Below, piece after piece: positions 1 through 38,679 of a stretch of 38,679 bases of DNA. Below the pieces are notes generated by a model. That model made no database searches and had not been told where the DNA came from. It saw only the letters and a list, made by a program, of their open reading frames with translations. How positions within the stretch are numbered: position 1 is the first letter of the stretch; every line of letters starts with the position of its first letter. The translations under genes and the position numbers were made by a program. Source of the stretch: an uncultured Opitutia bacterium (lineage in GTDB: Bacteria > Verrucomicrobiota > Verrucomicrobiia > Opitutales > Opitutaceae); NCBI GenBank assembly GCA_903840415.1, contig CAIMFY010000004.1, positions 1 to 38,679 of the forward strand, read 5' to 3'.

Positions 1-7
1 GTTGATT

Positions 8-81
8 CACTTTGAGTTGATTCATTCGCGGCCGAGTGCGACGGCTGTCGCTCTCGGTGCAAATCAATCGGCCTCAAAGTG
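8..81. repeat. Long branched inverted repeat (hairpin) at the 3' end of the Fic gene
   Basis: Nested complementary arms can be read directly: 8-16 (CACTTTGAG) pairs with 73-81 (CTCAAAGTG), 17-22 (TTGATT) with 62-67 (AATCAA), and 32-42 (CCGAGTGCGAC) with 47-57 (GTCGCTCTCGG, one mismatch) around a GGCT loop. The structure covers the stop codon of the minus-strand Fic gene. A direct repeat GTTGATTCA lies at 1-9 and 16-24 with a 15-bp period and may continue left of the window. It could be a transcription terminator for the pair, although there is no T-run, or the end of a mobile unit. An integron attC site was considered; the GTTRRRY core is not met. Confidence 0.6.
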
Positions 82-697
82 GCCTGTTTTGAACCTCTAC
101 CCAAGTGACCCTAACTGGCCTGGTTCGGGTGTCCCCTGACACGTCAGCCATCCGAATCGCTTCCAAGTATTTGATGCGTGCCTCCCCTTTAGCAGCCAGA
201 TCTGTGCGCGCCCCCCAAGTGAGTTCTGGGTTCCCGGACGCGGCCATGATGATATCGGCCATCAGCCGGGCATGGCGCCCATTGCCGTTTGGCCAAGAAT
301 GAACTTGCACTAACTGATAGTGAAAGCGCACGGCCGCTTCCTCAACGGGGAAAGTTCCGTTCGCCAACCAATACTTCGCGTCGTCGAATACGTTCCGCAC
401 TCCCTCGGTCAAGCGACGGGGCTCCCACCCGAGATTCTTCTCTGAGACTCGATACCGTCCGGCCCACTTCCAAACTTGATTGAACATTCGCTTGTGCAAA
501 TCGCGCCCGAAGACGTCGGTCACGATGTCGTCGCGCGCAAGAGTGGAACGGCGCATTCCCCAGACGCGGGCCTCGTTAATGTTCAGCCGCTCTGCTTGAT
601 TAAGTTCACTACGCGTCGTCAGTGGCGGGATTAGGTCGAGTTCCTCCTCTGGGCTGAGCGGGGTGTTACCGTCCTCTTCCTCAAAAATTGCAGTCAC
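74..697 (-). CDS. Fic-domain protein, 'mobile mystery protein B' family
   Basis: The product is a 207-residue cytoplasmic protein of the Fic fold, whose members usually transfer AMP or another nucleotide moiety to target proteins. The Fic motif is HSWPNGNGRHAR at residues 133-144: the catalytic His133 and the GNGR phosphate-binding loop are present, but the usual Asp/Glu before GNGR is Asn137. The central part (VWKWAGRYR, then EEAAVRFHYQLVQVH) matches the mobile mystery protein B family (TIGR02613), which is found almost always beside mobile mystery protein A. The gene starts 6 bp after its partner's stop, so the two are co-transcribed with the HTH gene first. Inference: a toxin-antitoxin-like or defence-associated pair carried by mobile DNA. 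The family assignment is by remembered resemblance, not by search. Confidence 0.88.
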   Translation of the reverse strand: MTAIFEEEDGNTPLSPEEELDLIPPLTTRSELNQAERLNINEARVWGMRRSTLARDDIVTDVFGRDLHKRMFNQVWKWAGRYRVSEKNLGWEPRRLTEGVRNVFDDAKYWLANGTFPVEEAAVRFHYQLVQVHSWPNGNGRHARLMADIIMAASGNPELTWGARTDLAAKGEARIKYLEAIRMADVSGDTRTRPVRVTWVEVQNRPL

Positions 698-703
698 GGA
701 CTG

Positions 704-1123
704 TTATTTCTGTTGCTTCGGATTGAGGTCGCCGACGGCTTGCTCTTCGAGCGCCATCGAGTGCTCGCTGGCACGCAGATGGCGCAAGCCGGGATCTTTT
801 TGCTGCGCGAGTTCGGTAAACGACTTTGCAGTGCCGCTTCTCGGGACGATGAAGTAAACCAGATCGCAGTCCATGGCGTTTGCTGCGCGTTCGAGAGAAC
901 GAACAGAGATGCTGCCGCGGACTTCAGATGCTTCCAGATAGGCCAAGGCTTGGCGCCCGAGGTGGAGTTGCTTGGCTACTGCCTCTTGGGAGAGGTTGAG
1001 TGCAGAACGAACGGTTCTCAACCAACCCTTCACTGGGCGTATAGCTGCCTTCTTGGCCTCGGAGAGAGTCCCGAGACGTTCATCAAGCCCACGTCGAACG
1101 ATGTTACGCATCTCCGGTTTCAT
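704..1123 (-). CDS. HTH (XRE-type) 'mobile mystery protein A', probable antitoxin/autorepressor of the Fic gene
   Basis: A 139-residue protein. Residues about 35-85 form an XRE-type helix-turn-helix (LNLSQEAVAKQLHLGRQALAYLEASE, read in two parts). It is followed by the family-typical segment SVRSLERAANAMDCDLVYFIVP, in which a hydrophobic strand follows the HTH. This layout, and its place directly upstream of the Fic gene, match the mobile mystery protein A family (TIGR02612). It is first in the two-gene operon. The ATG at 1123 abuts an operator-like palindrome (1124-1139), and no good Shine-Dalgarno sequence is visible there, so the protein may bind across its own ribosome-binding region. A role as antitoxin and autoregulator is inferred from the pairing and the operator array. 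Confidence 0.85.
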   Translation of the reverse strand: MKPEMRNIVRRGLDERLGTLSEAKKAAIRPVKGWLRTVRSALNLSQEAVAKQLHLGRQALAYLEASEVRGSISVRSLERAANAMDCDLVYFIVPRSGTAKSFTELAQQKDPGLRHLRASEHSMALEEQAVGDLNPKQQK

Positions 1124-1203
1124 GCAAGGTATACATTGCTATTTATCTATAATAAGCAAGCTTTACATTGCTTTATAAAGAATAAAGGCAAGGTATGCCT
1201 TGC
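1124..1203. promoter_or_regulatory. Three 16-bp palindromic operator-like sites at exact 32-bp spacing
   Basis: Site 1, 1124-1139, is GCAAGGTATACATTGC. Site 2, 1156-1171, is GCAAGCTTTACATTGC. Site 3, 1188-1203, is GCAAGGTATGCCTTGC. Every site has GCAA...TTGC ends, with half-site consensus about GCAAgGTA. The start-to-start spacing is 32 bp twice, about three helical turns, so the sites lie on one face of the DNA. The two 16-bp spacers (1140-1155 and 1172-1187) are almost pure A/T and contain -10-like TATTAT and TATAAA on the minus strand. Site 1 touches the start codon of the HTH gene. Cooperative autorepression by that HTH protein is the simplest reading. Confidence 0.75.
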
Positions 1204-1415
1204 TTTAGTAAATAGCTGGCAAAGCTGACTTGGAGGCTTTCGCCGATTGTCGGACGAGCTGATACCAGACTGCATCTCTCCCGCTCCCTGCCGCGCATCC
1301 CCCTGGAGCGGCAGGCCATGAATTGCGTCAACCCACCGCCAGCAATTGTGTCACTTCCCTGCTGGCTATTTCAAACCAAAGCGGAGATGCGGGGGGCCTT
1401 GAAATCGAGCAAAGC

Positions 1416-1439
1416 CCCTCCTGTTATTTTTCAGGAGGG
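1416..1439 (-). terminator. Hairpin downstream of gnd; rest of 1204-1507 has no gene
   Basis: An 8-bp perfect stem, CCCTCCTG (1416-1423) with CAGGAGGG (1432-1439), encloses a T/A-rich 8-nt loop and lies about 70 bp beyond the gnd stop. The T-run after it on the minus strand is weak (GCTTTGCTCGATTTC), so intrinsic termination is only possible. No coding region, RNA gene or further repeat was recognised elsewhere in 1204-1507. The short open frames there do not resemble proteins I know. Confidence 0.4.
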
Positions 1440-1507
1440 ATATTGTGCCGGGATATTCCGACAAATGCCGGAGCTACTATCGGTCACCACGGACGGACGG
1501 ATTGGAA

Positions 1508-3010
1508 TCAGCTCGCGATCTGCGGGCGATTTTTTTCCGGCCAATCGATGTGGAAGAACTTCCCACGCGGTTGATCAGTGCGCTCATAGGTGTGGGCGCC
1601 GAAGAAGTCGCGCTGGCCTTGGAGCAAGTTCGCCGGCAGGCGCGCGGAGCGGTAGCTGTCGTAGTAGGAGAGCGCGGAGCTGAACGTGGGTGCCGGCACG
1701 CCGCACTCAGCGGCGAGCGCGACGACCTTGCGCCAGTTCTCCTGCGCCTTCTTCACCGTCTTGTTGAAATACGGATCGAGCAGCAGGTTCGCGAGATTCG
1801 GATCGCGCTGGTAGGCCTCGGTGATCTTCTGGAGGAATACGGCGCGGATGATGCAGCCGCCTCGCCAGATCTGGGCGATCTCGCCGAAGTTGAGCTTCCA
1901 CTTATATTCCTTCTGCGCCTCGCGCATGAGCTGGAAGCCCTGCGCGTAGGAGCAAATTTTCGAGCAATAGAGCGCGTCGTGGATCGCAGCGATGAGCGCC
2001 TTCTTCGAGCCTTTGTATTTCTTCTTCGGTCCCTTGAGAATTTTCGAGGCGGCGACGCGCTCTTCCTTCACGGCGCTGATGCAGCGCGCGAAAACCGACT
2101 CCGCGATCGTCGGGGCAGGCACGCCCATGTCGAGCGCGTTGACCGAGGTCCATTTGCCGGTGCCTTTCTGGCCCGCGGTGTCGAGGACGATGTCGACGAA
2201 GGGTTTCTTCGTGACGGGATCTTTTTGTTTGAGGATGTCGGCGGTGATTTCGATGAGGAAGCTGCCGAGCATGCCTTGGTTCCATTCGGTGAAAATCGCG
2301 CCCATCTCGGGGGCTTTCATGCCAAGGAGACCTTTCATGAGAGCGTAGGCCTCACAGATCATCTGCATGTCGCCATATTCGATCCCGTTGTGGCACATCT
2401 TCACGTAGTGGCCGGCGCCGTTTTCGCCGATGTAGGCCGCGCACGTCACACCACCAACGATCGGTTTGCCCGGCGCGGCGCCCGAGAGCTGTGCGCCCGT
2501 CTTGGCGTCCACTTTCGCGGCGACGGCATTCCAAATGGGTTCGAGTTCCTTGTAGGCGGCGGCGTCACCGCCGGGCATGAGCGCGGGGCCGAAGCGGGCG
2601 CCTTCCTCACCGCCGGACACGCCGGAGCCGATGAAGCGGAGGCCTTTTTCCTTCAACGCCTTTTCACGGCGGATGGTGTCGGTCCAGAGGGCGTTGCCGC
2701 CGTCGATGATGATGTCGTTCGCCTCGAAGAGCGGCACGAGGCTGTCGATCACGGCGTCGGTGGCCTTGCCGGCCTGCACGAGGATGACGACTTTGCGTGG
2801 CTTCGCGAGCGAGGCGACGAATTCTTCGAGTGTCTTGGCACCGACGAGGCCGCCGGGCGTGTTGGGATTTTCGGCGACGAATTTATCGGTTTTTTCCGTG
2901 GTGCGGTTGTAAACCGAAATGCGGAAGCCGTGATCGGCGATGTTGAGGGCGAGGTTCTGACCCATCACGGCGAGGCCGATGAGTCCGATATCAGATTGGG
3001 TTTTTGCCAT
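1508..3010 (-). CDS. gnd: 6-phosphogluconate dehydrogenase, decarboxylating
   Basis: This enzyme oxidatively decarboxylates 6-phosphogluconate to ribulose 5-phosphate with NADP+ in the oxidative pentose phosphate pathway, in the cytoplasm. The 500-residue product carries the N-terminal Rossmann motif ([13 protein letters not shown], then YNRT, the NADP-type site), the substrate-binding signature [17 protein letters not shown], the catalytic block [13 protein letters not shown] with the conserved Lys, and the C-terminal [15 protein letters not shown] tail that reaches into the partner subunit. Its length is slightly above the usual 468-480. It starts at ATG 3010 with no clear Shine-Dalgarno sequence. 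It is not operonic with the genes around it: 90 bp separate it from the small membrane protein upstream. Confidence 0.97.
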
Positions 3011-3100
3011 GGCGAAGGACGGTGTTATCCGGCTTCGGCGGCGAAAACCAACCTGTTTTTTGTCTTGGTGCGGAAAAAGCCGCGCGCCGACTGCCCGCTA

Positions 3101-3439
3101 TTAGTGCTTCTGTGTCGAGCTGGGGACCGGTTGCTTTGGCGGCGGGCCTTTGGTGGGGAAAAAACCGGCCAGAAAGTTGACCACAGGGGTCGCCCAAGCT
3201 GGCTCGCTGCGTTCGTAAACCCAGTTAAAACCGACAACGGTCACGATGACAAAAGTCACGACTGCAAGGACTACCTTGTTCATCTTCGCCACTTTGCGGA
3301 GGAAAAAGACCAGTCCGATGATAGCGATCACCGCGAAGCCCAGTCGCAGCCAGAAATCGAGCGGGATCGCCTTCAGCCGATCCAGGGTGGTGGCAGGGAC
3401 GGTGGGAGGGAGCGAACTGATGGCCGCAACGAAAGACAT
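3101..3439 (-). CDS. Small two-helix membrane protein of unknown function
   Basis: A 112-residue protein with two hydrophobic helices: about residues 30-50 (FWLRLGFAVIAIIGLVFFL) and 55-72 (VVLAVVTFVIVTVVGFNW). A short basic linker (RKVAKMNK) joins them, and a Pro-rich tail follows. This is a typical small inner-membrane protein with its loop in the cytoplasm by the positive-inside rule. It belongs to no family I recognise. It begins at ATG 3439 and lies between moaE and gnd on the same strand, 73 bp after moaE, so it may be read from the moa transcript. The frame is supported by its hydrophobic pattern and codon bias. Confidence 0.7.
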   Translation of the reverse strand: MSFVAAISSLPPTVPATTLDRLKAIPLDFWLRLGFAVIAIIGLVFFLRKVAKMNKVVLAVVTFVIVTVVGFNWVYERSEPAWATPVVNFLAGFFPTKGPPPKQPVPSSTQKH

Positions 3440-3512
3440 GGTGCGGACAGCATACCCTCATCCGTCCACCAGACGAGGGGAAAGCCGCCGGGCGCCAGTT
3501 TTGGCAATTTTT

Positions 3513-3962
3513 TTATGCAGGCTGGCCGGGCAGATGGACGTGGTCGCCGCGGGTCGCGCAATTGATCCAGACGGAGGCGCCACCAGCGTAGTGCTCCTTT
3601 TTCCAAATCGGCACACGCGCCTTGGCTTCGTCAATGAGGTAGCGGCAAGCCTCGAAAGCGTCTCCCCGATGCTCCGCCGTCACACCGAGCCAAACGGCAA
3701 GTTCTCCAATCGCTAGGTGCCCGGTGCGGTGAACACAGTGAGCGGCGAGCACAGAAAATTTTTCGCGCGCCTCGGCGACGATGCGCGCGCCTTCTTTTTC
3801 GGCGAGGAGCGGGTAAGCCTCATAGTCGAGGGCGAACACAGACTGTCCGTCGTTGCGGCTGCGCACCCAGCCTTCAAAGGTCACGCACGCACCGGCCCGC
3901 TCGTCGGTCAACGCCTGCGCCAGGTCGGCGGGATTGAGTGGAGTGGGAGAGAGACGAAACAT
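3513..3962 (-). CDS. moaE: Molybdopterin synthase catalytic subunit MoaE
   Basis: The large subunit of molybdopterin synthase, which moves sulfur from the MoaD thiocarboxylate onto cyclic pyranopterin monophosphate to make molybdopterin. Family features visible in the 149-residue product are the N-terminal ACVTFEGWVRSRNDG, the YEAYPLLAEKE helix, HRTGHLAIGE, VTAEHRGDAFEACRYLID and the catalytic VPIWKKE lysine motif. I choose ATG 3962, which has an AGGA Shine-Dalgarno sequence 9 nt upstream; a TTG at 3971 would add three residues. It is the last gene of moeA-moaC-moaD-moaE, 12 nt after the moaD stop, and is directly paired with its partner subunit. Confidence 0.95.
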   Translation of the reverse strand: MFRLSPTPLNPADLAQALTDERAGACVTFEGWVRSRNDGQSVFALDYEAYPLLAEKEGARIVAEAREKFSVLAAHCVHRTGHLAIGELAVWLGVTAEHRGDAFEACRYLIDEAKARVPIWKKEHYAGGASVWINCATRGDHVHLPGQPA

Positions 3963-3974
3963 GGCGGTCAATCC

Positions 3975-4217
3975 TCAACCACCCGCAACGGGCGGGATAA
4001 AAACCACGCGATCGCCGTCACGAAGTGAGGCGGTCGCGGCAACGAATTCATCGTTCACCGCCGCACGCACCCGATCCGCTGGAAGCGTGAAATGGTGCCG
4101 CGCCTGCAATTCGTCGTAGAGCGCTGTGGGCGTCGCGGCGGTGGTGGTGAGTGTTTCCTCGGTGAGTCCGCGCTGTTCGCGAAGAATCGCGAAATATCGA
4201 ATCGTGAGGTTTTTCAT
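3975..4217 (-). CDS. moaD: Molybdopterin synthase sulfur-carrier subunit MoaD
   Basis: An 80-residue beta-grasp, ubiquitin-like protein ending in the diagnostic Gly-Gly (VFIPPVAGG), the tail that is adenylated and thiocarboxylated before sulfur transfer to the pterin. Family marks are the opening strand LTIRYFAILREQRGL, the central VNDEFVAATASLRDGDRV and the exposed C-terminus. It sits between moaC (26 bp upstream) and moaE (12 bp downstream) and forms the heterotetramer with MoaE. An activating MoeB/ThiF-like enzyme is not in the window. Confidence 0.94.
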   Translation of the reverse strand: MKNLTIRYFAILREQRGLTEETLTTTAATPTALYDELQARHHFTLPADRVRAAVNDEFVAATASLRDGDRVVFIPPVAGG

Positions 4218-4243
4218 CGCGTGGGAAAAAGATGCGATCCGGT

Positions 4244-4717
4244 CTACGTCGCGTGGTAGTCGCGTTTGCCACCGGTTTTTTCGAGGAGCCGGACCTGCTT
4301 GATGACCATCGCGGGTGAGACCGCTTTCGCCATGTCGTAGAGCGTCAGCGCTGCGACCGTTGCGCCCGTGAGCGCTTCCATCTCGACGCCGGTCTTCGCG
4401 TGCGTCTGCAACCGGCAGTGAATCTCGATCTCCGCGCGATCGCGGTCGGGTTTGATTTCGATCTGGCAGTCGTCGAGCGGCAGCAGGTGGCAGAGCGGAA
4501 TAAGTTCGCTGGTTTTTTTGGCGCCCATCACCCCGGCAAGGACGGCCGCGTGAAAGATCGGGCCTTTCTTGGTCGTGATTTCACCGTCGCGAAGGAGCGC
4601 CGCCAATTCTGGCGGCAGCGAGACGACGGCGACGGCGTGGGCCGTGCGTTTGGTCACCGCCTTGTCGCCGACGTTGACCATCGCGGGGCGATTCTGCGCG
4701 TCGAGGTGCGAAAACAT
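4244..4717 (-). CDS. moaC: Cyclic pyranopterin monophosphate synthase MoaC
   Basis: MoaC turns the MoaA product, 3',8-cyclo-7,8-dihydro-GTP, into cyclic pyranopterin monophosphate. The product has MVNVGDKAVTKRTAHA near the N-terminus, the active-site block KKTSELIPLCHLLPLD, GVEMEALTGATVAALTLYDM and the C-terminal KTGGKRDYH, all typical of the family. I choose ATG 4717 (157 residues), which matches the usual family length. A GTG at 4762 overlaps the moeA stop as GTGA and would add 15 residues of low-complexity character. Either way the gene is translated close behind moeA, and moaD follows. Confidence 0.95.
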   Translation of the reverse strand: MFSHLDAQNRPAMVNVGDKAVTKRTAHAVAVVSLPPELAALLRDGEITTKKGPIFHAAVLAGVMGAKKTSELIPLCHLLPLDDCQIEIKPDRDRAEIEIHCRLQTHAKTGVEMEALTGATVAALTLYDMAKAVSPAMVIKQVRLLEKTGGKRDYHAT

Positions 4718-4758
4718 GCGGTCACTCTCGACCTTTGATCCCCAACTCTCAACTCCGA

Positions 4759-5967
4759 TCACACCCAGGCCCGGAAGGGTGCCAGCGTGCCCGCGGCAAA
4801 CTCCGCCGGACCCGCCGGCAATTCGACAAACCCGTCTGAGTCCACGAGTCCGGCGAAATCGCCGGAGGTGTTAATGGGATCGGGGGTGGCGAGACGTTCG
4901 CCCCGCGGTCCGGAGGTCAGTTTCACCGGGAGAAAATAGGCGAGCGGCGTTTTGAACGACACCGGTGTCGCCAGCGCCACCATGGCTGGCGCCTCTGGTG
5001 CGCGCCCGGCGGCGTGCGCGAGCGCCGGCAGCACGTAGCGATGCAAGCACGTGTAAGCGGAGGCAGGATTTCCGGGCAACGCAAACACCGGCACCTGTCG
5101 CGAACTGAGCCCAAACCAAAACGGTTTGCCCGGTCGTTGCGCCACCCCTTGAAAAATCCGCTTCACCTTTTGACGCTCCAGCTCCGCCGGGATGTAGTCG
5201 AATTTCCCCTTCGAAATTCCACCTACCAGCAGCACCACGTCGAACTCCGCCAGAATGTGCCAGAGCATGTGCTCGATTTCGTGGCGCACGTCGCGCAGAT
5301 GAAACCGCTCGGCCAGCGGCCAGCCGGCGAGCGCCAGTGCCGCGCGCAACGCATAGTCGTTGCTCCGGCGAATCTGGTGGGCCGCGACCGGCGCATCGAC
5401 TTCCACGAGTTCGTCGCCCGTCGCCACAATCGCGATTTTGGGTTGCTGGCTGACCGCCAGCGTCGCGTAACCGCACGCCGCGGCGACGGCGATTTCCCGA
5501 CCCGTCAGCCTGGTGCCCGCGCGCACCAGCACTCCGCCTGCCCGCCGATCGCTGCCGCGGCGGTGAATCGCGTGACCGGCGGAAAATTTCTCCACCGGCG
5601 CCGTCACGGTGATCAGATTGCCTTCGCGCGTCGTCTCTTCGCTGGGCACCACACAATCAGCGCCGACCGGCAGAACGCCCCCCGTCATAATTTCAACGCA
5701 AGCCCCGGCGGTCGCCGAAAGTTGAAACGGTCGCATCCCCGCCGCTTGCACGCCTTCGACGCGAAATTTCTTGTCGCCCGCCGCGAGTTCCGCCGCGCGC
5801 AAGGCGTAACCATCCATCGTCACCCGATCGAACGGCGGCAAATCCCGATCGGCGCAGAGGTCGATGAGCAACGTCCGGCCGTGCGCTCCTGCCAGCGGGC
5901 AATCCTCGCGATGAAAGGGCGCGAGGTATTCGAGGATGAGTTTCTCGGCCTCGGCGGGGGTGAGCAT
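4759..5967 (-). CDS. moeA: Molybdopterin molybdenumtransferase MoeA
   Basis: MoeA inserts molybdate into MPT-AMP to finish molybdenum cofactor. The 402-residue product shows the family order: DRVTMDGYALRA near residue 50, GGVLPVGADCVVPSEET, RAGTRLTGREIAVAAACGY, the MoaB/Mog-like domain with VATGDELVE, LLVGGISKGKFDYIP and QRPGKPFWFGLS, then VFALPGNPASA and the short C-terminal beta-barrel. The start is ATG 5967 (GAGG is close upstream); TTG 5976 is an alternative. It is the first gene of the minus-strand moa run and is divergent from moaA across a 95-bp gap. No moaB/mog gene is seen in the window. Confidence 0.94.
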   Translation of the reverse strand: MLTPAEAEKLILEYLAPFHREDCPLAGAHGRTLLIDLCADRDLPPFDRVTMDGYALRAAELAAGDKKFRVEGVQAAGMRPFQLSATAGACVEIMTGGVLPVGADCVVPSEETTREGNLITVTAPVEKFSAGHAIHRRGSDRRAGGVLVRAGTRLTGREIAVAAACGYATLAVSQQPKIAIVATGDELVEVDAPVAAHQIRRSNDYALRAALALAGWPLAERFHLRDVRHEIEHMLWHILAEFDVVLLVGGISKGKFDYIPAELERQKVKRIFQGVAQRPGKPFWFGLSSRQVPVFALPGNPASAYTCLHRYVLPALAHAAGRAPEAPAMVALATPVSFKTPLAYFLPVKLTSGPRGERLATPDPINTSGDFAGLVDSDGFVELPAGPAEFAAGTLAPFRAWV

Positions 5968-5981
5968 GGCCCTCAATTTGA

Positions 5982-6053
5982 ACCACCAAGACCCAAAGGC
6001 ACGGCGAAAAGAAACCCCGGCTTTGCTTCTTCGCGCCGCTGTGTCTCAGTGGT
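5982..6053. repeat. Imperfect inverted repeat in the moeA/moaA divergent gap
   Basis: The left arm (ACCACCAAGACCCAAAGGC at 5982-6000) resembles the reverse complement of the right arm (6020-6053; read from the right end: ACCACTGAGACACAGCGGC). The two face each other around a GC-rich centre. The words 'AAAGGC' and 'CACAAAGGCGCAAAGACC' recur in the repeat at 13349-13392, which suggests a dispersed intergenic repeat family. It occupies most of the space where both divergent promoters must lie. Confidence 0.5.
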
Positions 6054-6062
6054 CCATCGCCC

Positions 6063-7082
6063 ATGCCCACGCCCGTTCGCGATCAATTTCAGCGCACGCT
6101 GCACGACCTCCGGATTTCCGTCACCGATCGCTGCAATTTCCGCTGCCCGTATTGCATGCCCAAGGAAGTTTTCGGGCCTGGTTATCCGTTTCTGCATGAT
6201 CCGCAGTTGATGACGCTCGCCGAGCTCACGCGGATTGTCGCGGCGTTTCGCGCGCTGGGTGTCGAGAAAGTGCGCATCACCGGCGGCGAGCCGCTCCTGC
6301 GCGCCGACGTGCCGGAGTTGGTGCGCACGCTCAAGCAGGAGCTGGGCGTGCCCGATGTCGCGCTCACGACCAACGGCTGGCTCCTCGAAAAACTCGCGCC
6401 CGCCCTGCGCGCCGCCGGGCTCGATCGCCTCAACGTCTCCGTCGATTCGCTCGACGATACGACCGCGGGAAAACTCAACGGCCTCGGTTTCAGCGTCGCG
6501 CGAGTGCTGCGCGGCATCGATGCGGCCGCCGCGATCGGCCTGCCGATCAAGATCAACTGCGTCGTCCAGCGCGGCGTGAACGACCACGAGTTGCCGGCGC
6601 TCTGCGATTATTTCCGCGCCCGCGGACACCCGCTGCGGTTCATCGAGTTCATGGACGTCGGCAACACCAACCACTGGACGCGCGACCGCGTGGTGCCCGC
6701 GAAGGAAATCGTCGAGCGCATCGGTGCCGTCTGGACGCTCGATCCGATCGGCCCGGCGTATCGCGGCGAAGTCGCCGCGCGCTACCGCTACCGCGACGGT
6801 CGCGGCGAGATCGGGCTGATCGGTTCCGTCACGGAGCCGTTTTGCCGCGACTGCCACCGCGCGCGCCTCTCGGCCGACGGCAAACTTTTCACATGCCTCT
6901 TCGCGTCACTCGGCTGGGATGTGCTCGGAGCGCTGCGGGCCGGAGCCGAAGGCGTAGAGCTGGAAAATTTCCTCGCTCGGATCTGGCGTGGCCGACTCGA
7001 TCGCTACAGCGACGAACGCGCCGAGTTGCTCGCCAAAGGTGAATCGCGCGCGAAGGTCGAGATGAGCTACATCGGCGGGTAG
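6063..7082 (+). CDS. moaA: GTP 3',8-cyclase MoaA (radical SAM)
   Basis: MoaA does the first step of molybdenum cofactor synthesis, the radical-SAM rearrangement of GTP to 3',8-cyclo-7,8-dihydro-GTP. In the 339-residue product the SAM-binding cluster is Cys24-x3-Cys28-x2-Cys31 (TDRCNFRCPYCMP). The second [4Fe-4S] cluster that binds GTP is Cys261-x2-Cys264-x13-Cys278 (FCRDCHRARLSADGKLFTC). RITGGEPLLR (about 71-80) is the radical-SAM GGEP motif, and the protein ends in the required Gly-Gly. All catalytic parts are intact. It starts at ATG 6063 and is divergent from moeA, so with moaC, moaD and moaE the cluster covers GTP to molybdopterin. Confidence 0.97.
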   Translation: MPTPVRDQFQRTLHDLRISVTDRCNFRCPYCMPKEVFGPGYPFLHDPQLMTLAELTRIVAAFRALGVEKVRITGGEPLLRADVPELVRTLKQELGVPDVALTTNGWLLEKLAPALRAAGLDRLNVSVDSLDDTTAGKLNGLGFSVARVLRGIDAAAAIGLPIKINCVVQRGVNDHELPALCDYFRARGHPLRFIEFMDVGNTNHWTRDRVVPAKEIVERIGAVWTLDPIGPAYRGEVAARYRYRDGRGEIGLIGSVTEPFCRDCHRARLSADGKLFTCLFASLGWDVLGALRAGAEGVELENFLARIWRGRLDRYSDERAELLAKGESRAKVEMSYIGG

Positions 7083-7104
7083 TCCCGCGCTCGCGGCCGT
7101 TCAC

Positions 7105-7983
7105 TCACTCATACCTCGCCGCGCGTCCGAGGTAGTTGAGCATCCAGATTTCCTTCCATACGCGGTAGCGGCCCTCGTGTGTGATCTTACCGAGGTCGTC
7201 GCGCTCATGGTGCGGGTGGAGGAAGCCCAGCTCGGTGTTGAGCTGATCGAGCTCCTGCTGCGCGTTGTTGAGATCGGCCAGCGGCTCGACTGCAAACGGG
7301 ACCGGGCTGACTTTGGCCGCCACCAACCGAGTGCGGTGGCGAGCAATCAGGCGCGGCAGCGATCGGCGCCACGGTGCGCGCTCGACGAACCAGTTTTCGG
7401 GGAAAAATCCGCCAAAGGGAATGTAGAGATTATCGGTGACGTAGCGCGTGCCCTCGGCGTTGACTGAGGCGATGGCAAAGCAGACTGAAATCGCGCCGCT
7501 CACCTGCGGAATGAAAATCACCTGCACACGGACAGTCGCCTGTGCGTCCTGATAAACCGACACGCGCAAATAGATGCCGCCTCCGATTTCGGCCTTGAGC
7601 GCCTGCGTCTGGCGAAAGCCCTGGGTGCGAAGCCACTCGCGGATTTTCATAAACCGCTTCTGCATCGGCCACTCTTCACCACTGGCATTGACCGCGTAGC
7701 GCGGAAACAACGGCAACGGGCTCACACTGAGCGCCGAAATCGCGAGCCAGTTGTAGAGCGTCTCCCCCAGAAACCAGAGCAGGAAAAACACCACCGCTAG
7801 CACCCAGAACGGCCGATCGAGCCACTGGAAATCGCGACACATCTGCGCCGCCCCAAAGGCAAATACGAACCACCTCAACCACCGGTCGGCGATCGCGAGC
7901 AGCGGTGAGGCCAACCGTTGGTTGACTTGCATCAACACGAGCGAAACGACGACGGCAGCGAGGATGAAATAGGGCGGCTCCAT
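7105..7983 (-). CDS. Membrane-anchored protein of unknown function
   Basis: A 292-residue protein with three likely membrane segments in the first 90 residues (PPYFILAAVVVSLVLM; LRWFVFAFGAAQMC; FWVLAVVFFLLWFLGETLYNWLAI). A soluble alpha/beta domain follows, rich in aromatic residues and beta-strands (IYLRVSVYQDAQATVRVQVIF), and then a charged C-terminus. I do not recognise a family. It lies 56 bp behind dnaN on the same strand and may share its transcript. It ends 22 bp from the moaA stop (convergent). It starts at ATG 7983. Confidence 0.75.
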   Translation of the reverse strand: MEPPYFILAAVVVSLVLMQVNQRLASPLLAIADRWLRWFVFAFGAAQMCRDFQWLDRPFWVLAVVFFLLWFLGETLYNWLAISALSVSPLPLFPRYAVNASGEEWPMQKRFMKIREWLRTQGFRQTQALKAEIGGGIYLRVSVYQDAQATVRVQVIFIPQVSGAISVCFAIASVNAEGTRYVTDNLYIPFGGFFPENWFVERAPWRRSLPRLIARHRTRLVAAKVSPVPFAVEPLADLNNAQQELDQLNTELGFLHPHHERDDLGKITHEGRYRVWKEIWMLNYLGRAARYE

Positions 7984-8039
7984 GAACGGAACAACGATGC
8001 GCGGACGACGTTAATCGTCCGCCTCGACGAAAGGAGAAA

Positions 8040-9164
8040 TCAGCTCAGCCGAACTGGCATGATGACACAGACGAAGCTCTCCAGCGTCTTGAACACACCG
8101 GGGCTCACTTCGTCTTTCACCTCGAAAAACACCTCGTCCTTCGACAGCGCGCGGAGCGGGTCCATGATGAAGGCGGGGTTGAAGGCGACCTGAATCTCCG
8201 GGCCGCTGTAGCCGATGGCCATCGACTCGTGGGCCTCGCCGAAATCCGGGCTTTGCGCGGTGATTTCGAGGAGGTTGCTGGTGAGTTTGATTTTGACCGA
8301 GTTGGATTTCTCCGAACACACGAGCGCCGCACGGTGCACGCATTGGAGGAACAGCTCGCGCTCGAGTTTGATGCGCTGGTGCGTTTCCTTCGGAATGACC
8401 TGCTGATAATTCGGATAATTGCCCTCAACGACTTTCGAATAGAGGTAAACGTGATCAATCAGGCCGCTGGTGTCCTTGTCGGTCGCGATTTGGAATGCGG
8501 CGCGACGATCGTTGAAGTTGATTTTCACCTTGGCGCCTTTGTCGAGCAGGCGGGTCAGTTCACTGACGGTCTTGGCTGGCAGGATGATGGCGCCGGTGCC
8601 ATCCGCCGGAATTTCCATTTCCTTCGCAATCAGAGCGAGGCGGCGGCCGTCGGTGGCGACCAGCGAGAGCTTTGCATCCTTAAAGTTGAAATAGACGCCG
8701 TTGAGGATGTAGCGCGTTTCGTCGCTCGATTGCGCGTAGGCGACGCTCTTGAGCATCGTCGAAAGCTCCGACTGTTCGAGTTCGTGGGCTTTCTCATCGC
8801 CGAACTCAGGGAGCGGCGGAAACTCGTCCTTGCCGATGCCCATGATGCGGAAGGTCGAACCTCCCGACGTGAGCTTCACCTGATGATTCGGCGACGCGTC
8901 GAGAGTGACATCGACATTCGGCAGTTCGCGCACGATGCCAGCGAGGCGTTTGACGGGTAGCGTGATCGAACCGGTTTCCTTCACCTCGGCCTTGATTTTG
9001 CAACGGATGCCAAGATCGAGATTGGTGGTCGTCAGCGAGATCTGATCCTTTTCGGCTTCGATCAGGACATTGCTGAGGATCGGCATCGTGGCCTTCGAGC
9101 CAACGACGTTCAGGACCTGGGCAAGGCCGTTGGCGAAATGATCACGGTTGATTTTAAATTTCAT
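8040..9164 (-). CDS. dnaN: DNA polymerase III subunit beta (sliding clamp)
   Basis: The ring-shaped dimeric clamp that tethers DNA polymerase III to DNA. The 374-residue product has the normal length and the three repeated clamp domains. Family marks are the [21 protein letters not shown] start, [20 protein letters not shown] in the middle, and the C-terminal [11 protein letters not shown], the hydrophobic pocket side that binds clamp-interacting motifs. The start is ATG 9164. Unlike the common dnaA-dnaN-recF layout, no dnaA or recF lies beside it and no DnaA-box cluster was seen. The 229-bp gap upstream contains an AT-rich promoter-like stretch. Confidence 0.97.
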
Positions 9165-9393
9165 GAGGGGTCGGTGCGGATGCGCTTTTTTGAGAAACTA
9201 ACAAAGTCTAAAAGAATAGAGGTTCAATAATGAATTCTATCACTATCACTATGCACTGCGAACAAGCGTAGTAACCCGGGCTTTTCCCTCGCAGACGCCG
9301 CTGTTTTTGGCGGTGAAAATCTTTGGGCGAAATGCGGACAAGGGTCGGGTTATTCAGATCGGAAAAGTTGTTGGTGAGCGGCGCGCAGGTTGC
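9165..9393 (-). promoter_or_regulatory. AT-rich promoter-like gap upstream of dnaN
   Basis: Positions about 9188-9250 are strikingly A/T-rich for this genome. On the minus strand they read TTGAAC, about 17 bp, then TTGTTA, a loose sigma-70-type arrangement about 40 bp before the dnaN ATG. A short tandem TAGTGA repeat lies farther upstream. The rest of the gap to the pssA stop shows no gene. The exact promoter elements are uncertain. Confidence 0.35.
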
Positions 9394-10302
9394 TCACAAA
9401 CTGTTCGGGCCAGTGGAATCGTGGGCTTTGGGTGGCCGACTCAACGGGTTTGGGCGGCGCCAGTGTCGGATGAGTCCGAAGAAAATATAGAAGAGCGCCG
9501 CGCCGAGTAGCGCGAACTCCTTAAACAAGGCCAAGGCTCCGACAAAGATCAGGAAAGCCACGAAAGGCAGCAATCGGGTGCGAGTCTGGAGATCGATGTT
9601 CTTGCCGCTGGGATAGCGCACCGTGCTGACCATCAGCACGGCGATTAGGCCAAGCAGCGGCGGCAGCGCCAAGGCCCATTGGTGCAGCGCCCGGTCGTTG
9701 TCGGCGAGGTAGAGCAGCGACAGCACGAGCGAGGCGACGGTGAACGCGGCGGCGGGCACCGGCAGGCCGACAAAATCCTTGTTGGTGTCCTTGCGATCAC
9801 CGTGGAGCAGCGGGTTGGTGATGACGTTAAACCGCGCCAACCGGATCGCTGCGCACAGGAGGTAAACAAAACCCAGAAACCACCCGATATTGCGAAAGAC
9901 GGGATAGCCCTGCGTCGGCGAAATGATAAGGTAGATCACCATCAGCGCGGGAGCGAAGCCGAACGACACCACGTCCGCCAGCGAGTCAAACTCCGCGCCG
10001 AACAGCGACTCGCGACCACCCATGCGCGCCAGACGGCCATCGAGGGCGTCAAACGCCGCGGCACCAAAAATGAACCACACCGCCTGCCGGTAATGATCGG
10101 CGGGTGAGCCACCGAGGTAGTCGCCGGTCGCGGAAGTTTCGGCGAGCCGCGCCTGCACGCACTGGATGACCGCGATGAAGCCACAGAAGAGATTTCCGGC
10201 TGTCATCAGGTTGGGCAGGAAATAAATCCGGCTGGCGTTGGTGACGTTGTAAGGATCCTGGCGCGAGGCGAGGTTGTCGTGCTGGCGGCGGCGGAAGTTC
10301 AT
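9394..10302 (-). CDS. pssA: CDP-diacylglycerol--serine O-phosphatidyltransferase
   Basis: An inner-membrane enzyme that makes phosphatidylserine from CDP-diacylglycerol and L-serine, the precursor of phosphatidylethanolamine. The 302-residue product holds the CDP-alcohol phosphotransferase signature DG-x2-AR-x8-G-x3-D-x3-D at residues 88-110 (DALDGRLARM ... GAEFDSLAD), preceded by FLPNLMTAGNLFCGF, the typical PssA opening. Several hydrophobic helices follow. It is long for the Bacillus-type enzyme. It starts at ATG 10302, which overlaps the stop of the RelE-like gene as ATGA, so the two are translationally coupled. No psd gene is nearby. Confidence 0.92.
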   Translation of the reverse strand: MNFRRRQHDNLASRQDPYNVTNASRIYFLPNLMTAGNLFCGFIAVIQCVQARLAETSATGDYLGGSPADHYRQAVWFIFGAAAFDALDGRLARMGGRESLFGAEFDSLADVVSFGFAPALMVIYLIISPTQGYPVFRNIGWFLGFVYLLCAAIRLARFNVITNPLLHGDRKDTNKDFVGLPVPAAAFTVASLVLSLLYLADNDRALHQWALALPPLLGLIAVLMVSTVRYPSGKNIDLQTRTRLLPFVAFLIFVGALALFKEFALLGAALFYIFFGLIRHWRRPNPLSRPPKAHDSTGPNSL

Positions 10303-10649
10303 TTCGTCAGGCTCTCGAGGTATTTCCAGAATTTGGAATGCTGCTCGACCAGTTGCTGCTCGGACACCGGCAGCTTGTTGCGCAACAGGAAGTCTTCGAG
10401 CGAATTCTTGTGCAGGATGTAGTCGACATGGATCGTGTCGTCCTGCACGGCGAAATAGAAGCGGAAATCACCCGCCCGCAGTCGGTAAAACACCTTCTTG
10501 CCCCGGTGAAATCGGCCCAGCGGCTCGCGCGGGTTGGCCAGTTGCTCCGGGAGCAGGCTGCTGATCGGATCGATGGCGGCGAGCTGCGCCAGCTGGTCGA
10601 GCCGGTTTAACTCGCGCATGGCTTGCTCAGAAAACGTGACCTGATACAT
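10299..10649 (-). CDS. RelE/ParE-fold protein coupled to pssA
   Basis: A 116-residue protein with the RelE/ParE toxin pattern: N-terminal MYQVTFSEQAMRELNRLD (strand plus helix), then YRLRAGDFRFYFAVQDDTIHVDYILHK, the conserved C-terminal beta-sheet with Arg and aromatic residues. About 25 extra residues (PVSEQQLVEQHSKFWKYLESL) follow the usual toxin end. No antitoxin gene lies beside it; instead its stop overlaps the pssA start (ATGA). It may be a domesticated or orphan toxin-fold protein rather than an active toxin. The fold is recognised by pattern only. It starts at ATG 10649. Confidence 0.7.
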   Translation of the reverse strand: MYQVTFSEQAMRELNRLDQLAQLAAIDPISSLLPEQLANPREPLGRFHRGKKVFYRLRAGDFRFYFAVQDDTIHVDYILHKNSLEDFLLRNKLPVSEQQLVEQHSKFWKYLESLTK

Positions 10650-10929
10650 GGGGACGCCTCAGCCGTGGGCGCGGTCAGCCCGGCCTGCGCGGGCCGGGCC
10701 CGCAGTCCGTCTGCGCCGCGAAATTACCGTCAAGTTACCCATGAAATAACAAGGTCTAGGCCCCCGGTTCCTCTCGGCAACGCTATTCCTTGCCGCGGCC
10801 GCGCTGAATCCGCTCCAGCGCAACCCACCGCGGATTTGCTGGGTGAAACGACGCTGGAAGCGGTGACTGACGGAGCCGGGCGCCACTTTCTTGTTCACCT
10901 GACTCGCGCGGCCCGGCACGTTGGCGCGC
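10650..10929. other. Divergent intergenic gap with a strong GC hairpin
   Basis: This is the gap between the RelE-like gene (minus) and the ammonia-lyase (plus). A perfect 8-bp stem, GCCCGGCC (10678-10685) with GGCCGGGC (10692-10699), lies about 30 bp before the RelE-like start and would fold in its leader. A relatively A/T-rich patch at 10720-10760 could hold the promoters. No gene is seen. Confidence 0.5.
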
Positions 10930-12144
10930 ATGCCTGTCTCCCTTGCCGACATTCGCGCCGCGCATCGCCGCATCGCCCGCGGGGTGCGCGTCACGCCCTG
11001 CGCCGAGTCGATCCCGCTCAGCGAAATCACCGGCGCCCACGTCTTCTGCAAACTCGATAATTTCCAGCGCACCGGCTCGTTCAAGGAGCGCGGCGCCCGG
11101 AATGCGTTACTGAGACTTCCGGCCGCGCTAAAAAAACGCGGCGTCATCGCTGCCAGCGCCGGCAACCATGCCCTCGGGCTCGCCTATCATGGCCGACTCC
11201 TTGGCATCCCCGTTACCGTCGTGATGCCCGATTACGCTCCGTTGATCAAAATCACCACCTGCCAGAGGCTCGGAGGGCGCGTGCTTCTCCGTGGTAGGGA
11301 TTTTGCCGAGGCCCGCGCTGAAGCCGACGTGCTCGTCGCGAGCGAAGGTCTCGCCTACATCCACGGGTTCGACGATCCCGACATCATCGCCGGACAGGGC
11401 ACGCTCGGGCTGGAAATTCTGGCGCAGGTGCCCGACCTCGATGCCATCGTGTGCCCGATTGGCGGCGGTGGGCTCATTGCAGGAATTTCCGTCGCCGTGA
11501 AGGCGCTGAAACCGAAGATCGAGATCATCGGCGTCGAGAGCGTGCAGACGGGAAACTTCGCCGCCGCGCTCCGCGCCGGCCAACCGGTGACGATGCCGCG
11601 CCGCGCCACGCTCGCCGACGGCCTCGCCACGCTCACGGTCGGGGCCAACGCTTTCGCCCTGGCGCGCCACCGCGTCGACCGCGTGGTCAGTGTAACCGAA
11701 GCCGGGATCGCGCTCGCGATTTTGCGGATGGTGGAACTGGAGAAAACCGTTGTCGAAGGCGCTGCCGCCACGTCGCTCGCCGCGCTGATGGCGGGGCAGC
11801 TGCCGCATCTCGCCGGTCGGCGCGTCGCCCTCGTCGTCTGCGGCGGCAACATCGACCCCGCAATTCTCAGCCGCGTGATCGAGAAAGGACTCGTGAACGA
11901 CGGCCGGCTTACGCGTTTCACTGCGAAAATCAGCGACCGGCCAGGCGGCCTCGCCGACTTGAGCCGGGTGATCGCGGCGGCGGGCGCCAGCATCAAGGAC
12001 ATCGCGCACGATCGCGCGTTCAGCGGCGCGGATGTGAGCGCCGTCAATGTCGTTTGCACCGTCGAGACGCGCGACCCGCCGCATGTGGTGGCTTTGCATC
12101 GCGCCTTGAAGAAGAACGGATTTCCCCTCGTGGTGGCGCGATGA
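10930..12144 (+). CDS. ilvA: Threonine ammonia-lyase with C-terminal ACT domain
   Basis: A PLP enzyme that converts L-threonine to 2-oxobutanoate and ammonia, for isoleucine synthesis or threonine breakdown. The 404-residue product has the PLP lysine Lys52 in RTGSFKERGARN, ASAGNHALGLAYHG, the phosphate-binding loop PIGGGGLIAGIS near residue 175, and VVCGGNIDP. An ACT-like domain follows from about residue 325 (FTAKISDRPGGLADLSRVIAAAG). This is the single-ACT type (TIGR01127-like) rather than the longer two-ACT biosynthetic IlvA. I choose ATG 10930 over TTG 10921. Its stop overlaps the next gene's start (ATGA). Confidence 0.92.
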   Translation: MPVSLADIRAAHRRIARGVRVTPCAESIPLSEITGAHVFCKLDNFQRTGSFKERGARNALLRLPAALKKRGVIAASAGNHALGLAYHGRLLGIPVTVVMPDYAPLIKITTCQRLGGRVLLRGRDFAEARAEADVLVASEGLAYIHGFDDPDIIAGQGTLGLEILAQVPDLDAIVCPIGGGGLIAGISVAVKALKPKIEIIGVESVQTGNFAAALRAGQPVTMPRRATLADGLATLTVGANAFALARHRVDRVVSVTEAGIALAILRMVELEKTVVEGAAATSLAALMAGQLPHLAGRRVALVVCGGNIDPAILSRVIEKGLVNDGRLTRFTAKISDRPGGLADLSRVIAAAGASIKDIAHDRAFSGADVSAVNVVCTVETRDPPHVVALHRALKKNGFPLVVAR

Positions 12145-13313
12145 AACCCACTTTCCGATTTTTCCTCGCCGCGCTCCTCTTGGCCGCGACCGCCGGCGCC
12201 GCGGATTATTTTCCGCCGCGCGGCGCGTGGGAACACCGTGCGCCGGCCGAACTCGGCTTCGACGCCGCGAAGCTCCAACAAGCGATCGCGTTTTCGGTTG
12301 CGAACGAAAATCCGTCGTCGAAAGACGTGGCCGAAGAGTTGACCAAGACATTCGGCGCGCGCGAACCGAACTTCAAACTCCTCGGCCCCACGCAGCCGCG
12401 CGCCGCGCTCAACGGACTCGTGATTCACCACGGTTACGTCGCCGCCGAATGGGGCGACGTCGCACGGACCGACATGACCCACAGCGTGACCAAGACGTTT
12501 CTCACGACCGTCGTCGGCCTCGCCTGGCAGCGCGGCCTCATCCGCGATCTCGCCGATCATCCGGCCGATTATCTGCCGGCGAAAGAACGCGAGCAGCTTT
12601 TCAGCGGCGAGCACAACGCCAAGATCACCTGGGAACACCTGCTGCGCCAGACGAGCGACTGGAGCGGCACCCTCTGGGGCGTGCCCGACTGGGCGGATCG
12701 GCCCGTCGGCGCGACGCCGGCCGATTATCCGAATCGGCCGATGCACGAGCCCGGCGCGTTTTTCAAATACAACGATGTCCGCGTAAATCTCCTCGCGCTC
12801 GTCACGCTCCAAGTCTGGCGCCGCCCACTGCCGCAAGTGCTGCGCGATGAAATCATGGACCCGATCGGCGCCTCGAACACCTGGCGTTGGCACGGCTACG
12901 AAAACTCTTGGGTGACGATCGACGGCCAGTCGATCCAGTCCGTCAGCGGCGGCGGCCACATGGGTGGCGGGATGTTCATCAACGCCTGGGACATGGCGCG
13001 CTTCGGTTATCTTTTTCTGCATAACGGCAAATGGGACGGTCGCGAACTCGTGACTGAAAAATGGATCGCGCTGGCCCGCACGCCGGGAGCGGCAAATGCC
13101 AACTACGGTTTCGCGAACTGGTATCTGAACACCGGCCGCAAGCCGATGCCCGCCGTGCCGGCGAGCGCCGTGCGCTTCGTCGGCAACGGCCAGAACATCG
13201 TGTTCATCGACTGGGAGCACGACCTCGTCGTCGTCGTCCGCTGGATCAAGAACGACGAGGCGCTGAACGCATTCCTCGGCCAAGTGATCGGCGCGCTGAC
13301 GGACGCACATTGA
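12141..13313 (+). CDS. Secreted serine hydrolase, beta-lactamase/class C fold
   Basis: A 390-residue exported protein with a signal peptide (KPTFRFFLAALLLAATAGAA, cleavage near residue 21). The nucleophile motif is Ser115-Val-Thr-Lys118 (THSVTKTF), the SxxK of penicillin-recognising enzymes. The second motif is Tyr210-Asn-Asp (KYNDVRVN), where class C enzymes have YxN. The C-terminal FVGNGQNIVFIDWEHDLVVVV matches the family's closing strand. The likely substrate is an ester or peptide; beta-lactam resistance is not implied. The start ATG overlaps the ammonia-lyase stop by 4 bp, so it is translationally coupled to it. It is convergent with the DUF3750 gene. Confidence 0.88.
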   Translation: MKPTFRFFLAALLLAATAGAADYFPPRGAWEHRAPAELGFDAAKLQQAIAFSVANENPSSKDVAEELTKTFGAREPNFKLLGPTQPRAALNGLVIHHGYVAAEWGDVARTDMTHSVTKTFLTTVVGLAWQRGLIRDLADHPADYLPAKEREQLFSGEHNAKITWEHLLRQTSDWSGTLWGVPDWADRPVGATPADYPNRPMHEPGAFFKYNDVRVNLLALVTLQVWRRPLPQVLRDEIMDPIGASNTWRWHGYENSWVTIDGQSIQSVSGGGHMGGGMFINAWDMARFGYLFLHNGKWDGRELVTEKWIALARTPGAANANYGFANWYLNTGRKPMPAVPASAVRFVGNGQNIVFIDWEHDLVVVVRWIKNDEALNAFLGQVIGALTDAH

Positions 13314-13348
13314 TCACCGGCGCCGGCGTGGCGCAGGCAGACCTTTGA

Positions 13349-13392
13349 GCCGCGGAGGCACAAAGGCGCAAAGACCGAAATCAAACCGCGGC
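13349..13392. repeat. GCCGCGG/CCGCGGC inverted repeat around a CACAAAGGCGCAAAG core
   Basis: Perfect 7-bp arms at 13349-13355 and 13386-13392 flank 30 bp containing AGGCACAAAGGCGCAAAGACC. It lies between two converging genes. The core resembles the repeat at 5982-6053. It may serve as a bidirectional terminator-like structure, but there is no T-run. Confidence 0.5.
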
Positions 13393-13395
13393 CGG

Positions 13396-14202
13396 TTACA
13401 ATGAACCCGCAGCTGACACGCTCGCTTCAATCCGCCGCGGCTTCGCGTTGGCCCGGTCGCCCACGTTGCCGATCAACGGAAATTTGAGCGACAGGCGCTT
13501 CGGATTCACGCCGAAGATCAGTCCGGCCACGTTGACTTCGAGGCCTTCCTCCCAGCCGACCAGCACACCCACCACGCCGCCGAGGTTAAACTGCACGCCC
13601 GTGCCGCTTGGGGAAATCGCCACCGGACACCAGCCGAGAAAATCCTTGCCGATGGCGAGGCTCGGCAAATCGACCCGCAGCTCGGGCACCGCGCGGAGCA
13701 CCCACGCCGTGAACGTATTTGAGTTCGGACCCGGCCACGCATGATAAACCGTGGCGTAGGGATAAGCCGCCGCCGCAGTGCGGATACGCGCGATTAGTGC
13801 GTCGACGCCCGGGCCGCGCACGTCGCTGAGCACCTGAGGGCGGTTGCCATACCACAGGCCGTCCGGCGCCCGATTGCTGATGCGCACGACGGTCCCGGAG
13901 CGCCGCAGTTGATAGCCGAACACCTCGTAGACGGTGAAGGCCGCGGCGCCGGTGGGCTTGGTCGCAATCCACGTATGCACGCCAAAGTAGCCTTGCCACT
14001 CGATCGTGCGAGCCGCGTAGACCTGCACCACCGCCTCCGGCGTCGTGGCGGGATCTGGCGCGAATCCGGCTGGGGCGCGCGAGGCCGTCCGCCAGTTCTG
14101 CGCCCCGAGTTCCCCGGAGAAACTCACGAATAGCAGCGCGAGCACGAGGTAGCCGCCGCACACGACCAGGCCTTTTTTCACGAGCGAGACGGAGCGACGC
14201 AT
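13396..14202 (-). CDS. DUF3750 family protein
   Basis: A 268-residue protein with one N-terminal membrane segment or uncleaved signal (GLVVCGGYLVLALLFVSFSG). The DUF3750 domain follows: VQVYAARTIEWQGYFGVHTWIATKP, TVYEVFGYQL, YPYATVYHAWPGPNSNTFTAWVLR and LPSLAIGKDFL are characteristic blocks. The molecular function of the family is unknown. It is probably periplasmic and membrane-anchored. I choose ATG 14202; a TTG at 14238 would add 12 residues. It is last in the minus-strand run that begins at 19161, 84 bp behind the S9 peptidase. Confidence 0.88.
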   Translation of the reverse strand: MRRSVSLVKKGLVVCGGYLVLALLFVSFSGELGAQNWRTASRAPAGFAPDPATTPEAVVQVYAARTIEWQGYFGVHTWIATKPTGAAAFTVYEVFGYQLRRSGTVVRISNRAPDGLWYGNRPQVLSDVRGPGVDALIARIRTAAAAYPYATVYHAWPGPNSNTFTAWVLRAVPELRVDLPSLAIGKDFLGWCPVAISPSGTGVQFNLGGVVGVLVGWEEGLEVNVAGLIFGVNPKRLSLKFPLIGNVGDRANAKPRRIEASVSAAGSL

Positions 14203-14286
14203 ACCGTGAAATTGACCCGGTGGAACGGCGGATGGCAAGGAAGCGACTCGCCAGTGACGGATGAACCGCGAATTGATGGCGAAACG

Positions 14287-17268
14287 CTAGAGGGCCGGGG
14301 TGGCGTTGAAGTTGATCTTTTCCTCGTCGCGGTCGAGGTAGGGGATTCCTTTCGTCATCCACTCGGGCGCGGGCGCGCCTTTCAGGAAGTGGTCGAAATA
14401 CTGGTGCAGCCGCAGCGACCAGTCGCGCTGATCGGCGCGGCGGCGCAGGCCGTGAAACTCGCCGTTGTAGCTCCACAGCCACGCGGGTTTGCCGAGCCGG
14501 CGCAGTGCGAGGAACAGCTCGATGCCTTGATACCACGGCACGGCATCGTCGTTGTCGTTTGCGATGATCAGCAGCGGCGTGTGGACGCGCGTGATTTGGA
14601 AAATCGCAGAGTTGTCGAGGTAGGGCTGCGGATCGTCGGCGAGTTTCTTGCCGAGCCGGCTTTGCGTTTGCTCGTATTGAAACTGCCGTGGCAGTCCGCT
14701 GCCCCAGCGGATGCCGGAGTAGGCGCTGGTCATGTTGCCGACTGGCGCGCCGGCTTCGGCCGCGCAAAAGCGATCCGTCTGAGTGACCATGTAGGCGATT
14801 TGGTAGCCGCCCCACGAGTGACCTTGGATGCCGATGGCCTTTTCGTCGACGAAGCCCCGCTTCACGATGGCGTCGAGTGCGGGCAACACGCAACGCAACG
14901 CGCTTTGGCCGGGTGAGCCGATTTTGTAGGCGATGTCGGGCGTGAGCACGAGGTAGCCGTTGCTGACGTAGAGCGAAGGGTTGATGCTCGTGCCGGGCGC
15001 GGGATTCACGAAATTATTCACGTTCTGCGAGAGCCGCTCGTAGATATAAACAATGAGCGGGTATTTTTTCTTCGGATCGAAGTCGGCGGGCTTGTAGAGC
15101 GCGGCCTGAAGCGAGACGCCGTCGGCGCTGCGGAACGGCACGAGTTCGGCGTGGCCCCAGTTGAACTTCGCGAGCTGCGCGCCGCCATCGCTCACCTTCG
15201 CGAGTTTGGCGAACGACGAGTCGGTCACATGCACATCAGGAAACTCGTCGAAGCGCGCCGCGGTCACGGTCAGCACGTCGGCATTGAGGGCGCGGCTCGC
15301 GTAGTGGTAATTTTTGTCGCCCCACAGCAATTTCTCGGGCGCGCCAGTCGCGGCGAAGCTCGTGCGGAAAAATCCCGTGGCGCGCGTCTCCTCGCTCTCG
15401 CCGCGCAACACGAGCGGCTTGGCGGGATCGAGGCCGCGTTCGTCGTCGTCTTCCTCGATGGGCTCGATGCGCTGGACGCGGAACGAAATCTTGTTCGCGC
15501 GGCCGAAACCGGCGGTGAGATTTTTCGGTGCGCGGCCGTCGGCGAAAAGTTGCCAGACATCGAAGCGATCGTTCGCGAGGAAAGAGGCGCTGTCCTTCGT
15601 CCAGCCCGCGCTGCCGTAGCCGGGCGGCGGCTCGGGCGAGTCGTGCAGCTCGTTCGAAAACGCGGGCTGCAATTTCGCGGTGAGATTGCGTTCCTCGCCG
15701 GTGGCGGTGTCGAGCAGGTGCCAGTGTTTGTCCGAGTAGAACGCCGCCCATTTCCCGTCGGGCGACCAGAGCGGGACGGTGCCGTGAAATTGTTGGAAGA
15801 TTTTCTTCCGCGCGCCGGTCGTGGTCTCCACGAGGTAAACGTCCGCGTAGCGTCCGTCGAAATCAACGAGGTGCCGGTAGGCGCGATCATCCTGCCCGAT
15901 CGCGCGCGTGCCATCGTCACTGAGTGAGACGGTCGGTAGCGTTGCGTCGGCGAGCTGGGTGTATTTTTTCGTGGCGAGATCGAGTTCGCCGCGGAACGTG
16001 CGGTTGCGGTCCAGATTCGCGCGGACTTTCTGCATCGGCTGCACGTAATCGTCGTCCCACCGCCACAGATCGGCGGTGACTTTGTCCTCGTCGGCGGGCA
16101 CGGCGCTGGGCGGACGCGGCGGCTTCGGTGGCGGCGCGGCAGGCACGTAGAGTATTTTCCCATCGCGCGAAAACGCCGGGGCGGCCTTGTCGCTCACGAC
16201 GAAGCTCGTCGGGAAGCCCGGCGTGTCTGCGGCCACGGCGATTGCGGCGGCGGGCGCGCCGCGCGACCAGAGGTAGAGTTTGAAACGCGGGGCTTTCGCC
16301 GCCGCGTCGTCGCGATCGCTGACGAACGCCGCCTGCGTCTGCTCGCGATCCCACGCGATCCGCGAATATTTGCCCTTGCCGGCGAGCAGGGCGAGCGGCG
16401 CGGCAGCGTCGCCGGGGGTGACGGCGTAGGCGCCGTTTTCCGTTTCGGTTTTGGCGGAGACGGTGAAGAGCAGAGTCTTGCCGTCGCGCGCCAACGAATA
16501 GTCCACGGCGTTGGTCAGCACGCGCTCGGTGTCCGCGGCGAGATCGCGAAGCACGAGATCGGTACCGTAAACTTTCGCGCCGGTCACCGTGGTGGACGCC
16601 GCTGCGCCACCCCGACCGGTGCTGCCGCGCGCTTGATCTTCGTCGGTCGTGAGGTCTTCCGATTCAGCTGGTTTTTCGGCGGGCTTGGCGTCTGCCGGCT
16701 TTTTTTCCTCGGGTTTGGCCTCTTTCAAATAGGCGAGCCAGGAGCCGCCTTTCGCTGGCACGGAAAAATTCTTCACGTCGGCCACCCGCGTGGTTTCACC
16801 GGTGGTGAGGTTGACGATGACGAGACCGTCCTTCGGCATCTCCTCGGGTTTCTTCTTCGCTTTGCGCGCCGCCGCGACGGCGGCTTTCGGCGGATGCGTG
16901 TTGGCGATGACGAAGCGGCTGTCGCTCGTGATCGCGAGGCGGATGACGCGCGGCGTGGGCGGCGCCTCGGGATTAGCACTTTCCTCGGGCGGCGTGAGCG
17001 GCGGCGGCGGCAACGTGCCGACCGGCACGCGGAGGTCGCGGCCGGTGGCGAGTTCGCGCACGACGATTTCGCCGTCGGCGTCGAGCGGCATGAACGAGTA
17101 GGCGAGCCAGTGGCCGTCGCGCGACACGACCGGCGCGCCGACCGTTCGCCAGCCGTCGAAGTCAGCGTGCTTGAGCGGTCGCTTCGCGTCTTGCGCGAAC
17201 AGCGGCGTGACAAAGGCAAGGACAACGGCGGCAAACAGGCCGCCGGTTCGTGGGGCACAATGGTTCAT
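14287..17268 (-). CDS. Secreted S9 family (prolyl oligopeptidase-like) peptidase
   Basis: A 993-residue exported serine peptidase. An N-terminal signal (LFAAVVLAFVTPLFA) is followed by a long WD40-like beta-propeller region (about 40-680, with repeated WSPDGKWAAF and SDDGTRA elements). The C-terminal alpha/beta hydrolase domain holds the nucleophile Ser818 in GHSWGGYQ, Asp907 in NDNDDAVPW and His939 in GEFHGL, so the triad is complete. An Ala/Lys/Pro-rich low-complexity insert (about 195-235) interrupts the propeller. It probably hydrolyses small peptides in the periplasm. I choose ATG 17268 because the signal peptide begins there; the open frame continues upstream only as the shadow of other genes. 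Confidence 0.92.
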   Translation of the reverse strand: MNHCAPRTGGLFAAVVLAFVTPLFAQDAKRPLKHADFDGWRTVGAPVVSRDGHWLAYSFMPLDADGEIVVRELATGRDLRVPVGTLPPPPLTPPEESANPEAPPTPRVIRLAITSDSRFVIANTHPPKAAVAAARKAKKKPEEMPKDGLVIVNLTTGETTRVADVKNFSVPAKGGSWLAYLKEAKPEEKKPADAKPAEKPAESEDLTTDEDQARGSTGRGGAAASTTVTGAKVYGTDLVLRDLAADTERVLTNAVDYSLARDGKTLLFTVSAKTETENGAYAVTPGDAAAPLALLAGKGKYSRIAWDREQTQAAFVSDRDDAAAKAPRFKLYLWSRGAPAAAIAVAADTPGFPTSFVVSDKAAPAFSRDGKILYVPAAPPPKPPRPPSAVPADEDKVTADLWRWDDDYVQPMQKVRANLDRNRTFRGELDLATKKYTQLADATLPTVSLSDDGTRAIGQDDRAYRHLVDFDGRYADVYLVETTTGARKKIFQQFHGTVPLWSPDGKWAAFYSDKHWHLLDTATGEERNLTAKLQPAFSNELHDSPEPPPGYGSAGWTKDSASFLANDRFDVWQLFADGRAPKNLTAGFGRANKISFRVQRIEPIEEDDDERGLDPAKPLVLRGESEETRATGFFRTSFAATGAPEKLLWGDKNYHYASRALNADVLTVTAARFDEFPDVHVTDSSFAKLAKVSDGGAQLAKFNWGHAELVPFRSADGVSLQAALYKPADFDPKKKYPLIVYIYERLSQNVNNFVNPAPGTSINPSLYVSNGYLVLTPDIAYKIGSPGQSALRCVLPALDAIVKRGFVDEKAIGIQGHSWGGYQIAYMVTQTDRFCAAEAGAPVGNMTSAYSGIRWGSGLPRQFQYEQTQSRLGKKLADDPQPYLDNSAIFQITRVHTPLLIIANDNDDAVPWYQGIELFLALRRLGKPAWLWSYNGEFHGLRRRADQRDWSLRLHQYFDHFLKGAPAPEWMTKGIPYLDRDEEKINFNATPAL

Positions 17269-17312
17269 ATCGGCAAAGCGTCGGTGAGCGAGAGCGGGGT
17301 GGACGCGAAAAA

Positions 17313-17522
17313 CTAATTTGCCTCTGCGGCCGCGATCACTCGGCGCGCTTCTTCGGCATCCTCGTCCTCGACTTGCAGGCGGATGCCGGAGGAAAACAAA
17401 AACTGCGGCGCCGTGTTGGCGGTCAACTCCTCCGGGAGAAAAGCCTTGATACCGGAGTCGTCGAGCAGCGACTTGAGCAACTGCGCCTCGGCGAGATTTG
17501 AGCAGGTGACGAGAGTAGTCAT
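17313..17522 (-). CDS. DUF2007-family small protein
   Basis: A 69-residue cytoplasmic protein: MTTLVTCSNLAEAQLLKSLLDDSGIKAFL, then a strand-rich middle (GIRLQVEDEDAEEARRVIAA). This ferredoxin-like pattern, in which a strand, an 'xxEAxLLKSLLxxxGI' helix and a C-terminal 'VxxxDAxxARxVI' helix follow each other, is that of DUF2007 (putative signal-transducing proteins). Its function is unknown. It lies 15 bp after the GNAT gene and 44 bp before the S9 peptidase on the same strand. Confidence 0.85.
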   Translation of the reverse strand: MTTLVTCSNLAEAQLLKSLLDDSGIKAFLPEELTANTAPQFLFSSGIRLQVEDEDAEEARRVIAAAEAN

Positions 17523-17537
17523 GGCGCCGGCCCGAGC

Positions 17538-18092
17538 TTATTTCACCTTGGCGCAGATAATGCAATCGCGCGGCTCCGGCCCGAGCGTCGGGCACACCTG
17601 CCAGCGGCGCAGCACCGCCTCGCGCACGAGGCCCGCCTTTTCCATCACGCGAATCGAGGCGGGGTTTTCGACATCGCAAAACGCCCATACGCGCCAAATC
17701 TGCGGTTGCGCGATCGACCACGCTACGAGCGGGGTGAGCGCCTCGGTGGCAAACCCATGGCGCCAGAATTTTTTCGCGAGCACGTAGCCGAGCATCGCCC
17801 TGCCGCCTTCGATCGTCAGCCCGACGGAACCGATCGGTGCGGTGGTGCCCTTCAGGCAGAGCAACCAGGTGAACGGGCCAAAGCCTTTTTCCCAGCGGGC
17901 GGCGCACTCCTGCAGAAACACCGCCAGCGGCTGCACCCGGACGTAAGCCCGCCAACTCAAGTAGCGCGTCACCTCCGGATCGCTCGCGTAAGAGGCAAAC
18001 ACCGCCTCGGCATCGTCGGCGCACGGTGGCCGGGCGGCGAGCCGCGCGGTGACGAAGATGGCGGGCGGACGCGACGGTCCGGGCGGGTTCAT
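17538..18092 (-). CDS. GNAT N-acetyltransferase, RimJ/RimL type
   Basis: A 184-residue GNAT-fold acetyltransferase using acetyl-CoA. Visible family marks are the opening TARLAARPPCADDAEAVFAS, PEVTRYLSW, IGSVGLTIEGGRAMLGYVLAKKFWRHGFATEAL (the acetyl-CoA loop is the RHGFATEA part) and the C-terminal VENPASIRVMEKAGL motif. The closest kin are RimJ/RimL-type enzymes that acetylate protein N-termini or small molecules; the substrate cannot be told. Its start overlaps the haem-binding gene's stop (ATGA), which indicates coupling. Confidence 0.9.
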   Translation of the reverse strand: MNPPGPSRPPAIFVTARLAARPPCADDAEAVFASYASDPEVTRYLSWRAYVRVQPLAVFLQECAARWEKGFGPFTWLLCLKGTTAPIGSVGLTIEGGRAMLGYVLAKKFWRHGFATEALTPLVAWSIAQPQIWRVWAFCDVENPASIRVMEKAGLVREAVLRRWQVCPTLGPEPRDCIICAKVK

Positions 18093-18556
18093 TCTTCCGT
18101 TTCCGGCTCGATGGTTTCCGCCAGCGCTTCGGCCCAGTCGGCGAGCAGCTTGATCTGCGCCGCTGTCAGTTTCGCGTCGCGATGGATCCAGGTATAGGAT
18201 TTCAGCGGCATCGAACGACCGGTGACTTCATCGGAGAGCGCCCGGAGTTTTCTTGCGCGGAAGTGAGCGGTGTAATCGCCAAACTCGGAGAAATTCAACT
18301 CGTCCTTGCCGTCGTTGATATGTTTCGCGAGCCACCAACCCACGGGCTGCACCTGCGCATACCACAGGTAGCGCGTGCGGTTGGAATGGCAGTCGTAGCA
18401 CGCCGTCGCGAGTAGTTGGCGCACCTCGGCCGGCGGAGCGTAAACCGCCGCCAGATCGGCCGCGCCGACGGGCGAGTCGTTTTTCGCGGGCCGGATGAAT
18501 TGGATCGCGATCAGTGCGACGCCAAGGCCGAGGAAGATTTTCCGATTGAGTTTCAT
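18089..18556 (-). CDS. Haem-binding domain protein (CxxCH)
   Basis: A 155-residue exported or membrane-anchored protein. The N-terminal helix (KIFLGLGVALIAIQFI) is followed by one c-type haem motif Cys53-x2-Cys56-His57 (ACYDCHSNRTRYLWYAQVQPVGWWLAKHI). This layout is that of the small 'haem-binding domain' family (PF14376-like), often found with cytochromes in Bacteroidetes and Verrucomicrobia. It probably sits in the periplasm facing the inner membrane. I choose ATG 18556, which places the signal helix at the N-terminus. It overlaps the GNAT gene by 4 bp and lies 14 bp after the DUF4202 gene. Confidence 0.88.
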   Translation of the reverse strand: MKLNRKIFLGLGVALIAIQFIRPAKNDSPVGAADLAAVYAPPAEVRQLLATACYDCHSNRTRYLWYAQVQPVGWWLAKHINDGKDELNFSEFGDYTAHFRARKLRALSDEVTGRSMPLKSYTWIHRDAKLTAAQIKLLADWAEALAETIEPETEE

Positions 18557-18570
18557 GCGTCGAATAAGAT

Positions 18571-19161
18571 TCAGGCGCGCGCTCCGCCGAGCGCCTCCTG
18601 CACGAGCGCCGCGATAGCCGACGGCAACGCAAGCCCCTCGGTGGCATGCTGCGCGGCGGGGCTCATCTTGCGCCAGGTTTTCTGGATAATCTCGATGAAC
18701 TTCTCGCGCGGATAGCTGGCGTGCTGCGCGGCGAAGGCGCCGATTTCGTTTTCCAAGAACACGAGGCACGCCGCGTCCTCGAGCGCCTGCGTGCCGGGAT
18801 TTGTTTTCAACCCCGTCTTCGACACCCACGTCGCGACCTCCGCGGCGTCAGCGTCGGTCACTCCCGCTGTGCGCAACAGTGTGCGGGCGTGCTCCGCCTG
18901 CTTGGTGTAGAGTGAACGGCGCCAAGCGAGATAACCAGCCTTGCCCGCCGGGAAACTCGCCCGCGGCACGCCCCAGCGCTCGAGATGCTGGCAGCGCGCA
19001 GCGAGACGAAGCAGCGCCGACGCGCGTGGATCGAGTTTCGCGATCCACGCTTCCATGCGCTCGGCGTAAACCAGCTCCGCCGGCCGGCCCTCCGCCGTGC
19101 GCGCCGGATCGGCGGCATGCACGGCATCGATTAGCATGCGTGCTTGGGCGAGGGCGTCCAT
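18571..19161 (-). CDS. DUF4202 domain protein
   Basis: A 196-residue cytoplasmic, mostly helical protein. Diagnostic blocks are ELVYAERMEAWIAKLDP, LAARCQHLERWGVPRASFPAGKAGYLAWR and EDAACLVFLENEIGAFA, which match DUF4202. The His/Arg-rich RCQHLERW and later acidic EDAACLVF resemble an HD-type metal site, so a hydrolase role is possible but unproven. It is the first gene of the minus-strand run ending at 13396. It is divergent from the DUF2721 gene, with a 117-bp gap between them. Confidence 0.85.
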   Translation of the reverse strand: MDALAQARMLIDAVHAADPARTAEGRPAELVYAERMEAWIAKLDPRASALLRLAARCQHLERWGVPRASFPAGKAGYLAWRRSLYTKQAEHARTLLRTAGVTDADAAEVATWVSKTGLKTNPGTQALEDAACLVFLENEIGAFAAQHASYPREKFIEIIQKTWRKMSPAAQHATEGLALPSAIAALVQEALGGARA

Positions 19162-19278
19162 GGGCGGAAGTGAAGTGCATCACGGCGCAACGGGCAAGCC
19201 GCGGTGCGCCGCGGCGATTCTTTCGCAAAAGATACGGCATGCTTTCGGGGCCGGCCTGCTACACTGTGGCTTCGCGCC

Positions 19279-19719
19279 ATGAACATCCCGTCGCTTCCGC
19301 AACTCGTGCCCATCCTCCAACTCGCCATCGGCCCCGTGATTCTGATCTCGGGCGTGGGCTTGCTGCAACTTTCGCTCACCAACCGACTCGGCCGGCTCAT
19401 CGATCGCGCCCGGCTGCTCAGTCGCGAACGCATCGCGACGACTGGCGACACCGCGAGGCACGACGCCCAGCTAGCCATCATCGATCGGCGCGCGCGAATC
19501 CTCCGCGGCTCGATCACGCTGGGCGCGCTGACGGTGCTGCTGGTGAGCGTGCTCATCCTGATTTTGTTTGTCTCGGCTCTGCTGCAACTCGAGGCGGGGC
19601 TGATCATCGTCGCGCTGTTCTGCTGCGCCTTGCTCACGCTCATCGGATCAAACGTGCTTTTTATCAGAGAAATGAACCTCTCGCTCGAAGCCGTGCATCT
19701 GGAAATCCAGCGCGATTGA
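19279..19719 (+). CDS. DUF2721 membrane protein
   Basis: A 146-residue inner-membrane protein. A hydrophobic helix near the N-terminus (LQLAIGPVILISGVGLLQLSLTNRLGRLIDRARLL, read in parts) is followed by a charged linker. Two more helices follow (ITLGALTVLLVSVLILILFVSALL; LIIVALFCCALLTLIGSNVLF). The TNRLGRLIDRAR element after helix 1 is the family mark. The function is unknown. I choose ATG 19279. It is convergent with the nucleoside hydrolase gene; only 16 bp separate the stops. Confidence 0.85.
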   Translation: MNIPSLPQLVPILQLAIGPVILISGVGLLQLSLTNRLGRLIDRARLLSRERIATTGDTARHDAQLAIIDRRARILRGSITLGALTVLLVSVLILILFVSALLQLEAGLIIVALFCCALLTLIGSNVLFIREMNLSLEAVHLEIQRD

Positions 19720-19735
19720 AACGACTCGCCGTGAC

Positions 19736-20851
19736 TCAGCGGCGCTGCAGTAACTCCACGAACATCGCCTCGAGCCGCGGCACGTCAACGGTGCGCACGA
19801 CCGTTACTTCCGGTTCACCGAGACCGGGACCGCCGCCGGTCGGCCAGCTCAGCGTCGCGCCATACGTCGCGCCGTGATCGATCACGATGTCCATCGCGAG
19901 CCGAGCGGTGTCCTTCGCGATCGACGGATCGAGGAAGATCGCGGCGGCGACTTCATCCCAGAGCGGAAAACCGACGCCGGCGTAGCGCGTGAAGTAGCGG
20001 GCGACTGGCGAATCGCCCGACCCGGCGCGCTGGGCGAGCGCTGGCGTGAGCTGGGTGTTGACGCTGGCGTCGGTCGGTACGGCGGTGATTTTTTTCCAGC
20101 CCGCGTGAAGCATCATCTTCGCCGCCTCAGGATCCCAGCGGCTGTTGAATTCGACCCGCGGGTTATGAATGAACTGCAGCGAAAACTCATCGACGTGCGA
20201 CGAGTCGGGGTTGAACGCGCCACCCATGAAAACCAGTTCCTTCGCGTGCGCCGCGAAGCCGTCGTCAAGCCGCGCCGCGAGCGCGAGATTCGTGAACGGT
20301 CCCATCGCGAGGACCGTGATTTCGCCGGGAAACTCGCGGACTTTGCGGGCGAGAAATGCCGCAGCGGTCTCGGCGAGCGGCTTTGTCGTGGGCTCGCCCT
20401 CCACGAGCGGCGGCACGACTTCGGCGGCGTGGTAACGTGCGCGGTTCATCGTGTTGGAGTCGGGCCAGGTGTCGGTCCAAGCGCCCTTGTAGGCGAGTTT
20501 GCCGTAAAGTTTTTCCCAGCGCCGCGTTTCTTCCTCGGAGTTGAGGAGCGGATAAGTGGCACCGGCGACGACCGGCACATCCGTGCGGCCGATGAGCTCC
20601 AGCACGCGCAGGGTGTGCACGGTGTTTTCTTTCTGCCAGCCGTCGCCGCTTTCGATCGTGATGCCGAGCACCTCGACGTCAGGTGCCTGTAACACCATTA
20701 GGATCGGTTGGAGATTCGGGCCGCCGGGGCCGAAGGCATCTTGATCGATGATGACTTTGCGCTTCGGCGCGGCGGCGAGCAACGCCACGCCACCGCAGAG
20801 ACACGCGAGGAAAACGAGAGGACGCATCAGGCACGCGGAAGCAGTCGGCAT
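19736..20851 (-). CDS. Exported nucleoside-hydrolase-like protein with altered metal motif
   Basis: A 371-residue protein with a signal peptide (RPLVFLACLCGGVALLAAA) and the inosine-uridine nucleoside hydrolase fold: KVIIDQDAFGPGG, VEVLGITIESGDG, LELIGRTDVPVVAGA, ITVLAMGPFTNLALA, ELVFMGGAF and EFNSRWDPEAAK. The canonical Ca-binding DTDPGxDD is here Asp36-Gln-Asp38-Ala-Phe-Gly-Pro-Gly, so the last two Asp are missing. The C-terminal His-Asp is Trp-Asp (PLWDEVAAA). I recall similar 'DxDAxGPGG' sequences in Acidobacteria and Verrucomicrobia, so this is a divergent subfamily; its substrate is unknown. ATG 20827 is an alternative start. Confidence 0.85.
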   Translation of the reverse strand: MPTASACLMRPLVFLACLCGGVALLAAAPKRKVIIDQDAFGPGGPNLQPILMVLQAPDVEVLGITIESGDGWQKENTVHTLRVLELIGRTDVPVVAGATYPLLNSEEETRRWEKLYGKLAYKGAWTDTWPDSNTMNRARYHAAEVVPPLVEGEPTTKPLAETAAAFLARKVREFPGEITVLAMGPFTNLALAARLDDGFAAHAKELVFMGGAFNPDSSHVDEFSLQFIHNPRVEFNSRWDPEAAKMMLHAGWKKITAVPTDASVNTQLTPALAQRAGSGDSPVARYFTRYAGVGFPLWDEVAAAIFLDPSIAKDTARLAMDIVIDHGATYGATLSWPTGGGPGLGEPEVTVVRTVDVPRLEAMFVELLQRR

Positions 20852-20878
20852 ACCACGACGGCTAACCCCCGTGGCCCG

Positions 20879-21595
20879 TCACCTCAACCCGCATTTAACC
20901 GGCGAGCTGCGAGCCAACCGCTGCCGCCGCTGTGCGACCCGGCAACCCAGCAAGACGACCAGGCCCGCCGCGAGCGCGCCGTTCGCCGGCTCCGGCACGG
21001 CGGAAATCGCGGTCGTGGAAAAAGTCGCCGACGCATATTGGGCGAAGGACTGATCGAGGGTGGCGGGCAGCACGCCGGGAGTGGTGTCGTAGCGCGCCTC
21101 GACGAAATTCAGGATGCCGCCGAACGTGTTCACATCCACCGTCGGCCCCGTGTTGGTCCCGTTGAGGATTTCGTTGGTGTAACTGAATCCCCAGGCGACG
21201 AGTGCGTATTGGCCGGCGGGCAGCGTGATGGGTGTGGGAAGATTGAGCAGGCGAAATTGACCGGGCCGCCCGGTGCCGTCCTGATTGGCGACCACGGGAC
21301 CGAAGAGCGTGCCGAGTGTGCCGGAAAAATCCTCCTGGGTGCCGGCCACAATGGCCGGAGTGCCGCTGCGGTCGAAGATGGCGACGCTCAGTGGGGAACT
21401 GAGCCCATCGAGATTGTCATCCCAATAGCCCACGCTCGCGATCGTTAGCGGCTGGCTGAGGTTGAAAAACAATCCGAGCGAGTAACGGTAATCTTGGCGC
21501 AAGCCCGTGCCGTTGGGCGTGAACACCAGCGTCTGGGCCTGCAGCGATGCGCCGGACAAAGCGAGGAGGACAAAGACAAGCGGGCGGAAGTGCAT
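20879..21595 (-). CDS. PEP-CTERM sorted surface protein
   Basis: A 238-residue secreted protein. The N-terminal signal (RPLVFVLLALSGASLQA) leads to a beta-rich body with regular strands (ASVGYWDDNLDGL, ITLPAGQYALVAWGF). The C-terminus has the PEP-CTERM layout: AVPEPANG near residue 207, then a hydrophobic helix (ALAAGLVVLLGCRVA) and an Arg cluster (QRRQRLARS). This tripartite tail is recognised by exosortase. The sequence extends about 8 residues past the Arg cluster, longer than usual. The body belongs to no family I can name. I choose ATG 21595; a GTG at 21604 is possible. No exosortase gene lies in the window. Confidence 0.85.
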   Translation of the reverse strand: MHFRPLVFVLLALSGASLQAQTLVFTPNGTGLRQDYRYSLGLFFNLSQPLTIASVGYWDDNLDGLSSPLSVAIFDRSGTPAIVAGTQEDFSGTLGTLFGPVVANQDGTGRPGQFRLLNLPTPITLPAGQYALVAWGFSYTNEILNGTNTGPTVDVNTFGGILNFVEARYDTTPGVLPATLDQSFAQYASATFSTTAISAVPEPANGALAAGLVVLLGCRVAQRRQRLARSSPVKCGLR

Positions 21596-21727
21596 GATCG
21601 ACACCCTGATCGTATTGCCTAACGGGTCGCGGTTCCCCGGTCCCAGGATCTCTCCGGTAGGTGATCACCCCATCACGCGGCGCCACCGCTCCAGCGCCGG
21701 CGATCGGAGGCTTCTCCTCGGCGCGCC

Positions 21728-24700
21728 TCACGCCAAAATCCGGCGCAGGCTTTCGAGGTCGAGCACCTTGGCCAGCGATTCTTCCTGCACGACGGCGGCG
21801 GCGAGAGCGGATTTCTCCTGCTGGAGCGCGCGGATTTTTTGTTCGACGGTGTTGTCGGCGAGGAGCCGGTAGGCGATCACGGGGCGCGTCTGGCCGATGC
21901 GGTGCGTGCGATCAATCGCCTGCGCCTCGACGGCGGGGTTCCACCACGGATCGTAGAGGATCGCATAGCTCGCGGCGGTGAGGTTGAGGCCGAAGCCCGC
22001 GGCTTTCAGCGAGAGCAGAAATACGGTCTTGGTCTTGTCGGTTTGAAACGTGTCGACGAGTTCGGCGCGGTTTTCCGTTTTGCCGGTTAGCATGAGGTGG
22101 CCGATCTCGGCGGCGACGAGGCGGGCGCGGATGAGTTCGAGCATTTCGACGAACTGGCTGAAGACCAATACCTGGTGGCCTTCCTCATGCAATTCTTCGA
22201 GCCGCTCAAGGAGCGCGTCGAGTTTGGCGCTGGGCAGGTGGGCGTGGGCGGGGTCGACGAGCGCGGGGTGGCAGCAGATTTGGCGGAGACGCAGCAGACT
22301 CGCGAGAATGTTGAAGCGCACTTGGTCGAGGGCGCGCGCCGTCTCGATGCCGAGGAGCTGGGCGCGGGCGCGTTTGAGCTCCGCATCGTAGAGTTTGCGC
22401 TGGCCGGGCTCGAGTTCGACGATGATTTCGTCCTCGGTGCGCGGCGGCAGATCGGGTGCAGCTTCGGCCTTGGTGCGACGGAGGAGGAAGTGATGCACGC
22501 GGCGGTGGAGGCGAGAGAGCGCGGCGGGTTCCTGCTCGTCATACTGGCGGCGAAACGCGGCTTGCGCGCCGAGCAGGCCGGGCTGTGCGAACGCGAACAG
22601 GCTCCACAGATCGGTGAGCCGGTTTTCGATGGGCGTGCCGGTGAGGACGAGCCGGTGGCGCGCGGGCAGGCCGCGCGCGGCGGCGGCGGCCTGGCTGGTG
22701 GGGTTTTTGATAAACTGGCCCTCGTCGAGCACGGCGACATCCCAGGCGGCAGACTGAAACCACGCGGCGTTGATCCGGAGCTGGGTGTAGTTGGCGACGA
22801 GGAGTTGTGCGCTGAGATCCGAGAGCTGAGAGGTCGCGAGTTCGGGCGTGAAGGCGACGGCGGTGAGCGCGGGCGTGAAACGCGCCGACTCAGTCAGCCA
22901 ACCGTGCGTGACACTCTTCGGGCAGATGACGAGCGCGCGGAATTTTTTCCCGCTGGTGCGCGCGGTGTCGGCCTCGTGCAGCAGCCACGCGAGAGTCTGC
23001 ACGGTCTTGCCGAGGCCCATGTCGTCGGCGAGCACGCCGCCGAAACCTTGGGCGGCGAGGTGAGTGAGAAAATGAAAACCCTCGAGTTGGTATGGCCGAA
23101 GTGTGGCGGTGAGGCCGGCGGGCAGCGGCGGTGGTGGCACCACGGCGAGCGCGGCGACGCGTTCGCGCAGCGCGGCGGCGAGTTTCGCATCGCGCGATTC
23201 GAGCGCTGCGGCCTCGCTGGCGAGTTGCAGCGCGTGGAGGCGGTGCGTGGCGGATTTGCCTGAGGCCAACACATCGGCGGCGGTGAGGCCGAGCCGATCG
23301 AGCGTGGCGGCGGCGGCCTCGCCGGGCGCGGTGCCGGCGAGTTCGAGGCGGCGCCAGCCGCCCTTCGGCAGGTGCACCCATTTGCCGCGGGCTTTCAGCA
23401 GCAACGCGATTTCCTCGGTGCTGAGCGTGGTGTCTTCGACGCGCAGCGCCACCGTGAGATCGAACCAATCGTGGCCGGCGTCGGCGGGCACGGCGGAAAA
23501 ATCCATCGTCGCGTGCAGCGGCGCGGCGAAAAATCCGGCGAGGTCCGGCGAGGTTTCGATGTCGATGCCCGGCGGAAGCGTGGCGTGCCAGGCGAGGAAT
23601 TCCTCGGGAAAATTTTTGGGCGCGATGCGCGTCCACGAGCCGGACCAGTCGAACCACCCGAGGCGGAAATCCGCGAAGCGCGCCCCGACGGCGTTCGCCT
23701 CCGTCAAATCGAATTCGAGAATCGGATCATCGGGGTGGCGGGGTGGCGGCGCGCCTCCCTTCGTCCACTGCCAGCCACCGGCGCCGGTCCATTGTTGCTG
23801 GCACACGGGATCGTTGGCGCGAGCGAAGAGCTGTGCGTGAAACCGCGTCGCGGAGAAATCGTAGATGCGTTCGCCCTCGGCGAGCCAGCACTTGAGCAGC
23901 GGGCGCAGGGTGACGTGACGGACCTTCGCCTCGACCGACGAAGGCAGCCGCACGCCGCGTTCGCGCAACAGCGACATGAGTTGGGCGTCGCCGAGCGCCA
24001 CGACCGGGAGCGGTGCGGTGGGGAGCGGGGGCGGGCCGCGCCAGACGCGGCCATCGTGCAGATAAAGCGGCGTGGGCTGCGCGACGAGCAACCGCGCGCC
24101 GTCGGTGGAGGCGCCGCCAGGGGTGACGAGGCGGACGTCGAACTGATCCCGAACGGTGGGCGACACGACGGCCTCGGGCACAAGCGGCTCGGGCTCGATC
24201 GCGAACGGCCGTCCGTCCGGCAGCACGAGGGCACCGTGGGCGGCGTGGGAGGCGAGCACGGCCTCGGCGATCTCCGGCAGCAGGGCGCGTTTGGGCAGGC
24301 CGCGGAAACCGTAGCGGTTCGTCATCGCCAGCGTGAGTGCCAGCGCGGCCTCGGCCGGAGGAAACATTTCGAAATCGGCGGGCCGCGCGTGCGTCAGGGC
24401 CGCGATCCATTTTTGCGTGGGCGATTTCCACGGCTTGTCGGGCGCGGCGCGCACTTCGAGAAACAAACCGCCGTCGGGATCGAGCCGCCCGCGCAGGTTG
24501 GCGACGCCGTCGCGCAACGAATTCACGGGCGCGGTCGGGCCGGATCCGACGGGCGAGGTGAGGGCACTGCGCCACGCGTGGAGATGCTGTTGCGTGAGGA
24601 GCGCGGTGAGCGAGGCGTGGACGGTGGCCGTGTCGGTGACTGGGCGAAACGCCTCCGGGATCGGCCGGCCGCGCAACTCGAGGCTGTAGGCGAGATATTG

Positions 24701-25375
24701 CCACAGCGCCCACGGATCGGCGGGCGCGGTGTCGTGTGACCACCAACCGCGGAAGAGCGGCGTCCACGGTTGGGCGTCGGGCGGAATCGCGTCAGCGAAG
24801 CCGTATTGGCGGAGCGGCACCTCGAAGAGCAAGTTGCCCGAAAACTGGAACTGGGTGAACACCGCCGCGAGTTGACTGAGTTGGCGGCCCTCCAGGTCGG
24901 TCAGTTTCCGGCCGAGTTTTTCGGCGAGAATCGGCGCCCACTGCTCGCGGAAGGAAATTTTTTTCTGCGCTGGTGGACGGGCGACGAGTTTCAGCGGTGG
25001 CGGTGAAACCGGCGGAAGCGGCACCGGCGGCGGTGCGGCCTCCACCACCTCAAAGTCGGCGCCTTGATGGGCAATCCACGCGAGCCCGGCGGCGACGACG
25101 TGTTTGCAGTTGACCGCCATCGGACACGAACAGCGCGAGGTCCACTTGCCACGGGTGAGAAACAGCGTGATCGAATAAACTTCCTGCCCCTCGACCTCGG
25201 CCTCGATATAATGGTCCGCGGTGGTCCAGGCGGCGAGGACCTGGCCATCCTCGAAGTAAGTCTGGCCGCGATGGCGCGTGGCGGAATCGAGCGTGGCGAG
25301 CCAACGCTCCAGCGCCTGCAGCGCCTCGGGAGTGCGGACGGCAAAGCCGATGGGTGGACGTGGCTTGGGTGGCAT
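21728..25375 (-). CDS. SWIM zinc-finger SNF2-family DNA-dependent ATPase
   Basis: A 1215-residue cytoplasmic protein. The N-terminal SWIM zinc finger is Cys82-x-Cys84-x5-Cys90-x-His92 (RCSCPMAVNCKHV). A long linker domain follows, and the C-terminal 480 residues hold the two SNF2 RecA-like lobes: motif I DDMGLGKTVQT, motif II LDEGQFIKN (a DEGQ variant of DEAH), motif III LTGTPIENRLTDLWSLF, FSQFVEMLELI, and motif VI QAIDRTHRIGQTRPV. It is expected to translocate on double-stranded DNA and remodel DNA-bound proteins, as bacterial RapA-like or SWIM-SNF2 proteins do. It is a stand-alone gene; glyS starts farther upstream on the same strand. Confidence 0.95.
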   Translation of the reverse strand: MPPKPRPPIGFAVRTPEALQALERWLATLDSATRHRGQTYFEDGQVLAAWTTADHYIEAEVEGQEVYSITLFLTRGKWTSRCSCPMAVNCKHVVAAGLAWIAHQGADFEVVEAAPPPVPLPPVSPPPLKLVARPPAQKKISFREQWAPILAEKLGRKLTDLEGRQLSQLAAVFTQFQFSGNLLFEVPLRQYGFADAIPPDAQPWTPLFRGWWSHDTAPADPWALWQYLAYSLELRGRPIPEAFRPVTDTATVHASLTALLTQQHLHAWRSALTSPVGSGPTAPVNSLRDGVANLRGRLDPDGGLFLEVRAAPDKPWKSPTQKWIAALTHARPADFEMFPPAEAALALTLAMTNRYGFRGLPKRALLPEIAEAVLASHAAHGALVLPDGRPFAIEPEPLVPEAVVSPTVRDQFDVRLVTPGGASTDGARLLVAQPTPLYLHDGRVWRGPPPLPTAPLPVVALGDAQLMSLLRERGVRLPSSVEAKVRHVTLRPLLKCWLAEGERIYDFSATRFHAQLFARANDPVCQQQWTGAGGWQWTKGGAPPPRHPDDPILEFDLTEANAVGARFADFRLGWFDWSGSWTRIAPKNFPEEFLAWHATLPPGIDIETSPDLAGFFAAPLHATMDFSAVPADAGHDWFDLTVALRVEDTTLSTEEIALLLKARGKWVHLPKGGWRRLELAGTAPGEAAAATLDRLGLTAADVLASGKSATHRLHALQLASEAAALESRDAKLAAALRERVAALAVVPPPPLPAGLTATLRPYQLEGFHFLTHLAAQGFGGVLADDMGLGKTVQTLAWLLHEADTARTSGKKFRALVICPKSVTHGWLTESARFTPALTAVAFTPELATSQLSDLSAQLLVANYTQLRINAAWFQSAAWDVAVLDEGQFIKNPTSQAAAAARGLPARHRLVLTGTPIENRLTDLWSLFAFAQPGLLGAQAAFRRQYDEQEPAALSRLHRRVHHFLLRRTKAEAAPDLPPRTEDEIIVELEPGQRKLYDAELKRARAQLLGIETARALDQVRFNILASLLRLRQICCHPALVDPAHAHLPSAKLDALLERLEELHEEGHQVLVFSQFVEMLELIRARLVAAEIGHLMLTGKTENRAELVDTFQTDKTKTVFLLSLKAAGFGLNLTAASYAILYDPWWNPAVEAQAIDRTHRIGQTRPVIAYRLLADNTVEQKIRALQQEKSALAAAVVQEESLAKVLDLESLRRILA

Positions 25376-25416
25376 CGGAACACGGGCGACTCACCCGCAA
25401 TATTCCCGAACACGAC

Positions 25417-26946
25417 TCAGTATACCTTCTCTTCCAACAAAGCGAAAAGCTCCGCCTCGGTGATCCGTCTCTGTTGCATGGAATCGCGTTCGCGCAGGGT
25501 GAACGTATCGCCCGGCTGTTCGATCGTCGCGAAGTCGATCGTCACGCACCACGGCGTGCCGATTTCGTCCTGACGGCGGTAGCGTTTGCCGATGTTGCCG
25601 CCGTCGTCGTAGAATACGGCGTAGCGGCGCTGGAGTTTTTTGTAGAGAGCGTGGGCGCGCTGCGTCAGCGCCTCCTTGTTTTTCAGGAGCGGAAGGACGG
25701 CGACCTTCACCGGCGCGATGCGCGGCGAGAGCCGGAGCACGGTGCGTTTCTCGACGTTGCCCTTCTCGTCGGTGACATCCTCTTCCGCGTAACCGGCGCA
25801 GAGCACGGCGAGCAAAATGCGATCGACTCCCACGGCGGGCTCGATGACGTGCGGGACAAATTTCTTCTTCGTGACCTCGTCGAAAATCTCCTGCGGTTTG
25901 CCTGACGCCTGCGCGTGCTGGCCGAGATCGTAATTGCCGCGCGCCGCGATGCCCCACAGCTCCTGCACGCCGAAGGGATAGGCGAACATGATGTCCACGG
26001 TGCCCTTCGAATAGAACGCGAGTTTCTCCTTCGGGTGCGCGTAGAGCGAAAGATGCGACTCCGGCAGGCCAACTGAGATTAGCCACTGGCGGCACCACTC
26101 GATCCACTCCTTGTGGCATTTGTCCCAGTCGGCGTCCTCGTGGATGAAATATTCCATCTCCATCTGCTCGAACTCGCGGGAACGGAAGATGAAATTGCGC
26201 GGCGTGATCTCGTTGCGGAACGATTTCCCAATTTGCGCGATGCCGAAAGGCAGCTTCACGCGGCCGGTATCGACGACGTTCTTGAAATCGACGAACATGC
26301 CCTGCGCCGTCTCGGGCCGGAGATAGGCGACGGACGAGGCATCGGTCATCGCGCCGACGTTCGTCTGGAACATCATGTTGAACGAGCGCGGCGCCGTGAG
26401 GCTGCCGGGCTCGCCGGTGGCCGGCGACGGGATGAGATCGATTTCCTCCGGCTTCGCCTCGGTCATGTCTTTCGCAACGACGGGGGCGAGGGTGCCTTGG
26501 AGGGCTTTCTTGCGCTTGAAGGACTCGGCGGCGGCCTGCAAGTCGGCGGCGGTCTTCTCGCTCTCGAGCGCACTGACGTAGCCAACCGTGGCTCCGTCGA
26601 TGACGATGGGTGAAAAGAAAAGCTGATCGGCGCGGTAACGCTGTTTCGAGACCTTGCAGTCCACCAGCGGATCGCTGAAGCCGGCGACGTGGCCCGACGC
26701 TTCCCAGACCTTCGGGTGCATAATGATCGAGGTCTCGATCCCGACGATGTCGTCGCGGCGGCGGACCATGTCGTTCCACCAGCAGTCGCGGATGTTCTTT
26801 TTCAGCTCGGAGCCGAGCGGGCCGTAGTCAAAGAAGCCGTTGAGCCCGCCGTAGATTTCGGACGATTGGAAAATGAAGCCGCGGCGCTTCGCGAGCGCGA
26901 CGATGTTCTCCATGGAGACGGCGGGCGTGGTGGATTCGGCGGACAT
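25417..26946 (-). CDS. glyS: Glycyl-tRNA synthetase, dimeric class II type
   Basis: Charges tRNA-Gly with glycine. The 509-residue product is the single-chain alpha2 type (as in Thermus, eukaryotes and Verrucomicrobia), not the GlyQ/GlyS alpha2beta2 type. Class II motifs are seen: [25 protein letters not shown] at the start, motif 2 around [25 protein letters not shown], and motif 3 [17 protein letters not shown]. The C-terminal anticodon-binding domain ([32 protein letters not shown]) follows. The start is ATG 26946. It is divergent from the glycoside-hydrolase-like gene, with a 96-bp shared promoter region. Confidence 0.97.
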
Positions 26947-27042
26947 AAGGTGCGAGAGTTAGCCGGGCGCGGGGCGCGCGGTCAATTCCGCGGTTGCGAG
27001 CTCGCGACGGGCGGATAGTTACCGGAGCAACCCCGTTTGCCC

Positions 27043-29274
27043 ATGACCCCGTCCACGCGTCGCGACTTTCTCAAAACCACCGCTGTCGCCGGCGCAGCTG
27101 TCACGCTCGGCGAACTCACGCTCCGCTCCGTGTTCGCGGCCGACGCTCCGGCCGCCACCGCCGCCGCCTCATCAACCGTGGTCCCGCCCGCGCCGTCGTG
27201 GATCGACAAGCCGATGCGTTGGGCACAACTCACGCTCGTCGAGGACGATCCGGGAAAATTCGATCTGCCGTTCTGGATCGATTACTTCGCCCGCACTAAA
27301 TCCGACGCCGTCTGCCTCAGCGGCGGCGGGTGCGTCGCGTATTATCCGACACAGATTCCGTTTCACCACCGCAGCGCGTGGCTCGGCGACCGCGATGTGC
27401 TCGGCGATCTCATCAGCGGGTGTCGCAAGCTCGGCATGGTCGTCATCGTGCGCACCGATCCGCACGCGACCTACGACGATGTCGAGGCGGCTCACCCCGA
27501 CTGGATTCACGTGACCGCCGAGGGCCAGCGCCGCCGCCACTGGGCCTCGCCCGAGATGTGGGTCACCTGCGGACTCGGGCCCTACAACTTCGACTTCATG
27601 ACCGACGTGAAGCGCGAGCTCGCCACGCGCTACCGGCCCGAAGGGATTTTCATCAACCGCTGGGATGGCTCTGGCCAGTGTTACTGTGAGCACTGCCGGA
27701 AAAATTTCCGCGAGGCCTCGGGCTTCGAGTTGCCGCGCACGAACAACCCACAGGACCCCGCCCGGCGCGCCTACATTTTGTGGCGGCAGGACCGGCTCTT
27801 CGCACTCTGGCGCAAGTGGGACGACGCGGTGCGCGCGATCAATCCCGGTTCGTGCGTCATCCCGAACGGCGGCGGCGGCGCGACGAGTTCGCTCGACATG
27901 ACGCGCATCGCTGCGCTCGCGCCGATGCTGGTGGCGGATCGGCAGGCGCGGCGCGGCGTGATGCCGCCGTGGGCCAACGGCCGGAACGGCAAGGAATTTC
28001 GCGCCACCATGGGCCGCAAACCCATCATCGGCCTGTTCAGCGTCGGTCTCGAGGAGCCCTATCGCTGGAAAGACTCGGTGCAAAACGGCGACGAGATCCG
28101 CCTCTGGGCGATCGACGGGATCGCGAACGGGCTCCGGCCGTGGTTCACGAAATTCGCCGGCAGCGTGAACGATCCGCGCTGGCTCAAACCCGTCGAGGAA
28201 CTCTTCGCGTGGTGCGCGGCCAACGAAAAATATCTCCGCAACGAGCATCCGATTGCGCGCGTCGCCATCGTCTATTCGCAGCAGACGGCGTGGTTTCTCG
28301 CCGGCGATCGGGCGCGAGAGAGCGTCGAGGACGCCAGCCTCGGCTGGTATCACGCGCTCGTCGAGGCGCGCGTGCCGTTCGAGCTCGTGCATGACCGGCT
28401 GCTCGACGCGGACCATCTGGCGGCGTTCAAGACGCTGATCCTGCCGAACATCGCGGCGCTCTCCGAAGCGCAGTGTGAACAACTCCGGCAGTTCGTCGCA
28501 CGCGGCGGCGGCATCATCGCCACCTCCGAAACTTCCCTGCACGACGAGTGGGGCGTGAAACGAAAAGACTTCGGTCTCGCCGATCTGTTCGGCGTGAGTT
28601 TCTCGGGAAAAACTGAAGGCCCGATGCACAACGCCTACCTGCGACTCGAGCACGAGTCAGCCAAAGGCCACCCGTTGCTCGCCGGGCTGGAGGATGCCCC
28701 GCGGATCGTGCATGGCGTCTGGCGCGTCGAGGTGACGGCAAAGGAAAAATTTCCCGCGCCGCCGCTCACGCTCATCCCGTCGTATCCCGATCTGCCGATG
28801 GAGAAGGTTTTTGAGCGCACGCCCCGGACGTCCATTCCGCAGGTTTTCCTGCGCGAAGTGGGCGCGGGTCGCGTCGCGTATTTTCCGTGGGACATCGACC
28901 GGACGTTCTGGGAAATCCTCGATCTCGATCACGGCAAATTGCTGCACAACGCGGTCGCGTGGGCGACGAACGAGCCGGCGCCAGTGACGGTCACCGGCCC
29001 GGGCGTGATCGATGTGGCGGTGTGGCGGCAGAAAAATTCGCTCACGGTTCACCTCGTGAACCTCACGAATCCGATGATGATGAAGGGCCCGATCCGCGAG
29101 TTGATCGCGGTCGGCGAGCAGCTGGTGCGGGTGCAGCTTGGGGCCGACGTCGGAGTAAACGCTGTGCGCCTGCTGGTGGCAAACACGACGCCGGCGTTTC
29201 GTCGCGACGGCAGCTGGATCGAGGTAACGGTGCCTTCGATCACCGCCCACGAGGTGGTGGCCATCGACGTTTGA
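27043..29274 (+). CDS. Tat-exported glycoside-hydrolase-like protein (GHL6 / GH42-trimerisation type)
   Basis: A 743-residue protein with a twin-arginine signal, STRRDFLKT at residues 4-12, then a hydrophobic stretch ending near AADAPAA, so it is exported folded. The body resembles the 'hypothetical glycosyl hydrolase 6' family: a TIM-barrel-like domain with a Cys cluster (QCYCEHCRKNF) after GIFINRWDGSG. A beta-galactosidase trimerisation-type domain follows (about 400-620: VAIVYSQQTAWF, FKTLILPNIAALSEAQ, VARGGGIIATSETSL), then a beta-sandwich C-terminus. The substrate is unknown; a periplasmic glycan is likely. I choose ATG 27043 rather than TTG 27037. It is the only Tat substrate I recognise in the window. 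Confidence 0.82.
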   Translation: MTPSTRRDFLKTTAVAGAAVTLGELTLRSVFAADAPAATAAASSTVVPPAPSWIDKPMRWAQLTLVEDDPGKFDLPFWIDYFARTKSDAVCLSGGGCVAYYPTQIPFHHRSAWLGDRDVLGDLISGCRKLGMVVIVRTDPHATYDDVEAAHPDWIHVTAEGQRRRHWASPEMWVTCGLGPYNFDFMTDVKRELATRYRPEGIFINRWDGSGQCYCEHCRKNFREASGFELPRTNNPQDPARRAYILWRQDRLFALWRKWDDAVRAINPGSCVIPNGGGGATSSLDMTRIAALAPMLVADRQARRGVMPPWANGRNGKEFRATMGRKPIIGLFSVGLEEPYRWKDSVQNGDEIRLWAIDGIANGLRPWFTKFAGSVNDPRWLKPVEELFAWCAANEKYLRNEHPIARVAIVYSQQTAWFLAGDRARESVEDASLGWYHALVEARVPFELVHDRLLDADHLAAFKTLILPNIAALSEAQCEQLRQFVARGGGIIATSETSLHDEWGVKRKDFGLADLFGVSFSGKTEGPMHNAYLRLEHESAKGHPLLAGLEDAPRIVHGVWRVEVTAKEKFPAPPLTLIPSYPDLPMEKVFERTPRTSIPQVFLREVGAGRVAYFPWDIDRTFWEILDLDHGKLLHNAVAWATNEPAPVTVTGPGVIDVAVWRQKNSLTVHLVNLTNPMMMKGPIRELIAVGEQLVRVQLGADVGVNAVRLLVANTTPAFRRDGSWIEVTVPSITAHEVVAIDV

Positions 29275-29359
29275 TTGGGACGGGCGCGTAACCAACCCGC
29301 CGGCCAAACGTCATCGCCCTCGGAACTCTTTTAACTCAAAATCCCACTTCCTCTCTCCC

Positions 29360-29749
29360 GTGAAAACCTCCACCCGTATTGCCCTTCTCGCCGTCGGTCT
29401 CGCGGCCGTCGCTTTGCCCTTCCTGGGCGCGGCCGACACCACCGCGGAAATCGCGGTCAAACACCCTCGGTTGCACGCTTGGCTCGCTCACCGCGCGGCC
29501 ATTCGCCACCATCTCGCGCAAAAGCTCGGCCTGTCCGCGGACCAAGTCGCCCAGCTCAAGGCCACCCGCGCCCAGACGGTGGCGGCATTGAAGGCGATTC
29601 GCGCCGACACCAGTCTCACCCACGAGCAGAAGAAAACCCAATTCCGCGCTGCGATCCAAACCGCGCGCCAATCCATGCTCGCGGTCCTCACCCCGGATCA
29701 GCAGGCGCAACTCCGAGCCCTGCGGACCCGTTGGTTCGCCCGCGGCTGA
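29360..29749 (+). CDS. Spy/CpxP-like periplasmic protein
   Basis: A 129-residue exported helical protein. A signal peptide (RIALLAVGLAAVALPFLGAAD) is followed by a long, His/Arg-rich helical region with the LTxxQ-type motif twice: LSADQVAQLKA near residue 53 and LTPDQQAQLRAL near 115. This arrangement is that of Spy/CpxP chaperone-like proteins, which bind unfolded envelope proteins. The start is GTG 29360 with no clear Shine-Dalgarno sequence. It lies 153 bp upstream of the HtrA gene on the same strand, a suggestive envelope-stress pairing. Confidence 0.8.
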   Translation: MKTSTRIALLAVGLAAVALPFLGAADTTAEIAVKHPRLHAWLAHRAAIRHHLAQKLGLSADQVAQLKATRAQTVAALKAIRADTSLTHEQKKTQFRAAIQTARQSMLAVLTPDQQAQLRALRTRWFARG

Positions 29750-29902
29750 AACCCGCGCCGGCGACCGATGCGAGGGCGGCGGGGCCAAGACCGGCCCGGC
29801 CGCGGGGCGTTGGACGGTATCAGGGAACACGCCGCCGGGAAGAAAGTCAGATCGACCATCCTCGGTTTCATTCCTCCATCCTCAACCTGTTCCTGATTTG
29901 CC

Positions 29903-31378
29903 ATGAATCGTCCTTTCGTTTTCCGCGCCGCCTTGCTGGCGGCGGCTCTCGCTACCGGCTTCGTCCTCTGGGGTGCCGATAAAACTACGACGCGCCCCGC
30001 GCCCAAATTTCAACTCGACGCCAAAACCATCAACCGTGACGCGTCTGAGCGCGTGAGTTATTCCTCGGTCGTAAAAAAGACCGCGCCGAGTGTCGTCTAT
30101 GTTTTCACCTCGAAGAAAGTTCGCGCGCAAAACAGCAACAACCCGTTCTTCGACGACCCGACCGTCCGCCGCTATTTCGGTCTGCCCGACTCCAACGGCC
30201 GCGGCCGCATGCCGGATCAAGTCCAAAGCGGTCTCGGCTCCGGCATCATCGTCACCGCTGATGGCTACATTCTCACCAACAACCATGTCGTCGACGGCGC
30301 TGACGAGGTGAAGGTCGCGTTTGGCGAACCGCGCAAGGAATTCAAAGCCACCGTCATCGGCCGCGATCCGAAAGCCGATGTCGCGATCATCAAAATCGAC
30401 GCCACCGGCCTGCCCGCTGCCACGCTCGGCGACAGCGATCAACTCGAAGTCGGCGACGTCGTCCTCGCCATCGGCAATCCGTTTGGCGTCGGCCAGTCGG
30501 TCAGTCGCGGCATCGTCAGCGCGCTCAGCCGCGGCGGCCTCGGTATCGAGACCTACGAAGATTTCATTCAGACCGACGCCGCGATCAATCCCGGCAATTC
30601 CGGCGGCGCGCTCTTCGACACCGACGGCCGCGTCGTCGGCCTCAATACCGCGATCCTCAGCCGCACCGGCGGCTTCAACGGCATCGGTTTCGCGATTCCG
30701 ATCAACCAGGTGCGCGGCCTCGCCGAGCAACTCGTCACCAAGGGCAAAGTCGAGCGCGCCTTCCTCGGGGTCGAAACCCAGCCACTCGATTCCGAAATGT
30801 CGTCGATGTTCAAGGTCAACCAAGGCGCCCTCATTGTTCAAGTGAGCGCCGGCACGCCGGCCGAAAAAGCCGGCCTCAAGAGCGGCGACATCATCACGAA
30901 AATTGACAGCACCGACATCAAGGACAACCGCCACCTCCAGCTCGCGATCACGCGCCTCACGCCCGGCACCGAAGTTAAAATTTCCTACGTGCGCGATAAC
31001 AAGACCGTCACGACCACGGCGAAACTCGGCGCGCTTTCCAACAACGCGCTCGCCGGCGACGAACGCGCCATCGGCGGCAGCGACGACGGCGTGCTCTCCG
31101 ATGTTTCGATCGGTGAACTGACCGACGAACTCCGCCAGCAGTTCAACATCCCGAAACGCGTCGAGGGAGTGGTCGTGACCGGGGTCCAACCCGACGGCCC
31201 GTCAGCGAGTGCCGGTATCCGCGAAGGCGACATCATCACCGCCCTCGATCGCAAGCCCACACCCAACGTCGAGGCCGCCGTGAAACTCAGCGAGGAAATC
31301 AAGGGCCCGAAAGTGCTCGTCCAACTCTGGCGCCGGGGCCGCCCCCGCATGGTGGTGGTCGACGAGTCGGAAAAATAA
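29903..31378 (+). CDS. htrA: HtrA/DegP-family periplasmic serine protease
   Basis: Degrades or refolds misfolded envelope proteins. The 491-residue product has an N-terminal signal (FRAALLAAALATGFVLWGA), a trypsin-like domain with the complete triad His128 (TNNHVV), Asp159 (PKADVAII) and Ser233 (NPGNSGGAL), and two PDZ domains (about 280-365, GTPAEKAGLKSGDIITKID; about 395-480, PDGPSASAGIREGDIITALD). This is the two-PDZ DegP/DegQ architecture. The Spy-like gene lies upstream. The start is ATG 29903. Confidence 0.96.
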   Translation: MNRPFVFRAALLAAALATGFVLWGADKTTTRPAPKFQLDAKTINRDASERVSYSSVVKKTAPSVVYVFTSKKVRAQNSNNPFFDDPTVRRYFGLPDSNGRGRMPDQVQSGLGSGIIVTADGYILTNNHVVDGADEVKVAFGEPRKEFKATVIGRDPKADVAIIKIDATGLPAATLGDSDQLEVGDVVLAIGNPFGVGQSVSRGIVSALSRGGLGIETYEDFIQTDAAINPGNSGGALFDTDGRVVGLNTAILSRTGGFNGIGFAIPINQVRGLAEQLVTKGKVERAFLGVETQPLDSEMSSMFKVNQGALIVQVSAGTPAEKAGLKSGDIITKIDSTDIKDNRHLQLAITRLTPGTEVKISYVRDNKTVTTTAKLGALSNNALAGDERAIGGSDDGVLSDVSIGELTDELRQQFNIPKRVEGVVVTGVQPDGPSASAGIREGDIITALDRKPTPNVEAAVKLSEEIKGPKVLVQLWRRGRPRMVVVDESEK

Positions 31379-31428
31379 GCAGCGATTCCACGGTTGCCCG
31401 CAGACGGCGGCGCGCGAAGCATAAGGCG

Positions 31429-32079
31429 ATGCGCCTCATCGATCTTTCGCAGCCGCTGTTTGACGGTGCGCCGAATTGCCCCGTCCACCCGCCGGTGTCG
31501 TTTCGCCGCACTGCCGATCATCCGGCGGGCGGCTGGCGGATGGAGGAAATTGCGATGGCGACGCACACCGGCAGCCATCTCGATGCGCCGCTGCACAAAA
31601 TCGCCGGCGGCAAGAGCATTTCCGATTTACCGCTCAATACCTTCACCGGTCCGGCGCACCTCGCCGATCTCCGCGGACTTGCGGCCGATGCGTCGATCGA
31701 TGCGGAAAAACTTTCGCGGGCGCTGCCGTCAAAAATTTCCGGCGACATCGTGCTCCTCGCCACCGGTTGGGGCGACAAGCGCGCGAAGTCTGACGAATGG
31801 CTGCGCCACTCGCCCTTCGTCGATCCGGCGGGGGCGCGCTGGCTCGTCGAGCACGGCGTGCGTGGCGTCGGCATCGATCATTTTTCGATTGGCGGGATGG
31901 GACCGCTCAACGCCGAGACGCACACGATTCTCCTCGGCGCGGGAATATGGGTGGTCGAGGAGCTGAAATTTCCGCCGGAAGTTTTTTCGCTGCCGTCGCC
32001 GGTGAAATTTTGGGCGCTGCCGCTCAACTGGCCCGGCTGCTCGGGGGCGTTTTGCCGGCCGGTGATCGAGGTGGCGTGA
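31429..32079 (+). CDS. Cyclase-family metal hydrolase (kynurenine-formamidase-like)
   Basis: A 216-residue cytoplasmic protein of the cyclase family (PF04199), whose members include kynurenine formamidase and related metal-dependent amidohydrolases. The metal motif HxGTHxDxPxH is seen as HTGSHLDAPLH near residue 46, followed by the conserved VRGVGIDHFSIGG and AETHTILLGAGIWVVEEL. These give an intact active site, although Ser replaces Thr in the motif (TGSH, a common variant). No tryptophan-degradation genes lie nearby, so the substrate is open. It starts at ATG 31429, 50 bp after htrA, and is convergent with the GH5-like gene. Confidence 0.9.
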   Translation: MRLIDLSQPLFDGAPNCPVHPPVSFRRTADHPAGGWRMEEIAMATHTGSHLDAPLHKIAGGKSISDLPLNTFTGPAHLADLRGLAADASIDAEKLSRALPSKISGDIVLLATGWGDKRAKSDEWLRHSPFVDPAGARWLVEHGVRGVGIDHFSIGGMGPLNAETHTILLGAGIWVVEELKFPPEVFSLPSPVKFWALPLNWPGCSGAFCRPVIEVA

Positions 32080-32097
32080 AGTCCGCGGCGCGGAGGC

Positions 32098-33189
32098 TTA
32101 TGGCAGCCCGCCGGTGATTTCGCGGAGTTTGGCGAAGAACGCGCGCTTGCGCGGCGAGTTGATGCCCCAATCGACGGGCACGCTCTGGTAGCCGTCGGCG
32201 AAGCCTTCGTCCCTCATCCGATAATCAAAAAATCCCCACGACGCACCGGCGCGCACGGCGGCGACGAAGTGATTTTCCGGTTTCTCGAAGTCGAAATGAT
32301 CATCCTCGTTGAAGATGATGGGCATCGTGTGCCACGACGGCAGCGCGCGCGTTTGCTGCACCATCTCGGTGATGCGCGCGGCGGTCGTCGTCGCGCCGTT
32401 GCCGTGGAGCAGGATGAAGTCGGATACTTTGGCAACGCCGTCATCCGGGACGCGCCCGCCGCCATAGCTCGTGCCGGCGAGCAGACGGCGGCCCCCCGCG
32501 GTGCGCGCCTTCACCCGCGCGATGAGTTCCGGCACGCGGTCGGGCTGCAGGCTCGCGTGATGATAGTGGCCGTTCGTTTCGTTGTTCACCTCGACCAGCA
32601 CATGCCGCCAGCCGTGTGCGAACAGCCAGTCGAGCGTCTGATCGACGGCGCGAATCACGGCGGATTCATCCGTCAGCCGCGCGTCCTGGCCGAAATAAAA
32701 AATTCCGAGGATGACCACCATCCCGAGTTCATCCGCCCGGTCGAGAATGCGCGCGGCGCGGGTCGCGTAGTCGCTGCGGAGCGTGCCGTCGGCCGCGAAG
32801 GCCGAGTTGTGCCACGGCTGCGCCTTCGAGTAACCCTCAGGACTGCCGCCTTGGAGATTCAACGTGAACGCGACCAGCCCGTGCCGCCGCCACTCCGGCA
32901 TCGCCGAGATGAATTCACGCGTGTTGCGCTCCGGGTCCCACGCGCCGCCGTCGGGATAATTCCACCGCGCGCGCGTCGCCGGATTGAGATCGTCGAACAC
33001 GCCCTGCACCATCCTCGAGTTGAACAGCCGCCCCTCGATCGACTGCCCCTCCCACGAGCGGCCGGCGTAGGTGGGCTGGCCGTTGACGAAAAACTTTTCG
33101 CCACGAATCGCGACTGCGGTGGACGGCGCCGCGGCGAGGGCTCGCGCCGCGACCATCCCGACGAAAAAAACCAACGCCCGGTTTTTCAC
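32098..33189 (-). CDS. Secreted GH5-like (clan GH-A) glycoside hydrolase
   Basis: A 363-residue exported protein with a signal peptide (ALVFFVGMVAARALAAA) and a TIM-barrel glycoside hydrolase body. Candidate catalytic acids at clan GH-A positions are Glu204 in HVLVEVNNET (strand 4 'NE' motif) and Glu295 in IIFNEDDHF (strand 7). It resembles cellulase-like GH5 proteins of Verrucomicrobia and Planctomycetes, but the substrate cannot be told. I choose GTG 33189, which puts the signal at the N-terminus and lies 5 bp past the stop of the Mpo1-like gene. It is last of a three-gene operon. Confidence 0.8.
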   Translation of the reverse strand: MKNRALVFFVGMVAARALAAAPSTAVAIRGEKFFVNGQPTYAGRSWEGQSIEGRLFNSRMVQGVFDDLNPATRARWNYPDGGAWDPERNTREFISAMPEWRRHGLVAFTLNLQGGSPEGYSKAQPWHNSAFAADGTLRSDYATRAARILDRADELGMVVILGIFYFGQDARLTDESAVIRAVDQTLDWLFAHGWRHVLVEVNNETNGHYHHASLQPDRVPELIARVKARTAGGRRLLAGTSYGGGRVPDDGVAKVSDFILLHGNGATTTAARITEMVQQTRALPSWHTMPIIFNEDDHFDFEKPENHFVAAVRAGASWGFFDYRMRDEGFADGYQSVPVDWGINSPRKRAFFAKLREITGGLP

Positions 33190-33194
33190 GCGCG

Positions 33195-33674
33195 TCAGTA
33201 TTTTTGGCCGAGTTTCTTGTAGACCATGCTCATCAGCCACGCGGGGCCGATGAGGAGAAAGACGATGTCCTTGAAAAACGACGGCTTCCGGCGCTCGATC
33301 TGGTGGCCGATGAACTGGCCGATCCACGCGAGCACAAAAACCACGCTGCAGATCTTACCGACGGACCATGGGGCTGCGACATCCAGCGCCACGACTCCGG
33401 CGTAGCACGCGGCCATGAAAAACAGCAGGCCTGCGCTCAGTCGCGCTGACAGCCGTAGGTAAAACGCATAGGCGGCCACCATCGCGACGAGCGTCCAGTT
33501 GAACCACGGCACGGCTTCGCGCCACGCGTCGGGAATCGGAATTTCCCAGACGAAGCCGAGCACGCTGAAAAAAATCAGCGGCACACAAATCCAGTGGATG
33601 AGTTCGTTGCGGTGATCCTGGTGGCTCTCGCCATATTCGGCGAACCACTGCTCGGCGGATTTTTTGGCGGGCAT
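33195..33674 (-). CDS. Mpo1-like (DUF962) membrane protein
   Basis: A 159-residue membrane protein with four hydrophobic helices. It opens with WFAEYGESHQDHRNELIHWICVPLI, whose ES/HxxxxNExIHxxxxP pattern, and the later FIGHQIERRKP (GHxxxEx-Pxx), are the signature of DUF962/Mpo1. In yeast Mpo1 is an Fe(II)-dependent dioxygenase that alpha-oxidises 2-hydroxy fatty acids in the membrane, using these His residues. A similar lipid role here is inference. It lies between the acyltransferase (13 bp) and the GH5-like gene (5 bp). Confidence 0.9.
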   Translation of the reverse strand: MPAKKSAEQWFAEYGESHQDHRNELIHWICVPLIFFSVLGFVWEIPIPDAWREAVPWFNWTLVAMVAAYAFYLRLSARLSAGLLFFMAACYAGVVALDVAAPWSVGKICSVVFVLAWIGQFIGHQIERRKPSFFKDIVFLLIGPAWLMSMVYKKLGQKY

Positions 33675-33687
33675 GGTGCGATGCGGC

Positions 33688-34914
33688 TCAGAGCCGAAGG
33701 AAGAGTTCGCGGCGGTGGAGGAAACGGGCCAGTGCGAGCATCAGGGCGAGGCTCACGCAAGAAATCATGAAGGCGCCAGTGCCGGGATTGAAGGTGGTGT
33801 TGAACCACGCGCGGACATCGCCCCCGGCGAGCCGGTTGGCCATCGCCCGGTAGCCGACCAGTCCTGAGATCACGTAGAGCGTGATCGGGTTCATGCCGAC
33901 CCAAACGAACGGCTGGCACCACGCGCGCCAGCGTTTGATGTCCACGATCCAATAAAAAGTCGACAGCAGCAGCAGGCTCCAGCCACCCGCAACCAGCACG
34001 TAGGACGACGTCCAGATTTTTTTGACGACGGGAAACTCCAGGTGCCACATCCAGCCCAGCGCGAGCAACGCGAGGCCGCTCACGATGAGAGCGCGGAGTT
34101 TCTTGGTGTCGTCGAGATCGGTGCGGCGCAGGAGCAGACCGGCGAAAACGCCGAGCAGGCACGTCGCGATCGCGGGCAGCGTGCTCAGCAAGCCTTCCGG
34201 ATCCCAATAGGTGTCGTATTTGCGGCCGCCGAGATAGGCGAAGTCGAGGTGGTTGGAGAGGTTGTAGCCCGGTTCAAACTTTCCGGTCACGCGCGCTGTC
34301 GTCGCGTCGAACAGTTGGTGCGCCTGTTCCAGCGTCGGCTTGTCGGTGCCGAGGCGCGCGGCGAGCACGGTTTTTTCCAGCTGGAGATCGCGGATTGGCA
34401 CGAACGTCATCAACGCCCAGTAGCCACCGAGAATCACCGTGGTCACGACGGCAAGGGCGCGCGGTTTGAAAAAGCAAAACAGCAATCCGGTCGCGGTGTA
34501 GACGAGCGCGATGCGGGGGAGCACGCCGAGCAGCCGCACATCGGGCCACGCGCGGGTGAGGCCGCCGTTGTAGAAAATCCCGAGCGCGAGCAGGAGCGTG
34601 CCCCGCTGCAACACGCGTTTCACCGCGCCCGCGGTGCCGAGCCGCGCCTTCATCCGCTCCAGCGAAAACACCGTCGAGATGCCCGCAATAAACACGAACA
34701 GCGGAAAAATCAGATCGTAGAATGCGAGTCCGGCCCACGCTTGGTGCTCGAATTGGCCGGCGAGAAATTTTGTCGGCGCCATCGGCAGCATGTCGCCGAG
34801 CGCCACGATGGCGGCGTCGCCGCCGAGGATCCAAAACATGTCGAAGCCGCGGAGCGCATCGAGGGAGACGAGTCGCGGGCTGGCCGCGGTCAGGGTGGGG
34901 GCGGGGGAGCTCAT
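33688..34914 (-). CDS. HGSNAT/DUF5009-like multispan acyltransferase
   Basis: A 408-residue inner-membrane protein with about ten to eleven hydrophobic helices. It opens with RLVSLDALRGFDMFWIL, the 'SLDxxRGxxxxxM' signature of heparan-alpha-glucosaminide N-acetyltransferase-like proteins (DUF5009; NagX/YeiB kin). YDLIFPLFVFIAGIS and VWVGMNPITLYVIS later match the family. Members move an acetyl group across the membrane to sugar amines. It is the first gene of the three-gene run with the Mpo1-like and GH5-like genes, which together suggests envelope glycan or lipid work. The start is ATG 34914. Confidence 0.9.
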   Translation of the reverse strand: MSSPAPTLTAASPRLVSLDALRGFDMFWILGGDAAIVALGDMLPMAPTKFLAGQFEHQAWAGLAFYDLIFPLFVFIAGISTVFSLERMKARLGTAGAVKRVLQRGTLLLALGIFYNGGLTRAWPDVRLLGVLPRIALVYTATGLLFCFFKPRALAVVTTVILGGYWALMTFVPIRDLQLEKTVLAARLGTDKPTLEQAHQLFDATTARVTGKFEPGYNLSNHLDFAYLGGRKYDTYWDPEGLLSTLPAIATCLLGVFAGLLLRRTDLDDTKKLRALIVSGLALLALGWMWHLEFPVVKKIWTSSYVLVAGGWSLLLLSTFYWIVDIKRWRAWCQPFVWVGMNPITLYVISGLVGYRAMANRLAGGDVRAWFNTTFNPGTGAFMISCVSLALMLALARFLHRRELFLRL

Positions 34915-35028
34915 GGCGAAGCGTCGGGAGCAGAGCGCACTCGCCGGGCGCGGTCAACGCTGTCGCCATGTAGCGCCGGCGTTACTCCGCCCTTGCGCGG
35001 TGCGGCGGGATGCATCCTCTGTTGCGGC

Positions 35029-35487
35029 ATGAAGGTTTCGTTCACGCAGAAAGAATTTACCCGCCTCCTCGAACTCACGCACCTCGGCCTCTGGGTCACT
35101 GGCGCGCGGCCCGACGATCCGGCGACGATGCCGGAGCGCTACACTGACCTTGCGCAAAAAATCTTCGGACTGGCCGAGACATTCGGCTGCGCCGATCTCG
35201 TTGAGTCGGATGTGAACGGTGAACTGTTTCCCAACGAGAAACTCACCGAGGGGCCCGTGCGCGAGAAGCTCGATGAATTTGTCGAGGATGCGTTTTGGGG
35301 CGAGCTCGTCGGTCGCCTCGGCGAACGCGATCTGCGCGCCGAGCGCGGCACGGACGCCACCAAGATCGGCGACGAATATTCAGAGGAGGACAAAGAAAAA
35401 CTCGAGGCGCTGGAGGATGCCTACTGGCGCGAGTTTGAGGCGCGCGGCGTCGACCATCTCGTCGTCCTCCGGGGCGGCCAGGGCTGA
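35029..35487 (+). CDS. Acidic protein of unknown function
   Basis: A 152-residue soluble, acidic, mainly helical protein (for example FTRLLELTHLGLWVTG, YTDLAQKIFGLAETFG, EEDKEKLEALEDAYWREFE). No membrane segment, signal, metal motif or known family is seen. The start is ATG 35029; longer open frames to the left are only shadows of the acyltransferase gene. It is divergent from the acyltransferase and convergent with GH1, so it is probably a lone transcript. It is called real on codon bias and a coherent amphipathic pattern. Confidence 0.72.
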   Translation: MKVSFTQKEFTRLLELTHLGLWVTGARPDDPATMPERYTDLAQKIFGLAETFGCADLVESDVNGELFPNEKLTEGPVREKLDEFVEDAFWGELVGRLGERDLRAERGTDATKIGDEYSEEDKEKLEALEDAYWREFEARGVDHLVVLRGGQG

Positions 35488-35512
35488 GCGCGCGGCCCGC
35501 TGGTTGATTGCG

Positions 35513-36868
35513 TCAGAGCACGCGGTTTTCGCGCGCGACCGCGGCATACCAGTGCGCGCTGAGCTTGGGCGTGCGGCGCTGCGTGGCATAGTCGTTGTAG
35601 ACGAGACCGAAGCGCTTGGCGTAGCCGTAGGCCCACTCGAAGTTGTCGATGAACGACCACGCAAAGTAGCCGTGCACGGGAATGCGTTCAGCGGTCGCGC
35701 GCTGCACGGCGAGGAGGTAGTTGCGCAAATATTCCCGGCGATGCAGATCGAGAATTTCGCCGTGCGCGTCGGGCTGCTCTTCGTAGCCGGCGCCGTTTTC
35801 GGTGATGACGAAGGATTTCACGCCATAGAGATTCTGCAGGTGGCGGGTGGCCCAGTAGATCGACTGCGGGGCGAGGTGCAGCCACGGCAGATCGCTGCGC
35901 GGATAACTGGGCGGCATCGGCAGTGCCTCCGGCTGGCCGGCGCGGCCCGCCCGAATAAAAGCGCCGGTGTAAATATTCAGGCCGAGAAAATCCGTCGGCT
36001 GCGCAATCAGCGCGAGATCGCCGCGTGACACTACGGGGCGATCGGCGCCGATCGTGCGTAGGTAAGTAGCCGGATAGCGCCCCGTGAATACCGGCGCGAG
36101 CAAGTGTCCGTTTGCCTGCTTCGTCCACCGCTCCGCGGCGGCGATGTCGCGCGGCGTTTCGGTGACGGGGATGCCGATGACGGGGTTGTGCGTGAGACCG
36201 ACCCGGGCACCGGGGCCGCCGAATTCCCGCACCGCGCGCACCGCGTGGCCATGTGCGAGCAAGGCGTGGTGATAGGCTTGGGCGAGGACGGCGGCGGATT
36301 CTTTTGCGCCGGGCGCGTGTTCGCCAGTGCCGTAGCCCATGCCGATGAAGCAGGGGATTTCGTTGACGGTGATCCAGTTTTTAACGCGGTCGCCGAGCGA
36401 GCGGACGACGGTGTCGGCATAGGTGGCGAAAGCGTCGACGGTGGAACGGACGCGCCAGCCGCCTTCGGTTTCCAGCGCCTGAGGCAGATCCCAATGGAAG
36501 AGCGTGGCCCACGGGGTAATGTCGTGCGCGAGCATCGAGTCCACGAGCCGTTGATAAAAATCGAGTCCGCGCGGGTTGACCACGCCGCGCCCGTCCGGAA
36601 AAATTCTTGGCCAAGCGAGGGAAAAACGGTGGTGCTTAATCCCGAGCTGGCGCATGAGCGCGAAATCTGTCGGGTAGCGATGGTAGTGATCGCAGGCGAC
36701 GGCAGGGGTGTCGCCCGCGACGACGGCGCCGGGCTGCCGGGCGAACTGATCCCAGATGGATTCACCTTTGCCGTCGGTCGTGGCGGCGCCTTCGATTTGC
36801 GGCGCCGCAGTCGCGACGCCCCAAAAAAAAATTTTCGGAAAACGGCAGGAAACAATCTGGCGGGGCAT
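35513..36868 (-). CDS. GH1 beta-glucosidase
   Basis: A 451-residue cytoplasmic retaining glycosidase of family GH1, cutting terminal beta-glucosides (or galactosides and similar). Family marks are FFWGVATAAPQIEGA near the N-terminus, GIKHHRFSLAWPRIFP, LFHWDLPQALE, the acid/base Glu170 in TVNEIPC (usual NEP; here NEI), FLGLNIYTG, and the nucleophile Glu357 in VITENGAGY. GYFAWSFIDNFEWAYGYAKRFGLVYND completes the aglycone site. No signal peptide is present. The effector-domain regulator gene lies 30 bp upstream on the same strand. The start is ATG 36868. Confidence 0.95.
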   Translation of the reverse strand: MPRQIVSCRFPKIFFWGVATAAPQIEGAATTDGKGESIWDQFARQPGAVVAGDTPAVACDHYHRYPTDFALMRQLGIKHHRFSLAWPRIFPDGRGVVNPRGLDFYQRLVDSMLAHDITPWATLFHWDLPQALETEGGWRVRSTVDAFATYADTVVRSLGDRVKNWITVNEIPCFIGMGYGTGEHAPGAKESAAVLAQAYHHALLAHGHAVRAVREFGGPGARVGLTHNPVIGIPVTETPRDIAAAERWTKQANGHLLAPVFTGRYPATYLRTIGADRPVVSRGDLALIAQPTDFLGLNIYTGAFIRAGRAGQPEALPMPPSYPRSDLPWLHLAPQSIYWATRHLQNLYGVKSFVITENGAGYEEQPDAHGEILDLHRREYLRNYLLAVQRATAERIPVHGYFAWSFIDNFEWAYGYAKRFGLVYNDYATQRRTPKLSAHWYAAVARENRVL

Positions 36869-36898
36869 GAGAAAAAAGGCGGGCAGCGATGAAAGCGA

Positions 36899-37855
36899 TC
36901 AGGCGGGCGGCGTGCCAACGGTATTGCCGGCGACGAGACTGGCTTCGACTAAAATTTTTCGGCGGGGTGCCTGCGGATCAAGCATCCGGCTGGTGAGACG
37001 GACGAGTGCGGACGAACCGATGTCTTCGTGCGCGACTCTCATGGAGGTCAGCGGCAGCGCACCCGGCGGCGGCTCCACACCGTCAAACCCCGTCACCGAG
37101 CAGTCGCGCGGCACGCTGATGCCGAGTTCGCGCAAGTCCTGCACGAGATGATAAGCTTGGTGGTCCGCAGCACAGACCCACGCTGTGACCCCGGAGGTGC
37201 GAGTGAGCCGGGCGACTTCATGAGCGATCGCGGGCGCCTCGAGCGGCACCGCGTTCTTGTGGACGTTGATCGCCCATTCGGGATGAAACGCCAGGCATTC
37301 GCCAAAGATGCCCTCGGCAAAGGCGCCGAAACGGCGAAGGGTCCAGTGGACGCCGACAGGATAGCGCCACGTGGCAAAACCGATGCGCCGGTGGCCGCGC
37401 TCCGCCAGCAATCGCACCAAGCCAACGATCCCGGCGGTGTCGTCAACATCGATGGAGTCGAGCCCGATCTCGGGATAATCCTCCAGTAACTCGACGGTGG
37501 AAATCTTGCGCGCGATCATTTCGACGGCCTTGTGCGGAAACGGATAAATCAGCAGCGCGCCCCGCCAGTCCGCCGTGCGAATTTGGCGGAAGACTGCCTG
37601 CCGCGGCGCATCCGGCTCGAAGGACATGGGATCTTGGTAACACACATCCACCGCGATCCGATCCATCTCGGCCCGGTCGCGAATGCCTTTCAAGATGTAG
37701 GGGAAAATGGAGAGCGCCATGTTCCCTCTTTGAGCACGCTTGAGAAAATCGACACTGCGACCTCGCAGGACAAAAATATCACGCTCCTCAAGCTCTTGCG
37801 GCATCACGCTCAAGACCCCACCTCGAAATCCATCATGCTTCGTTTTTTTTGCCAC
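36899..37855 (-). CDS. LacI/GalR-type effector-domain protein lacking a DNA-binding domain
   Basis: A 318-residue protein with the periplasmic-binding-protein-like sensor domain of LacI regulators: IDVDDTAGIVGLVRLLAERGHRRIGFATW near residue 135, TAWVCAADHQAYHLVQDLRELGISVPRD and SVTGFDGVEPP, ending SMRVAHEDIGSSALVRL. The first strand of this domain begins by about residue 26, so the usual 55-60-residue N-terminal HTH is absent, and no AraC-type HTH follows at the C-terminus. GTG 37855 has a GGAG 7 nt upstream. Only 89 bp lie before the tRNA, so a lost HTH could not fit without overlapping it. It lies next to the GH1 gene, 30 bp away; sugar sensing is plausible. Confidence 0.8.
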   Translation of the reverse strand: MAKKTKHDGFRGGVLSVMPQELEERDIFVLRGRSVDFLKRAQRGNMALSIFPYILKGIRDRAEMDRIAVDVCYQDPMSFEPDAPRQAVFRQIRTADWRGALLIYPFPHKAVEMIARKISTVELLEDYPEIGLDSIDVDDTAGIVGLVRLLAERGHRRIGFATWRYPVGVHWTLRRFGAFAEGIFGECLAFHPEWAINVHKNAVPLEAPAIAHEVARLTRTSGVTAWVCAADHQAYHLVQDLRELGISVPRDCSVTGFDGVEPPPGALPLTSMRVAHEDIGSSALVRLTSRMLDPQAPRRKILVEASLVAGNTVGTPPA

Positions 37856-37944
37856 CCTGATTCTCCAAGACGACCTTAATCTAACGTAGACTTGCTGTGG
37901 TGCTTGAAACTCGGTGGTCTGCAACTCGTTCTTTGGAAAGAGAC

Positions 37945-38252
37945 GGGCCTATAGCTCAACGGTTAGAGCAGAGGACTCATTGACAATCAGTGCCAACGGA
38001 TGGGAAACCGCCGTTGGGATACGGGGAAATTCGGCGAAACCTTCGCGACAACGCATGGCAACGCCGGGCTGAGCCAGCGGTGCACTGCTGGAAAGTGTAG
38101 AGACTAGCGGAGGAGTTCAGTCTCCTTAATCACCGCATCAACCCCCGTCACCCTACCGCGAAAGCGCGGGTGAAGACATAGTCCAAGGAGCGTCGAAAGG
38201 CGCGCAAACTTGAATCCTTTGGTTCTGGGTTCGAATCCCAGTGGGCCCACCA
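37945..38252 (+). tRNA. tRNA-Ile(CAU) interrupted by a group I intron
   Basis: Exon 1 is 37945-37980 and exon 2 is 38213-38252. Acceptor GGGCCTA pairs with TGGGCCC, the D-arm is GCTC/GAGC, and the anticodon stem is GAGGA/TCCTT with loop CTCATAA (anticodon CAT). The T-arm is CTGGG-TTCGAAT-CCCAG, and CCA is encoded. The body resembles bacterial tRNA-Ile2 rather than tRNA-Met or fMet; its C34 would need TilS lysidine modification to read AUA. The intron splits the gene just after U36. A weak hairpin (38257-38262 with 38269-38274) follows the gene. Confidence 0.95.
37981..38212 (+). ncRNA. Group I intron (IC3-like, Azoarcus tRNA-Ile type) with an extra P7-P3 hairpin
   Basis: P1: exon CAU plus intron UGA pairs with UCAGUG (37978-37983 / 37987-37992), with the U37980-G37990 wobble at the splice site. 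P2: 37993-37999 with 38011-38017, capped by GGGAAACC. P3: ACGGGG 38021-38026 with CCCCGT 38143-38148. P4: 38032-38036 with 38062-38066. P6: 38074-38078 with 38087-38091. P7: GACTA 38102-38106 with TAGTC 38179-38183 (the guanosine site). P8: CCGCG/CGCGG at about 38156-38169. P9: 38190-38194 with 38199-38203, GAAA loop. The terminal G is 38212. The core matches my memory of the 205-nt Azoarcus intron; about 30 extra nt form a GCGGAGGAG...CTCCT...CCGC hairpin. No ORF is present. Confidence 0.95.
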
Positions 38253-38556
38253 AAGTTTAGCCAAGACCGGCTGAGTTTGATGTTTGCCACGGTTCGTGGT
38301 CGATTTGGCCAGGTATTACGGCAATTTCGCATGGCCAGTAAGTGCGTCACTCGTAAGCGCCTAATTAACAGTCGAATGGAGCACGCGAAAGACAGAGGGC
38401 AACTTCGCGCAGCGCCATCAACCAGTGGCGAGATGAATCGATAGAATTTCCCGACGCCGCTTCTTTTCGGCGCCAGTGCGAAAGACCGACGTCAGTTCCG
38501 CGCGGGCCGTTCGACGTAGTTACCGTAGATATCGTAAGTTCAGACCTGAATGGCGC
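38253..38556. other. No recognisable gene downstream of the tRNA
   Basis: Short open frames here do not look like proteins. A GACGCCG/CGGCGCC imperfect hairpin lies near 38452-38473. tRNA 3' ends are frequent integration sites, but no second copy of the tRNA end is visible within the window. Confidence 0.5.
38257..38274 (+). terminator. Weak hairpin after the tRNA
   Basis: A 6-bp stem, TTAGCC (38257-38262) with GGCTGA (38269-38274, one G-U pair), is followed by GTTTGATGTTTG. The T-run is broken, so terminator function is only possible. Confidence 0.3.
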
Positions 38557-38678
38557 TTAAGTAAGCCCTAAAGTTTGCTTGTTGAGGCGTTTGCGTCGCT
38601 GGGTGCCGGGGATTGTCGTGAAGAGCACTTTGCGGCTGAGCCGTTGCATTTGTCGCAGCGTTGCTTGGACGGTGCGCC
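38557..38678 (-). CDS. C-terminal fragment of an unknown protein, running off the window
   Basis: The minus strand is open from the window edge to a TAA at 38557-38559 and encodes about 40 residues: GAPSKQRCDKCNGLSRKVLF at the left, then basic PGTQRRKRLNKQTLG and a short end. A single CxxC pair (CDKC) and many basic residues suggest a nucleic-acid-binding or transposase-type tail. The family cannot be told and the rest lies outside the window. Confidence 0.3.
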   Translation of the reverse strand, partial: RTVQATLRQMQRLSRKVLFTTIPGTQRRKRLNKQTLGLT

Positions 38679-38679
38679 A

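Follow-up and report, generated by a model that had tools for sequence, protein, structure and literature searches.

The tRNA-Ile(CAU) gene and its intron

The tRNA-Ile(CAU) gene at positions 37945 to 38252 of the window (the whole 38,679-nucleotide [nt] stretch of DNA that was analyzed) is split by an intron lying directly 3′ of U36 and ends in an encoded CCA. We put the probability at roughly 0.95 that this is, as judged from its sequence, a functional group I intron within a gene that is probably the sole source of tRNA-Ile(CAU) in the cell. The kind of intron is known and the host lineage is unusual; Opitutia is a class of Verrucomicrobiota, the phylum that the first-pass annotation had named. 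If this reading is correct, the AUA-reading tRNA of an environmental bacterium would be under ribozyme control. Introns at this site (U36/A37) in the host family are referred to below as type A, and those of a second lineage, between U33 and C34 of the same tRNA, as type B. The exons and the intron are as follows.

37945..37980, plus strand: 5′ exon of tRNA-Ile(CAU), nt 1 to 36, with the anticodon CAU at its end (sequence, spliced cloverleaf, and identity with an intact gene)
37981..38212, plus strand: group I intron, 232 nt, with no room for a homing endonuclease (Intron_gpI, covariation, and tRNA-Ile intron model)
38213..38252, plus strand: 3′ exon of tRNA-Ile(CAU), nt 37 to 73 plus the encoded CCA (sequence and spliced cloverleaf)

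When the exons were joined by a scripted splice, they gave a full cloverleaf with the anticodon CAU. All 76 of its positions agree with the intact gene of family member G025, and it differs at 1 to 4 positions from each of five further intact-looking genes. The first-pass annotation had described a complete, readable tRNA-Ile(CAU) broken after U36 by 232 nt; its coordinates and length proved exact, and the tRNA identity and the position of the break were borne out by the sequence and by comparison of position with the aligned introns.

The tRNA finder used, ARAGORN, missed or misnamed the gene. With introns disallowed, it did not call the interrupted gene at 37945 to 38252, and with introns allowed, it labeled the same interval tRNA-Gln(ttg), so that automatic annotation may carry the wrong tRNA there. 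In a simple scan, nothing resembling a terminator was seen 3′ of the gene, and a single promoter-like site lay about 170 bases upstream (37749 to 37777; 0.3 expected by chance), so that the scan yields no transcription signal for the gene. Elsewhere in the window, ARAGORN called a tRNA-Leu(gag) on the minus strand at 1664 to 1743, which is probably spurious because the Rfam tRNA model had no match on the contig and another tRNA-Leu(gag) is present in the genome.

Intron identity and secondary structure

A covariance model (R1) built from 25 hand-chosen tRNA-Ile introns of other phyla, all of them bearing an extra hairpin between P7 and P3, and including 24 exon positions, matched the window intron at 186.2 bits (E = 8.8e-61). 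This was the sole R1 match in the window and also in the 4.9-Mb genome, where 150 of 1,165 first-look candidates were scored. The general Rfam model Intron_gpI (RF00028), with which the first-pass annotation had proposed an Infernal search, did match positions 37969 to 38205 (E = 3.6e-6) at 31.8 bits, short of the curated cutoff of 50 bits, which is a scoring line rather than a property of group I introns; at the gathering threshold, Rfam reported nothing in the window. The lack of any covariance-model hit, which that annotation had named as grounds for giving up its reading, was therefore not what was found, and the group I reading is supported by the score from a model of outside members and by covariation. 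The intron has the conserved P3 to P8 core with P7 and its guanosine site by which group I introns are recognized, and its U36/A37 position, guide GUG, and score with the outside-member model place it in the tRNA-Ile2 intron lineage.

A structure of 69 pairs, drawn up manually for the sequence of the window, was tallied over 11 family genes, including that of the window. Its helices are as follows, all on the plus strand.

37978..37992: P1, exon CAU (37978-37980) with guide GUG (37990-37992), U37980-G37990 being the wobble at the splice site; invariant in 39/39 rows
37993..38017: P2, 37993-37999/38011-38017, inner pairs 38002-38003/38008-38009, loop GAAA 38004-38007; 5/9 pairs with two-sided changes
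38021..38148: P3, 38021-38026/38143-38148, enclosing P4, P5, and P6; 100% of cells paired, 1/6 pairs with a two-sided change (A-U to U-A)
38031..38096: P4-P5-P6 domain with the P6a hairpin, 38074-38080/38085-38091; two-sided changes in 6/7 pairs of P6a and none in P4 or P5
38102..38183: P7, 38102-38106/38179-38183; paired in 11/11 rows, invariant
38107..38136: P7.1/P7.2, the extra hairpin lying between P7 and P3; no variation of the outer stem within the family, outside introns with comparable stretches
38149..38172: P8, 38149-38153/38168-38172; 98.2% of cells paired, one-sided changes only
38185..38212: P9.0, 38185-38187/38209-38211, P9 hairpin, 38190-38203, with a GAAA loop, and terminal G38212; two-sided changes in 4/5 pairs of P9 and 1/3 pairs of P9.0

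The helices P1 to P9 read in the first-pass annotation were paired in 738 of 754 cells (97.9%), a value reached in none of 500 shuffles, and two-sided changes were found in 22 of the 69 pairs, again reached in 0/500 shuffles. When partners were slid by 1 to 3 columns, pairing fell to 31 to 44%. In the 11 rows, no variation occurs in P5, in P7, or in the extra hairpin's outer stem, and these helices therefore draw no covariation support from them; at the place of the extra hairpin, outside introns have a comparable stretch with other letters. In an alignment of 39 introns (11 from the family and 28 outside introns, the rows hand-picked), CAU, GUG, GAGACUA, AUAGUCC, and the terminal G were invariant, in agreement with the earlier proposals that the anticodon serves as the 5′ half of P1 with a U36-G wobble and that the intron ends in G. 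The guanosine site proposed for P7 is present by position: G38102-C38183 is the expected guanosine-binding pair, a role that we take from general group I biochemistry. The overall plan fits that of the tRNA introns that we take to be of subgroup IC3, but the P7-P3 hairpin is like P7.1/P7.2, which we take to be typical of subgroup IA.

None of 100 dinucleotide shuffles was as stable as the pre-tRNA (z = −3.9). Free folding recovered most helices except the pseudoknotted P7, and in its centroid the anticodon stem spans the intron. Removal of the intron by proteins (a splicing endonuclease) instead of by a ribozyme would leave a complete group I anatomy with covariation to be accounted for; nothing was found in favor of such removal, bacteria are not known to use the archaeal tRNA endonuclease, and we give this account next to no weight beside self-splicing.

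Gene copies and proposed splicing

The genome yielded 43 tRNA matches, the interrupted gene not among them, of which 41 were read. Three had the anticodon CAU, comprising, by sequence, one elongator-like tRNA-Met and two initiators and no tRNA-Ile. A 21-base pattern across the empty intron site had no match in the window's genome (G000), and a search of that genome with the whole gene found a single place, the window locus. Because there is no Ile among the CAU tRNAs read and no match to the empty site, the genome probably has no tRNA-Ile(CAU) gene besides the interrupted one. The assembly is a draft (98.08% complete, 124 contigs), and neither tRNA-Ile(GAU) nor tRNA-Ala(UGC) was among the 41 tRNAs read in it; since some tRNA genes, probably those of rRNA operons, are absent, an intact tRNA-Ile(CAU) copy could be missing too.

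The missing tRNAs of the draft, along with the 2 of 11 type A genomes that also match the intact-gene pattern, speak for a dead intron or a pseudogene, the work being done by an unassembled intact copy. We regard this as very improbable, as the catalytic core and helices are kept, the mature tRNA is unchanged, and the intact-gene pattern is absent from 35 of 42 type A or type B genomes versus 61 of 210 other family genomes (Fisher test, P = 6e-11, uncorrected for kinship). The underlying hand counts of genomes with the pattern were 2/11 for type A, 5/31 for type B, and 149/210 for the others, with a pattern that is strict and misses variants; of the matches, G021 at least is a fragment only. 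About equally improbable is that the gene encodes elongator tRNA-Met(CAU). ARAGORN does name the spliced sequence Met, from the anticodon, but the genome has a separate elongator-like tRNA-Met and two initiators, and the acceptor stem carries C4-G69 and C5-G68, which we take to be TilS determinants, versus A4 and G5 in the tRNA-Met.

As a functional intron in tRNA-Ile(CAU), the element would be transcribed with its exons as a single pre-tRNA. It would fold with the guide GUG on the anticodon CAU, bind a guanosine in P7, and be cut after U36; the freed U36 would then attack after the terminal G and be joined to A37, two transesterifications in all. The anticodon loop CUCAUAA would be complete only after splicing, and TilS, the gene for which is present in the genome (142.8 bits), would then modify C34 and thereby enable the tRNA to read AUA, TilS presumably acting after splicing. 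Whereas the anatomy and conservation of the intron are observed, we infer the chemistry and order of these steps by analogy with other group I introns. No intact copy was seen in the draft assembly, and the AUA-reading tRNA would be expected to depend on self-splicing, as the first-pass annotation had suggested. Demand for it is low in the six open reading frames of the window, as AUA makes up 1 of their 113 Ile codons. The intron would belong to a lineage found at the same site in several phyla and would be one of two lineages to have entered this tRNA in the family.

Related introns at the same site in other bacteria

A scan for tRNA genes in which CAU is followed by C, G, or T returned at least 119 stretches, and 68 of the 80 matches listed show the guide, P7, and P7′ motifs. 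By their titles, these 68 records are mostly from Gammaproteobacteria, with others from Burkholderiales, Bacteroidota, and further groups; one is of the window's family, and one is a probable contaminant. Among the 12 listed matches without the motifs, 4 are cut by the locus end (L108, L109, L163, and L167), and 5 look unrelated by eye (L092, L097, L127, L128, and L140). The other three (L136, L148, and L152) fail the motif test, while R1 still matches L136 at 111 bits and L152 at 131 bits; these two matches span about 273 nt, and the parsed lengths of 667 and 685 nt are therefore probably wrong.

The earlier statement that group I introns in tRNA-Ile(CAU) are known from other bacteria was thus upheld by these records and also by the literature. 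In the tRNAscan-SE 2.0 paper, 36 bacterial genomes are described as missing fMet or Ile2 genes owing to group I introns, and such introns are named in tRNA-Ile2 of Acidovorax and Burkholderia (PMC8450103). Both the site and the kind of intron are therefore already known. The Azoarcus tRNA-Ile intron appears in two further papers, one citing its crystal structures (PMC3984707) and one giving its guide as 3 nt long (PMC6274277). In literature on Verrucomicrobia or Opitutaceae, no report of such an intron was found in coverage that largely excludes subscription papers; a Thiomargarita paper that came up there mentions Verrucomicrobia in connection with ribosomal protein L30.

The tRNA-Ile2 introns of Proteobacteria share with the window intron the tRNA and, in the scan records, the site after U36, the CAU/GUG guide pairing, and a similar core, and many share the extra hairpin between P7 and P3. 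They differ in host phylum, and the tree sets the family's introns apart as a separate group. In the outer stem of this hairpin, the family has GCGG...CCGC versus CCUG...CAGG in most outside introns displayed; one outside intron, from an Azonexus bin (L113), has the family's version.

A tree was built from 99 introns: 60 outside introns, 11 of type A, 27 of type B, and one tRNA-Arg intron. The 60 outside loci were those parsed with introns of 150 to 330 nt, with L123, L126, and L143 dropped and L095, L100, and L154 added by hand. All 11 type A introns fell on one side of a branch (88/87), and the 27 type B introns were separate (100/99). The window intron grouped with introns having the P7-P3 hairpin, the joining branch being weak (75/71). 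Because deep branches are weak, long branches meet, and the bootstrap is unsettled, we rely on no more of the tree than that type B is separate and type A clusters.

The likeness to Azoarcus drawn in the first-pass annotation held for the 3-nt guide and the wobble at the splice site. Introns L100, L101, and L154, which we take to be of the Azoarcus type and which stand in for the Azoarcus sequence itself, lie in another group of the tree, and L101 lacks the space that the window intron's extra hairpin would need. R1 scored L100 at 102 bits and L101 at 101 bits versus 184 to 203 bits for the family introns, as a model trained on hairpin-bearing introns only, which it therefore favors. With the tree and the R1 scores both siding with the hairpin-bearing type, the Azoarcus type is disfavored as the closest outside kin, and these comparisons weakly suggest that, beyond its own family, the intron is closer to extra-hairpin introns. 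L100 lies on a contig titled Akkermansia muciniphila and is very like a Limnohabitans intron (similarity ratio, 0.966); it is probably contamination of the assembly and was excluded from the verrucomicrobial count.

Type A introns in the family and phylum

Type A introns of 225 to 234 nt were found in 11 of 252 family genomes, the interrupted gene of one (G017) being 306 nt long. The interrupted pattern matched 12 of the 252 genomes, one match (G230) being due to chance and not an intron; since the pattern is strict, 11 is a lower bound. Intron_gpI detected the intron in 9 of the 11 type A genomes (G103 and G188 were missed), none above the cutoff. It also gave a candidate in G032, which was rejected with no tRNA pattern in the locus. 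A blastn search with the whole gene against plasmids gave no match, and in one against phages the 36-nt 5′ exon alone was matched, by six records of Acinetobacter phages; a phage or plasmid carrier was rejected on these results.

A search of 387 genomes of the phylum gave six matches, consisting of three type A introns, G326, G590, and G364 (weak). In G326, an apparent tRNA-Arg(CCU) gene contains a group I intron at about positions 1500 to 1745 of locus L254 (71.4 bits, above the cutoff). Two group I introns above the Rfam cutoff (L253 and L256) lie on one contig of G590 (C89) in surroundings that are protein-coding-like and, by eye, perhaps phage-like.

Type B introns and probable intron turnover

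A second group I intron lineage interrupts the same tRNA between U33 and C34 in 31 of 252 family genomes. It was first recognized because the tRNA match of relatives stopped at nucleotide 33, and its loci include L210 to L239, L025, L026, L029, L030, and L035. The search matched 36 of the 252 genomes, from which the type A cross-matches G017 and G026 and the weak matches G071, G188, and G200 were dropped. Among the 31 retained, 27 were parsed at both splice sites, G249, G262, and G263 are incomplete or interrupted by contig ends or N, and G151 was counted by match alone. Two further type B introns were found among 384 genomes searched, in another family of the class.

The type B intron starts after GGACU and ends in G before CAUAAUCC. 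In an alignment of 25 of the 27 parsed introns, the guide GGUC on exon GACU was present in 25/25 rows, and five P7 pairs were kept in 25/25, with two-sided swaps at two positions. Intron_gpI detected one of five type B loci (E = 0.1), and R1 scored L210, L212, L230, and L257 at 63 to 66 bits. Type B and the window intron have in common the tRNA, the family, a group I core, and the locus within one genus; type B differs in its site, its guide, the absence of the extra hairpin, and its separate clade. No intron site at U33 is named in the titles and opening lines of abstracts that were surveyed.

Each of the genus groups g1, g8, and g57 contains both types, in different species. Upstream of the tRNA, five reading frames are shared in collinear order by G000 (type A) and its congener G001 (type B). 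In G000, this block is separated from the tRNA by two genes that have no match in the G001 stretch, one for a GH1 protein and one for a protein with a periplasmic-binding-protein-like domain. The flanks of the four g8 type A genes are alike, and those of most other locus pairs compared are not. No genome among the 252 had both types, which does not support mutual exclusion, as only about 1.4 co-occurrences would be expected by chance (11 × 31/252).

On balance, we favor the view that two separate, small group I lineages lacking an endonuclease have invaded one tRNA repeatedly, at two sites that flank the anticodon and lie three nucleotides apart (U33/C34 and U36/A37), replacing each other or alternating at an orthologous locus within a genus; the U33/C34 site may be undescribed. 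This turnover is of more interest than the window intron itself. Because intact, type A, and type B versions occur in close relatives, the family allows tests of how introns that carry no endonuclease are gained, lost, and exchanged. In G004, which has a type B gene elsewhere in its genome, an intact tRNA-Ile(CAU) without encoded CCA (L027; C1, 1267239 to 1267311) is followed by a second copy of the 3′ end, and this locus looks like an integration site.
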